Positions 1 through 53,706 of a DNA stretch of 53,706 nt are shown one piece after another. The position numbers and the translations under genes are program-made. A model generated the notes under the pieces. The model did not search any database. It saw nothing but the letters and a program-made list of their open reading frames with translations, and had not been told where the DNA came from. The stretch is from Candidatus Zixiibacteriota bacterium (GTDB lineage: Bacteria > Zixibacteria > MSB-5A5 > UBA10806): NCBI GenBank assembly GCA_020348065.1, contig CP070742.1:3524114-3577819 (forward strand). Reading direction: 5' to 3'. Numbering within the stretch: position 1 is the stretch's first letter; each line of letters starts with the position of its first letter.

Positions 1-462
1 GAATAGTATAAGCACGATAATGTGGTAGCCGGCGAAAAGTATATCGGGGCCCGACGGATAGCGGTTGGGGACCGAGAGATAACCTCGCCAGAAAATCTCC
101 TCGAGGATCGGTGTGCTAATACAGTAATAAATCATGAAAACGATCCATGAATTACCGTAAAGGCCGAATTCTCTTAATGCCTCAGACAATTCCAAACCCT
201 CAATTCCCGCAAAAGGCCATAAAAGATAGAGGGGCAATCCGCTCAGCGCGGATATAATTAAGAACGGGAGCCCGATACGCCAGTTCCAACCCCGGAATAA
301 TCTCTTAAAAAGAATCAGATCACTATTTCTTAGAATGACAAATAAAATTGCCGCGTGATAAAGCAATATGGCGGCCCAGGCGTTTTTTAAGATATAAAGG
401 CCGAATAGGATGGTTATATACGGGATAAGGGCGGTGGAGGATTTGGGGCGGAGAGAGGACAT
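1..462 (-). CDS. CPBP-family intramembrane metalloprotease, partial (C-terminus outside window)
   Basis: An open frame of 154 codons runs from an ATG at 462 to the first base of the window without a stop, so only the N-terminal part is present. The translation is strongly hydrophobic with about four membrane segments. Near its end it carries EEIFWRG followed about 20 residues later by FAGYH. These match the first two motifs (EExxxR and FxxxH) of the CPBP/ABI family (Rce1-like glutamic proteases). Known members are inner-membrane proteases that process prenylated or other membrane substrates; the substrate here is unknown. The two motifs at the right spacing make the family call good, but the third motif lies outside the window. 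Confidence 0.8.
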   Translation of the reverse strand, partial: MSSLRPKSSTALIPYITILFGLYILKNAWAAILLYHAAILFVILRNSDLILFKRLFRGWNWRIGLPFLIISALSGLPLYLLWPFAGIEGLELSEALREFGLYGNSWIVFMIYYCISTPILEEIFWRGYLSVPNRYPSGPDILFAGYHIIVLILF

Positions 463-582
463 TATATGGCAATACGATATAAAAGCTTTTTAGTTACCAG
501 GAGCGCCAGGTAGCCGGCATAAATATATCCTTTTATCAAAATTCTTGGTGGGGGCGTATTGCAATACGTCCTTACAACCTTT

Positions 583-2406
583 CTATTTCAACAACACCAT
601 CCTTCTTGTTTCAACATTATCCCCCGCCTGCAGGCGGTAGAAATAGACGCCGCTTGCGAGATGGGAGGCGTCGAAAGTCACGGTATGGACGCCCGCTTGC
701 TTGTATTCATAAGGCAAGGTTTGAACCTGACGGCCGAGGAGGTCGTAGATGGTTAGCTTCACATGCTGTGATTGCGGCATGATAAATCTAATTGTAGTTG
801 AAGCGTTGAAGGGGTTGGGGTAGTTTTGCATCAGCATGATTCTATCGGGAGTTGGTATATATTCGTCAAATATCGCCGTTATCAGCGAGTCTCCCCCGCC
901 GTAAGCTCCCATATCGCTGCGCGGGCCGCCCAGGCCCCAGGAGCAGTCCAGCAGGCTGTCGAGGATAGCAGGATCGCCGGCATCGATGCAGGGGGAATCA
1001 TAGGGATCGCCGCAGAATATGGACATGAGGTGAAAGTCTCCGTTGGCGGTGTTACGAAACATCGGATCGGAGTTAATATTGCCTACTCCTGGCCACAAAG
1101 TATCTTGAATATCGCAATAAATCACTGATATTGAGGCCTGTGAATCAAGATATATTTCATTATAATACATCGCGCTATTACTCCAAAAAACCGTGTTTAT
1201 AAATTCCGGTTCTCCTAAAATATTTTCCCTACAGTATAATCCGCCACCCGAATACAATGCATAATTATTCGTTATGGTATTGTTTATAAATATATGATCA
1301 TTACGCCCCAAAAAAATACCACCGCCGCAACTATCCGCGGAATTATCATCGATTATGTTATGGCTAATTGTACTGGCATCGGGATAAACAGAAAAAATAC
1401 CACCACCATTTCGCGCATGATTGCCCTCAAATATATTATAACTAACCGTTACTTCTCCAAACAAATCAAGACCGCCACCAAAACCCGAAGCCGTATTTCC
1501 CTGAATAGTATTATTTGTAATTCTTCCACTGGAGATACCGGAAATTCCTCCTCCAGATTCAGCATAATTACCAAGTATTAAATTATCATTAATAGATGTA
1601 CTATTAAAATACCCTATAATACCGCAAATTCCTCCTCCAAAACCATTAACAGCCGAATTTCCGACAATCGTGTTTTCCTCAATTACTTCAACACTATAAT
1701 AATCATCAATCCCGCCTCCATTTAAGTCAGCTTTATTATTCCTTATTATGTTGTTTTTAATTTGTGAATGAGGATAGAAATCACTACACATATAACCGTA
1801 TATACCGCCGCCTAAATAGGCGTTGTTTTCTTCTATGATATTATTAATAATAACCGTCGTATCGCTCATAATAAAAGATATTCCGCCACCATTAACTGCG
1901 CTGTTTTCAGTTATATTATTATTTCCAATATAAGGAGAACTACTGACAATGCTAATTCCTCCTCCGTAAATCGAATAATTAGCGCTTATTAAGTTATTTA
2001 CGATTGTCGGACAAGAACTACTAATACATGTGATACCACCGCCAATTGTGTCTATGGAAGTTGAATCTCCATAACCCATGGTTAAAGTAAAACCCAAAAT
2101 AACGGCGCTTCGATTCTCACCAGATTCAAAAGTCACGACCGTTCCCGCCGAATCCCCGTCAATTAAGGTTTGAGCAATATGGCTCGTATCCCCCGTGGTC
2201 AAAAACAGCGAGCCCAACACGATATTATGCCCGTTGAAATTGATGTTCTCTACGTAGGTCCCTGGCTGAACCAGCACCGTGTCGCCATCGGAGCTGGCGT
2301 CGATGCCCTGCTGGATGGTGGGGTAGTCGGCGGGGATATTGATGATGGTGGCGGAGGAAACCGATCCTAAACACAAAATTAATGTTGTAAATAATACCTT
2401 TTTCAT
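583..2406 (-). CDS. Secreted right-handed parallel beta-helix protein with T9SS type A sorting domain
   Basis: About 607 residues if started at the ATG at 2406, which is followed by a good signal peptide (MKKVLFTTLILCLGSVSSA); the open frame extends nine codons further upstream without a better start. After a conserved N-terminal block (NIPADYPTIQQGIDAS) come many turns of roughly 25-30 residues marked by GGGI and NNxI, typical of pectate-lyase-like beta-helices. The last ~80 residues form a T9SS type A C-terminal domain (NYPNPFNASTTIRF, YDLLGR, SGVYFYRL, final LLK). The family is expected to be exported across the outer membrane and attached to the surface or released. No catalytic residues are recognisable, so the role could be glycan binding or adhesion. 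It lies 46 bp downstream of the 2453-3922 gene and is probably cotranscribed. The pseudogene at 3995-5647 is a close paralogue. Confidence 0.9.
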   Translation of the reverse strand: MKKVLFTTLILCLGSVSSATIINIPADYPTIQQGIDASSDGDTVLVQPGTYVENINFNGHNIVLGSLFLTTGDTSHIAQTLIDGDSAGTVVTFESGENRSAVILGFTLTMGYGDSTSIDTIGGGITCISSSCPTIVNNLISANYSIYGGGISIVSSSPYIGNNNITENSAVNGGGISFIMSDTTVIINNIIEENNAYLGGGIYGYMCSDFYPHSQIKNNIIRNNKADLNGGGIDDYYSVEVIEENTIVGNSAVNGFGGGICGIIGYFNSTSINDNLILGNYAESGGGISGISSGRITNNTIQGNTASGFGGGLDLFGEVTVSYNIFEGNHARNGGGIFSVYPDASTISHNIIDDNSADSCGGGIFLGRNDHIFINNTITNNYALYSGGGLYCRENILGEPEFINTVFWSNSAMYYNEIYLDSQASISVIYCDIQDTLWPGVGNINSDPMFRNTANGDFHLMSIFCGDPYDSPCIDAGDPAILDSLLDCSWGLGGPRSDMGAYGGGDSLITAIFDEYIPTPDRIMLMQNYPNPFNASTTIRFIMPQSQHVKLTIYDLLGRQVQTLPYEYKQAGVHTVTFDASHLASGVYFYRLQAGDNVETRRMVLLK

Positions 2407-2452
2407 AATAATTCTCGTAGTAGCGTATTGCAATACGCCCCTACGGCATTTT

Positions 2453-3922
2453 TTATTTCAATAGTATCATCCTCTTGGTTTCAACCATCCCCCCTACCTG
2501 AAGGCGGTAGAAATAGACGCCGCTGGAAAGGTGGGAGGCGTCAAAGATGACGGTATGAATTCCTGCTTGTTTGTACTCATCAAGCGAAGTCTCAATCTGG
2601 CGGCCGAGGAGGTCGTAGATGGAGAGGCTGGCGCGGGATTCATTAGGCAGGGTAAAGGTGATGGTGGTGGCGGCGTTAAAAGGATTTGGATAATTACTTA
2701 GGGATAGAAAATCATCTGGTATTATCGTAGAAGAGCTGTAAATATCTGTTGTTTCTTTAGCGATTTTCAGAAGCCACAGATCATTCCAGCCCGCCCCGAA
2801 CGACCGCGTACAACCGGTGATTATGTACCCCCCGTCGACGGCGGGCCGGACGGCGTGCCCGACGTCGTGATTTTCTCCGCCATAAGTTTTGTACCAGATC
2901 TCGTTCCCATCATCATCAATTTTCATTACAAGTAAATCAGTGCTGCCCGCGCTGTTCGACCGGGTGAATCCGGTGATGATATAGCCGCCGCCGAATGCCT
3001 CGCATATATGTTCACCGTAATCGTCTAAGTAGCCGCCATATGTTCCGGTCCACAGGGTATCGCCGATTGAATCGGTACGAACGACATAGACATCGAAAAG
3101 GCCATTGCCGAACGAATTCGAACATCCCGCAACAATATAACCGCCGTCTGAGGTTTGCTCGACGTAGAACGCGGTTTCCTCAAACAGCCCGCCGTATGTT
3201 CTTGTCCATAGCGTATCGCCGTCCTGATTCAGTCTTAACAGCCAGAAATCGCTTTCGCCGGCGCCGAACGAAGCGGTCGTGGCCCCGAATATATATCCAC
3301 CATCCGAAACGGCACTTAACGAAAGGCCCGTTTCTAAATTGCTGCCGCCGTAATGCTTCATCCATAACGAATCCCCGTTAGAATCGGTCTTTAACAGATA
3401 GAGATCACCCAGCGTCGGTCCTGCGGAATAGGCGTATCCGGCCACGATATAACCGCCGTCGGATGTCTGCAGTACCGACCGCCCATATTCCGCATCCTCG
3501 GTACCGTAATTGCGCGTCCATAAGGTATCGCCGAATTCGTCGGTTTTAACCAGGTATAAGTCAAAGGGCCCCAATCCGAATGATCGGGTTGCCCCGGAAA
3601 TTATATAACCGCCGTCGGATGTAGTTTGAACGTAATACCCGTATTCTATCCCATCGCCGCCGTAACTTCCGGTCCAGAGAGTATCGCCGTTTTGATCGGT
3701 TTTCAAAAGCCAGATATCGGTATTGAAGGAATATCCGGTAAGCCCGGTGATAATATATCCCAGATCATCGGTTTGCCTCAGGAAAATGCCTTCATCGGAG
3801 CCGCTGTAACCATAGGTCTTGGTCCATAACGTATCCCCGGGTTGTTGGGCTATAATAACATCCGGCGTTAAGGACAGGCTAAAAGCGGCTACAATTGTTG
3901 CGAAAAATAAATTGCGAACCAT
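2453..3922 (-). CDS. Secreted seven-repeat (probable beta-propeller) protein with T9SS type A sorting domain
   Basis: 489 residues starting at an ATG preceded by AAGGAGG at a normal distance. An N-terminal signal peptide is followed by seven repeats of about 50 residues, each with a TLWT..YGG element and a TSDGGYI(V/I)(A/S/T)G element. Seven such repeats suggest a seven-bladed propeller. The C-terminus is a T9SS type A domain (NYPNPFNAATTITF, YDLLGRQ, SGVYFYRL). Repeats of this type are common in FCB-group surface proteins of unknown function. The gene sits between two related beta-helix genes and its C-terminal domain closely resembles that of its neighbour, so recombination between sorting domains is possible. 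Confidence 0.9.
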   Translation of the reverse strand: MVRNLFFATIVAAFSLSLTPDVIIAQQPGDTLWTKTYGYSGSDEGIFLRQTDDLGYIITGLTGYSFNTDIWLLKTDQNGDTLWTGSYGGDGIEYGYYVQTTSDGGYIISGATRSFGLGPFDLYLVKTDEFGDTLWTRNYGTEDAEYGRSVLQTSDGGYIVAGYAYSAGPTLGDLYLLKTDSNGDSLWMKHYGGSNLETGLSLSAVSDGGYIFGATTASFGAGESDFWLLRLNQDGDTLWTRTYGGLFEETAFYVEQTSDGGYIVAGCSNSFGNGLFDVYVVRTDSIGDTLWTGTYGGYLDDYGEHICEAFGGGYIITGFTRSNSAGSTDLLVMKIDDDGNEIWYKTYGGENHDVGHAVRPAVDGGYIITGCTRSFGAGWNDLWLLKIAKETTDIYSSSTIIPDDFLSLSNYPNPFNAATTITFTLPNESRASLSIYDLLGRQIETSLDEYKQAGIHTVIFDASHLSSGVYFYRLQVGGMVETKRMILLK

Positions 3923-3994
3923 GTCAAATCCTCCTTAAAAACATGACATCATAGAATTCTTACCAGCAAATAAATTACATACTGCTCTCACAAA

Positions 3995-5647
3995 TTATTT
4001 AATCAGAATCATCTTCTTAGTTTCAAAACTACTTGCGCTACGAATCGTATAGAAATAAGTGCCGGAACTATAATTTTCGGCATCCCATATTAAACTATAT
4101 AATCCTGCCTGAAGTCTTCCGTCAAGTAATGTTCTTATTTTTCTTCCCAGCAGGTCGTAAACTGCCAGATTTACGTTAGCAGACTTTATTAGAAAAAACC
4201 TGATCGTAGTCGAAGCGTTAAAGGGGTTGGGGTAGTTCTGCTCAATAAAGAAATCTTGCGGCGGGTTTTTGTTTTCCGAGATAAAATCATCCCAGATTCC
4301 GGTGGGCCAGTCGCCGTTGTTGCCGCCGTAAGCGCCCATATCGGATCTGGGCCCGCCGAGCCCGAACTGGCAATCCAGAATGTTGTCGACGCTATCGGGA
4401 TGACCGGCATCGATGCAGGGGGAGTCATATTGATCACCGCAGTAGGTAGCCATGAGATGAAAATCGCAACTATCCGGGTTACGGAAAAGGGGATCAACGC
4501 TTATGTTGCCGATGCCCGGCCAAAGTGTGTCCTGTATATTACAGTAATTAATAACAGGTGTTCCGCTTTCAATAGATATTTCTTCACCGGTAGCTGAACT
4601 GTCATCCCAAAATATATTATTGAAGACGTAAGGATTTGCTTCACCATATAAATACAAACCGCCTCCGGATGAATCAGTAGAGTTTTTATAAACCACATTA
4701 TTAACAAAAGTAGGGTTAGATAAGCAAAACGATACCCCGCCCCCACCATCTTCGGCCCAGTTGCTTACAATTATATTATTTTTAATTAAGGGATTTGAAT
4801 TGATTTTACAGTAAATTCCTCCCCCACACCTCAAAGTGCTATTCCCGATAAACAAATTGTTTTCTATTAGAGGATTAGATTGCGTCCAGCAAGCAATACC
4901 GCCACCTCAGATATAAGCGTCATTGTATTGAATTATATTATTTCGAATAATGGGATTAGATTCAGAACAATAAATCCCGCCGCCAGCGGCATCAACGGAA
5001 TTCGCACTTATCGTATTATTATGGATTAGTCCATACGAATCAACAACGCAACATATCCCTCCTCCTGAGACAGCATAATTTCTATTGATGAAGTTATTTC
5101 TAATATTCGGGGAACTATGTATGCAGGAAATCCCGCCGCCCGCGTAAGCATTATTTCCATTGATGGCATTATTACTAATAATAGGGGAACTACGTATACA
5201 GTAAATCCCCCCGCCATGGGCATAACTGGAATTTTCCCTTATTATATTATAGCAGATCATTGGAGAACTACCGCTATCACAATAAACACCTCCTCCATAT
5301 TCTGCACACCCGTTTTGAATTGAAAAACCCGTAATGATAGTTGTGCTATCTTCACTATCTCCAAATGTAACCACAGACCCCGCCGAATCCCCATCAATGA
5401 CAGTCTGTGAAATATAGCTGGTATCGCCCGTAGTCAGAAATAGCGATCCCAGGACGATATTATGCCCGTTGAAATAGATGTTCTCCGCATACGTCCCCGG
5501 CTGCACCAGTACCGTGTCGCCGTCTGTGCTGGCATCGATGCCCTGCTGGATGGTGGGGTAATCGGCGGGGATGTTTATGACGGTGGAATAGGCATTAAAT
5601 GGAATAAATAAAAATAAGAATACGGACAGAATAAATATTCTAATCAT
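3995..5647 (-). pseudogene. Beta-helix T9SS surface protein interrupted by one in-frame TGA
   Basis: A paralogue of the 583-2406 gene: same signal-peptide region, the same NIPADYPTIQQGIDAS block and the same LGSLFLTTGD stretch. The frame starts at an ATG at 5647 with GGGAGGT just upstream. It is open to a TGA at 4907-4909, then continues in the same frame, without frameshift, through further GGGI beta-helix turns to a complete T9SS type A domain ending at 3995. The TGA falls immediately before a GGGI turn, so a single base change from a sense codon would explain it. Alternatives are a sequencing error or a truncated but expressed N-terminal product. A TTG at 4855 could restart the second half, but that product would lack a signal peptide. 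Confidence 0.8.
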
Positions 5648-5680
5648 TTTTACCTCCCGACAATCAATTGTGCCAATATT

Positions 5681-5709
5681 AAGATAAGCAATATGGCTAA
5701 ACGTGTCAA
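5681..5709 (-). promoter_or_regulatory. Sigma-70-type promoter for the beta-helix gene at 5647
   Basis: Minus-strand TTGACA (5704-5709) and TATCTT (5681-5686) are separated by 17 bases, about 35 bases upstream of the start codon. Confidence 0.6.
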
Positions 5710-5858
5710 TAAAATATCGATATTAAGAATCGGCGAAATTGAAAGGCGCTTATGTATAATGCATTGAACGTCAATATGATGCGAATTCTGGCCGGGCTTG
5801 GCATGTTAGGTATGTTTTACAAAAACCGATTTTTTAGCCTAGCTTTTTTTAATGATTG

Positions 5859-5887
5859 TTGACATCGGGCGATATTTAAGATAATAG
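5859..5887 (+). promoter_or_regulatory. Sigma-70-type promoter for the DUF2934 gene
   Basis: TTGACA at 5859-5864 with TAATAG at 5882-5887 gives a 17-base spacer. GATAAT at 5880 gives a shorter 15-base alternative. It lies just upstream of the start at 5914. Confidence 0.5.
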
Positions 5888-5913
5888 TTTCACATACAGG
5901 AATGGAGGCCGGT

Positions 5914-6165
5914 ATGCCAGCAAAAAAGAAAGCGGCGAAAAAAGCTGCTCCGAAGAAGAAAGTCGCCAAAAAAGCGGCAACAGCGAAGACAGTCGCAAGC
6001 GCCCCGAGGACCACACCCAAGATCGACCTTCGCACTTATATCAACGAATTAAATAGGCGCGCCTACGAGATTTTCCAGCAGAAGGGCTCGTCGCACGGTC
6101 ACGATTGGGACGACTGGTTTCAGGCGGAAAAGGATATTAAGAGGAAATACGGGATCAAGGATTAA
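5914..6165 (+). CDS. DUF2934 protein with lysine/alanine-rich histone-H1-like N-terminus
   Basis: 83 residues from the ATG at 5914. GGAGG at 5904-5908 ends five bases before this ATG, which makes it a better start than the ATG at 5902 that overlaps the ribosome binding site. The first ~30 residues are almost only K, A and P (MPAKKKAAKKAAPKKKVAKK), like bacterial histone-H1-like and AlgP-type tails that bind DNA non-specifically. The rest (IDLRTYINELNRRAYEIFQQ, then HDWDDWFQAEKDI) matches DUF2934, a small helical domain of unknown function often found with such tails. A nucleoid-associated role is inference. The gene stands alone on the plus strand between minus-strand genes. Confidence 0.8.
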   Translation: MPAKKKAAKKAAPKKKVAKKAATAKTVASAPRTTPKIDLRTYINELNRRAYEIFQQKGSSHGHDWDDWFQAEKDIKRKYGIKD

Positions 6166-6303
6166 CGGCTAACAGGAGCTAACTCCTTAACCCGGATTCT
6201 CTTGAAGCGGTCGGGCGCGTATTGTTCGGGGGTCCATCGGGATTTCCATTTACTCCCCTGACGTTTAGAAATATGGGCAAATTATCCCGCCCCGGATCAA
6301 AAA

Positions 6304-6332
6304 TTGACAATCCATTTCCGATATGCTATTAT
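6304..6332 (+). promoter_or_regulatory. Sigma-70-type promoter for the DUF4097 lipoprotein gene
   Basis: TTGACA at 6304-6309 and TATTAT at 6327-6332 are separated by 17 bases; TATAAT at 6330-6335 is an overlapping alternative at 20. The strong ribosome binding site AAGGAGG follows just before the start at 6361. Confidence 0.6.
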
Positions 6333-6360
6333 AATTTGGCTTGCATAAGGAGGAAAAATT

Positions 6361-7170
6361 ATGCTTAAAAGAAAATTAATCTCGCTATTCGTATTCATTT
6401 CCGTAATGGGGCTTTGTATCACCACCTGCGATAACGACACAACCGGCTCGGGCCGTAATGTCAATAACACCGATTTCATGGCGTCGGAATCCTTTGAATA
6501 TGCCGTAGGGGTGGTAGATCATACCCGGTTCAGCCTGGCGGCCATAAACGGGACGGTCAACATTACGGGAGTACCGGGCGCCGATTCTGTTATGATCAGC
6601 GGTGAAAAAAGCGTTGGTTCGGAAAGTATGGAGGACGCCGAAGACTACTTGCAGTTTTTGGAGGTGACCGTTGAAGATAATATCAGCGGCGTTGCGGTCA
6701 GAACCGAACAACCGGCGAACACGTACGGACGCAGCTATACGGTCGACTATAATATTACGATACCGAGAGATTTTATCGTTGTGGCGACCGCGGTTAACGG
6801 GCTGATTTTTATTTCTACGATTAATAATAATATTACGGTTCAGCACGTTAACGGACAGATCTCGATAAATGAGATATTCGGCAGCGCCAACGTTACCATG
6901 GTTAACGGCCAGATCATAGGAGATATCACACTGCCGCCGGATGGAATGATAGATATGCTAACGGTGAACGGGGATATAAATCTGATCATGCCCCAGAACA
7001 CGTCGGCTGAATTCTCGGCCATTGTCGCCAATGGTTATATCAATGTCTACAACCTCGTTCTGCACGACCAGGTAAGCACCAACACGTCCGTATCCGGAAC
7101 ATTGGGCGACGGCCAGGGCACGATCTCGCTTCTGGTCACCAACGGGGGCATAAACGTGGCCGGGAATTGA
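6361..7170 (+). CDS. DUF4097-type beta-strand-repeat lipoprotein
   Basis: 269 residues from an ATG preceded by AAGGAGG. The N-terminus is a signal sequence ending in CITTC, with the final Cys a plausible lipidation site although the lipobox is not canonical. The body contains regularly spaced INGTVNI, VNGLIFI, VNGQISI, VNGQIIG and VNGDINL turns, the signature of DUF4097 (adhesin-like beta-solenoid). Members are found in many phyla, often near anti-sigma factors, and their function is not established. Probable location is the periplasm or the outer-membrane inner leaflet. It appears monocistronic with its own promoter. Confidence 0.75.
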   Translation: MLKRKLISLFVFISVMGLCITTCDNDTTGSGRNVNNTDFMASESFEYAVGVVDHTRFSLAAINGTVNITGVPGADSVMISGEKSVGSESMEDAEDYLQFLEVTVEDNISGVAVRTEQPANTYGRSYTVDYNITIPRDFIVVATAVNGLIFISTINNNITVQHVNGQISINEIFGSANVTMVNGQIIGDITLPPDGMIDMLTVNGDINLIMPQNTSAEFSAIVANGYINVYNLVLHDQVSTNTSVSGTLGDGQGTISLLVTNGGINVAGN

Positions 7171-7267
7171 CCCACATACCGGTGAATCTGATTCAGGTAT
7201 CGATAAATTGCATAAGATAGAGAGCAGTCGTGCGGGCTCACCTTATTTTTATCTGTATAATAACGCT

Positions 7268-7386
7268 TCATGCAGATCTGTTCAGGACCGCTTTCCTCCC
7301 CCTCCTTACGGCCGCCGCCGTGCCGACGGCTAACAGCAACAGCCCCATTATCAGCACGATCCATCCGGAGAGGGTGGCGACGGTTG
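7268..7386 (-). pseudogene. Relic of an IPTL-CTERM-type sorting tail, out of frame with the upstream gene
   Basis: Directly downstream of the stop of the amidotransferase-dockerin gene, a different minus-strand frame reads TVATLSGWIVLIMGLLLLAV followed by an Arg-rich cluster and a stop. This closely resembles the IPTL-CTERM tail of the gene at 9156-10385 (PTLSEWGMLIMGLLLLALGT, then MVRRRRR). The frame overlaps the last codons of the upstream gene and has no start of its own. I read it as a leftover 3' end from an older gene replaced or frameshifted here. Confidence 0.55.
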
Positions 7387-8643
7387 TCAATTGATTGGCG
7401 GGCATTCCGGGCAGGGTGTTGGATACCGGCCGATTCCCCTGAAATAGCAAACCGAAAAAATAACATCCAGACCGTTGAATGCGCAACTGCCATTGGCGTC
7501 CGCCGCCGCCATAAGCATTCCATATGGTGAGCAATAAACCGTGTCAAAAGGAGCTGGCCCGATGCCTTTCAAATAGTTCACGCTATATGTTATATCCAAT
7601 TCGCTGAATTTTAAATCACCATTTGAGTCTCCGGCGATATAAAAGTCCGGCGGCAAAAAGAATCTTATATCCAACAAGTTCAGTGAATCATCGGCATTAA
7701 AAAAAACAAGTTCATAGTCATTTAACCGTATCCAATTCCCCTGTAGGGATGAAGGATATACCGAGGCCACAGCGCGATAACCTCCAAATGAGTCATCGAT
7801 ATAATACAAAGAAAATCCTGCGCAAAATCCCCATAAATTTTCGCCGTCACTTAAAATAAAATTCATATAGGCATGAGGATTAATCACAATCAATTCCGAT
7901 AGAGCTTCGATAATACCGTCGGTTACGTTCCAGTTATTCGCCTCTATATTCATAAGTAAAAATAAAAAGTATAATTCTGAATCGACGATTAACGAAGTGT
8001 CAGAAGGATCGCATTCGGGAATTCCCGATCCGGTCGGAGGATTTCGTGTCAGGTAATCTTCTCCGATCAGACCCAGCAATACGGCCTTGTCAAGATGCCC
8101 GTTATGCGCGAAACTCCAGTATCTGCCGTTTTTGTATCTCCAGAAAGGGTGGGGATTGGTTATGGTCTCGCAATTGTGGCAGCAGCAACCCGACGAGCAG
8201 TTCCTGATATGGGCCAGGATAATCTTCGGCACTGAAATATCTATGCCCGACACCGTAGAATCAAAAACGGGATCATAAAAAGCCTGCAATTTGCTTCTCT
8301 CAATTATTAAAGAATCACCGAACGCCGGATAATAGCCAATACCCCAGCCATCCGTATTGGCCCATTGCGAGAGATTTTTCAAAGAGTTGGGATAAGTTAC
8401 CAGATTCTTTATTATCAGTGAATCCTCGAAATCATTTGAAACCGCGCCCCACATTCTGCAATTGTGATTGATATTTTTCACGGAAGAAGGCGAATTATTA
8501 TTTCTATTTCGATTAATATAATTCATTGGCGAACCGTGAAGATAACGACCATTTTCTTGCCGATAAGGCGGGATAAACGACGAATCGGAGGCGATTAGCA
8601 TCAACAAAAGAACCATCGGGATGAATTTTATCGGAACGTTCAT
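7387..8643 (-). CDS. Secreted class II glutamine amidotransferase-like protein with C-terminal dockerin-like repeats
   Basis: 418 residues. A signal peptide (MNVPIKFIPMVLLLMLIASD) is followed by ~40 residues and then CRMWGAVS, DGWGIGYY, AHIRNCSSG...NPHPF and WSFAHNGHL. These are the N-terminal nucleophile Cys, substrate-loop and Asn-Gly oxyanion motifs of the YafJ/EgtC class II glutamine amidotransferase family. The last ~75 residues hold two dockerin-like units (DSNGDLKFSELD and DANGSCAFNGLD) ending in CPECPP. In this enzyme class the Cys must be N-terminal, so the ~60 residues before it would have to be removed, as in family members with propeptides. An extracellular member joined to a dockerin is unusual. 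Activity and substrate are unknown, and no clear ribosome binding site precedes the ATG. Confidence 0.75.
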   Translation of the reverse strand: MNVPIKFIPMVLLLMLIASDSSFIPPYRQENGRYLHGSPMNYINRNRNNNSPSSVKNINHNCRMWGAVSNDFEDSLIIKNLVTYPNSLKNLSQWANTDGWGIGYYPAFGDSLIIERSKLQAFYDPVFDSTVSGIDISVPKIILAHIRNCSSGCCCHNCETITNPHPFWRYKNGRYWSFAHNGHLDKAVLLGLIGEDYLTRNPPTGSGIPECDPSDTSLIVDSELYFLFLLMNIEANNWNVTDGIIEALSELIVINPHAYMNFILSDGENLWGFCAGFSLYYIDDSFGGYRAVASVYPSSLQGNWIRLNDYELVFFNADDSLNLLDIRFFLPPDFYIAGDSNGDLKFSELDITYSVNYLKGIGPAPFDTVYCSPYGMLMAAADANGSCAFNGLDVIFSVCYFRGIGRYPTPCPECPPIN

Positions 8644-8730
8644 TATTTTTAATTAAAGCAATTGTATTAAAAATCGGTTTTTTACGCTGTTATTAGAAGA
8701 CGCAATTTTCCTGAAGATCAGCATAGAATA

Positions 8731-9096
8731 CTAAGGGTTGGGCGGACAATCGGCACACGGTATCGGCGCCGAGCCTCCTTTCAAATACGCTACGCCATAG
8801 GATATATCCAGCCCATTGTAGCTGCAACTGCCATTAACATCACCGCAGTAATTCCAGTCGGGGCAAAGTGGACAATCGCGGCACATCGGGTCGCTGCCGC
8901 CCTTCAAAAAGGTAACGCCGTAGATGACATCGAGACCGTTGTAGTTGCCGGCGGCATTTACATCGCCGATGATGTAGTCGCATCCGCCGCCCGTCACTAA
9001 CCGGTTAAATTCTTTATTCTTATCTTTGCCCGGAACCCCGGTAAAGAGTACTGAAACTGATAGAACCATAATACTGATTAGCGAGATCGGTTTCAC
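8731..9096 (-). CDS. Small secreted protein with two dockerin-like repeats
   Basis: 121 residues starting at a GTG with GGAGG upstream. A signal peptide is followed almost entirely by two dockerin-like units: DVNAAGNYNGLDVIYGVTFL and DVNGSCSYNGLDISYGVAYL, each followed by KGGS and a Cys-rich linker ending CADCPPNP. The D-x-N-x-(S/A)...N-x-x-D spacing fits the calcium-binding F-hand loop of type I dockerins. There is no other domain, so it may be an adaptor or a stub. The gene lies between the amidotransferase-dockerin and the IPTL-CTERM gene on the same strand. Confidence 0.8.
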   Translation of the reverse strand: MKPISLISIMVLSVSVLFTGVPGKDKNKEFNRLVTGGGCDYIIGDVNAAGNYNGLDVIYGVTFLKGGSDPMCRDCPLCPDWNYCGDVNGSCSYNGLDISYGVAYLKGGSAPIPCADCPPNP

Positions 9097-9155
9097 AAAA
9101 CCTCCGCGCCTTTAAAGAATCCCAATAAAATCAATGATAGACAATATTGCCAATT

Positions 9156-10385
9156 CTAGCACTCGTTGTCAAGCCCTATTCTTCTCCTCCTTCTCACCAT
9201 CGCCACCGTTCCCAGAGCCAGGAGCAGCAACCCCATAATCAGCATGCCCCACTCGGAGAGGGTGGGGATATCCTCGCTATATTTATAGGCGTATTTCAGA
9301 TCCTTGTTGGTGTCATCAACATAACTTATATGGGGCATATCCGAATTGTCGAGGTCAATCGATGTGTACTTACCTACCTCACCCGTAGTATCGACAACCT
9401 CTAAATGCCACAAACTGCCGTCATAGTAAGCATATCTTAAATCCATTTTGGTAATCGTCCAGTCGAAGTAGCTTATATGCGGTCTGTCATAGCTATCCAA
9501 TGCTATCGAGTTGTACGATCCAACATATCCAATGCTATCTATCACAGTGATCTGCCAGCTGCCATCAAAGTAAGCATAGTTCAAATCAGTGGCCCCATAA
9601 AAGCTGACATGCAATTTATCATCGCTATCGAGGGCGAGGGAAAAAGAACTGCCGACCTGGTTGACGGCAATTGTATCTATCTGCCACGAACTGCCGTTGT
9701 AGTAGGCATGCTTAAGAATGAAATTCATATAATCGTTATAGATAACGTGTGGATAATCATTGCTGTCTACTGCAATAGAGGTGCCATTTATCACGAGTTC
9801 TTCGATAACATCGGTCGTCCATGAGCTTCCATCATAGTATGCGTATTTTACGTAATCATGGCCCGATGGCATCTGAGCTTCATAGCTGATATGGATGTTA
9901 TCATTGCTATCGAGCGCTATTGAGGTATTCATGCCCACCCAACCGTATTCATCAACTCTCCACCCAAGCCACGATACCACTCTATAGCGGCATTTCAAAT
10001 CAGCGTTTCCGATATCAAAATAACTGACATAGGGTCTATCATTACTGGCAATGGCTAAAGAAACATATCCTCCGACATTGCCGAAGCTATCCGCAATCTC
10101 GATATTCCAGGATGAACCGTCATGATAGGCATATTTCAAATACTCACCTGGTGATTCCCGGCGATAGCAGATGTGCGGTTTGTTTCCGCTATCCAAACCC
10201 AAGGATGAATAGTAGCCTACCCAGCCGTCGGCATCAACAGTCTCAACAAACCATGTTCCATCGGCCATAGCTGATGTCCCGGCCAAACCGAATATCAATA
10301 ACAATAAAATTGACAGAGTCGCGATAGACCTATTTTGTACTATCCGTTTTGCCCCCGATTTTGTTTCTTTCCTTGTGATATTCAT
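9156..10385 (-). CDS. Secreted repeat protein with IPTL-CTERM sorting tail
   Basis: About 409 residues from the ATG at 10385, which has a GGGAGGAG ribosome binding site; the open frame extends 14 codons further without such a signal. After an N-terminal signal/membrane segment come about seven repeats of 45-50 residues containing S(I/L)ALDSxDxPHISY and LKYAYYDGSSW, resembling BNR/sialidase-type propeller blades without evident catalytic residues. The C-terminus is an IPTL-CTERM signal: PTLSEWGMLIMGLLLLALGT, then an Arg cluster. In known systems such tails direct processing and surface sorting by a dedicated exosortase-like machinery. Its upstream region carries the promoter-leader element shared with the S74 operon. 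Confidence 0.85.
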   Translation of the reverse strand: MNITRKETKSGAKRIVQNRSIATLSILLLLIFGLAGTSAMADGTWFVETVDADGWVGYYSSLGLDSGNKPHICYRRESPGEYLKYAYHDGSSWNIEIADSFGNVGGYVSLAIASNDRPYVSYFDIGNADLKCRYRVVSWLGWRVDEYGWVGMNTSIALDSNDNIHISYEAQMPSGHDYVKYAYYDGSSWTTDVIEELVINGTSIAVDSNDYPHVIYNDYMNFILKHAYYNGSSWQIDTIAVNQVGSSFSLALDSDDKLHVSFYGATDLNYAYFDGSWQITVIDSIGYVGSYNSIALDSYDRPHISYFDWTITKMDLRYAYYDGSLWHLEVVDTTGEVGKYTSIDLDNSDMPHISYVDDTNKDLKYAYKYSEDIPTLSEWGMLIMGLLLLALGTVAMVRRRRRIGLDNEC

Positions 10386-10500
10386 ATTATTTCTCTCCTC
10401 CCTATGGAAATTGGATTGTCTAGACAAATCGGGATTATGCCTTCCTGTTAAGCATAAGGTTTATTATACCCTTTACCCGGATACAAAGCCCGACATTCTT

Positions 10501-10663
10501 TCGTCCTTAGAATTACAAGAAATTTACATTTCAAATCATTTTCAGAAGCCGCAAATAGCGATGCATATCAGTGTGGGCTGTTCAATCGCTCAAGCGCTCT
10601 CCATGGGGAACAAATGAGCGCTTAAGATGGAGTAAAAATAAATTATTGCTATAGGAATGTCAA
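10501..10663 (-). promoter_or_regulatory. Promoter plus structured 5' leader, copy A (shared with 15090-15252)
   Basis: On the minus strand TTGACA (10658-10663) and TATTTT (10635-10640) are separated by 17 bases. Twelve bases below the -10 lies a perfect 8-bp stem, AAGCGCTC (10592-10599) with GAGCGCTT (10616-10623), around a 16-base loop, so it would sit at the very 5' end of the transcript. The next ~90 bases, and the whole block, align without gaps to 15090-15252 at roughly three-quarters identity by eye. The leader then continues to the start codon at 10385. Confidence 0.7.
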
Positions 10664-10709
10664 GCGGAATCAATAAGAATTAACTAACGGGGAAGAATTC
10701 CCGCCTTTT

Positions 10710-11306
10710 TTATTTCTGCTGAACTAAATTAGCCAAGGTAACCAGTCGTTTGGCAATCACTTCGACATTTTGGACTTTAAGCATGTTTTTATCAAAAATG
10801 GAGTGCGTAAAATTAATCCCGCCTTTCGAGAAATGAAGACCGTCAAACGGTTCTAAATCCATAATATGTTGTTGAACCTGATCTGATTTCAATATGCTTA
10901 CATCCTCTTTTAGTGCCGTTATCAAGAAGTATTTTTCATCGAATTTCTCATTGCCCGTTTGAGCCTCATATTCAAGACCCAGCTTTTTCTTAATTCGATC
11001 CATCAAATGCTCATGCCGGATGGCTGCCTTAAAGGCACACGGTGCAATCAATAGAATTGATAAAAACTCAACATTATCTGCGGCTGTTATCAGGCCGCCA
11101 CCCGGCAAGGGAAACTCGGATATAGTCACTTGCAAAGGAAAACCATCGACAGTTGCTTTGTAGATTGGATAAACGTACAAACTGGATAATGTCTTTTCAG
11201 CGGGAATATCTGTATCGTCGAAACTCGTGATCTGACCACCCCAAAAGGCTTTCATTTTTTCCAAAAGATCGTCAAATTCTTTTCTCCATGGTTTTTCAGA
11301 CAGCAT
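10710..11306 (-). CDS. Hypothetical cytoplasmic protein
   Basis: I do not recognise this gene. About 198 residues from the ATG at 11306 (GAGGA at a normal distance); an ATG at 11357 in the same frame, with a weaker AAGGG upstream, would add 17 residues. There is no signal peptide or clear membrane segment. A central stretch (KLGLEYEAQTGNEKFDEKYF) recalls the core of some DUF3137-like bacterial proteins, but I would not assign it. It stands between the copy A leader and the host side of the tRNA-Phe island. Confidence 0.6.
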   Translation of the reverse strand: MLSEKPWRKEFDDLLEKMKAFWGGQITSFDDTDIPAEKTLSSLYVYPIYKATVDGFPLQVTISEFPLPGGGLITAADNVEFLSILLIAPCAFKAAIRHEHLMDRIKKKLGLEYEAQTGNEKFDEKYFLITALKEDVSILKSDQVQQHIMDLEPFDGLHFSKGGINFTHSIFDKNMLKVQNVEVIAKRLVTLANLVQQK

Positions 11307-11533
11307 AGATTCCTCTTTTTTATAAGTATACCACCTAATACCAGTTTTATTCATCATTTTTCCCTTTTAATTTAATCATCGCATGCTACCTGAATCTAAA
11401 TTTCCTCTTTTCCAAGGCAAGCCAGCTGAAACTCCTGTTTGAATTAAATCCCACGTTGTCCAGATTTGCCGGCTCGCTTAGCACCCATCGTCTTATATTA
11501 ATTAACAGTTAATTAAATAAACAGTACCGGGAA

Positions 11534-12517
11534 TTGTGTCGTAGATATTTATCGTGGCAAATCAACAAAAAGTGCCACCCCGCAGAATCGAACTGCGGAC
11601 ACACGGATTTTCAGTCCGTTGACAAAACTGCCGTTGATAGTCAACAACTTACAAATCCAAGATACACGGACTTGCTGCAAAATTTCCTTCAAGACTGTAG
11701 ATTCAGGGGGCTGTCAGAACGAACAATCGAGGATTATGAATATTACCTGAATCGCATCTTTAAGAGATTCACTTCCGACTTCGGCAAGAATGACCTGAAA
11801 GCGTTTGTTTTGTCAGAAGTTCAGAGGGGTTTATCCCCCGCAACGGCCAATCACTATATAAGAGGAGTTAAGGCATTTTTCTCCTATCTGGTCGAAGAGG
11901 GATTGATCGACACAAATCCATTTCTAAAATTATCCCTTGTAAAGGAACCGCAGGTTCATAAACCGGTTTTAACGCCAACCCAAGTAGGTCGACTGTTAGC
12001 GATCATTCCAGAAGAGGGATATTTCAACGTCAGGGATAAAACGATGATAGCCATACTTTGGGACACGGCTATAAGGGCAAAAGAGCTTTTCGGATTGACT
12101 CTATCTGGCGTAGATATTGCAAATAATACTTTAAAAGTAAATGGTAAGGGCAATAAGGATAGAGTTGTCCCGTTTGGCCGCAAAACAAAAAAGCTAATCA
12201 TAAAATATCTTAAAATTCGACGGGATAACGGTTCACCCCTATTATTCTGCACCGATAGTGGCCAGAGAATCAATCACCACAATTTCCAAAGGACATTATA
12301 CAAGTTCGGTAAAAAGGTCGGTCTACATGTTCACCCGCACTTGATCAGGCATTCGGCGGCGACTTTCCTGGCCAAGGCTGAGATGCCAGCCACCCACCTA
12401 CAATTGCTATTAGGGCATTCAAGTCTTGCCGTAACACAACGCTATATAAATCAAATCGTAAACCAGGAGGGCCTCCAAATCAGCCATAGGCGGCTGAGTC
12501 CGGGGGATCGGATATAG
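11534..12517 (+). CDS. Tyrosine recombinase / island integrase
   Basis: The open frame of 327 residues has a SAM-like N-terminal core-binding domain (about 41-125) and a catalytic domain (about 145-310). All active-site residues are visible: R181 (TAIRAKEL), K208 (GKGNKDR), H269 and R272 (HLIRH), H295 (LGHSS) and Y304 (QRYIN). This is the XerC/D-like integrase family. The only ATG before the core domain is at 11534, outside the left repeat, so residues 12-29 are translated from the antisense tRNA-Phe fragment. A non-ATG start inside the island is possible but I see no clear ribosome binding site. It most likely catalyses insertion and excision at tRNA-Phe. Confidence 0.85.
   Translation: MCRRYLSWQINKKCHPAESNCGHTDFQSVDKTAVDSQQLTNPRYTDLLQNFLQDCRFRGLSERTIEDYEYYLNRIFKRFTSDFGKNDLKAFVLSEVQRGLSPATANHYIRGVKAFFSYLVEEGLIDTNPFLKLSLVKEPQVHKPVLTPTQVGRLLAIIPEEGYFNVRDKTMIAILWDTAIRAKELFGLTLSGVDIANNTLKVNGKGNKDRVVPFGRKTKKLIIKYLKIRRDNGSPLLFCTDSGQRINHHNFQRTLYKFGKKVGLHVHPHLIRHSAATFLAKAEMPATHLQLLLGHSSLAVTQRYINQIVNQEGLQISHRRLSPGDRI
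11567..11621. repeat. attachment-site direct repeat, displaced tRNA-Phe 3' fragment
   Basis: A 55-bp exact copy of 15348-15402: five A residues, then the acceptor 3' strand, T arm, variable loop and anticodon stem-loop of tRNA-Phe read in antisense. The sequences diverge immediately after it (acaaaa here, ctctac in the intact gene). It has no 5' half and cannot be a tRNA. Confidence 0.85.
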
Positions 12518-12539
12518 AGATTGATACATAGTCAATGAG

Positions 12540-12566
12540 AAGGGGCTGTGTGTGCCACCCCTTTTT
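12540..12566 (+). terminator. Probable intrinsic terminator of the integrase gene
   Basis: AAGGGG (12540-12545) pairs with CCCCTT (12558-12563) and is followed by a run of T, 23 bases after the integrase stop codon. Confidence 0.55.
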
Positions 12567-12671
12567 AAGCGCAGTTAATTGAACAGAATCACTCCCCGAA
12601 TCCCGTCTTTGCCACTGTCTATTATTTAATGACCGTTGGTCTGCCTATTTGTCTTTCCGATGAGGTTACAA

Positions 12672-13388
12672 TCAATCAGCTGGAGGACAATCCATGCAGT
12701 GGAAAGGAGCAGCCCCGCCCTTAAGATAGTTGACACCGTAGGTGATATCGAGTCCGTTGTAATTACAACTGCCGTTTACATCCCCGGAAACATACCAGAT
12801 ATTGCCGGGCGTGCACTCGCATTCATACAGGGGAGCTGCCCCGCCCTTGAAAAAGACTACGCCGTAGGTAATATCCAGCCCGTTGTAGTTGTCGCTGCCG
12901 TTCACGTCACCTACAGTGTAAAAACAGAGAGGGATGCGGCCTGCGCCTACCCAGAAACCTGATTCCACGATATAGCTTTGAGAAGAAGATTGACCGATTA
13001 TCGTCTGGCCGATGGTGCCATTAGCAGCATAATTAGTCGACGATATTTCACCACCGACCTCCAATTCTAGCCAGTAGTCTTCATCAAATGGCAGATTAAC
13101 ATTACTGAATATGGCGTTGAAAAGCCCTGCCGCTGTCGTACAGGGTAATGTTTCGTTCCAAAGGGAAGTTCCACCCGACGCGACGTTGTAGATTCTAAAC
13201 GTAACGTTGTAAACACTGTCTTCTACAGGATTGCCTTCCGCATCTTTCATGATCCCTTGATAGGACATGTCACGGGGGACTGATGTAATAGAATTAGGAC
13301 TATCATCCCCACTCGCTTGAACCAAGCTCCATGGTAGTGTTATAGAAATTAATACCACGGTAAACATTAAAGACTTTAAAGTACCCAT
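12672..13388 (-). CDS. Secreted protein with shared N-terminal domain and two dockerin-like repeats (island cargo)
   Basis: 238 residues from an ATG with GGAGGAA upstream, 12 bases after the S74 gene stop, so cotranscribed with it. A signal peptide is followed by a ~110-residue domain starting PRDMSYQGIMKDAEGNPV and containing FRIYN..GG..LWNET. The same motif pattern (MSYQG, GNPV, FKIY, GG..LWQ) opens the S74 protein. The C-terminal half is two dockerin-like units (DVNGSDNYNGLD and DVNGSCNYNGLD, each followed by KGGAAP) ending CMDCPPAD. Probably secreted and surface-associated; whether it contacts the S74 protein through the common domain is inference. Confidence 0.8.
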   Translation of the reverse strand: MGTLKSLMFTVVLISITLPWSLVQASGDDSPNSITSVPRDMSYQGIMKDAEGNPVEDSVYNVTFRIYNVASGGTSLWNETLPCTTAAGLFNAIFSNVNLPFDEDYWLELEVGGEISSTNYAANGTIGQTIIGQSSSQSYIVESGFWVGAGRIPLCFYTVGDVNGSDNYNGLDITYGVVFFKGGAAPLYECECTPGNIWYVSGDVNGSCNYNGLDITYGVNYLKGGAAPFHCMDCPPAD

Positions 13389-13400
13389 CCGATTCCTCCA

Positions 13401-15020
13401 CTATCTAATCAGTTGTTTTAATTCATTGATCTCGGTTTTTAGTTTCACATTTTCCTCCTTTAATTCATTTACAGCTTTTATGAGCTCTTGTATTCCTGCC
13501 AAAGCCACACCACCAGCATCAACGGTGGAAATAGTCTTCTCACTTTCTCCCAAGCTAAATGTATTGTAAAAATCCTGAGAAGTAGGACCTATATGCTTTA
13601 TGCCATCGGCTTGTGCCTTAAAATTCCATTCATGAAGAGGAAGTGACGATATTTTTTGCAGAATATCTCTACTATTTATAGGTACAAAGTTCTCTTTAAG
13701 TTCTTCGCCTGAATATGTTGACCACGAGGATGCGCCAGGATGAATCATAACTCCGGAAGAACGATTAATATCAGTATAAAATGATGCTTCGCCGGAAGCA
13801 CCAATAAGAAACTGATTATTCCTAATTGATTTTAGCTCCGTACCCGAGAAATCAGCCCATACAAAACTACCATCATGAGCTGCTATTGCCCCTGTCCCGG
13901 CTGCTAAGGAACCATCGCCGCTGGCTGTTACATAACATCCAATTGCTTGACCGCAATAACCGCTGGCAGTGTTATTTTCTCCTCCAGGAATGAGACTATA
14001 ATCACCACTTGCATCATTATTATACCCGCCGGCAATCGTGCTATGACTGGCATAAGTCTGATTATCCCTACCGCCTCCGATTGTACTTGCAACGCCATTT
14101 CCAGATATATAATTGTCCAGCCCTCCTCCAATCGTACTATAGCGCTTTAAGGCATCATTACTGTCTCCGCCGCTAACAGTTGCGGCATATCCTCGTGCGT
14201 TATTGTCGTAACCACCAGCAACTGTCGCATATACAGAATCAGCATCGTTATTTTCACCACCTCCAACTGTACTTGCGTATTCTCTGGCCCGATTTGAACT
14301 CCCACCCGATATTGTGGAAAACCTCTCTGTGGCTTTATTGTTTTCACCTCCAGAAACAGTACAATATTCTCTTGCAGCTACATTCGCCCAGCCACCGCCA
14401 ATAGTCTGAAAATTGTCGTTAGGATAACTAGCAACACCAGTGGTGCATGATACTCCGAAATTTATCATTGTATTTATGAGATTGCCAATCAAATAATTAC
14501 CTGCATTTCCCCGAACAATACCCCAATTATCATTGGTATATAGGACTGCCCCGGACGTATCCCATAATGAAACTCCACCCGCTGAATTTATCGCATAATT
14601 AGCGGTATCGGCGTGGTGAGCATATCCGGCAGAGTCCGAATATTGGGCTTTCAGTGTTCTGAATGAATATGCCGTACTAACGATTTCCACCAAGGGCATT
14701 TCATTATCAGAACCGACCTTTACTCCAAGCCATAACTCAGAATACTTACTGAGAGTATCCGGTAATCCATCAGTTGTACTTCCAAGCGAATGGGTAAAAT
14801 ATCCAAAATCCACATCGACCACGGCGCTATTCGATTGCCACAAAGGCGTGGTTCCCCCAGAATCACCGTAAATCTTAAACAGCATAGGCATAATATCATT
14901 GCTGACTGGATTCCCACTTGGATCCGTCAGGTATCCCTGATAGCTCATTTTGGAAGGGATTTGAGCCGATGCAGTTACGACAATCATAAGTACAAGTGCA
15001 AGCATGGCAAGCGATTTCAT
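13401..15020 (-). CDS. Fibre-like surface protein with peptidase S74 intramolecular chaperone domain (island cargo)
   Basis: 539 residues from an ATG preceded by AAGGAGGA. In order: signal peptide; the MSYQG..GNPV domain shared with the neighbouring dockerin protein (about 20-130); a left-handed-helix region of about ten ~14-residue repeats with VGGGENN, VSGGDSN and IGGGLDN turns, like YadA heads (about 210-370); and a C-terminal S74 domain with ELKENF, HIGPTSQDF and the STVDAGGVALAGIQELI region, ending in a coiled coil. S74 domains trimerise fibres and usually cleave themselves off. The architecture recalls phage tail fibres and trimeric adhesins. It is the first gene of the two-gene island operon. 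Confidence 0.85.
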   Translation of the reverse strand: MKSLAMLALVLMIVVTASAQIPSKMSYQGYLTDPSGNPVSNDIMPMLFKIYGDSGGTTPLWQSNSAVVDVDFGYFTHSLGSTTDGLPDTLSKYSELWLGVKVGSDNEMPLVEIVSTAYSFRTLKAQYSDSAGYAHHADTANYAINSAGGVSLWDTSGAVLYTNDNWGIVRGNAGNYLIGNLINTMINFGVSCTTGVASYPNDNFQTIGGGWANVAAREYCTVSGGENNKATERFSTISGGSSNRAREYASTVGGGENNDADSVYATVAGGYDNNARGYAATVSGGDSNDALKRYSTIGGGLDNYISGNGVASTIGGGRDNQTYASHSTIAGGYNNDASGDYSLIPGGENNTASGYCGQAIGCYVTASGDGSLAAGTGAIAAHDGSFVWADFSGTELKSIRNNQFLIGASGEASFYTDINRSSGVMIHPGASSWSTYSGEELKENFVPINSRDILQKISSLPLHEWNFKAQADGIKHIGPTSQDFYNTFSLGESEKTISTVDAGGVALAGIQELIKAVNELKEENVKLKTEINELKQLIR

Positions 15021-15089
15021 AGATCCTCCTTTAAAAGGATTGATTAAAAAATTTTTAACTGTCCAAACTATGAAAATATCACATTTCTG

Positions 15090-15252
15090 TCCTCCTTAGA
15101 ATCAAAAGAAATTTACTCTGTAATTCATCTTCAGAAGCCAAAAATAGCGATGCAATTCAATGTTAGTTGGTCAATCACCCGAACGCTCTCCAGTGTGGAG
15201 TAACGAGCGTTCAAGATGCACACAGGCTACACTTTTGTCCCGTCAATGTCAA
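15090..15252 (-). promoter_or_regulatory. Promoter plus structured 5' leader, copy B (upstream of S74 operon)
   Basis: Same geometry as 10501-10663 with a constant offset and no gaps. TTGACA at 15247-15252, a weaker -10 (TAGCCT, 15224-15229) after 17 bases, then 12 bases to a perfect 8-bp stem GAACGCTC (15181-15188) / GAGCGTTC (15205-15212) with a 16-base loop. Two base pairs differ from copy A and both remain paired. This accounts for most of the 333-base gene-free stretch between the S74 gene and tRNA-Phe; I see nothing else in 15253-15347. Confidence 0.7.
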
Positions 15253-15347
15253 GGCCTGATAAGCCAGAAGACCATAAAGATCAAGGATCAATCTGCATTA
15301 TGGCGAATTATGGAAGATGAATCTTTGTAAGCCGTTATGGCATAATA

Positions 15348-15426
<79 letters not shown>

Positions 15427-15487
15427 GTCTACCTATTTTTTTCGGCTCGAATATAGCGGTTGTTTACGGCACGGTCAAGAATAATCG

Positions 15488-16258
15488 TCACTTAGCGTAA
15501 TTGGCGGGGTAAAATATATACTCAATGGCGGCGGTAGCGTCGAGATCGACGCGTCTGATGTATTTTATGGCAATTTCGGCATGGCCGTACATGGTTTTTA
15601 CGGTAAGCCTGTCGCCGGATTTTATCTGAATGGTCTCGACGTTTTTTTCATTCTTTTTTGTAAAGGCGGTTTTCCTCAAACCGGCGGAAAGCCGGTTTGG
15701 AGAAGATAACCCAACGACATCCCTTTTGGCGTAAAGATATATATCGCAACGTGGATCGCGGGCGGGCAGGGACATATCGCTGTCAAAGCTGAATCCGCCG
15801 TTATCCGAGGAATGGCTGCTTGAGATCGTAAAAACGCCTCTGGCCAGCGGCACGAATTCGATCTCTTTTGCCGCATCGGATTCGGCGCCGGTAATTCCGA
15901 CGGTTCTTACGGAGAGATAGTAGGTTTTTCCATTTTCCAGATTGGTGATCTCGAACGATTCTGTGGTTATGTCGCCGTCGGTATCGCCGGGGAAGGGGGC
16001 GTGATTATAAGGTTCGGGGCGGTTTTTTCCCCATTTTGCGAAATTTTCCTTTAAAGGCTTTTCCGAAAGGTAGATGTTGTATCCCGAAATGGGTCTATTC
16101 TTGGATCTATCGATGGACCAGTAAACAACGGCCTTTCGGTTGTGAGCGTCGACAGTAATATCTTTGGGGACGGGCAGGTCGGCTCCCTCGCGCGGTTTGG
16201 GGCCGCAATTTAATAAGAACGATAAAAGCAGGAGGATAAAAATAGTTTTAGCGGAAAT
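15488..16258 (-). CDS. Lipoprotein with fibronectin type III-like domain
   Basis: An open frame of about 256 residues. A hydrophobic stretch (TIFILLLLSFLLNC) ends in a plausible lipobox Cys. It is followed by an FN3-like domain (VPKDITVDAHNRKAVVYW, SGYNIYLSE, LENGKTYYLSVRTV) and a C-terminal beta-rich region. The frame has no ATG, GTG or TTG ahead of the signal peptide; the only fitting codon is an ATT at 16256-16258, a rare start, overlapping the upstream gene by 11 bases. A later GTG at 15853 would remove the signal peptide and FN3 domain. Either ATT is used, translation is coupled to the upstream gene, or there is an error in the sequence. Position after an outer-membrane barrel gene suggests an envelope function. 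Confidence 0.65.
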   Translation of the reverse strand: MSAKTIFILLLLSFLLNCGPKPREGADLPVPKDITVDAHNRKAVVYWSIDRSKNRPISGYNIYLSEKPLKENFAKWGKNRPEPYNHAPFPGDTDGDITTESFEITNLENGKTYYLSVRTVGITGAESDAAKEIEFVPLARGVFTISSSHSSDNGGFSFDSDMSLPARDPRCDIYLYAKRDVVGLSSPNRLSAGLRKTAFTKKNEKNVETIQIKSGDRLTVKTMYGHAEIAIKYIRRVDLDATAAIEYIFYPANYAK

Positions 16259-17015
16259 AGTAAATTCCCCCCAGGGTAATCTGCGCGATATCCTGTTTTA
16301 TTTTATATCTGGCGATGTCGGCGGGAGACGGCGGTTCCAGGGCCCTGAGGTTAGCCGATCCACTGTGCCATCTGGCCTTGAAATCGATCCAAATCCTCTT
16401 GCTTATCTTAATGAAAAGCCCGGTTTCAAAATGCCCGCCCACCGAAGTATTTGTTTCACGAAGAATTTCCGCGTTAAGGCCATCATCCCTGATGTCATCG
16501 AGCCTCATGGAAAATATAGAGATACCGATACCGGCATAAGGCACCGCCGGCTGCCGGGGATGGAAATCGAGCAATACCGGGATGGTGGCCGAAAACATGC
16601 CGACCTGATATTCGAGCTCGTGATTTACAAAGGGCTCGGGGAAGGCGGGATTCAGGTTGTTAATAATGCCGGATGACTCCAATCTATAGATGGAAAAACC
16701 GACGTCCAGGGCGAAATTGGGATAGAGCCGCACAATATATCCCAGGCCGATATTAAAACCCCTGTCGAAGCGGTCGAGCTCTTCGGCGCTATTCTGAAAC
16801 CTGGTCTGGTAAAATTCGTTGGTTTGATTGAAGAAATCCGCGAAATCGGGGCCGTTGGTGATTCCGAAATTGACGTAAAACCCCTCGGAATGCACGCGCT
16901 GGTAATCGTAATCTCTCTGCGCTGATGAGATGGCCGTAAGCGTGAAAACGAAAATTAGCGCAAGTCTCATACTACTCATGCGGCTGAATCTAAAATAAAG
17001 AGTATTAAAAATCAA
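16248..17015 (-). CDS. Outer-membrane beta-barrel protein
   Basis: Up to 255 residues; internal ATGs at 16979 and 16970 are likelier starts because the signal peptide (MRLALIFVFTLTAISSAQ) begins there. The mature part alternates hydrophobic and polar residues (FYVNFGI, FNIGLGYIVRL, ALDVGFSIYRL, HFETGLFIKI) and ends in a Phe-Arg motif (ITLGGIYYFR), as expected for an 8-10-stranded barrel. It overlaps the following FN3 lipoprotein gene, so the two are probably cotranslated and may act together at the outer membrane. Specific function unknown. Confidence 0.7.
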   Translation of the reverse strand: MIFNTLYFRFSRMSSMRLALIFVFTLTAISSAQRDYDYQRVHSEGFYVNFGITNGPDFADFFNQTNEFYQTRFQNSAEELDRFDRGFNIGLGYIVRLYPNFALDVGFSIYRLESSGIINNLNPAFPEPFVNHELEYQVGMFSATIPVLLDFHPRQPAVPYAGIGISIFSMRLDDIRDDGLNAEILRETNTSVGGHFETGLFIKISKRIWIDFKARWHSGSANLRALEPPSPADIARYKIKQDIAQITLGGIYYFR

Positions 17016-17024
17016 CCTAAAAGC

Positions 17025-19871
17025 TTACCGCAGGAGTATCATCCGGCGGGAAACCGAATGATTATCGAATGTAAGCCGATAGAAGTATATACCCGACGGC
17101 AGGTTTTCTCCGCTCCAGGCCAAAAGATGAATGCCGGCGGGCAATTCCCGATCAACAAGAACTTCGACTTCCTGCCCCAGCACGTTATAAACGCCTAATC
17201 GAACATTTCCGGGCGAATTCAACATAAATTTAATGCTGGTTTCGGCATTGAAAGGATTGGGGTAATTCTGCCACAGGAAAGCTTCGGGCAAAATATTATC
17301 ATGTTTTACTTCAACCACATCGGTGGTAGTCTCGCCCAGATAATTCATGGCGGATATAAACAGATTAGTTGCGGCCTGTTCCCCGACGGGAAAAAGAGGA
17401 AAGGTGAGATACACTGCCGATGAGTTTATGTAATCGACAGCTATCCCTACCGGTTTGTTATCATACAGGGTGTCCCCGGAGGAGGAAATATAGTAATAGA
17501 TTTCGGTCGGGACGTCTTGAAGCTCCATGACATCGACGCCTATAAGCATGCCGTTCCATTGGGGAATAACTCTTTCAGGCATAACCCCGAGATCGGGCCA
17601 ACCGACAACCCCGGTCGCTCCTATGAAATCGGGCGTGTTGCTCGAGTTAACGCTATTTATAAAAAGGTAGTCATAGGGAAAACTGCCGGGATCGAAAGAG
17701 AGCGGCCTTATGTTGGAGTAGCCGAAGAAAGCCCGCCAGCCGACGAACAGTAAGTTACCGCCAACGTCCAGATAATGAGCAAGATCGCTGTCGACCTGAT
17801 CGAGTTGCTGGTTGGCGGCATCGTCATCGATCCAGACCACCGTGGAATAAGGACCGAGATCGTTTATTCTCAGACTGCCGTCATCGATATAATCGTGGAA
17901 CGTGACTGCATATCCGCTGGAAATTAACTGGAAAAAAGAATCCTGCTGGGCATCGGTGGGAAGACCCTGGCCGCCGGTAAAATCGCGGGTCTCATCTACA
18001 AACAAAATTCCGCTGTCGAAACTGAGTACCCTGGCATAATCTTCGTGGGAAGCTTCGCCTTCGAGACCGGTTGAGTCCACAAGAGTTACGTAATAATAGT
18101 ATTTGAGATTGGATTGCAGATTTTGATCGATATATTCGAATTGCTCAGGATCGGGAATCTGCTGATGCGGCTGGTAATTGCCGTTTTCACCGATTTTCCT
18201 GTAGAGCTGATAATAATCAAAATCGAGATCGGGTATGGCCGACCATTGAATATGATTTTGATAAAATTCCGGCATAACCGTAAGCGTATCCGCCCGGCTG
18301 GGAATACTCCGCGGAGTTATTCCGACAAAATTTTCTATAAGGCTGGTTCCGCCGTCGAGGGCAAACGATGATACGCCGAAATAATAGGTGGAATCTTCAA
18401 ATAAACCATATGCTGTATCGGCGGACGTATAGGAGGTATCATAAATAATTATGTTCTCCTCGCATGTCCCGAAATACAATTCATATCCGATAATGTCAAT
18501 ATCCGGCGAGAGATCCCATTCCAGATACACCGTTTCTCCGTCCCCGACGTTATAAGCCTGCAGTCCCGTAACGGGAACCGGGGACTCGATAGCGAGAACT
18601 AACGCTCCGAGGTTAACGCGAATTATATCGGCGGCATAAGCGGGATCGATATTATCGATGATGTCTGTACCTGTGTGCCAGTTAGGAGAAAAATCTCCCT
18701 CGGCGGAATAAATGGTGCGGAATCCGGCCTGTTGGAAAGGAAAATGATCGGAGCCGGACCATTCGCCGACCTGGAGATTGGGCGCCAAAGTAGTATAGTC
18801 GATTGCCAGTTGTTCGATAACCTCACCGTAATGCTCTCCGTTTTCGCTGCACCTGATGACGAAATCGAGGAATGAATCGGATACGTTGCCGATCATATCG
18901 GCGTTGATCATATACGCTATATCCTCTTCCCTGTTCAACGCGTCAACCACGTAATACCAGCTTCCGATAAGGCCCTGTTCCTCTGCGCCGAAGGTTATAA
19001 AGCGAACAGATTTCTTGAACGGCAGATCGGCCAGCACCCTGGCGATCTCCATGGTCATAGCGGTGCCGGTACCGTTATCGTCGGCGCCCGGCGCCCATAT
19101 CGCCGGGTTGCCTCCATCATAAACGACAGCATCATAATGCCCGCCTACGATGATGAATCTGTCGGGATTCACATCCCCGATCTTCGTGGCTATCACGTTT
19201 CTGGAAAGGCATTGAAACGGGGTATCGTATTCCTGAAAAGTAAGGCTGTCATAACCCCAGGAGGCGAATTTCGAGGCCACCCAGCTTCCGGATGTCCAGA
19301 ATGAATCGGTGCAGGTATAGCGGGTTTGAAAATCCTGCAGCCTCTGAATATAGGCGGTGACCGAATCAACCGAAACCAGCGCCATAAGTGAATCTATATC
19401 AGTTGTTATCAATGATCTCGAGGGCAGTTTTGCCGGGATCGAAAATCGTCTGTCGGCGGGAAGATTAATATCCTGGCATTTGGAAAGGAATGCCCCCCGC
19501 GACATTAATTCCGTAGCCTCGTTAAAGGTGATGCTTAGCAGATGATAATTATCGGAAGATACTAATACGCCCGGAGGATTCTGGATACCATCATTTTTTC
19601 TCATAACCCAGAGACGGTCAATATCAACCGGCGATTCAATGAGCCGGATCGATCTTTCAGCCTTTTGGAGTTTTTCGAGATTTCCGCTTTCGACCAGCGC
19701 TACAGCCAGATCATCTAACTTGGCTATAACCCTGATCTCCGCCGTTTCCCGCACCGCTTCGATTTGCGATCTATCGAATGCGATAAGACCGTCAGTTGCC
19801 GAAACCGAACCCGTAAAAAGGTAAAAAACCACTCCGGCCATTATACCGATGTAAAACAGCCTTTTATTCAT
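17025..19871 (-). CDS. Secreted M28-family zinc aminopeptidase with FN3 domains and T9SS type A sorting domain
   Basis: 948 residues. Signal peptide, then a ~180-residue N-terminal region and an M28 catalytic domain at about 185-430. The zinc and catalytic residues are visible: H245 (GGHYD), D264 (ADDNG), E297/E298 (AEEQG), D325 (NADMIG) and H399 (NWHTGTD). Two FN3-like modules (about 435-620) and a region of unknown fold follow, then a T9SS type A domain (NYPNPFNAETSIKF, YNVLGQ, SGIYFYRL). The enzyme should remove N-terminal residues from peptides outside the cell and fits a protein-degrading lifestyle together with the OPT transporter at 30.8 kb. It has its own consensus promoter. Confidence 0.9.
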   Translation of the reverse strand: MNKRLFYIGIMAGVVFYLFTGSVSATDGLIAFDRSQIEAVRETAEIRVIAKLDDLAVALVESGNLEKLQKAERSIRLIESPVDIDRLWVMRKNDGIQNPPGVLVSSDNYHLLSITFNEATELMSRGAFLSKCQDINLPADRRFSIPAKLPSRSLITTDIDSLMALVSVDSVTAYIQRLQDFQTRYTCTDSFWTSGSWVASKFASWGYDSLTFQEYDTPFQCLSRNVIATKIGDVNPDRFIIVGGHYDAVVYDGGNPAIWAPGADDNGTGTAMTMEIARVLADLPFKKSVRFITFGAEEQGLIGSWYYVVDALNREEDIAYMINADMIGNVSDSFLDFVIRCSENGEHYGEVIEQLAIDYTTLAPNLQVGEWSGSDHFPFQQAGFRTIYSAEGDFSPNWHTGTDIIDNIDPAYAADIIRVNLGALVLAIESPVPVTGLQAYNVGDGETVYLEWDLSPDIDIIGYELYFGTCEENIIIYDTSYTSADTAYGLFEDSTYYFGVSSFALDGGTSLIENFVGITPRSIPSRADTLTVMPEFYQNHIQWSAIPDLDFDYYQLYRKIGENGNYQPHQQIPDPEQFEYIDQNLQSNLKYYYYVTLVDSTGLEGEASHEDYARVLSFDSGILFVDETRDFTGGQGLPTDAQQDSFFQLISSGYAVTFHDYIDDGSLRINDLGPYSTVVWIDDDAANQQLDQVDSDLAHYLDVGGNLLFVGWRAFFGYSNIRPLSFDPGSFPYDYLFINSVNSSNTPDFIGATGVVGWPDLGVMPERVIPQWNGMLIGVDVMELQDVPTEIYYYISSSGDTLYDNKPVGIAVDYINSSAVYLTFPLFPVGEQAATNLFISAMNYLGETTTDVVEVKHDNILPEAFLWQNYPNPFNAETSIKFMLNSPGNVRLGVYNVLGQEVEVLVDRELPAGIHLLAWSGENLPSGIYFYRLTFDNHSVSRRMILLR

Positions 19872-19993
19872 AATTTATAGATCCTTTCAGAAGAAAACGT
19901 TATCAGTTTTCGATAAAACCCCCTTATTCTTTTCCGCAATCGATCAACCCGACAGTTGAATTGCCGCCGGGTTTCGATGCTTCAATCTCTTTA

Positions 19994-20022
19994 ATTATAG
20001 AAGATATTGAAAAAATTGTCAA
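19994..20022 (-). promoter_or_regulatory. Consensus sigma-70 promoter of the M28 peptidase gene
   Basis: Minus-strand TTGACA (20017-20022) and TATAAT (19994-19999), both perfect, with a 17-base spacer, about 125 bases before the start codon. Confidence 0.8.
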
Positions 20023-20073
20023 TAAAATTAGGCTAATTTATGTCGGCATTTATTTTTCACCGACTATCCTTCA

Positions 20074-21378
20074 CTATCTAAGAAGGGTCAATTTTATTAT
20101 TGATGAAACCTGTTCGGGGCCGGTAATCCTGGCGAAATACATGCCAGACGCGACCTTCCGACCGGATTGATTTCGGCTGTCCCAGACAACCTGCGCGGAA
20201 CGTCCCGCAACTTCGAAACTTCTTACCTTTCGGCCGGTTATATCGAAAATGTCAAGCGTGAATTCGCCCTCAATCCCTGACAGCACCTGCAGTCTCACCT
20301 CGGCATTGAAAGGATTGGGATAGGCTTTCAGGACGAGATAATCTTCGGGCAAAGACGGAGCATCATTTTCTTCGATGGAGGTTGGAATCCCGAAGAAATC
20401 CATCATCTTCTGAAAATACTGCAGCCGGGTACCGTTGGGGCCGTCCAGGAATTCATGGATAGCCTGGGTGTTGACTACCGCTTTGTACCCCTGCCGATCG
20501 ACATAAAAATCCACGCAGCCGCATTCTACGTTATCTTCAAGCACGATTCCCGCTTCGGGAGGATCCAGCATAGGCTCAACATTACTCGACCACATGGTAT
20601 CCGCGAGATTATATGAAAGACCTTCAGCGAAAGTACCCTGAACGCCATCGAGGCCCATAAAAGGATAGGGAATGCACGTCGCTATATCATAAAATAGGAA
20701 GCTGGTAAACAAAGTATCCACAAATGTCAGATAGAGATCGTCGACAAATACATTGCCGCCGCGATCGAGGTAATCCATTAAGGCGATATCCCTATTGCAT
20801 AATCCGCCCGGAGGATGAGGCCTTGGGGGATAGCTTACCAGCCATAGTAGCGGTAAATCGGTTAGATAATCGCCGCAATAAGGCAATATGTGATCTACCA
20901 TCTCCCCTTCCAGGCCCAGGGAATCCAGAATAGACTTATACCAGTAATTGAGCCATTCGGTGGATTCGGTTCCAACGAGCAGGTAATCAATCGTCGAGGG
21001 ATCCGGGAGATAGTAAGTATCGGTATAAACCGGTTCAGACTCATTGCTGCCATAAACGGCAGTTACGCAATATTGAAAACCATCACCCAGGATAATATCG
21101 TTATCTATATAAGTTGTATCCGAAATCGGGCCGGGATTTCGAATTATCCAATCTCCGACGGGCCCGATTTTACGGTAAACGTTGTATCCATCCGGCATAG
21201 TTCCCAGCGGCGCTCGCCAGGTGATAACGACGCCGTTGCAGACATACCCATATGACACCTCTACCGGGCCCGGGAAATCACAAATTGTATTATCATTACC
21301 GGAGGAATTCGCGCTGATCGCCAACGTTGAATTTATGCTGAAAAATGCTAATACAAGTACGAACATGTAGCGTTTCAT
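20074..21378 (-). CDS. Secreted FN3-containing protein with T9SS type A sorting domain
   Basis: 434 residues from an ATG with a strong AAGGAGGT ribosome binding site. Signal peptide; an FN3-like domain (about 35-120: VSYGYVCNGVVITWRAP, YNVYRKIG); a central ~200-residue region of unknown fold; C-terminal T9SS type A domain (AYPNPFNAEVRLQV, FDITGRKVRSF, SGMYFARI). The central region resembles the part of the M28 peptidase between its FN3 modules and sorting domain in mentioning a sheet-rich alpha/beta pattern, so the two neighbours may share that module; this is only by eye. Confidence 0.8.
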   Translation of the reverse strand: MKRYMFVLVLAFFSINSTLAISANSSGNDNTICDFPGPVEVSYGYVCNGVVITWRAPLGTMPDGYNVYRKIGPVGDWIIRNPGPISDTTYIDNDIILGDGFQYCVTAVYGSNESEPVYTDTYYLPDPSTIDYLLVGTESTEWLNYWYKSILDSLGLEGEMVDHILPYCGDYLTDLPLLWLVSYPPRPHPPGGLCNRDIALMDYLDRGGNVFVDDLYLTFVDTLFTSFLFYDIATCIPYPFMGLDGVQGTFAEGLSYNLADTMWSSNVEPMLDPPEAGIVLEDNVECGCVDFYVDRQGYKAVVNTQAIHEFLDGPNGTRLQYFQKMMDFFGIPTSIEENDAPSLPEDYLVLKAYPNPFNAEVRLQVLSGIEGEFTLDIFDITGRKVRSFEVAGRSAQVVWDSRNQSGRKVASGMYFARITGPEQVSSIIKLTLLR

Positions 21379-21451
21379 AATAACCTCCTTGAATCATTCA
21401 CAAACCGCAACTCAATGGTGTCCGATCGTGGAGTATCTAATCTTACCAATA

Positions 21452-21479
21452 AAGATATCAGGTTAACACTGTATGTCAA
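21452..21479 (-). promoter_or_regulatory. Sigma-70-type promoter of the gene starting at 21378
   Basis: Minus-strand TTGACA (21474-21479) and TATCTT (21452-21457) with a 16-base spacer. Confidence 0.55.
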
Positions 21480-21536
21480 GAGATATCTACAAAATTATTG
21501 AAATATCTAAGGAACATTTAGCGATTGTACCATACC

Positions 21537-22242
21537 TCAGAAACAATAGCCGAGCCCGAATCTAAGCGAAGATCCGCCGATATTGAGATCACGATTTCAG
21601 TCTTATTGTCAGAATCCTGATCATCGAGTCGCAATCGGACCGCATAAAAGTATATCTACATTGCGTTTTAATGAGGAAATTTCGGTAAATATTGAAATCC
21701 AGTCCAGCAAGAAAATGAGCGCCGAAAGATAGATTATCTTCTTTGTACCGGTCACGATAATATATATAGGTATAATATCTGTTATCTTTTGTCTCCCATT
21801 GCGAAAAATAGATATCGGGGCCAAAGCTCAATATGGCCATGATGCGGGAATCCCGCTGATATATTTTATGAATCAGGCTAAAGGAAATCGGAAATATAAT
21901 GAGCCTGTTTTCAAAAAAGCGTTTTCCATCGAATGTGTCTACATCGACTTTTCTCTGTGTATGCAACCTTGTTCCGGTATCCAGCATCAATCCTCAATCG
22001 GTGAAATAGTATTCGCCGCCTAAAACCGGATCGACCCCGTTCCCGAAACCCCTGACGACCGGATATCCGAATCCGGAGGAGGCGTCGTACTCCACCCGTT
22101 GATCTCCCTGCAGCATCCGGTCTGCCGGAGCAACCGGGCCGGCCTGGACTGAGATCTGGAAAGCCCTCCCGCTTGATAGAACTTCCCGCGGAACACATGA
22201 GACCGTAAAAAACAGTACTGCCGCGAATATTAAGCTTCTCAT
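21537..22242 (-). pseudogene. Decayed outer-membrane beta-barrel gene (in-frame TGA plus one frameshift)
   Basis: The reading frame begins at an ATG at 22242 with a perfect AGGAGGT and a signal peptide (MRSLIFAAVLFFTVSC). It stops at TGA 21994-21996 within GGEYYFTD, then continues in the same frame through barrel-like strands to a stop at 21589. There the proper C-terminus lies in another frame: deleting one A of an AAA run gives LNIGGSSLRFGLGYCF and a stop, the Phe-ending last strand of a barrel. Two disabling changes make a pseudogene likely. Sequencing error is the alternative, since one change is in a homopolymer. Intact family members are small OmpA-like barrels. Confidence 0.7.
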
Positions 22243-22333
22243 GATTGCACCTCCTAATTTAAAAAGGATTTTATTTACTATACATTTTATTGTATCAAAA
22301 AAAATGGATTTTATTTCAGGAATTATACAATAT

Positions 22334-22361
22334 AAAAAGGCCGATGGAGTTTCCACCGGCC
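22334..22361 (-). terminator. Intrinsic terminator of the citrate synthase gene
   Basis: On the minus strand GGCCG/CGGCC and TGGA/TCCA arms form a hairpin with one internal mismatch and a three-base loop, followed by five T residues, 26 bases after the stop codon. Confidence 0.7.
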
Positions 22362-22386
22362 CTTAAAGAAATCATGAATATCGATT

Positions 22387-23664
22387 CTACGCGCTGACCT
22401 GCGCCTTCATCCACTTGGTGGTGACAGACTTCGGCCTTTCGATGGGAATGCCGAGAGCCCGGTTGACTACCAGCTGGGAAAGCATGCCCATAGCACGGGA
22501 GACCGAGAAGAGAACGGTATAATACGAGAACTCTTTCATACCAAAATTGTACAAAAGCGATCCGGAGGCGGCGTCGACGTTGGGCCAGGGGTCTTTGGCT
22601 TTGCCCTGCTCCCGCAGGATGTCGGGTACGATGTCGAAAACTTTGCTCATAATAGCGAACACGGGATCATCGGGCATATGCTTGAGGCCGAAATTTCGGA
22701 AAGCGGTAAAGCGCGGGTCGGTAACCCTCAAAACCGCGTGTCCGTAACCGGGGATAACCTTGCCCGAATTCAGCGTATCCCAGGCGAACTTTCTTAATTG
22801 CTCGTCCGTGGGAATGCCTTTGAATTTCTCATAAACCATAAGAATCCATCCCAGGCATTCCTGGTTGGCCAGCCCGTGAAGGGGGCCGGCCAGGCCGTTA
22901 AGACCGGCGGAGACGGCGTAGTAAGCGTCCGATAACGCCGATCCCACGCAATGGCAGGTATGAGCCGAGACATTGCCGCCTTCGTGATCGGAATGCAGAA
23001 CCAGGTATAGTCTCATCAGGTTGGCGAAGGTGCCGTCGGGATCTTTTATTCCCAGCATGCGGGCGTAGTTGCCGCCCCAGTCAAGATCTTTTTTGTAGGG
23101 AATTCTGTTCCCCTTTTTAAATCTCATCCTGTAGACGCCGGCGGCGATACCGGGAAGTCTCGCCATAAGATTTAATGAGTCTTCCAGTGTCGGCATCCAG
23201 TAATCGGTCTTTTTCATCCCCTTGGTATATTGTTCTCTAAATACAGACTCGCGCTCCATCACCAGTATGGCGGTATCCAGCATAGCCATAGGATGGGAAT
23301 CTTTAGGCATAGCCTCAAGCACTTTCCAGACATAGGCCGGGACTCTGGCTCTTTCGGAAAGCTCGTTCTGCAGACTTTTCAAAGCCGCGTTGTCGGGCAT
23401 TTCGCCGGTAACCAGAAGATAAAAAATTTCTTCGGGAAGTTTTTCGGTTAAATCACCGATGGGGATTCCCCTGATAAGCAGACCCTTATCGGGAGGAACC
23501 TCCGAAGTATCACAAACCATTCCCTTGACACCGCGCATTCCGCCATAGGCCTGAGCCATGGAAACCTCCGACACTTTAGTGTCGCCATGAGCTTTAACCA
23601 GATTTCCGATTTCCTCACGCCAGGCGGGTATAAGCGATGTCAATTTACTTTTTAACGTTGCCAT
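22387..23664 (-). CDS. gltA: Citrate synthase, eukaryotic (mitochondrial) type
   Basis: 425 residues from an ATG with GAGGAG upstream. It condenses oxaloacetate and acetyl-CoA at the entry to the TCA cycle in the cytoplasm. The catalytic triad is present: H263 (GPLHGLANQE), H309 (PGYGHAVLR) and D364 (PNVDAASG), each exactly 11 positions before its counterpart in pig heart enzyme numbering (274, 320, 375). The stretch HSDHEGGNVSAHT and the ending LGIPIERPKS are also those of the mitochondrial form rather than the usual bacterial GltA. Similar eukaryotic-type enzymes are known in Geobacter and Bacteroidetes. Single gene with its own promoter and terminator. Confidence 0.95.
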   Translation of the reverse strand: MATLKSKLTSLIPAWREEIGNLVKAHGDTKVSEVSMAQAYGGMRGVKGMVCDTSEVPPDKGLLIRGIPIGDLTEKLPEEIFYLLVTGEMPDNAALKSLQNELSERARVPAYVWKVLEAMPKDSHPMAMLDTAILVMERESVFREQYTKGMKKTDYWMPTLEDSLNLMARLPGIAAGVYRMRFKKGNRIPYKKDLDWGGNYARMLGIKDPDGTFANLMRLYLVLHSDHEGGNVSAHTCHCVGSALSDAYYAVSAGLNGLAGPLHGLANQECLGWILMVYEKFKGIPTDEQLRKFAWDTLNSGKVIPGYGHAVLRVTDPRFTAFRNFGLKHMPDDPVFAIMSKVFDIVPDILREQGKAKDPWPNVDAASGSLLYNFGMKEFSYYTVLFSVSRAMGMLSQLVVNRALGIPIERPKSVTTKWMKAQVSA

Positions 23665-23766
23665 ACACCCACTCCTCTCTAATCAAAGATTCTTAGCACC
23701 ATTTATCATTAATTAAATTCACTTACCGAGTTATTTGTGATTTATTTCACTTTTGAACATGGCGCC

Positions 23767-23796
23767 AATATAACAATTCGCCAAAACGCAAGTCAA
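23767..23796 (-). promoter_or_regulatory. Sigma-70-type promoter of the citrate synthase gene
   Basis: Minus-strand TTGACT (23791-23796) and TATATT (23767-23772) with an 18-base spacer, about 100 bases before the start. Confidence 0.6.
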
Positions 23797-23901
23797 TAAA
23801 AATATCCATAATAAAACCAAAATTATATCGGTTTCTTATTTTTTCCGATTTCAACGATATTTAAGGGTCGATTCGCCTGTTGGCGCAGGGAAATCTCCAT
23901 T

Positions 23902-23930
23902 AAAAAAAGGGCGGGTACCATGACCCGCCC
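23902..23930 (-). terminator. Intrinsic terminator of the T9SS gene at 23956
   Basis: Perfect 8-bp stem GGGCGGGT (23909-23916) / ACCCGCCC (23923-23930) with a six-base loop, followed on the minus strand by seven T residues. Confidence 0.9.
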
Positions 23931-23955
23931 GCAAAAAACCTTCATATCGGCAAGA

Positions 23956-24801
23956 TTACCGAATAAGCATCATCTTGTTGGCTTTTGAAAATTCCTCGGT
24001 CCGCAGCGAATAGAAATAGATGCCGGACGGAACGTCTTCACCGTCGCTGTTTGTGCCATTCCATGAAACCATATGACTGCCCGCGTCATACATTCCGTTT
24101 GCCAGCGTTTTAACATGCTGCCCCAGGAGATTATAAACCTCCAGAGAAACATTCTGCGCTTTGGGAAGATCGAACGACAATTTCGTATCCGGGTTAAACG
24201 GATTCGGATAGTTTTGTTTCAAAGCGAATTCCTTAGGAATATTATCGATATCGTCCTCGATTCCGGTGGGACCATAATGTATAGCGCCGGGTACAAAGGC
24301 GGGGGTAAATTGTACGGCACCGCCTGCCAGACCGAAACAAAACTCACCATTGACGAAATCGTACGTGGTATCGATATCAACGACCTGAGGTTCAGCGCCG
24401 GGATCTACAGAAAATACGAGCTGCCAGATTTGGCGGAGGATACCGCTCGTATGCAGAGGAGGCTCAGTTACGGGGCCGCCGAGATCACTCCAGGCGACCA
24501 TTCTTAAGAAATCCTCGGAAACCAGGAGAGAATCGAATGTTTCTTCCCATAGTGTAAGGGGCGGATAATAACTAACATATTCAAAATTGATTCCAGTGCC
24601 GGAAGCGGTAAAGGTCAGTGGCATATTATAAAACATCACTGAATCATCGGTAATGGCCCACATCCTGACATGAATCGAATCTGCACCCACGGCGACATAG
24701 GTTGGCTCGACTATGACACTATCCTGGTCACCGGGATCCTGCGCATTGGCCACGCCAAAAGTGAAAAGGCATACGGCCAAGCCCAACATTAACTTTTTCA
24801 T
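23956..24801 (-). CDS. Secreted protein with possible cohesin-like domain and T9SS type A sorting domain
   Basis: 281 residues from an ATG with AAGGAGG. Signal peptide (MKKLMLGLAVCLFTFGVANA), then one ~170-residue beta-sandwich-like domain (IVEPTYVAVGADSIHVRMWA ... FCFGLAGGAVQFTPAFVPGA) and a T9SS type A domain (NYPNPFNPDTKLSF, YNLLGQ, SGIYFYSLR). The order of strands and the opening resemble cohesin/CBM-like sandwiches that accompany dockerin proteins in these phyla. If that holds it could be a partner for the dockerin proteins at 7-9 and 12-13 kb, but the similarity is by eye only. It has a perfect promoter and a strong terminator, suggesting high expression as a single gene. Confidence 0.75.
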   Translation of the reverse strand: MKKLMLGLAVCLFTFGVANAQDPGDQDSVIVEPTYVAVGADSIHVRMWAITDDSVMFYNMPLTFTASGTGINFEYVSYYPPLTLWEETFDSLLVSEDFLRMVAWSDLGGPVTEPPLHTSGILRQIWQLVFSVDPGAEPQVVDIDTTYDFVNGEFCFGLAGGAVQFTPAFVPGAIHYGPTGIEDDIDNIPKEFALKQNYPNPFNPDTKLSFDLPKAQNVSLEVYNLLGQHVKTLANGMYDAGSHMVSWNGTNSDGEDVPSGIYFYSLRTEEFSKANKMMLIR

Positions 24802-24901
24802 TAAAAAAGCCTCCTTAAAAATTACTTTTATTTATTATCCTTTGTCTAAACCATTAGAAAGAACAAAAAAATCCTTAAAAAATATCCCTTTTGTCAACCG
24901 T

Positions 24902-24929
24902 ATTATACAAAAATAAATGTAAATGTCAA
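24902..24929 (-). promoter_or_regulatory. Perfect-consensus sigma-70 promoter of the gene at 24801
   Basis: Minus-strand TTGACA (24924-24929) and TATAAT (24902-24907) with a 16-base spacer; predicted start of transcription about 95 bases before the ATG. Confidence 0.85.
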
Positions 24930-24977
24930 GATTTTTTTTTGGAGTTATAAGTATATGATTATAAAGAAGATAACATA

Positions 24978-26375
24978 TCAGACCGGTGAGGGGATTTCTT
25001 CGGTTAATTCTTTTCTGGTCTGGATGCCGTATTTTTTCAGTTTTTCGAACAGGGTAGTATAGTCGATTTTCAGAATTTCGGCGGATCTTTTTTTATTTCC
25101 ATTCGTTTGCGTAAGTACTCTTTTAATTAACGACTTTTCGGCTTCGGCCTGCGCCAGAGCGGCGACCTCTTTCAAACCCGCTCCTTCTCTAAGCCTGATT
25201 TCCGCCGAGGAGGGAAGACGAATCGCCAACTGATCCGGAGTTATGGTTTTTCCTTCGCAGAGGATAATGGCTCTCTCAATGGTATTTTCAAGCTCTCTGA
25301 CGTTTCCGGGCCAATGGTATTTCTCCATCAACGTTAAAGATTCTCTGGATAATTTTTTATCTTTTTTATTCAATTCTCTGCAAAACCTGTTTATAAAATG
25401 ATCAGCCAACGCCTGAATATCTTCTCTTCTCTCTCTTAACGGGGGAATTCGAATGGGGAAAACCGACAGCCGATAATACAAATCCTCTCTAAAATTTCTT
25501 TTCTTAATGGCCTCTTTCAGATCCATATTAGAGGCGGCGATGACGCGGACATTGACATCTATTGTCTTAGTTCCGCCGAGACGTTCGAATTTTTTCTCCT
25601 GCAAGACTCTCAACAGCTTCGCCTGCAGAGAGATATCCATATCGCCGATTTCATCGAGAAATAGGGTACCGCCTTCGGCGATTTCGAATTTCCCCATTTT
25701 CCGGGCGTGACTGGACGTGAAAGCGCCCTTTTCGGACCCGAAAAGCTCGTTTTCAAGAAGTTCCCTGGGGATGGCGGCGCAGTTAATAGCGACAAAGGAA
25801 CCGTCTTTTCGCGGGGAGAGATAATGTATGGCGCGGGCGAACAGTTCTTTTCCGGTCCCCGATTCCCCTATGAGCAAAGCGGTGGTATCGGAAGGAGCAA
25901 CCTTTTGCACCAGTCCGGTGGCTTCCTTGATTTTCTCGGATTTACCTATGATCTCCGTTAAACCGTAGGCCTGCGCAAGTTCTTCCCGAAGAAGCGTATT
26001 TTCCGCGACCAGCCTTCTGTTCTCCAGAGCGCGTTTTATAAGAAGAGAGAGTCGATCGGTATCGAACGGTTTTGTAATAAAATCGAAAGCGCCGATCTTC
26101 ATGGCCTCCACGGCGTTTTCCACGGTGCCGTAGGCGGTCATTACGATAACGGAGGTTTCGGGATCGATTTCTTTCACCTCTGACAGCACCTCCAGGCCGT
26201 CGGCGCCGGGCAGTTTCAAATCGGTTAATATAAGATCATACCTCTTATTCCTGGCCCTGGATATGGCATCCTTGCCGTTGCCTGCGATATCAACCTCGTA
26301 GCCTTCGCCCGTAAGCGTAGCGCTCAACATCTCCTGCATGGCGCTTTTATCTTCCACAACCAGTACAGATACCAA
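24978..26375 (-). CDS. NtrC-family sigma-54-dependent response regulator
   Basis: 465 residues if started at a TTG at 26375, where GGGAGG ends five bases upstream and the receiver strand VSVLVVED begins at once; the open frame extends 19 codons further without a ribosome binding site. Domains: receiver with phospho-acceptor Asp in LILTDLKLPG; AAA+ domain with Walker A GESGTGKE and Walker B GGTLFLDEIGD; C-terminal Fis-type helix-turn-helix (NKKRSAEILKIDYTTLFEKL). The sigma-54 contact loop reads GAFTSS instead of the consensus GAFTGA, keeping the key Thr. Regulators of this class activate -24/-12 promoters such as the one found at 36899. No kinase gene is adjacent. Confidence 0.92.
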   Translation of the reverse strand: MVSVLVVEDKSAMQEMLSATLTGEGYEVDIAGNGKDAISRARNKRYDLILTDLKLPGADGLEVLSEVKEIDPETSVIVMTAYGTVENAVEAMKIGAFDFITKPFDTDRLSLLIKRALENRRLVAENTLLREELAQAYGLTEIIGKSEKIKEATGLVQKVAPSDTTALLIGESGTGKELFARAIHYLSPRKDGSFVAINCAAIPRELLENELFGSEKGAFTSSHARKMGKFEIAEGGTLFLDEIGDMDISLQAKLLRVLQEKKFERLGGTKTIDVNVRVIAASNMDLKEAIKKRNFREDLYYRLSVFPIRIPPLRERREDIQALADHFINRFCRELNKKDKKLSRESLTLMEKYHWPGNVRELENTIERAIILCEGKTITPDQLAIRLPSSAEIRLREGAGLKEVAALAQAEAEKSLIKRVLTQTNGNKKRSAEILKIDYTTLFEKLKKYGIQTRKELTEEIPSPV

Positions 26376-26432
26376 TAAACCCTCCCGAAAAGATATACGT
26401 TCTTCATATAAGATATCGGCAAAAACCAGCAA

Positions 26433-26580
26433 CCCTTAAGGAAAGCTGTTATATAGACTAAAGGTGATTTATCAGTATGAATCGCCATTTATATTGATGA
26501 GATCGCTTTGCCGTGCCCAAGCGGAAATCGGGGACTCCTCGCGATGACGGCGATTTGGCTTACAGGCAGTCTTACCGTGC
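26433..26580. other. Intergenic stretch with inverted repeat
   Basis: AATCGCC (26480-26486) and GGCGATT (26549-26555) form an imperfectly spaced inverted pair around a segment that includes CTCCTCGCGATGACGG. It looks like a degenerate dispersed intergenic repeat, but I see no second copy in this window. No gene is evident. Confidence 0.35.
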
Positions 26581-27261
26581 CTAAGGACGGCAATTTCTGC
26601 AAGGGGAAAATCCTTTATCCAGAAGTTTTCCCCTGGAGTGATATGTTTTTCTTTTTTCGGGATCGGATCTTTTTATAGCGATGCATAAAGGGCGGTGAAA
26701 GCGGTAAGAGCCCGCTATATTGATATAATAATCTTCGGGCGACGGAGCGGGCAAAGACCAGATGCCGAGAGCGGCGGCTCGCGCTTTGGACTGCGATTCT
26801 ATAAGGGTTCCGGCCCGTTTCAGATTTGATTCAAACAGGTAGACGATCCCCAATCCTCTGCCGATTATCATTTCATTAACGAAAATTGAATCGGTATAAG
26901 CGTAAATCAATAACCGCCCATATTTATCCATTCTCTCCTTATCTAATTCAATAGTAATTTGCTTTTCTGATAAAAGTGATTCGGCGAACGTTACGGCTTC
27001 GTTATAATAGGGCATATCGGTTTCCGGCGTATCCACACCGATAAGACGAACCGTTCGCCCGTTGGACAATTCGAACGTATCGCCGTCTATAACTCTCGAA
27101 ACATAAAGCTTGCTGTCATGTATGTCTTTTTGAGAATCGAGACCGGGAGCCGGGGTTTTTACGCGACCAGGAATGAAAAGCAATGCCGCCGACAGGGCGA
27201 TCAAAATAACGGATAATATAAGTAGTTTATTCCGCGCACTTTGAGTCATCGTCTTCCGCAC
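26581..27261 (-). CDS. Membrane-anchored or secreted thermonuclease-like nuclease
   Basis: 226 residues from a GTG; an ATG four codons in (27249) is an equally good start. One N-terminal membrane segment (LLILSVILIALSAALLFIPG), then a TNase/SNase domain at about 50-170 with DGDTFEL, VRLIGVDTPE and KYGRLLIYAY. These supply the Arg, Glu and Arg of the staphylococcal nuclease active site. The C-terminal ~40 residues (FHRPLC...GFSPCRNCRP) resemble the Ada-like metal-binding tail often fused to such nucleases. Likely degrades DNA or RNA outside the inner membrane for nutrition or turnover. Confidence 0.85.
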   Translation of the reverse strand: MRKTMTQSARNKLLILSVILIALSAALLFIPGRVKTPAPGLDSQKDIHDSKLYVSRVIDGDTFELSNGRTVRLIGVDTPETDMPYYNEAVTFAESLLSEKQITIELDKERMDKYGRLLIYAYTDSIFVNEMIIGRGLGIVYLFESNLKRAGTLIESQSKARAAALGIWSLPAPSPEDYYINIAGSYRFHRPLCIAIKRSDPEKRKTYHSRGKLLDKGFSPCRNCRP

Positions 27262-27315
27262 TTTAATATAACCTATACGCTGTATGAGTTATCAGGGCAG
27301 TATAGAATTTCAGGT

Positions 27316-28356
27316 TTAAAACTCACGTTCGACCATGAAATCGATTAAATCGATAATTACCTTTTGATATTCGTCATTTACAATATTGCCGTCGATCTGA
27401 TCGAGATAGGTGCGGCGCGAGTTTCTGGCTTTCTCCTTCGATATCGAGATGGCATAATCTATTGATCCGTATTTGTTCGTCATCTCCAATATATCATTGA
27501 TAATGCGGGGGTCTTTTTTCTCCCTGGCGCGGTCCAACGAATCTATCACGAACCGCTTTTCATTTTTTGTACATTTAGTCATCAGGTCGATCAGCATCAA
27601 GGTTCTTTTGCCCTCCAGTATATCGCCGCCTATCTCTTTGCCGTATTTTTTCCTGTCGCCGACCAGATTTAAAATATCATCCTGCAACTGAAACGCCACG
27701 CCGAGATCCTCACCGAATTGAATAAAGGCGTCTTTAAGATTTTGGCCGGCTCCCGCAATCAGGCCCCCGATCCAGGAGGGGCTGATACAGGTATACCAGG
27801 CAGTCTTTCGTTTGCACATGCAAAAGTAATCGTCGGCGGTCAGATCCCATTTACGGTTGCGCTCCCATCCCAGTTCGATATGCTGCCCCTCGGTGGTTTT
27901 GGAATACATGATGAGAAACTCATTGAACACTTTCATGGCGGTTTCATTACCGAGTATATTTTTATTTTCATAAATCAATTCCCACATCTTCCCTGCCAGG
28001 GCATCGCCGGCGTTGAGAGCCAGGGGCATTCCGAATTTTACATGCAGCGCGGGCTGGCCTCTTCTGAGATCGGAGCCGTCCTCGATATCGTCATGAATGA
28101 CGATCCAATTCTGGAATATCTCCAGAGCGGCGGCGGTGTTGAGCGATTTTTCATCGCTCCCGCCGAATGCTCGGTTGAAGGTCATCAATAGCCCCGGACG
28201 AAGCCCTTTGCCGGAGCGCGAGGGGTAGTCGCGCATCATTTCATACAGCAGTTCGATCTCGGGGATATCGTGATTTATTGGCAGTTTGTTGAATATATAT
28301 TCATCGACTTTCTGTTTGAATTCTCTGAAAAGGTCGAGAAAATGCGGCGTATCCAT
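27316..28356 (-). CDS. Polyprenyl (geranylgeranyl/farnesyl-type) diphosphate synthase
   Basis: 346 residues, a normal length. The first aspartate-rich motif appears in HDDIEDGSDLRRG and the second in FQLQDDILNLVGD, with the allylic substrate and Mg2+ binding arrangement of trans-isoprenyl diphosphate synthases. Other supports are RSGKGLRPG near residue 50 and KTA/EIGGDILEGKRT near 240. It extends an allylic diphosphate with isopentenyl diphosphate to supply chains for quinones, carotenoids or undecaprenyl carriers; chain length cannot be read reliably. The second motif ends in N rather than D. No ribosome binding site is obvious before the ATG. Confidence 0.9.
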   Translation of the reverse strand: MDTPHFLDLFREFKQKVDEYIFNKLPINHDIPEIELLYEMMRDYPSRSGKGLRPGLLMTFNRAFGGSDEKSLNTAAALEIFQNWIVIHDDIEDGSDLRRGQPALHVKFGMPLALNAGDALAGKMWELIYENKNILGNETAMKVFNEFLIMYSKTTEGQHIELGWERNRKWDLTADDYFCMCKRKTAWYTCISPSWIGGLIAGAGQNLKDAFIQFGEDLGVAFQLQDDILNLVGDRKKYGKEIGGDILEGKRTLMLIDLMTKCTKNEKRFVIDSLDRAREKKDPRIINDILEMTNKYGSIDYAISISKEKARNSRRTYLDQIDGNIVNDEYQKVIIDLIDFMVEREF

Positions 28357-28415
28357 TGGGGATAAATATAAAATGGGGAAATTTGTGTCAACCTTTATTG
28401 TTCTTTAACGTTATT

Positions 28416-28441
28416 GGTTGCCAGGCAGGCGGCTGGCAACC
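28416..28441. other. Perfect hairpin between two minus-strand genes
   Basis: GGTTGCCAG (28416-28424) and CTGGCAACC (28433-28441) form a 9-bp stem with an 8-base loop just after the GAF sensor gene. There is no T-run, so it is at best a weak terminator or a short palindromic intergenic repeat. Confidence 0.5.
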
Positions 28442-28463
28442 GGCATGAGCCATTAAGTGCAGC

Positions 28464-30515
28464 CTAAGGCGATGATATGTGCTGGTGAATCTGCGAGGCG
28501 CTTCGTTCGATCAGATTCAGGTAGCGGTCGAGGTCGTCCTTTTCGGTATGCAGACCGCTTTTTAGATATTCGCACGCCGCTATAATTCCGGCCAGCGGCC
28601 CGTTTATCCGGGAATTAATGCGGCTGGCGGATACCTCCGATTCCGATTCTTTTTTGGCGCTTTTCTTAAGAAGCGTCAGTTTTTTGTCTCCCTCCCGCGA
28701 TAATCGTTTTTCCTTATGCCAGGTCAGGATCATCGATATGGCGCTCGAAAGGGCGGCAAGGAATTGCAGGGGATCGGAATTTTCGAACGCCCTCCCGGCT
28801 TTTCTGCAATCGCCGATAGTAATAAGCCCCACGGTTTTCTGCCCCAGAGCCAGGGGAACAATGGCACCGCATTTAACCTCGGAGGGCAACATCTTGAAGG
28901 TTTCCTCCTCGGAGAGTTTCCTGGAATTATCCTCCTGGTTAAAAGTAATAACCTCTCCGGACTCCAGCGACGTTTTATGAAATTCCAGATTCGAAAGGGA
29001 GATCTTCGATTCGAAACGCATTCTCCAATCCAGGTTTCTTTTTTGCGCCAGGGTCGCGGTTTTGAGAAACCTTCTGGCGGGATCGGCCAGCAAAATCCGG
29101 CAGAAAGAGGTGGGAACCAGATCCACCGTGGATGATGCTATCTCCTTTAACAGCATCGACACGTCGTTGACCTCCGCCGCCTTTTCCTGGAAATAGGTTA
29201 ACGCACCCAGCCAGCTTTTGAAAGTATTAATGCGATTCCGGGTCTCGTCGTTCTTAAGATATAGCGCAAACCTCTTTCCCATGATATTTGCCAGAAGCGG
29301 GAGAAACGAATCGTTGGCGAGGGGAGTTTGAAGTTCAAATTCGAGATAGGCCGGAGGCGTGCTTACATTTCCTACAGGAAATATATATGTTGTTTTTCTG
29401 GAGGATTTGCCAGCGCCGACATTGAATTTCAAACCGGTGTTAGGATCGCGGTTGTACAGATGCGGGAAAGCGTATTTCGGAAACCATCCCTCGATTATCT
29501 TCACCGCCCCGCCGGTGGGTATGTTGAATTCATATGATCTCGGAGTGCCGTTGCCGACAACATACAAACTGATCCACTTGAAAGGCAGATAGTTGTTTAT
29601 GGTTTTGGCGGATTTGATCAAGGCCGAAATCATGGGCTGGCCGGTATCCAGAGATTTCGTGGCGATGGTAAGAAGCTCTTTGTAGCGAGTTTCCTGAATA
29701 TATTCTTTATCCGCCTTTTCCCTTTGCAGCGAGGCGCCCAGGCCGGAACCGGCTATCTCCAGGACTTTCAGATCGTCCTCGTTGAAGGGGATATTTTTTA
29801 TTCGATACGCGGTCAGCACGCCGAGCAACTGGCCGTTGTACGTTACCGGAATGGAGATCGTGGCTGTGATCTGCCCTCTGGAGGTCTCGGGGAAAGAGAA
29901 CTCGTGCAGAGTATGGTTTTCATCGGATATCACGGCCTGCCGCGATTTCACGGTTATTACGAAGACGTTTCTGCTGCCGCGCGGGAATTCGAGCAGTTTT
30001 GCCGAGGATTCGGTCAATCCCTGATGAAACGCCAGCTGCAGCCTGTCGTCTTCTGGAATTTTATGAAAAGTCAGCCCCTGGCAGTTGAGTATGGAAAATA
30101 GCTCTCTGGAAAATGAGTTAAAAAGGAGCTTTCCCCCATTTCCGCGCAGCATTGATTTCATAATGATATCCGATACGACCCTGGAGCCGGCGGTCGTGAG
30201 AGGTTTTCCTCGCAGATCGAAATATGAAGCCGCCCAGGAAACCAATCCCCAGATCATAAGAGCCCACCCGATCGTATATCCGAGTATGGTCTCAATAGAA
30301 AATGCGGTACCTGAAGAGGAGAATTCAGTGCTCGCAAAAAGAGTTTTAAGGAGAATGCCCCAGAGACTTCCAAACATTAACATGATCACGCCCGCCCTCA
30401 TACGGGCAAGCGTCGATTTCCTCAAACCCGCCCGGCCGAGCTTGAGTTTATAAAGTAGTATCAAAGCCGCGCAGCTTCCCATGAACCAGACTAATTTTTG
30501 CTGTATAATCTCCAT
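28464..30515 (-). CDS. Membrane GAF-domain sensor with degenerate histidine-kinase remnant
   Basis: 683 residues from an ATG with AGGGGTG. Three N-terminal membrane segments (about 8-25, 40-60, 75-95), then a GAF domain (about 130-265), a middle region (about 275-430) and a second GAF domain (about 440-600). The last ~50 residues look like the dimerisation helix of a histidine kinase (SRINGPLAGIIAACEYL) but S replaces the phospho-accepting His, the following residue is not acidic, and there is no ATP-binding domain before the stop. It may act as a dimeric sensor or a partner for another kinase. It is not in an operon with the NtrC-type regulator at 25-26 kb. Confidence 0.75.
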   Translation of the reverse strand: MEIIQQKLVWFMGSCAALILLYKLKLGRAGLRKSTLARMRAGVIMLMFGSLWGILLKTLFASTEFSSSGTAFSIETILGYTIGWALMIWGLVSWAASYFDLRGKPLTTAGSRVVSDIIMKSMLRGNGGKLLFNSFSRELFSILNCQGLTFHKIPEDDRLQLAFHQGLTESSAKLLEFPRGSRNVFVITVKSRQAVISDENHTLHEFSFPETSRGQITATISIPVTYNGQLLGVLTAYRIKNIPFNEDDLKVLEIAGSGLGASLQREKADKEYIQETRYKELLTIATKSLDTGQPMISALIKSAKTINNYLPFKWISLYVVGNGTPRSYEFNIPTGGAVKIIEGWFPKYAFPHLYNRDPNTGLKFNVGAGKSSRKTTYIFPVGNVSTPPAYLEFELQTPLANDSFLPLLANIMGKRFALYLKNDETRNRINTFKSWLGALTYFQEKAAEVNDVSMLLKEIASSTVDLVPTSFCRILLADPARRFLKTATLAQKRNLDWRMRFESKISLSNLEFHKTSLESGEVITFNQEDNSRKLSEEETFKMLPSEVKCGAIVPLALGQKTVGLITIGDCRKAGRAFENSDPLQFLAALSSAISMILTWHKEKRLSREGDKKLTLLKKSAKKESESEVSASRINSRINGPLAGIIAACEYLKSGLHTEKDDLDRYLNLIERSASQIHQHISSP

Positions 30516-30584
30516 ATTTCACCCCTTTATATTCTTCTTATCAATCTATCGTCATTTTATGCGGCGAATTGAGAGTTTTACGTC

Positions 30585-30613
30585 TTGACTATCAAGAATT
30601 TGTGAGATAAAAT
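30585..30613 (+). promoter_or_regulatory. Possible sigma-70 promoter for the OPT-amidohydrolase operon
   Basis: TTGACT (30585-30590) and TAAAAT (30608-30613) with a 17-base spacer, about 168 bases before the OPT start. The rest of the 265-base divergent intergenic region shows nothing clear. Confidence 0.4.
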
Positions 30614-30780
30614 GGCCGGGTGAACCGATGTTTTCTGGAATTGTTTTTCGGATTTCCAATCAACGGAATTATTCATCATTCCGACGCGGGAGCGATATAG
30701 ATTAATAGAAATTGACAGCCAGCGGCTTTGCAGATAATTTGCAGGGAAAATTAAACAAGGCAACCTGAAAGGGCGCTTCT

Positions 30781-32790
30781 ATGGAAGAACCAGAATACAA
30801 ACCATATATCAGCCACGATAAGAAACTGCCGGAATTCACCTGGAAATCGATTATTATAGGCACCGTCCTGGGTATAGTTTTCGCCTGGGCCAATGCCTAT
30901 GTAGGCCTGATATCGGGGCTGACCATATCGGCTTCGATTCCGGTATCGGTGATGTCGGTAGCGTTATTCGCGTTTCTGCATAAATTTTTTAAGGCCAGAC
31001 GGGGCTCTCCTCTCGAAACCAATATGTCGCAGACCATAGGTTCCGCCGGCGAATCACTGGCGGCCGGCGTGATTTTCACCATTCCCGCCATGTTTCTCCT
31101 GGGATGGGATCAGGCCTACGGGATCCAGGTCATTACAATCACCATTATAGCGGCCATAGGGGGTATCCTGGGAGTGGCATTTATGATTCCCCTGCGGAAG
31201 TTCCTGGTAAAAAAGGAGCATAAAGTTCTTCCCTTTCCGGAGGGCACTGCGTGCGCGGAGGTTATCAAGTCAGCCGATATCGGCGGCACCTCGGCGAAAT
31301 TCGTATTTACCGGCTTGGGAGTCGGAGGACTTATCGAACTAATCAAGAACGGTTTCTCGGTATTCGACGGATTGATCCGGGTGCCGACTCTGATAGTCAA
31401 CAAGATGGTGGTTTCGCTGGAGGTCAATCCCGCGCTTCTGGGAGTGGGATATATTCTCAGACGCAGAATTTCTGCGATTATGGTGGCGGGCGGTGCGGTC
31501 GCATGGATTATCCTGATCCCGGCTATCGCCGCATTCGGGGACAGTTGGGGCATGTTCAGATTCCTGAACGAGCAGGCGCAGGCGACCCTGGGGGCCGCGG
31601 GCGTATTCTCGATCGCCGACATGAATCCCGACCAGATCTGGAATTATTTCATCAGGTATATCGGGGCAGGCGCGGTAGCGTTCGGCGGAATTATCACTCT
31701 GATAAGATCGATCCCCACTATTGTCGAATCGTTCCGGCTGGGATCGAAGGAACTTATGGCCGGCTCCGATCGCCTGGAAAGGATCCGTACCGACCGAGAT
31801 CTCTCGATAAAGATAGTCCTCTGGATTTCCGCGATTGTGATTATTTTGCTGGGACTCGCCTTTACTTTTGGCCTGGAGCAAATAACGGCAGGAACATCAA
31901 TATTAGCCGCAATTCTGGTGGTGATATTCGCGTTCTTCTTTGTTACTGTTGCCTCGAGAATTGTGGGGCTGGTGGGATCGACATCATCGCCGGTTTCCGG
32001 TATGACCATCGCTACACTGCTCGGGACGTCGATAATTTTCGTGGCTTTCGGACTGACCTCGGGACCGGCTAAAATAGCGGCGTTGACTATAGGCGCGGTA
32101 GTCTGCATGGCCGCCTGCACGTCCGGTGACGTGGCTCAGGATCTGAAAACCGGATTTCTGGTGGGCGCCACGCCAAGAAAACAGCAAATGGGCGAGCTTA
32201 TAGGAGTTCTGACATCCGCTGCCGTTTTGGGATTTACGCTGATGATGCTTTACAATGCCTACGGTTTCGCCGGCGCGCCCTCCCCCATAACCGGCAAAGC
32301 GGAACTTCCGGCGCCCCAGGCGACCCTGATGAGCCTGGTCGTTAAGGGCGTCATGGATCAGAATATCCCCTGGATCCTGGTCGGCGCGGGCGCGGTAATC
32401 GCCATGATTTTCGAGTTTTTCAAAGTGCCGTCACTGCCGGCCGCGGTCGGCCTTTATCTTCCTTTGCAAACCACGACTCCCATATTCGCGGGAGGATTGC
32501 TGAGACATTACAGGGATAAAAAATCGGGCGCCAGACCGACGGATACCGATAACGGCGTTCTGTTTTCATCAGGTCTGGTGGCCGGGGTCGGAGTCATAGG
32601 CATCCTGCTCGCTATAGTAGCGATTATCCCGGCGGGAGATATATTCGTACTTGATGCCATGCGATTGCCTTTGACAAGTCTATGGGCGATAATCCCGTAC
32701 GGAAATGTATTCTCTATGATCCTGGCGGCGGTGATATTTGTTATCTTAATGATCATGTTAAACCGGATTGCCCGGCCGGCCAAAGATTAA
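30781..32790 (+). CDS. OPT-family oligopeptide transporter
   Basis: 669 residues with about 14-16 hydrophobic segments spread along the whole length. Hallmarks include [20 protein letters not shown] near the N-terminus, [11 protein letters not shown] near residue 150 and [20 protein letters not shown] near 450, all typical of bacterial OPT proteins. The family imports short peptides (and in plants metal chelates) across the inner membrane using a proton gradient. It is followed after 23 bases by two amidohydrolase genes, which suggests that imported or periplasmic peptides are processed by those products. Confidence 0.92.
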
Positions 32791-32813
32791 CGGTATCGGC
32801 AAGGATAAAGACA

Positions 32814-34100
32814 ATGCTGAAAATAAAATTAGTTTTGACCTCTATTATTTTTCTATTGCCGCCTATATGGGCGGGCGCTAATGAGCCTATTTTAATAAAG
32901 GGTGGCACCGTGATCACGGTCACCAAGGGGATTGTTGAGAAAGGCGACGTTCTCCTCAAAGACGGCAAAATAGAAAAAGTCGGCGAGGATATCAAGCCGC
33001 CCGAAAACTTCAGAATAATAGACGCCACCGGTAAGTTTATCATGCCGGGCATAATTTACGCTCATTCACATATCGGGGTCTCCTCCTGGCCCGGCGTGGA
33101 TGCGCATGAAGACGGGAACGAGATGACAGATCCTATAACGCCGCAGGTCAGGGCGGAGGATTCATTCAACAGCGAAGACCCGGCGATCCTGCGAGCGGTG
33201 GCGGGCGGGGTAACAGCAATACAGACATTACCGGGATCCGCGAATCTCATCGGGGGGCAGACGGTGACTCTGAAATTGAAACCCGGTAAATCCATAGGGG
33301 AAATGAAGATTAAAGATATAAAGCCGGGAATGAAAATGGCGCTGGGTGAGAATCCGAAACGTGTTTACGGCAGGCGTAATCAAATGCCGTCAACCCGCAT
33401 GGGCAATTTCGCCATGTTGAGGGAGTGGTTAATAAAAGGCAAAGAGTACGGCGAGGAATGGAAACTCTACGAAAGGAAAAAGGAAAAGGATAAATACACC
33501 GAAACGCCTGAGAGAGATTTAAGGCTTGAGGCTTTGGGGAATATAGTCAATGGCAAATACCTGGTTCATGTGCACTGTTATACCAAGGACGAGATGCTGA
33601 AGATGATCGAGATCGCGGACGAATTCGGGTTTGAGATCAGGTCGTTCGAACATACTCTCGAAGGCTATAAAATCGCGGATACACTGGCGAGCAGGAATAT
33701 CGCCGCCTGCACCTGGACTGACTGGTGGGGCTTCAAGGTGGAGGCCTGGAAGGGAATTCCTCATTCGCCGGGAATAATGGCGTCGAGAGGAGTAAAAGTT
33801 GTCTTCCATTCCGATTCTGGAGATCAGATTCAAAGATTATGGCTGGACGCCGCCAAGGCGGTCAGATACGGGATGGATCGCCAATCCGCCTTTGAGGCGC
33901 TTACTATCAATCCTGCCCGGGCTATCGGAATTGATCATTTAACCGGTTCTATTGAGGAGGGTAAAGATGCCGATATAGCGATATTCTCCGGTCATCCCTT
34001 CAATATTTACACGATAGTGGAAATGACAATTGTCGACGGCGAAATCGTGTTCGATAGATCAAAAGAACCCTCGCCGCTGGAGGCGCAATATGAAGAATAA
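32814..34100 (+). CDS. Exported amidohydrolase (imidazolonepropionase/Xaa-Pro dipeptidase-like), metal ligands intact
   Basis: 428 residues from the ATG at 32814 (AAGGAT upstream); the longer open frame into the OPT gene is not used because a signal peptide starts here (MLKIKLVLTSIIFLLPPIWA). Amidohydrolase superfamily fold (COG1228-like) with the metal ligands visible: HSH in IIYAHSHIG, HVH in YLVHVHCYT, His in EHTLEGYK and Asp in FHSDSGDQ. Relatives hydrolyse cyclic amides or dipeptides such as Xaa-Pro. A periplasmic peptidase feeding the adjacent OPT transporter is a reasonable inference. It overlaps the following paralogue by 11 bases. Confidence 0.85.
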   Translation: MLKIKLVLTSIIFLLPPIWAGANEPILIKGGTVITVTKGIVEKGDVLLKDGKIEKVGEDIKPPENFRIIDATGKFIMPGIIYAHSHIGVSSWPGVDAHEDGNEMTDPITPQVRAEDSFNSEDPAILRAVAGGVTAIQTLPGSANLIGGQTVTLKLKPGKSIGEMKIKDIKPGMKMALGENPKRVYGRRNQMPSTRMGNFAMLREWLIKGKEYGEEWKLYERKKEKDKYTETPERDLRLEALGNIVNGKYLVHVHCYTKDEMLKMIEIADEFGFEIRSFEHTLEGYKIADTLASRNIAACTWTDWWGFKVEAWKGIPHSPGIMASRGVKVVFHSDSGDQIQRLWLDAAKAVRYGMDRQSAFEALTINPARAIGIDHLTGSIEEGKDADIAIFSGHPFNIYTIVEMTIVDGEIVFDRSKEPSPLEAQYEE

Positions 34101-35400
34101 GTTATTATTCATGGTTTTCCTGATATTAATTTTCTCCTCCAACTCTTTTGCGTGGATACTGGTCATCAAAGGCGGACGTATTTTCACCATGTCCGAAGGG
34201 ATAATCGAGGACGGGATAATTTTAATAGAAAATAACCGTATCAGCGAAGTCGGCAAGGATATAGAGATTCCCGAAGGGGCATCCGTTTTGGACGCGTCCG
34301 GGAAGATAGTCACGCCCGGTCTTTTCGACGCCTTCACGCAGATAGGATTAAAGGAGATCTCTGAGGAGGAATCCACTGTGGACATCAGTGAAAAATCCGA
34401 TCCCCTGACGCCGCAGGTAAGGACCATTGACGCTTTCAATTCGCAGTCCGAATTGATTCCCGTGACTCGTATCGAGGGTGTGACTACAATCCTCTCCGCT
34501 CCGGCTACCGATAATGTTATCGCGGGACAGAGCGCCGTTTTAGAGCTCGCCGGCGAAAACGTAAATGAGATGATCATAAAAGCCCCGGCGGCTTTGCATA
34601 TTAATTTCGGAGAAAAGCCGACATCCGTCTGGCGAGAGAGGAAAAAGATCGAAACCAGGATGGGGCTTGTTTCCAGATTAAGACAGAAATTCATCGAAGC
34701 CGAGGAATATGCCGCCAAATGGACTAAATTTGAAACCGAAATGGATGAATATATAGCGAACATGAATCTTCCGAAGAATAAGCGTAAAAAAGATCTCGAG
34801 GAACCGGAACCTCCGGAACGCGATCTCGGGCTGGAAATTATGGTTGAGGCCATAAACGGGGAAATACCGGTGATCGCATCGGCAAATCGGAAAGATGATA
34901 TTCTCACTGCTATAAACGTCTCTGAGGAATTCGGTTTCAGATTGATATTGTTATACGGGACTGATGCCTATAAAATAGCCGATATCCTGGAGAAAAAAAA
35001 TATTCCCGTTCTGGTGGGACCGATTACCACGCAGCCGTCTAAAATGGAAAAACTGGGGGCGATTTATGAAAATGCCGCAATTCTGGATCGGGCGGGCGTG
35101 AGGATAGCCATAATTACAAGCGGTTCGCATGATGTTCGGGATCTGAGATTTCAGGCCGGTATCGCGGCGCAATACGGGCTTTCAATCTCGACAGCCTTAA
35201 AGGCGATAACTGCTTATCCGGCGCAGATCCTGGGTGTGGATAACGATCTCGGAAGCATTGAACCCGGAAAGCTGGCCAATATAGCCATTTTCGACGGCGA
35301 TCCTCTACAACCGTTGACAAAAGTTACAGACGTCATAATTGAAGGCCGCGCGGTCCCTATGGAGTCGATGCAAACCAGACTGTACGAGCGGTATAAATAA
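34090..35400 (+). CDS. Exported amidohydrolase paralogue lacking all metal ligands (predicted pseudoenzyme)
   Basis: 436 residues from the ATG at 34090, inside the end of the preceding gene and starting a signal peptide (MKNKLLFMVFLILIFSSNSF). It aligns along its whole length with its neighbour (KGGRIFTMSEGIIEDG, SDPLTPQVRTIDAFN, ITAYPAQILGVD). At the catalytic positions it differs: AHSHIG becomes AFTQIG, HVHCYT becomes VIASAN, EHTLEGYK becomes LYGTDAYK and FHSDSG becomes ITSGSH. It should therefore be catalytically inactive and may pair with the active subunit or bind ligand. Translation is probably coupled to the upstream gene. Confidence 0.85.
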   Translation: MKNKLLFMVFLILIFSSNSFAWILVIKGGRIFTMSEGIIEDGIILIENNRISEVGKDIEIPEGASVLDASGKIVTPGLFDAFTQIGLKEISEEESTVDISEKSDPLTPQVRTIDAFNSQSELIPVTRIEGVTTILSAPATDNVIAGQSAVLELAGENVNEMIIKAPAALHINFGEKPTSVWRERKKIETRMGLVSRLRQKFIEAEEYAAKWTKFETEMDEYIANMNLPKNKRKKDLEEPEPPERDLGLEIMVEAINGEIPVIASANRKDDILTAINVSEEFGFRLILLYGTDAYKIADILEKKNIPVLVGPITTQPSKMEKLGAIYENAAILDRAGVRIAIITSGSHDVRDLRFQAGIAAQYGLSISTALKAITAYPAQILGVDNDLGSIEPGKLANIAIFDGDPLQPLTKVTDVIIEGRAVPMESMQTRLYERYK

Positions 35401-35518
35401 CGATTTATTAGTTTTTTTGAATATTTTTTAATTTCACGGGTATCATCTTCTGAGAGCAGCGAGGAAGACGATGAATGGATACCCGATAAAAATACCCGGA
35501 ATTACTGTCAGGGGAAAG

Positions 35519-36100
35519 ATGACCGCGGCCGAGATTGAAGGCGACATAAGCGACAACTCCCTTGTTCTGCAGATACTTCAGGGGAAGGTAAAGTCGTTTA
35601 AGATTCTGGTGGAGCGGTATCAAAAAGGGGCGTACCTATTCGCCGTCGGGATGATCGGTAACCATGACGATGCCTACGATCTTTCGCAGGAGGCTTTCAT
35701 CCGTGCCTATAAAAACCTGAACAGGTTCAATCCCGTATACCAATTCAGGACCTGGTTTTTCCGGATACTCTCCAATCTCTGCAAAAATCATCTTCGCCAA
35801 CAGGCCAATCGCGGTAGCGTTTTGACGTCTTCAGAAATGATATACGCGGCGGCCGCCCCGCGACACCAGAGGCCGGATGTATTGTTTGAAAAGAGCGAAA
35901 TTCAAAGAGAGGTCTGGAACTGCGTAAACGAGCTTCCCGATAAATTCCGGGAGATTATCATCCTAAATCATTTCCAGGATATGTTTTACGAGCAGGTCGC
36001 GAAAGTCCTGGATATTCCCAGGGGTTCGGTTATGTCGCGGCTCTACTACGCTCGTCTGAAACTGAGGGAAATTCTCGAAAAAAGGGGGATTAAGTTATGA
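35519..36100 (+). CDS. ECF-type RNA polymerase sigma factor
   Basis: 193 residues from the ATG at 35519, preceded by CAGGGGAAAG; an ATG at 35471 in frame would add 16 residues. Region 2 is seen as FKILVERYQKGAYLFAVGMI, DDAYDLSQEAFIRAYKNL and FRTWFFRILSNLCKNHLR. Region 4 follows as LPDKFREIIILNHFQDMFYE and IPRGSVMSRLYYARLKLRE. It directs RNA polymerase to promoters controlled by its anti-sigma factor, encoded next with an ATGA overlap. The controlled signal is unknown. Confidence 0.93.
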   Translation: MTAAEIEGDISDNSLVLQILQGKVKSFKILVERYQKGAYLFAVGMIGNHDDAYDLSQEAFIRAYKNLNRFNPVYQFRTWFFRILSNLCKNHLRQQANRGSVLTSSEMIYAAAAPRHQRPDVLFEKSEIQREVWNCVNELPDKFREIIILNHFQDMFYEQVAKVLDIPRGSVMSRLYYARLKLREILEKRGIKL

Positions 36101-36543
36101 GTTGTGAAGAGATAAAGATCCTCCTTTCCGGCATGGTTGACGGCGAACTTGAGACCGGCGAAAAGCGAAAAGTAAGCGACCATCTTGTTTCCTGCAGCGC
36201 CTGCCGGGAGGAATACGCGAAGCTTATGAGATTGAAGGAGGTTACCGACGATATGAAATATTTCGACCTTCCCGACCGGCTCTGGGCGGGATACTGGCAC
36301 GGTATCTACAACCGCCTGGAACGCGGGATCGGCTGGATATTGCTTTCAATAGGCGCGATTTTGATTCTTGTTTTCGCCGCCTGGAATTTTCTGCAAGGAT
36401 TTTTACTTGACGCCACAATTCCTTTGTATGTAAAAGTTGGAGTCAGCGGACTGATTTTGGGTCTTATTGTTTTATTGGTTTCGATTATCAGGGAAAGACT
36501 GTTTTCCAGAAAGCATGATAGATACGACGAGGTGGAGATATGA
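36097..36543 (+). CDS. Zinc-finger anti-sigma factor with two membrane segments
   Basis: 148 residues; the ATG overlaps the sigma factor stop as ATGA. The N-terminal ZAS domain has the H-x3-C-x2-C zinc motif (HLVSCSACREEY), which binds and holds ECF sigma factors. It is followed by two membrane segments (about 78-100 and 108-128) and a short basic tail. It should keep the sigma factor at the inner membrane until a signal arrives. The following gene also overlaps by ATGA. Confidence 0.9.
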   Translation: MSCEEIKILLSGMVDGELETGEKRKVSDHLVSCSACREEYAKLMRLKEVTDDMKYFDLPDRLWAGYWHGIYNRLERGIGWILLSIGAILILVFAAWNFLQGFLLDATIPLYVKVGVSGLILGLIVLLVSIIRERLFSRKHDRYDEVEI

Positions 36544-36860
36544 TCCTGTCGACAGCGTTTGAAGTTAACCGGTACCAGGTAACTGAAATTCTGGGATTGG
36601 TGAGAGGCAACACAATCAGGGCGCGTCATCTTGGCCGCGATATTATGGCTGCTCTTAGAGGTATAGTTGGCGGTGAAGTGCACGATTATACGAAAATGAT
36701 GGCTGAAGCGCGAGAACAGGCTTTAGATAGGATGATCGCGGAGGCGGAATCTCTCGGCGCCAACGCGATAATCGGGGTAAGATTTTCCACCTCCTCCCTT
36801 ATGCAAGGAGCGGCGGAGTTGTTGGCTTACGGTACCGCGGTGAAAATATCCAAAAAATAG
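36540..36860 (+). CDS. YbjQ/UPF0145-family heavy-metal-binding-domain protein
   Basis: 106 residues, start overlapping the anti-sigma stop as ATGA. The conserved family features are visible: VTEILGLVRGNTIRAR at the N-terminus, the helical A-x-x-EAREQALDRMIAEAE segment, LGANAIIGVRFSTSS and the C-terminal YGTAVKI. The proteins form pentamers of unknown function and the metal-binding name is historical. Translational coupling to a sigma/anti-sigma pair suggests that it takes part in sensing or is the first target of the regulon. Confidence 0.88.
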   Translation: MILSTAFEVNRYQVTEILGLVRGNTIRARHLGRDIMAALRGIVGGEVHDYTKMMAEAREQALDRMIAEAESLGANAIIGVRFSTSSLMQGAAELLAYGTAVKISKK

Positions 36861-36898
36861 CTAAGCCTTAAATTCCCCGTTTTTTCAATTATCCTATA

Positions 36899-36916
36899 TT
36901 GGCATTCTTATTGCAT
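36899..36916 (+). promoter_or_regulatory. Sigma-54 (-24/-12) promoter
   Basis: TTGGCATTCTTATTGCAT has GG (36901-36902) and GC (36913-36914) separated by exactly ten bases, matching TGGCAC-N5-TTGCA. It lies about 115 bases before the pilin-like gene at 37032. Confidence 0.75.
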
Positions 36917-37031
36917 TTTTATATATGTAAATTAAGGAAATTCTTTGTTTTTCAATAGGTTAACGGGCTTATTGAAGGAGAAATGGAAGATAAAACTGCA
37001 AACAATTGCAAAGGTTTTCTGAAGGGATAGG

Positions 37032-37469
37032 ATGATAAGTCAATTTGACACAAGAACCGACACCGTGGTATTGATTTTCTCGACTTTAGCGGTTCTGATA
37101 GCCGCAACATTATCCATGGCAACGATTTCGACCAATCATAATAGTATGGCCACCGACTCGCCCGACGCGTCCGAGCGGGCGGAAGCGGCCGCAAACGCGG
37201 GTGTAGAAGCCGCCCGCTGGCATATCGAGTGTCATGGCAGAACCAAGGCCGGCGGCCTTACGCCGAAATTCTATGTAAACGGCGCCGTTTATAACGTCGA
37301 ATGGGATAACGTCGACATGATCGATTCGACCGTAATGGTCCGATCATTGGGAGAATTTTCCTGGGGAGACGATACCCGTAACGAGGTATTGGTAGAATCG
37401 AGAATAAAAATCGAGTTTTTACCCACGCATAAACAAGAAATTTTAAAAGATTATTATTCCGGAAGATAA
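37032..37469 (+). CDS. PilX-like small membrane protein
   Basis: 145 residues with one N-terminal membrane helix (VVLIFSTLAVLIAATLSMAT) that runs into ATISTNHNSMAT...AAANAGVEAARWHIE. This arrangement is typical of the N-terminal domain of PilX-type minor pilus assembly proteins, where the helix is followed by an AEAG(V/I)E-type motif. The remaining ~80 residues are beta-rich (YVNGAVYNVEWDN, TVMVRSLGEF, RIKIEFLP). No prepilin peptidase site is seen. Placement behind a sigma-54 promoter fits pilus genes in other bacteria. Monocistronic; assignment to type IV pili is moderate. Confidence 0.65.
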   Translation: MISQFDTRTDTVVLIFSTLAVLIAATLSMATISTNHNSMATDSPDASERAEAAANAGVEAARWHIECHGRTKAGGLTPKFYVNGAVYNVEWDNVDMIDSTVMVRSLGEFSWGDDTRNEVLVESRIKIEFLPTHKQEILKDYYSGR

Positions 37470-37512
37470 AAGCGGTTTTTACGAATATCTATAATTCTCC
37501 CTTTAAACCTAA

Positions 37513-38496
37513 TTAATATTTACGCCTTCGCTCGATCATGTAATTTGATCCCGGAAGGGTCTTGGTGTATTTCTTCAGATCCGCCATCATATGGCTCATC
37601 TCGCCGGGATGTTTGAACATCCTCTTCTGGTTGATTATCACCGCTATGGATATGGTGAATACGGGGAAGCGTTCCATCTCCCCTTTGCGATTTGCCACCT
37701 CGATCCATCCGCGTTCCCTGTCGGCTTCGTCGTATCGGAACGGGGCCATTCTATCGAAGGTGGAGATAACGTTCTGGCATACATTTTCGACTTTTTCAGG
37801 CGGTATTATGAACACGAAATCATCGCCGCCGATATGCCCCACGAAACCATCATCGGGGGCAAGGTCCTGAACGACCGTCCGAATAATATGGGAGGTTATC
37901 CTTATGGTTTTATCGCCATACATGTAGCCGTAGTAATCATTATAGGCTTTGAAATTATCGACGTCGGCGTAGCATACGGCGAACTTTTCGTTGTTATGGA
38001 TTCTTTTATCAATCTCGAACTCGATGGCGTTGGCTCCCGGCAGCCTTGACGATGGGTTCACGCCCAGATCCCTCTGTGTCCTGGAGACCAGCATCATGGC
38101 TTTGGCGGGCATCAGCTCGTCATCCCATTCGTCTATGGTAATATCGTCCGCGCCCTCAATCAGGCAATTTATGATTAGATCTTTGCCGGCTCCCGGGGCA
38201 TATACCATAAGGGGTATAAATTGCAGTTGAGCCTGCGATTTGATCTTCCTGACCATATCGCTCAACCACGAGGGATCATCCATAGCGGACAGGATAAGTA
38301 TATCGATATAGGATCGCTGGAACTGCGCGTGGAGTTCTTCAGAGGTGTCGAAATTATGGACAACTACATTGGCGGTCGGAACCAACCTGGGCAGCTTCGC
38401 GGATATATTGCCTCCCGATTGACACAATCCGATATGGAACCTGCCGCTGCGGGTCGTAATCTTGACGGTTTTATTTTTATCCTGGACTTTTACCAT
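37513..38496 (-). CDS. GGDEF-domain protein with receiver-like N-terminal domain
   Basis: 327 residues from the ATG at 38496; the frame is open upstream only because it runs antisense-free through the xerD gene. The first ~130 residues look like a response-regulator fold (ANVVVHNFDTSEEL, FIPLMVYAPGAGK) but the usual phospho-accepting Asp position reads ILSAMDD, so phosphorylation is doubtful. The C-terminal half is a GGDEF domain with signature IGGDDFVFI and the substrate loop CYADVDNFKAYND. GGDDF differs by one conservative change and could still make c-di-GMP. It overlaps the end of xerD by seven bases and is probably cotranslated with it. Confidence 0.85.
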   Translation of the reverse strand: MVKVQDKNKTVKITTRSGRFHIGLCQSGGNISAKLPRLVPTANVVVHNFDTSEELHAQFQRSYIDILILSAMDDPSWLSDMVRKIKSQAQLQFIPLMVYAPGAGKDLIINCLIEGADDITIDEWDDELMPAKAMMLVSRTQRDLGVNPSSRLPGANAIEFEIDKRIHNNEKFAVCYADVDNFKAYNDYYGYMYGDKTIRITSHIIRTVVQDLAPDDGFVGHIGGDDFVFIIPPEKVENVCQNVISTFDRMAPFRYDEADRERGWIEVANRKGEMERFPVFTISIAVIINQKRMFKHPGEMSHMMADLKKYTKTLPGSNYMIERRRKY

Positions 38497-39413
38497 TTTT
38501 CTCTCGGATGAAATTCCTGGTGTTCCGACACCAGGAAGTCTTTGTCGAGATGAGTATATATCTCGGTGGTGGCGATATCGGCGTGCCCCAGAAGCTCCTG
38601 CACGGCGATGAGGTCGGCGCCTCCCTGCAAAAGATGCGTGGCGAAACTGTGCCGCAGGGTATGCGGGCTGACTTTTTTGGTTATACAGGCGGCGCTGACA
38701 TATTTGTTCAGGATTTTCCAGATTCCCATCCGGGAAAGTCTGCCGCCGCGGTTGTTCAGAAATATATAATCCCCGCTTTTTGAACCGGCCAGACCGAAAC
38801 GGCATATGTTCTGATAATTTTTTAACGCTTCCCAGGCAGCGTGGCCCATGGGCACCACCCTTTCCTTTTTTCCCTTACCGAAGAGCTTGACCAGGCTCAT
38901 CTCGACGTAGAGATCGGATTGTTTGGCCTCCACCGCCTCGGAGACCCTGGCGCCGGTGCCGTAGAGAAATTCCAGCAGGGCGAGATCCCTCAAAGATAGT
39001 TTCTTTTTCGAACGGTCGGTTTCGGTGGCTCTCTTGGCGCAATCGAGAAGCTCTTTCACATCCTCAATACCTAAGGCGCCAGGATGAGTACGATATAGTT
39101 TTGGTCCGCTTATCGATTGGGCAGGATTATTGGCGGTCTCCCCCGTGCGGTTGAGATAGCGGAAGAAACCCTTGATGGAACTCAGATGGCGCGCTATGGA
39201 CGACGGCGCCATTCCGGTAGATCTGAGGTAATCGAGGAAGCCGGAAAGATCGGACTGCCGGATCTCATCCAGCCCCTTATCCTGCTTTTTCACGAACCGC
39301 TCGAACTTGTCGATGTCGGAACGGTAGGACTGCAGGCTTAGAGACGACAGTCCCTTTTCCAGACTGAGATAATCGAGATACCCCTGAACGTTTTCGTCCA
39401 TACTCGTGAACAT
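38490..39413 (-). CDS. xerD: Site-specific tyrosine recombinase XerD-like
   Basis: 307 residues, the normal Xer length. N-terminal SAM-like core-binding domain (about 6-90) and catalytic domain with R156 (GARVSE), K180/K182 (GKGKKER), H251 and R254 ([18 protein letters not shown]), H277 (LGHADI) and Y286 (EIYTHLD). These residues and the HLLQGGADL block are characteristic of XerC/XerD, which resolve chromosome dimers at dif. XerD is slightly favoured over XerC by [27 protein letters not shown], but a single-recombinase system (XerH/A-like) is possible. Unlike the island integrase at 11.5 kb it has no att repeat nearby. Confidence 0.9.
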   Translation of the reverse strand: [307 protein letters not shown]

Positions 39414-39522
39414 ACATTATTAATTTCGGCATCCGCAACAAAAGGTTTACATAATACTTATTATTTAAACTAAAAAAGCCCCCGGCAATGGTATGCTTCC
39501 TGGTGCGGTCGAAAATGGTTCG

Positions 39523-39676
39523 GTCAGGTCGTGATCCCGACTTTCAGTCGGGAGGAGACCTGACCGCTGGCGTACGATTTTATATTCCTATATACCGTCA
39601 GGTCACGGCCTGCGGCCTACGACCTGACGGAACACAGAATGGATTCCCGATAAGAGATTTCGGGAATGACAATTCC
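39523..39676. repeat. 154-bp triple-hairpin repeat, copy 1
   Basis: Contains three perfect stem-loops in tandem. First, GGTCAGGTC (39522) with GACCTGACC (39557), enclosing CCCGACT/AGTCGGG. Second, CCGTCAGGTC (39595) with GACCTGACGG (39621). Third, ATTCCCGA (39643) with TCGGGAAT (39660). Copy 2 at 42135-42288 aligns without gaps and with about three mismatches. It fills most of the 325-base gene-free stretch 39414-39738; the flanking parts show nothing clear. Confidence 0.9.
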
Positions 39677-39738
39677 CAGCGGTAGGTCAGTAGCTCGCAG
39701 GGCTCCTGACAATCAAGGCATTTCAAGTAATATATGAC

Positions 39739-42051
39739 TTATTTCAATAATACCATCTGCCGAGTCTGAATTTCATTCCCGGCATGGATTCGCGAGAAAT
39801 AGACGCCGCTGGAAAGACCGGATGCTTCAAATATGACCGTATATGCCCCGGCTGGCTTATCTTTTTCCACAAGCGTCCTTACCTTGCGGCCTAACAGATC
39901 ATAGATATCGATTCTTACATGGCCGGGTTCAGGTAGAATGTATTTAATCGTCGTGGATGAGTTGAAGGGATTTGGGAATGCCGTTATTTCTATTTGACTG
40001 CTTTGAGGCAAATTCGGACCATCTTCTTCAACGATATCTACCGTATTATCATAACGGATGATTTCGACACCCCGCCGTCCCCCTGGGATATAGACATACG
40101 GCCACTCCACGTCGATTTTATCATGGGTTCCGATAGGGCCGACGCTGCTGTAATAATAACCGCTGTAAGTCGGATAAACGGGGTCGATCGAAGCCTCCCA
40201 GACCTGGACACCCCTGCCTTCCGCTCCCTCCCGGAGACCGTGATAGAATATTTTCCCGTTGGCACTAATCAAATTATAAGGCGAAAAACTAATCGATCTA
40301 TCAAAGATTAATTGTCCCTGATCGTTCCAATGGTATATTCTGTTCAGGCCACCTGCAACATAGACATAATTCTCGTAAGTATAGACGTTGCTAATAGAGG
40401 CACTGTAGTAATATATGGTGTGAATACTGATCGGATTTGTTGGATCTGAAATATCGAAGATCTCTATCTCCGGATTAAATCCGCTATTTGACGCAAAATA
40501 CAACTTTGGATAATTTAGATGCAGCGGTGTGATACGCGATCGAATATGATCATCAAACAATACGTTGACATTATCCGGATCAGATATTCCCAATATTATA
40601 AGACCTCCAGGCCCCGTATAATTATAGTAGGTATAGTTGGCAATTAACAAAGTATCATACACAATATAATCATATATAATGAAAGGGTAATTTATGGGTA
40701 CTTCACATGTCCTGTCATGGATCGGTGCGAGCGGATCACTAAGATCATAAAATTTCACCGTATTACCATTCTGGGCATAAAGGGTATTAGAATCGCCTTT
40801 TACATGATATCCCCATATAGAATACGGAAGATCTATAACCTGCGGATTACTTTTATTGGCTACATCGACAACAACAATGTTGTCATTCGTCGTGGCGGCG
40901 TAGATAACGTCCCCTATAGCCTTCACGGTTTCGCATTTGGAATATTTTTTGGCGGTCTGGACCAGATCAGGGCCCCCCGGCGCCGTCCAGTCAATCACGT
41001 GGATTCCCGGGTGATATACAAAATAATTTATGCCGGTAGTCATAGCGTATGAATAATCACCAAACTGTTCTATATCACGGAAGTCATGCTGACCTACCGG
41101 CATCACCAGTGAATCGACTATAATGGGATTTGCCAGGTCATTTAAATTAATCTTATATGCAAAACCGTCCCACGAACAAACATACCCGAATCTATTACCG
41201 CCTATCTCCACCTCCGCGATATCGTGGATATCGTCAGGCATCGGTAATTCACTTCTCAATTCAGGTGTAAATCCGGAAGTGAACTCATAAATCTTTAAAT
41301 CATCATAGGTGCATAAATATAACCGATTCCCGAAAAGCTTGAATTTCCTGCTGTGTACTCTAATGTTCCCAACATAAGACGGGACCCCCACCGTATCGTT
41401 CAAATCGAAAATTGCGATACCGATTTGATAGTCGTCCACGCGCATAGGTATATATAAATAATGGTCATATTTCACGAGGCCGGATTTATTATCGCCGAAT
41501 CCAATACTATCGAATTCGGCGACAGTCTGAGGATTGGTTCTATCATGAACGTCCATAATTCCAAAACGGATACCTCCCCATGACGAATCATCCCACCAGT
41601 AGTAAAGGCTGTCTCCCCAAACTTTCAGGTAAACGGATATCTCCAGATAACGCAGCGGATTTTGGCCGATTATCTGGGGATCGGTATAATTCGTCCCGTC
41701 GTAAATAGCTATGCCCTTTTCCCCTGAAATATACAAGTAATCGCCGTCATGATCGATCTTACAGATCAGGCTATTGGTCATTATCTGGCCCGATTCCGCA
41801 AGTCGTCCGTCCTGTTGCACCTCATATATGACCACGTAACAGCCCATGGCAGCATACAGATGCTGGTTGGCCAAAATCTGGTCCTGCGGAGCGGTTGGAA
41901 AACCGAAACTCATAAAGGTGAAATTCGTATCGGGATAAAAATAGAAGGGTATTGGCAAATCAAAATTGCCAAAATCGCGCTCAGATGCCCGAGAAAGCGT
42001 TGCGCTGAAACAAATTAGCAAAATCAATAATATTGCTGGTAAATACCTCAT
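39739..42051 (-). CDS. Secreted propeller-type (LVIVD-like repeat) protein with T9SS type A sorting domain
   Basis: 770 residues. Signal peptide (MRYLPAILLILLICFSATLS). About ten repeats of 45-60 residues each hold a GNRLYL(C), GDYLYI or NYVYVAGG strand followed by IYDxSDPxNP-like text (VDVANKSNPQVI, FDISDPTNPISI). This matches LVIVD-type repeats of bacterial surface propellers. C-terminal T9SS type A domain (AFPNPFNSSTTIKY, YDLLGRKVRTL, SGVYFSRI). Ligand and function unknown. The gene is bracketed by the two copies of the 154-bp hairpin repeat and has a good promoter. Confidence 0.85.
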   Translation of the reverse strand: MRYLPAILLILLICFSATLSRASERDFGNFDLPIPFYFYPDTNFTFMSFGFPTAPQDQILANQHLYAAMGCYVVIYEVQQDGRLAESGQIMTNSLICKIDHDGDYLYISGEKGIAIYDGTNYTDPQIIGQNPLRYLEISVYLKVWGDSLYYWWDDSSWGGIRFGIMDVHDRTNPQTVAEFDSIGFGDNKSGLVKYDHYLYIPMRVDDYQIGIAIFDLNDTVGVPSYVGNIRVHSRKFKLFGNRLYLCTYDDLKIYEFTSGFTPELRSELPMPDDIHDIAEVEIGGNRFGYVCSWDGFAYKINLNDLANPIIVDSLVMPVGQHDFRDIEQFGDYSYAMTTGINYFVYHPGIHVIDWTAPGGPDLVQTAKKYSKCETVKAIGDVIYAATTNDNIVVVDVANKSNPQVIDLPYSIWGYHVKGDSNTLYAQNGNTVKFYDLSDPLAPIHDRTCEVPINYPFIIYDYIVYDTLLIANYTYYNYTGPGGLIILGISDPDNVNVLFDDHIRSRITPLHLNYPKLYFASNSGFNPEIEIFDISDPTNPISIHTIYYYSASISNVYTYENYVYVAGGLNRIYHWNDQGQLIFDRSISFSPYNLISANGKIFYHGLREGAEGRGVQVWEASIDPVYPTYSGYYYSSVGPIGTHDKIDVEWPYVYIPGGRRGVEIIRYDNTVDIVEEDGPNLPQSSQIEITAFPNPFNSSTTIKYILPEPGHVRIDIYDLLGRKVRTLVEKDKPAGAYTVIFEASGLSSGVYFSRIHAGNEIQTRQMVLLK

Positions 42052-42086
42052 ATAACGGTATCCCGAAAAACGTTGTTTACGAATAT

Positions 42087-42115
42087 ATAATACTAAAAAA
42101 AGCCCGGTTTGTCAA
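42087..42115 (-). promoter_or_regulatory. Sigma-70 promoter of the gene at 42051
   Basis: Minus-strand TTGACA (42110-42115) and TATTAT (42087-42092) with a 17-base spacer, about 36 bases before the start codon. Confidence 0.75.
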
Positions 42116-42134
42116 TTTTTGAATTCACCATTCT

Positions 42135-42288
42135 GTCAGGTCGTGATCCCGACTTTCAGTCGGGAGGAGACCTGACCGCTGGTATACGATTTTATGTTCC
42201 TATATACCGTCAGGTCACGGCCTGCGGCCTACGACCTGACGGAACACAGAATGGATTCCCGATAAGAGATTTCGGGAATGACAATTCC
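42135..42288. repeat. 154-bp triple-hairpin repeat, copy 2
   Basis: Gapless match to 39523-39676 (constant offset of 2612 bases). The same three stems are intact: GTCAGGTC/GACCTGAC, CCGTCAGGTC (42207) / GACCTGACGG (42233), and ATTCCCGA (42255) / TCGGGAAT (42272). The mismatches fall between stems. Confidence 0.9.
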
Positions 42289-42560
42289 TGGCTGATTACG
42301 GGTCAATCATCGGGAGTGCGGGGTTCCTGATCTATCGGATTCGCGGTCATAACCACGCCAAGGGCGTGGTGACACGCGGGCGCCGGGACATCGCATGTTT
42401 CGGGAATCATAGATTTTTGTCGGGTTTCTCCTCCGTCTTCGACGGACTCCAAACCCGACCTGCGAATTACTAACACATCGTTGGGAGGATAGACATTCCT
42501 GTCTGTCAATAAAAGGGAAAATAATAATTTTGGCCAGACAAGAATGTCTGGCCTGCCGGA
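42289..42560. repeat. Cluster of further perfect hairpins
   Basis: Within the 545-base gene-free stretch 42052-42596, after repeat copy 2, are ACCACGCC/GGCGTGGT (42352-42370), GTCGGGTTT/AAACCCGAC (42419-42459) enclosing CCGTC/GACGG, AGACA/TGTCT (42491-42504) and GGCCAGACA/TGTCTGGCC (42532-42553). The last two are near-identical inverted copies of one another. No coding sequence is credible here. Confidence 0.75.
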
Positions 42561-42596
42561 TAATAATTTATTTTTTAAAGGATTTAATTGTCGCCT

Positions 42597-45500
42597 CTAC
42601 TTAAGCAGCGTCATTTTCTTAACGATTACTTTATCGCCGGCGGTCAGCTTGTAGTAATAGATACCCGATGCCGCGTTGCCGCCGTCCCAGGTGACGCTAT
42701 GGTAGCCCGCCGGGAATAAGCCCTCAGCGATGGTGGCGGTTTTCTGCCCCAGGATATTGAAGACCTCAATTGTTACATCCATCTGCGCCGGCAGGGCGAA
42801 TTTGATACCGGTATTCGGGTTAAAGGGATTGGGGAAGTTCTGATATAGCGCAACCTCGCGCGGCAGGTTTGTTACTTCATCCTTTATACCCGTTATTACA
42901 TCTATAGTAACCGGGATCTCCGGCGTAATCGGTGAGTTGTTGATCACCAGGATGCTGGCCTCATAGGTGGTATCGGGAACGATATCATCACCCCTGAAAT
43001 CGATCATGATACTCAAATCGGTATTCTGCGCAGGGGCGATAATACCGGACATGGGATCGACGATCAGCCACTGCGAGGCGGGCGTGATCTCGTATCCGGC
43101 CGCCATATCGGGATCGTATTCATTCTGCAATACGCAGACTGCTATACCCAGCGAGGGGTCCCATTCGGCGGTGAAACAGATACCGCCGGCGATGGCGTCG
43201 TCTCCGTTATTGTCTATGGCGTAGAACGATATGCCCGTATATACACCCGCCACAGGATCGAACTGGGAGATCTCGGTGGCGGGAGCGCCTTCCTGGGAAT
43301 AAACCCAGAGATACGGCCCGCCATCGGATACGTCGTCCCAGGCCATCCCGTAGATAGATTTGCTGTTGAGATAATTATTGATAACATTTCCGGTACGATC
43401 GAATTCAATTATTGCCGATTCCCAGTTGGCGGCCCAGAAATGATTGGTGGCGGGATCCCAGGCCAAGGCCCTCAAAGGCGGGTTGAATGCGTTCGGCATG
43501 GGAAGATCGCCGATTTTCTGGCCGGTCGCGGGGTCTATTACGGCGAACTCGTTCTCATCGGAAGCGTACAGATACTGCCCGTCCCAGGCGAGATCGCGCC
43601 ATCCCCAGGTGGAGGAGGTACCCTGGTCGAAGGATTCGATATAGCTGCCGTTAATATCGAATTTGTGGAGTTTGTGGGTAACAAGATCGTTGGCGCCCGT
43701 GAGCCAGAAATATAAACCGTCGAATTCAATGCCGAGAATACGCTGATCCCCGGTGGGAGTTTCGGGGTCAAATCTTAACACCTCATCCCCGAAATCGAGT
43801 ATAACGGGCGGATCGCCGGGAGAATATGTCGGAGAATACTCGGATTTATTCGACAGGGGTTTGTTTCCACGCATGGTAATATTTTTCTCCGGTCGGATCT
43901 CGGGACTTACGTTCATCACCCTGTCGCCGATACTGATACTTAAGGTAAATTCCAGGTTACCGTTGCCGTTATTGGCGATGTTTCGCGTGAATACCGCCGT
44001 ATCGCCCCAGGCCACGGAGGCGATGATGGGGTCTGTATCGGCCTGAATGGTGGGCGCGGTTAAGGAGAAATTTTGAAATGTCGTAGCGCCTTCGAAAACC
44101 TCGATACCGCTTATGGTTCGCGAATTAAAATATGTCGCGGAAGCCGTTAGCGAATAAGTACCGGCGATAAGTTCGAGAATATACTCGCCTTCCGTATTAG
44201 TAGTGTCAGCCTCGTTTCCGGCGACGACGAGAGCGCCCTGGATCGGATTCCCGGTTGACAGCTCTGTTACAGAACCCGCAATATACCCGGGATCGGCTCC
44301 GGCTCCCCCGTAGATGGTGAAATCATCGATATACCATCCGGCGTATGTGATATCATGGTCACTTCCGAAATCGAAGCGAAACATTACCGCAGCGCCGACA
44401 TAGGCGGAAAGGTCGAAGGTTTCAAATTGCCAGCGGGCATTCCCATAGCCGGTAAAGATTTCCTCACCACTCAACGGATTGGAGCTGTTAGCGACCCCGT
44501 CATAACCCCCGTCGGGAGCGATTATCTCCCAGGTAACGCCGTTATCGGTAGAAATCTTTACATTGCCGCCGTCCCAATAAGCCTCGATATAATACCAGTG
44601 CCAGAAGCCCATAAAAGCGTTATCCAAAATAGCGAACGGCGGAGATACCAGATGCGCCAGCATGTAGTTGCCGTAATTTCCCGCCAGATCGGTAGCCCAG
44701 AGTTTTGTCCCGGAATGCGCGCCGTTGGGGCCGGATGTCGGTTCTCCCCATTGCCAGTCGCCGTCGCCGATAAATGTCCCATCGGTCGGCTCGAATCCCT
44801 CATAGTACATCGATCCGTAGGCATAGTAATATTCGAACAGAGTATCGTTGGCAGGATTTTCATCGTCCGTTAATTCGCTTATGGCGATAAACCGGTAATT
44901 CCCGGCCTGCGCCGATACGAATTCCGGGAACAAAACATCCACGGAAGCGGAGGGATCCAGTCCCGTGACCTGTTCGGTTTCGTTATAAACCTGGCCGCCG
45001 TCATAGTTGACTATCAGGCGAACCGGGAAATCTTCCATATTGGTACCCTGATTGACGAAAGTAACCGTAGCATTGACGCCATCCCCGGCAAGGCCGAACT
45101 CCGGGAACTCCACGAAGGCTGCGGGGCGCACTTCATGCTCGCCGAAATAAGGCGGTTCGAAACCAAAATAGACCGCCATACTGTCGTGAATGCCGGACTG
45201 GTTAAAGATATATTCGGTCCCGATGGTACCGTCGAAATTCTCAATGCCGATGGTGGCGCCGCTATTGCCGTGACCGCCGTGATCCATTATTCCGTAGTGG
45301 TAGACTATAGAACTGTCGTCGCCGTTCAATAAAATCTGGAAATATAGAGATCCGAAATTTGCATAGTGCGGCACTCCGTCAAATGATATAACCAGCTGAT
45401 TTGTAGTGGTGTCTGAGTAATAATAAACCCGCCCGCCGTTTTCGGGATTGAGATCGTCCCAGAATACCGCCATGAGACTGTTAGGCTCTTCCTGACGAGG

Positions 45501-45917
45501 AATGGGCCTGTTATTATATTGAGTAGATGTATCTGTAAATGAGACAAAACCATTGGAACATATATAAAACTGATCATAGATTTCGCCGTAAAAAGAAAAA
45601 TTGAATCCAATGGGAAAAGGACCTTCGGTATCTTCATCGCCCAGCGGAACCGGCGTACCTAATCCCGATATATCCGTCCAGTTAAAAATCGGGGCGTTTA
45701 ATGCAGGATCATCGCTGTCTATAAAATAATATCCTCCGGGATCAGGCCCGCCGTGTCTAAGAATTATCGGTGTATTCCGGGGATTAAAAACAGAATCATT
45801 ATAATAATTAACCTCCGTTTTTACCCCGGCCGGTCGGCCATGAGCAATTATTGTACCGCCATAAAAGATTATTACGAAAGCAATGTATAAAATTATCCTT
45901 GTTTTGTTATTCATCAA
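42597..45917 (-). CDS. Large secreted multidomain protein with carboxypeptidase-regulatory-like domain and T9SS type A sorting domain
   Basis: 1106 residues. Signal peptide; an N-terminal NHL/nidogen-like beta domain (FYGEIYDQFYICSNGFVSF ... MAVFWDDLNP, about 60-255); a CARDB-like domain (about 260-360, FVNQGTNMEDFPVRLIVNYD); a jelly-roll domain with WQWGEPTSGPNGAHSGTKLW and MFRFDFGSD (about 370-535); a carboxypeptidase regulatory-like domain (about 545-620, GSVTELSTGNPIQGALVVAG). A propeller-like part (about 720-960) and a T9SS type A domain (NFPNPFNPNTGIKF, FNILGQ, SGIYYYKL) complete it. No catalytic domain is recognisable, so it is probably a surface adhesin or structural protein. The hairpin-rich region lies just downstream. 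Confidence 0.85.
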   Translation of the reverse strand: MMNNKTRIILYIAFVIIFYGGTIIAHGRPAGVKTEVNYYNDSVFNPRNTPIILRHGGPDPGGYYFIDSDDPALNAPIFNWTDISGLGTPVPLGDEDTEGPFPIGFNFSFYGEIYDQFYICSNGFVSFTDTSTQYNNRPIPRQEEPNSLMAVFWDDLNPENGGRVYYYSDTTTNQLVISFDGVPHYANFGSLYFQILLNGDDSSIVYHYGIMDHGGHGNSGATIGIENFDGTIGTEYIFNQSGIHDSMAVYFGFEPPYFGEHEVRPAAFVEFPEFGLAGDGVNATVTFVNQGTNMEDFPVRLIVNYDGGQVYNETEQVTGLDPSASVDVLFPEFVSAQAGNYRFIAISELTDDENPANDTLFEYYYAYGSMYYEGFEPTDGTFIGDGDWQWGEPTSGPNGAHSGTKLWATDLAGNYGNYMLAHLVSPPFAILDNAFMGFWHWYYIEAYWDGGNVKISTDNGVTWEIIAPDGGYDGVANSSNPLSGEEIFTGYGNARWQFETFDLSAYVGAAVMFRFDFGSDHDITYAGWYIDDFTIYGGAGADPGYIAGSVTELSTGNPIQGALVVAGNEADTTNTEGEYILELIAGTYSLTASATYFNSRTISGIEVFEGATTFQNFSLTAPTIQADTDPIIASVAWGDTAVFTRNIANNGNGNLEFTLSISIGDRVMNVSPEIRPEKNITMRGNKPLSNKSEYSPTYSPGDPPVILDFGDEVLRFDPETPTGDQRILGIEFDGLYFWLTGANDLVTHKLHKFDINGSYIESFDQGTSSTWGWRDLAWDGQYLYASDENEFAVIDPATGQKIGDLPMPNAFNPPLRALAWDPATNHFWAANWESAIIEFDRTGNVINNYLNSKSIYGMAWDDVSDGGPYLWVYSQEGAPATEISQFDPVAGVYTGISFYAIDNNGDDAIAGGICFTAEWDPSLGIAVCVLQNEYDPDMAAGYEITPASQWLIVDPMSGIIAPAQNTDLSIMIDFRGDDIVPDTTYEASILVINNSPITPEIPVTIDVITGIKDEVTNLPREVALYQNFPNPFNPNTGIKFALPAQMDVTIEVFNILGQKTATIAEGLFPAGYHSVTWDGGNAASGIYYYKLTAGDKVIVKKMTLLK

Positions 45918-46106
45918 AATGCTCCCGTTTTATTATCGGAATATCAATAATCGACGTTTCCTTTTTTCTTAAAACAATCCCTGAAAAGAATTTGATTCAT
46001 TTTTCCGCCTAAATAAGATTTCAATATAAGTTAAATAAACTAATAAAAATGTCAAGTTTTATTTGCATTTCGCGAGGATTGTAAGTGGTTATTAATTATG
46101 ATATTA

Positions 46107-46820
46107 TTAATCCCGGTCCCATATTCTGGCGGGTATTTCAGGATTCAGCTTTATTCTGTCGATTTCAAGGCTTATCCGCCAGCTTTCATCATGCGGGGAT
46201 ATGGCTATTTTCGACGGATAATAACCGCCGCCTGTGTCTTTTCTGCGGCTGTAAACGGCGGATAAATCCTGTTCCGCGCTCGTAAGAGTAAATGATTTTT
46301 GATCCCGGGAAGGATTTAAATGAAAGACATAACCGTCCTTTGAAATGGTCATGTTATCAGAATTGAATCTGGAATCGCCCGATAAATAAAACTGCGGGAA
46401 AATGTAATGGCCCAACAGATCGGGGGTTATGCCGCGGATACCGTAGTCCGGTATGATCAATTTCTCGTCAGTCGCCGCAACGGTCCACGTATCGGATTCT
46501 CTGTCTATGGCGAAGGCCGTTTGGTTTACTATTATCAGGCGGAAAATATCGATTTTAAACGGGCCTTCAATAAGGAAGGCGAGGGAATCGCCGCGGTTTA
46601 TGATCAGATTGAACGAGCCGGATTCCCTGTTATAATCGTCTTCAAAATCTATCGCACCTTTAACAGCGATTGATTCCGTATTTTCAAGAAATTCCGATCC
46701 AAGTGTGAAAAGCAGGCGGGGATTGAGAGGTTTTTCAGCAGGTATCAGGATGCAGGAAGATACAGACAGCCAGGAGAACAGAATCGGAATAATGTAAAAT
46801 TTACCAACCGGCAGGTTCAC
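46107..46820 (-). CDS. Outer-membrane lipoprotein, LolB/DUF4292-like
   Basis: 237 residues from a GTG at 46820 that lies 20 bases inside the end of the site-2 protease gene. The signal sequence ends in a lipobox Cys (WLSVSSC). The rest forms a long antiparallel sheet pattern (SIAVKGAIDF, GSFNLIINRGDSLAFLIEGPF ... VYSRRKDTGGGYYPSKIAIS). This resembles the LolA/LolB fold and DUF4292 proteins, which carry or insert lipoproteins or lipids at the outer membrane. Identification is by overall pattern only. Confidence 0.65.
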   Translation of the reverse strand: MNLPVGKFYIIPILFSWLSVSSCILIPAEKPLNPRLLFTLGSEFLENTESIAVKGAIDFEDDYNRESGSFNLIINRGDSLAFLIEGPFKIDIFRLIIVNQTAFAIDRESDTWTVAATDEKLIIPDYGIRGITPDLLGHYIFPQFYLSGDSRFNSDNMTISKDGYVFHLNPSRDQKSFTLTSAEQDLSAVYSRRKDTGGGYYPSKIAISPHDESWRISLEIDRIKLNPEIPARIWDRD

Positions 46821-47445
46821 CCAATAATATTCCTCCGATTATTTTTACGAATGGATTAAAAATAACAGCGAAAATATTTAAACCGCTTACGCTCGAGAGA
46901 ATTATCAATCCGAAAAGGATCATGGGACCGGCGGACCGAAATTTCTGGAGACTCAAATAGATATCATGGGACACGATCCCTTCGAGGATATGGAAACCGT
47001 CAAGCGGTGGGATAGGGAAAAGATTAAATACCATCAGGACTATGTTCAGTATAACCGAAAATTGAATCATCAGCAGGATAAACAGGCCCGCTTCACTGGC
47101 GGATAAAACCGGCGATAGAATCCTGAATACGATTCCGGATGCTATCGCCAGAAGCAGATTAGAGGCCGGTCCCGCCAGGGAAATCCAGAGATTGTCTTTT
47201 ATAGGGTTTTTCAGGTTCCGGGGATTTACCGGTACCGGTTTGGCCCAGCCGAAATGGACAATAAATATGGCTATCAAGCCGAAAATATCGATATGGGGAA
47301 TGGGATTTAAGGTAATCCTTCCCAGGTTCTTGGCTGTGGGATCGCCAAACCTGTAGGCGACATAACCGTGGGCACTCTCATGAACGGAGATGGCCAGCAG
47401 AAACGGCGGAAGGAAAAATATCGCCTGCAGGAGAAAACTACCCAT
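46801..47445 (-). CDS. Site-2 protease family (M50) membrane metalloprotease
   Basis: 214 residues, mostly membrane-spanning (six segments). The zinc site HESAH is near residue 24 in an SVHESAHGYVAYRFGD context, and the second motif NLFPIPPLDGFHIL near residue 145 supplies the Asp. NP(I/V)PHID and SLAGPASNLLLAI are also family hallmarks. This is the short, PDZ-free form found widely in bacteria, which cleaves membrane-embedded substrates; the substrate is unknown. It starts two bases after the glutamate dehydrogenase stop, so the two are probably cotranscribed. Confidence 0.9.
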   Translation of the reverse strand: MGSFLLQAIFFLPPFLLAISVHESAHGYVAYRFGDPTAKNLGRITLNPIPHIDIFGLIAIFIVHFGWAKPVPVNPRNLKNPIKDNLWISLAGPASNLLLAIASGIVFRILSPVLSASEAGLFILLMIQFSVILNIVLMVFNLFPIPPLDGFHILEGIVSHDIYLSLQKFRSAGPMILFGLIILSSVSGLNIFAVIFNPFVKIIGGILLGEPAGW

Positions 47446-47447
47446 GA

Positions 47448-48716
47448 TCAGGCGTAGACCCCGCGCATCAATGTTACATCAAGAACTCTTTTTATGGCCA
47501 GCATGAAAGCGGCGATTCTCATATTGCATTTATTCTCAATAGCAACCTCAAGAACATCATTGAACGCCTTGGCCATTATTAATTCCAATCGTCTGTTTAC
47601 CTCGTCTTCGGGCCAGAAATAACCTATCCGATCCTGTACCCATTCGAAGTAACTTACGGTTACTCCTCCGGAGTTGCAAAGGATATCGGGGATAACAAAT
47701 ATACCTCGAGACTCCAGTATTTTATCCGCATTCGTGGTGGTGGGCCCGTTGGCTCCCTCGGCCACGATTTTTGCCTTGATATTTCTGGCGTTTTTGGACG
47801 TTATAACGTTTTCGAGGGCGGCCGGCACCAGGATATCGCATTTCATTTTCAGGATATCATCGCGTACGATCTCCGCCGTCCCTTCAAATCCAGCGACTTT
47901 GCCGGTTTCGCTCACATGTTTTTTAAGGGCGGTTATATCGATTCCTCCGGGATCATGTATCGCGCCGAAAACGTCACTGATGGCTATTATTTTCGCGCCG
48001 TCCTGCCATAACAATTCGGCAGCGACTCCGCCCACGTTGCCGAAACCCTGGACGATACACCGGGCGCCGTTCAAATCGATATTTTTATATTTACAGGCTT
48101 CGCGAATGGTCAAGAGTACCCCCCGGCCGGGGGCCTCTCTCCGACCCAGAGAACCGCCCAGATCAATGGGTTTGCCTGTAACCACCGATGTTTCAGTGTG
48201 GCGGGCATGCATGGAATAAGTATCCATAATCCATGCCATAATCTGCGCATCGGTATTAACATCCGGAGCGGGAACGTCAATTTCAGGTCCGATTACTTCG
48301 ATAAGATCGGCGGTGTACCTGCGGGTTAGCCTTTCGAGTTCCCCCCTGGAGAGTTTCCCGGGATCGCAGGCTATACCTCCTTTGGCGCCGCCGAAGGGTA
48401 TGCCGACCACCGCGCATTTCCAGGTCATCCAGGCCGCCAGAGCCGAGACCTCATCCAGGCTGACATCGGGATGATAGCGTATCCCCCCCTTGGCCGGCCC
48501 CCTGGCTATATTATGCTGAACCCTGAAACCGGTAAAAACCTCGAACCTTCCGTCATCCATTTGAATCGGTAATTTTACTATGACGGCCCGCCGGGGCTGC
48601 TTGAGAATCTCCAGCATGGTTTTATCTATGTTAAGCATACCCGCGGCTTCGTCAAACTGCATCATAGCGTTTTCCAGGGCCGACAGCCTTATATCGCTGG
48701 ATTTGTGAGGCGACAT
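47448..48716 (-). CDS. gdhA: Glutamate dehydrogenase (Glu/Leu/Phe/Val dehydrogenase family)
   Basis: 422 residues from an ATG with GGAGGG. N-terminal catalytic domain with [11 protein letters not shown] and the catalytic Lys region [24 protein letters not shown], then a Rossmann NAD(P)-binding domain with VQGFGNVG and [12 protein letters not shown]. Catalyses the reversible oxidative deamination of glutamate to 2-oxoglutarate and ammonia in the cytoplasm, which would suit growth on peptides. Length and motifs are those of the hexameric ~420-residue class; coenzyme specificity cannot be read with certainty. Confidence 0.95.
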
Positions 48717-48842
48717 TTTTCCCTCCGCTTTATTTCGACATAAAACGATTTTCCATTTTGCCCGATAACTTTGACTGCTGCATAGAATTTAATTCAAATG
48801 AGAAATCCACTCAATTAAAAATTCCATTTTCCGGCAGGTATT

Positions 48843-49664
48843 TCACACAGGGTGTTTGGGGATTATTTTTTTTGAACCCAAAAAAAGATATCCCTCTTTA
48901 ATGCCCTTGCCGAGTTCATCCGGACTGTGACAATCCGAGCCAACTGATGAAATTACAACTCCTGAATTTATCGCTTCTTCTAAAATTTTCTTTGAGGGAT
49001 GAAAACCGGTCTCCCCTCTCTTATAAGGAGAGGTATTCAACTCGATACCGATACCGTTTTTCCTGAGAATTTCAAATACCGGAGCGAATCTTTTAATATC
49101 GATATTGTTAATTTCATCTCCACAATATTTCTGTCCGAAACGCGCGAAATAATCAAGATGTCCGAGAGCGTCAAAAAAGCGGCATTCCGCCGACATTCTT
49201 AATAGATTAAAATAATCGTCCATTATTTGAGCCAGCGTTCTATTGCCGAAATATTCTTTCGCCTGTTCCATATCGGAAAAAACAAGACCCTCGATACAAT
49301 GAATCGAGCCCAGAACATAATCGAATTTGAATAACGATCTCAGTCTTTCCGCTTCCTTTTCAGTACCGGGGGTATAATCGATTTCGATGCCGGAATACAC
49401 GTTCAGGCCGCGCTCTCGAAATGAGTTTTTCGCTATTTCAATCTCTTCCAGATACGATCCTACAACCTCATCCGTGAGCTTTACCTTCGATCCTTTACAT
49501 TTCCAGTATCCGCTGTTTTTATCCAGCGCCGGATTATAGTCGTAATGAGTGGTGAAACAGATAGCGCCCAAGCGCAATTCAAGGGCTTTTTCACAGAATT
49601 CATTTACGCTGCCGGCCGCGTCGATGGAGAAATCGGGATGAACATGGAAATCGGATAGAATCAT
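48843..49664 (-). CDS. PHP-domain phosphatase (histidinol-phosphatase-like)
   Basis: 273 residues. Metal-binding motifs of the PHP family are present: DFHVHPDFS at the N-terminus, CFTTHYDY near residue 37, GIEIDYTPG near 97, GSIHC near 119, DALGHLDYFARF near 165 and GSDCHSPDELG near 250. The family includes HisK-type histidinol phosphatases that complete histidine synthesis; no other his genes are in the window, so another phosphoester substrate is possible. Its ATG overlaps the stop of the upstream MBL hydrolase gene by four bases (ATGA). Confidence 0.85.
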   Translation of the reverse strand: MILSDFHVHPDFSIDAAGSVNEFCEKALELRLGAICFTTHYDYNPALDKNSGYWKCKGSKVKLTDEVVGSYLEEIEIAKNSFRERGLNVYSGIEIDYTPGTEKEAERLRSLFKFDYVLGSIHCIEGLVFSDMEQAKEYFGNRTLAQIMDDYFNLLRMSAECRFFDALGHLDYFARFGQKYCGDEINNIDIKRFAPVFEILRKNGIGIELNTSPYKRGETGFHPSKKILEEAINSGVVISSVGSDCHSPDELGKGIKEGYLFLGSKKIIPKHPV

Positions 49665-50296
49665 AATGTTAAAAACGGATTGTACTCCCGCTCCTGCTTC
49701 ACCATGGTATCGGGACCATGCCCCGGATAAACAATCGTTTCATCGGGCAACGCAAGAATTTTATTCTTTATGGAATCCATGAGCGCCTCAAATGAACAGC
49801 CGGGAAAATCGGTTCTTCCGATGGAGCCCAGAAACAGAGCGTCACCGGTAAACACCGCGCCATGGCCGTAAAGCGATATCGATCCCGGCGAATGGCCGGG
49901 CGTCTCAAGTACTTTAAACGCGAACCTGCCGATCTTTATTTCATCGCCTTCGCGCAAGAGCCGGTCGGCGGGGTCGGTCATAACCGATTCACCGGAAAGA
50001 CCGGAAAGGTTTGCCACAGCGTCGGTAAGCATCGAGGCGTCTTTCTCGCCGATACATACGGTCGCGCCGAAATGGGATCTTATTTTATCCAGAGCCCCGA
50101 TATGGTCGGCATGGCCGTGAGTTATCACTATCTTTTCGATTTCAAGCCCGTATTTCTCAACATGATTTATTATACGTTCCGGCTCCCACGAGGGATCTAT
50201 TACGATCCCGTTTCTGGTTTTGGAATCGCCCACTATGTAGCAATTCACGAAGTAAGGGCCGAGTTCGAGAATCTCGATTATCAAATCGTCAGTCAT
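49661..50296 (-). CDS. MBL-fold metallo-hydrolase (glyoxalase II-like)
   Basis: 211 residues. Beta-lactamase-fold motifs: ITHGHADHIGAL (HxHxDH), TPGHSPGSISLYG, FTGDALFLGSIGRTDFPG and VYPGHGPDTMV. This is the short hydroxyacylglutathione-hydrolase-like (YcbL) class that hydrolyses thioesters or related compounds in the cytoplasm with two metal ions. It overlaps uvrC by eight bases upstream and the PHP gene by four bases downstream, so the three form one translationally coupled unit, although no functional link is obvious. Confidence 0.92.
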   Translation of the reverse strand: MTDDLIIEILELGPYFVNCYIVGDSKTRNGIVIDPSWEPERIINHVEKYGLEIEKIVITHGHADHIGALDKIRSHFGATVCIGEKDASMLTDAVANLSGLSGESVMTDPADRLLREGDEIKIGRFAFKVLETPGHSPGSISLYGHGAVFTGDALFLGSIGRTDFPGCSFEALMDSIKNKILALPDETIVYPGHGPDTMVKQEREYNPFLTL

Positions 50297-52121
50297 TTTT
50301 CTCCCGCCGGTTAAAATGTTCCCAGACCGAACGGGCTACTTTCTGGGGAAGATTGGGAGTCGCCCGCAGGTCTTCAAGTGAGGATTTTCTTATACGTTCC
50401 ACCGACCCGAAAGCCGCCAGAAGATCCATTTTTCTCTTTTCGCCGATTCCCGGAATTATATCCAGTTCGGATTCCGTCAGCTTCTTTGAACGCAATTTCC
50501 TGTGATATGAAACCGCGAAACGGTGGGCTTCGTTTCGAATTTTCTGCAGCAATTTGATTGACGATGAGGTTCTGGGCAGAGAAATCGGCTGAGATCGTCC
50601 GGGCAGATACACCTCCTCGTATTTCTTGGCCAGGGCGACGGTCTGTTGATCGGGTATATTCAAATCTTTCAGGGCCGCCAGCGCGGCGCTCAATTGCCCC
50701 TTTCCGCCGTCTACCAATAAAAGATCGGGGTTGTCCCTGCCGTTTTCCGCGAGGTGCGTAAAATACCTTCCCACTATCTCCTTCATCATGGTGAAATCAT
50801 CCTGTCCCTCTATGGTTTTTATCCGCATACGTCGGTACTCCGATTTCCTGGGACTGCCATCGGAGAAATATACGACTGATCCGACGGCGTTATCTTTTCC
50901 AAGGTTCGAAATATCGCAGGCGGCGATTTTGCGGGGAAGCTTTTCGAGATAGAAATCCCTTGCCAGAGAATAAACGGCATGTGGCGCTTTCTTTCTGGCG
51001 GCGCTTTTCTGCGCCAGGTGCAGGCCAAGATTATGTTTTGCGTTAGACAGCGCCATCCTCAAAATATCAGCTTTACCGCCTTTTTGAGGTATGACGAAAA
51101 TTATCTTACGGGACGATTTATCCTCAAGGAAATCCTCGATCAAATCCATATCATCGAAACTTTCCGGAATCAATATCTCTTTCGGGAAAACGGTCTCGGT
51201 TTTGTAATATCTCGGTATGAAATTTCTAACGATATCGGGTATCTCGAATCCCGCTGTGTCAACGATGAAATGTTTTTGTCCTATCAACGCGCCTTCTCTT
51301 ACCTGATACAGCGCCACGCAGGCGTCTTTACCCTCAATGGCAACTGAGATCGCGTCCCGGTCCATCATATCGGAAATCACCACATGCTGTTTCTGGATCA
51401 CCGATTCGATCGCCTGCAACTGATCGCGGACCTTCGCCGCTTCCTCAAACCTTAATTCGTCAGAAAACTGTTCCATACGCTTCCGCAGTCTTCCGGCGAT
51501 TTCCCGGGATCTGCCGGACAGAAACATTATCACCTCGTCTATCATGGCATTATACGATTCCGGCGTGGCTTTTCCCTCTTCGCAGCATCCGGGGCATCTA
51601 CCGATAAAGTAATCCAGGCAAACCCGGTATTTCCGCCTGGACGGCAATTCAAGGGAACAGGATCTTATGGGGAAAATCCGTCTGACCAATTTCAACGTAC
51701 GCCGCATGGCGGTAACGTTTGTATACGGTCCGAAGTATTTGGCTTTATCGTCCTGAATTCGGCGAACCACCAGAAGCCGCGGGTAGGTTTCGTATGTGGT
51801 TATTTTTACAAATGGATACCGCTTATCGTCCTTGAGACCAATATTATAGCGCGGTTTATGTTCTTTGATAAGATTGGATTCGAGCAGTAAGGCTTCCTTT
51901 TCCGATGATGTGATAAAAAACTCCACATCGGCGATATGGGAAATCAGTTTTTCAGTTTTGGGATCTTTCGCGCCTTTCTGGAAATACGATTTTACTCTTT
52001 TCTTCAGAGAGGCCGCTTTTCCGATATATATAATCCTGCCGTCGCGGTCTTTGAAAATATAGCAGCCGGGTTTATCGGAAAGGTTATCGAGTTTTACGTT
52101 TAGATCACTGTTTTTTTTCAC
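50289..52121 (-). CDS. uvrC: Excinuclease ABC subunit C
   Basis: 610 residues, the usual length. Domains in order: GIY-YIG nuclease (about 15-95; GCYIFKDRDGRIIYIGKAAS), a Cys cluster region (about 150-175), UVR domain (about 205-240; LRFEEAAKVRDQLQAIESV), RNase-H-like endonuclease (about 375-535; CDISNLGKDNAVGSVVYFSDG, LLLVDGGKGQL) and two helix-hairpin-helix motifs at the C-terminus (ELDIIPGIGEKRK). With UvrA and UvrB it makes both incisions around bulky DNA lesions in nucleotide excision repair. Confidence 0.97.
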   Translation of the reverse strand: MKKNSDLNVKLDNLSDKPGCYIFKDRDGRIIYIGKAASLKKRVKSYFQKGAKDPKTEKLISHIADVEFFITSSEKEALLLESNLIKEHKPRYNIGLKDDKRYPFVKITTYETYPRLLVVRRIQDDKAKYFGPYTNVTAMRRTLKLVRRIFPIRSCSLELPSRRKYRVCLDYFIGRCPGCCEEGKATPESYNAMIDEVIMFLSGRSREIAGRLRKRMEQFSDELRFEEAAKVRDQLQAIESVIQKQHVVISDMMDRDAISVAIEGKDACVALYQVREGALIGQKHFIVDTAGFEIPDIVRNFIPRYYKTETVFPKEILIPESFDDMDLIEDFLEDKSSRKIIFVIPQKGGKADILRMALSNAKHNLGLHLAQKSAARKKAPHAVYSLARDFYLEKLPRKIAACDISNLGKDNAVGSVVYFSDGSPRKSEYRRMRIKTIEGQDDFTMMKEIVGRYFTHLAENGRDNPDLLLVDGGKGQLSAALAALKDLNIPDQQTVALAKKYEEVYLPGRSQPISLPRTSSSIKLLQKIRNEAHRFAVSYHRKLRSKKLTESELDIIPGIGEKRKMDLLAAFGSVERIRKSSLEDLRATPNLPQKVARSVWEHFNRREKND

Positions 52122-52168
52122 GTGCAGAAAATAATACCGCGCACGCGATTGTCAAGACATAGAAAGCG

Positions 52169-52276
52169 TTAACGGTACGGAACAAACAGTATCGCGATTG
52201 CGATAAGAACCGTAAGCACGATCATTAAAAGTTCCGTATTGGTAATTCTTTTCGGTTCTTCCTTTACAACGATCAT
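52169..52276 (-). CDS. 35-residue single-pass membrane peptide
   Basis: A short frame from an ATG at 52276 preceded by AAGGAG with seven bases between; the longer frame upstream runs through the hairpin leader and is not credible. The product has a basic/acidic N-terminus (MIVVKEEPKRITNTE) and one membrane helix (LLMIVLTVLIAIAILFVPYR). I do not recognise it. It sits immediately after the structured leader and about 45 bases before uvrC on the same strand. Confidence 0.6.
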   Translation of the reverse strand: MIVVKEEPKRITNTELLMIVLTVLIAIAILFVPYR

Positions 52277-52288
52277 CGGATTCTCCTT

Positions 52289-52371
52289 AAAAAAGTGCAT
52301 GGGAGTGGCGGAGGGGGATCCCCGAATCATTCGGGGGGGCTGGTTGGTGGTCCAGCGCACCACTCCCATGC
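52289..52371 (-). promoter_or_regulatory. Structured RNA leader with terminator-like end
   Basis: On the minus strand a perfect 12-bp stem (52297-52308 with 52360-52371; GCATGGGAGTGG / CCACTCCCATGC) encloses two more perfect hairpins: GCTGG/CCAGC (52339-52356) and CCCCGAAT/ATTCGGGG (52320-52336). The outer stem is followed by AC and six T residues, and then directly by the AAGGAG of the 35-residue peptide. This is the layout of an attenuator, riboswitch or small RNA. It matches no RNA family I can name. The remaining gene-free part (52372-52605) shows nothing I can call. Confidence 0.65.
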
Positions 52372-52605
52372 TTTCTCAAGCCTAGCGATTTTCTGCCTTC
52401 GGTAGAAACAGGGCAAAGATAATGCCGTTTAAGGATATTAATTTGCCGGAGAATTTAATCCAATCGGGTTTTACAACAAATTATTAGATAACGAGTTATA
52501 AAATACATTTAAAATTACTATCCTGATGCGGAAAAGATGAAATAAGCTGGGACAATCCAGGTTTTATTATTGTGCAAGATTATGCAGTTTTTCGCAAAAA
52601 AGTTA

Positions 52606-53475
52606 TTAATATTTTTCCAGTTTTTGGCGGACCTCGTTGATATCATCCATATAGATAATCGGGGCGGAATTTAAGAAATCCTCATAGTACAAACGGGCCA
52701 TTCCGGAATCTCCCATTACCTCAAATATATCGCCGAGTCTCTTTTTAGCTGCGAAAAGCCCGGAATCAAGCGCCAGGGCTTGTTGAAAAGAGCCCGCGGC
52801 ATTATGGAAAAGACCGAGGGAAATGTCGATTTCTCCCAGATTGTAGAAGGCTTCGGGAGAGTCGGGGTTTATCATTACGGCTTTTTCCAGAAGGAATTTT
52901 GCGGAATCCAGGTTGCCGCCTAATCCCATGATGGCGCCCAGATTCAGGCAGGCCTGGTGATCAAGCGAGTCAAAATCAATGGCCTTTTGATAATAATATT
53001 CGGCGGAATCCAGCCGTCCCAGCATATCGAATGAATATCCGTAATCGTAATAAAGGCTTTCTGATACCGGCGTAAATTTAACGGCCTTATTCAGAAGGTT
53101 GTTCATGGTCTCATATTTGGAGAAAATATCATATAGATAGGCCAGATCTCTATAGGCTTCCCACAGGGTGGAATCCAGGTCGATCGCCTGATGATATTCA
53201 ATCATCGCTTCATCGATATTTTCGGTCAAATCGAGAAGGCGCGCTTTCAGATAAACGGCATGGGCGTTTTGTTTTTCATATTTCATATATTCGTTTAGAA
53301 TGCTGTCCGCCGAGGTGTAATTACGTTGTTCGATATAAATTTCGATCAGCTGACGAACCGAATCGAAATCGTCGGGGTTTTCGGAGACGGCGCGGTTCAG
53401 GCGCGGGATGTTGTCGTCGGTTTGCCCAAAGGCGGTTATGAATAATGACACGACGACTGTAATAATTGACCTCAT
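52606..53475 (-). CDS. Exported TPR-repeat protein
   Basis: 289 residues. A short N-terminal signal peptide (MRSIITVVVSLFITAFG) is followed by about six to seven tetratricopeptide units of ~34 residues (for example AVYLKARLLDLTENIDEAMI, AYRDLAYLYDIFSKYE, ACLNLGAIMGLGGNLDSAKF, AFYNLGEIDISLGLFHNAAG). TPR arrays mediate protein-protein contacts; in the periplasm they often serve envelope assembly. No enzymatic domain. The specific partner is unknown. Confidence 0.85.
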   Translation of the reverse strand: MRSIITVVVSLFITAFGQTDDNIPRLNRAVSENPDDFDSVRQLIEIYIEQRNYTSADSILNEYMKYEKQNAHAVYLKARLLDLTENIDEAMIEYHQAIDLDSTLWEAYRDLAYLYDIFSKYETMNNLLNKAVKFTPVSESLYYDYGYSFDMLGRLDSAEYYYQKAIDFDSLDHQACLNLGAIMGLGGNLDSAKFLLEKAVMINPDSPEAFYNLGEIDISLGLFHNAAGSFQQALALDSGLFAAKKRLGDIFEVMGDSGMARLYYEDFLNSAPIIYMDDINEVRQKLEKY

Positions 53476-53592
53476 ATTGAAATTATCGGCAGAAAAGGGG
53501 CGGGCATTTGTGGATGCTGGGTCAAGTCCGGCATGATAGGAAGGCCCGCGGGTTTAGGGAATCATAGAGGTTGTCCCAAAAGCTGAATTTTA

Positions 53593-53706
53593 TTATCTGG
53601 TTTTCATGCATATATGCATTTTATCTTGATGAGCCTTCTCCCGGCGGCTGTATCTTTCAATATCTCTTCTAATAGGTGAAATATCATCCTGAAGTATGCC
53701 ACAATT
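53593..53706 (-). CDS. C-terminal end of an unidentified ORF running off the window
   Basis: From the window edge the minus strand is open for 37 codons to a TAA at 53593, reading CGILQDDISPIRRDIERYSR and ending MHICMKTR. It is charged and helical in look, but I do not recognise it. The short length makes coding status uncertain. It covers a perfect 14-bp palindrome (ATGCATATATGCAT) near its end. Confidence 0.3.
   Translation of the reverse strand, partial: NCGILQDDISPIRRDIERYSRREKAHQDKMHICMKTR

Follow-up and report, generated by a model that had tools for sequence, protein, structure and literature searches.

Judged from sequence, a group of uncultured Zixiibacteriota bacteria places one and the same short promoter, with a leader RNA predicted to begin with a hairpin, ahead of genes for secreted surface proteins of nine or more unrelated kinds, some of which are located on mobile islands. 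A single expression module thus appears to serve a changing set of surface genes.

Two copies of this element, A and B, are present in the window, that is, the whole stretch of 53,706 nt of Candidatus Zixiibacteriota bacterium contig CP070742.1 that was analyzed. A preliminary description had proposed that positions 10501-10663 and 15090-15252 align with a constant offset over about 163 bases. Indeed, the two segments form a gapless alignment with 115 of 163 identical positions (70.6%), and BLAST of copy A against copy B gave an E value of ~1e-21 over 134 nt. When copy A was slid across the whole window, the mean was 41.4 (sd 5.7) on the plus strand, and apart from 15090-15252 no place on either strand exceeded 69/163.

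Both copies and their genes are on the minus strand (Table 1). As described, each copy contains TTGACA, a 17-nt spacer and a -10 hexamer, of which that of copy B (TAGCCT) is weak. The distance between the -10 and the stem, previously given as 12 bases, is 11 nt when TATTTT (A) or TAGCCT (B) is taken as the -10. The claimed 8-bp perfect stem with a 16-nt loop and two compensated pair differences was found in both copies, with arms AAGCGCTC/GAGCGCTT in A and GAACGCTC/GAGCGTTC in B, and it grows to 11 bp once G-U pairs are allowed. The assignments of the downstream genes were also correct: copy A precedes a gene for an IPTL-CTERM protein, and copy B one for an S74 protein with a dockerin-like gene behind it.

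Table 1. Features of leader copies A and B and of the island around copy B (positions are those of the window).
Feature	Position	Strand	Basis
Copy A -35 hexamer TTGACA	10658..10663	-	sequence, pattern match
Copy A -10 TATTTT, 17-nt spacer; predicted +1 = A at 10628	10635..10640	-	
Copy A basal stem 5' arm CTTAAGCGCTC	10616..10626	-	
Copy A basal stem 3' arm GAGCGCTTGAG	10589..10599	-	
Copy A conserved post-stem box CTGATATGCATCGC	10558..10571	-	alignment of 14 copies
Copy A leader end, Shine-Dalgarno-like AAGGACGA and ATG opening 7-codon ORF MSGFVSG*	10473..10508	-	
Copy A cargo, secreted IPTL-CTERM protein, likely start ATG near 10385	9156..10427	-	Pfam PF18203
Copy B -35 hexamer TTGACA	15247..15252	-	
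Copy B -10 TAGCCT; predicted +1 = A at 15217	15224..15229	-	
Copy B basal stem 5' arm CTTGAACGCTC	15205..15215	-	
Copy B basal stem 3' arm GAGCGTTCGGG	15178..15188	-	
Copy B conserved post-stem box TTGAATTGCATCGC	15147..15160	-	alignment of 14 copies
Copy B leader end, Shine-Dalgarno AAGGAGGA and ATG TGA start-stop; true cargo start further downstream	15079..15097	-	
Copy B cargo 1, signal peptide, UspA1-like repeats, Peptidase_S74 chaperone domain	13401..15020	-	
Copy B cargo 2, dockerin-like secreted protein	12672..13388	-	sub-threshold Dockerin_1 match
Island tyrosine integrase	11534..12517	+	PF00589 E 3e-35; 57% identical relative beside copy E
attL, exact 55-bp copy of tRNA-Phe 3' half	11567..11621	.	
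attR, overlapping tRNA-Phe 15353-15426	15348..15402	.	

A leader family with a covarying, predicted 5' hairpin

A search of related genomes with a covariance model, set beforehand as a test, revealed more copies, all of them ahead of surface-protein genes. The family contains 14 copies. Six of these (A, B, E, H, I and N) are present in the window's own genome, which consists of a single 3.74-Mb contig (G000), and eight (C, D, F, G, J, K, M and P) in the genus-mate CP070813.1 (G001, Candidatus Zixiibacteriota bacterium bin119); these two genomes make up the genus-level scope of our analysis. BLAST of related genomes gave three further copies; covariance models built from five, and later thirteen, copies were then used, and a relaxed sequence pattern added to these models completed the set. 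Copy P (31.6 bits, E 0.64) was accepted on reading its sequence. In the own genome, the relaxed pattern matched six places, each of them a copy of the family, and a reversed control pattern gave none. Most pairs of copies are only 45-70% identical.

About 95 other relatives, including genomes of the same family and the same order, yielded nothing convincing, in large searches whose filters drop weak matches and which distant versions of the leader could escape. A strict pattern matched 61 stretches in 84,980 genomes, with several per genome only in CP070813.1 (four) and in one Binatia genome, whose two matches are duplicated groES-like upstream regions. Among the relaxed-pattern matches in the same order (G005, G008) are leaders resembling FMN riboswitches, as well as unrelated promoters. 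The weak covariance-model matches outside the genus (E>0.2) that were examined by eye (G036, G004) lack the stem. Comparison with Rfam gave no match at E<=5 for copies A and B, and none at E<=1 for nine further loci. As far as these searches reach, the leader family is genus-specific.

All 14 copies have a common layout: TTGACA (TTGAAA in J), a 16-18 nt spacer, a -10-like hexamer, exactly 5 nt, and a Y-R step (A-R in copy J). The pyrimidine at -1 is present in 13 copies, and the purine at the predicted +1, seven nt past the -10, in all. A stem of up to 11 bp starts about 2 nt into the predicted RNA. We infer that transcription starts at this Y-R step, in which case the hairpin would cap the 5' end of the mRNA. 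The 5' side of the hairpin has a U-rich bulge, and single-sequence folds predict a short apical helix in many copies (TCC/GGA, TTCCC/GGGAA, CCCC/GGGG). The stems of K, N and P are imperfect. A TTGATTTGCATC-like box follows the stem at a near-constant distance in most copies; K, M, N and P have only a weak box or none. The leaders are ~100-140 nt long and usually end in a strong Shine-Dalgarno sequence. In D, E, H, I, J, K and N, a AAAAAGTGGATTTNGGG-like box, possibly an UP element or activator site, lies ~20 nt before TTGACA.

The stem is maintained by compensatory changes. In a model-fitted alignment of 13 copies, which is biased towards its own structure, 91.5% of the stem cells are paired, compared with at most 50.4% when the partners are slid by 1-3 columns; the shuffle control on this alignment was only moderate, with 4/500 for pairing and 15/500 for covariation. 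When the outer eight pairs of the 14 copies were aligned by hand, 103/112 cells are paired, versus 93.6 +/- 2.3 when 3' arms are swapped between copies (0/5000), a control that does not remove the relatedness between copies. Folding z-scores of the hairpins average -2.3, with p<=0.05 in ten of the 14. These results support the proposed selection on RNA (or palindrome) structure, and of these two RNA is favored, since G-U makes up about one in four pairs (35/130 paired cells in the 13-copy alignment, 26/103 in the arm-swap alignment) and the hairpin directly follows a constant predicted start.

The same G-U pairs bear on the possibility that the element is a DNA palindrome that a transcription factor would bind at the start site. 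The position of the palindrome is fixed just downstream of the predicted start, Watson-Crick symmetry alone also beats the arm swaps (3/5000), and a AAAAAGTGGATT-like box lies upstream in about half of the copies. However, G-U pairs break the symmetry of the DNA, a loop of 14-20 nt is atypical for an operator, and the apical helix pairs too; we consider an operator improbable.

Several other kinds of elements were considered. The hairpin is not a terminator or attenuator, because the stem is followed by CGATTGAA-like sequence without a U run. A conserved leader peptide was rejected, as the reading frames are not conserved and tiny ORFs are present in A and B only. A REP-like dispersed repeat without linkage to genes was also rejected; all 14 copies are in the same orientation, ~90-230 nt ahead of the start of their cargo gene. 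A different, dispersed intergenic repeat with inverted-repeat arms GTCAGGTCGTAGGC...GACCTGAC occurs in the window at 39591-39673 and 42203-42285, with both copies ahead of minus-strand genes, and also in a stretch of the genus-mate genome (7422-7664).

The hairpin might instead be one helix of a ligand-binding, riboswitch-like RNA. The conserved single-stranded segments and the covarying helix would fit such an RNA, as would a possible second helix, AGCGAU/AUCGCU, after the stem of copies A-C. This helix is absent from the other copies, and we do not claim it because it is seen in A-C alone. The lack of an Rfam match, a terminator or Shine-Dalgarno sequestration, and a cargo of surface proteins without a metabolic pathway, make a riboswitch very unlikely.

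Cargo genes and their exchange behind the leader

Each of the 14 copies has the same orientation as the gene that follows, whose product, as judged by eye, starts with a signal-peptide-like segment. When the central parts of these proteins were compared by BLAST, they fell into nine unrelated core families, with paralogous groups D/G, E/H/I and K/P. Nine of the 14 proteins end in IPTL-CTERM (that of M just under the cut-off); the H and I proteins end in dockerin-like repeats and the G protein in Por_Secre_tail, and a dockerin-like gene follows that of B. Pfam matches comprise FG-GAP repeats, carboxypeptidase regulatory-like domains, C39-like peptidase, beta-helix, PQQ propeller, SBBP with DUF7948, DUF7901 and S74.

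The idea that the leader defines a regulon held in part: 14 copies in two species all precede genes for secreted or surface proteins, but the regulon is only partial. A leader before every IPTL-CTERM gene was not found, and most of these genes lack one; only three of the 12 IPTL-CTERM matches in the window's genome, and six of the 18 in CP070813.1, are preceded by it. Orthologous IPTL-CTERM genes in G000:1725000-1731000 and G001:3017000-3021500 have a different conserved upstream region in common (AAATTGGANAGACNATACCTT...), which suggests that other IPTL-CTERM genes use a second type of promoter, distinct from this one.

In copy C, the leader passes directly into the Shine-Dalgarno sequence and ATG of its gene. 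The ATG aligned to this start opens only a tiny ORF in A (MSGFVSG*) and B (M*), where the real gene has its own Shine-Dalgarno lower down, as if the leaders of A and B had been joined to new genes. Copies D and N occupy the same chromosomal place in the two genomes, beside divergent genes resembling pilM/pilN. Their flanks are 81.6% identical over 3.15 kb, and the match stops exactly at TTGACA; beyond it the leaders are ~49% identical and the cargo is unrelated. Copies E and F share flanking and leader DNA and have different cargo. The upstream DNA is also shared between H and I, as it is between E and F. At three tandem sites (copies C, G and P), the IPTL-CTERM reading frame ahead of the leader ends with a TGA that is part of the leader's TTGACA (positions 6132 and 7511 of G001:3716000-3735900, and a third site at copy P).

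Copy B lies inside a tRNA-Phe island of ~3.8 kb, recognized by an exact 55-bp direct repeat of the 3' part of the tRNA and a tyrosine integrase (Table 1). Copy E is located beside a second integrase, 57% identical to that of the window, which follows a tRNA 5'-half-like sequence (stretch positions 5318-6195 and 5238-5278, respectively, of G000:450500-461500) and is also near a dockerin gene with an IPTL tail. This region is probably a second island of the same family; its far att site was not found, and a 100-bp stretch of it reads N. Another relative of the window integrase, broken by two stop codons, is present at G001:C1:3346566-3347018, a decayed island remnant away from all leader copies.

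Taken together, the joins in C, A and B, the D/N and E/F pairs, the tandem stops and the integrases at B and E argue that the module stays put or travels while its cargo changes; recombination as the route of this exchange is inferred. Plain shared ancestry would mean that genes were duplicated with their upstream regions and that the leader has no special function. It could account for the paralogous cargo and for the upstream DNA common to H/I and E/F, but is scarcely probable given nine unrelated cargo families, covariation among copies this diverged, a spacing constant to the nucleotide, and cargo replaced at the orthologous D/N site.

Possible role of the leader

At the level of DNA, our analysis establishes the layout, the 14 copies, the covariation, the secreted cargo and the exchange of cargo behind the module. 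We give about an even chance to the explanation that the element is a genus-specific, portable promoter with a 5'-terminal hairpin leader that sets the expression of surface proteins, most likely by mRNA stabilization. A sigma-70-type promoter would be fused to the leader, and the RNA would open with ~2 free nt, followed by an 8-11 bp stem, usually a TTGATTTGCATC-like box, a largely open stretch and a strong Shine-Dalgarno sequence. The hairpin and the ribosome-binding site would shield the mRNA from 5'-end-dependent decay, and sorted surface proteins could in this way be made at a high or growth-regulated level. A surface gene would become part of the set once it is placed downstream of the module, in at least one instance as part of a tRNA-targeting integrase island. 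The 5' stem-loops of ompA and aprE stabilize mRNA jointly with the ribosome-binding site (PMC7509114, PMC3997798), and stabilization is placed first because the predicted anatomy is the same as that of these leaders. An RNase E/G gene is encoded. The imperfect stems of K, N and P and the leaderless majority of IPTL-CTERM genes count against this explanation, as does the post-stem box, whose conservation beyond the needs of a plain stabilizer suggests a binding partner.

The main rival, which we regard as rather unlikely, is that the leader is the target of a trans-acting regulator, either an RNA-binding protein such as CsrA or an sRNA that base-pairs with the post-stem box, that would switch translation or decay of the whole surface-gene set. 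The near-constant distance of the box from the stem in most copies would fit such a target, as would the one csrA gene per genome and the GGA present in the Shine-Dalgarno and, in ~10/14 copies, on the 3' side of the hairpin loop. Copies D, I, K and M, however, swap this GGA for GG-rich strands pairing with C-rich partners, so that structure is kept rather than the GGA motif. Moreover, the box is weak or lost in four copies, and no cognate sRNA was identified.

A broader arrangement is put forward tentatively: the leader may mark the constant 5' boundary of a site from which interchangeable surface-protein cassettes are expressed, in which promoter-hairpin and IPTL-CTERM coding ends are constant and the cargo between them is swapped by homologous recombination or brought in on tRNA-targeting integrase islands. 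If so, each incoming surface protein would immediately come under the same RNA-level control. Mobile or swapped surface genes could thus be commonly controlled on arrival, with the promoter-leader either traveling with the cargo or awaiting it, and the exchange boundary at the -35 box makes plug-in surface genes checkable from comparative genomics alone. For an uncultured phylum almost without experimental biology, the leader provides a concrete, testable RNA marking a surface-protein set.

Comparison with known systems

Hairpin leaders at 5' ends and sets of surface proteins under a common promoter are known kinds of systems. The open-licence papers searched contained no genus-specific promoter-hairpin leader that is common to nine unrelated sorted families, has its cargo exchanged at the -35 and occurs in part on integrase islands.

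PEP-CTERM genes such as Aquincola pepA are under RpoN and PrsK-PrsR control (PMC9850573). As here, one promoter type marks part of the C-terminally sorted surface proteins; however, that set has sigma-54 promoters (-24/-12) and an enhancer, whereas the element described here has a -35/-10 promoter with a 5' RNA hairpin. An RpoN-type promoter was rejected for our set, as 14 of 14 copies carry a TTGACA-like -35 and a -10-like hexamer instead of the -24/-12 GG...GC. Leaders controlled by CsrA resemble ours in having GGA near the hairpin loop and in the Shine-Dalgarno sequence, and csrA is encoded, but here GGA is not invariant and the hairpin is ~100 nt from the Shine-Dalgarno. Like other tRNA-targeting tyrosine-integrase islands, that of copy B has direct repeats of the tRNA-Phe 3' half and an integrase adjoining attL; unlike them, it is very small, and its cargo carries a host-type leader.

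Anatomical parallels are the leaders of E. coli ompA and papA and of B. subtilis aprE. As in these leaders, a hairpin is predicted within ~2 nt of the 5' end in our copies (stem at ~+3 of the predicted start), together with an unstructured stretch, a strong Shine-Dalgarno sequence, and secreted or surface cargo. In contrast to those leaders, a single leader family is present here on many unrelated genes, and it contains a conserved post-stem box.
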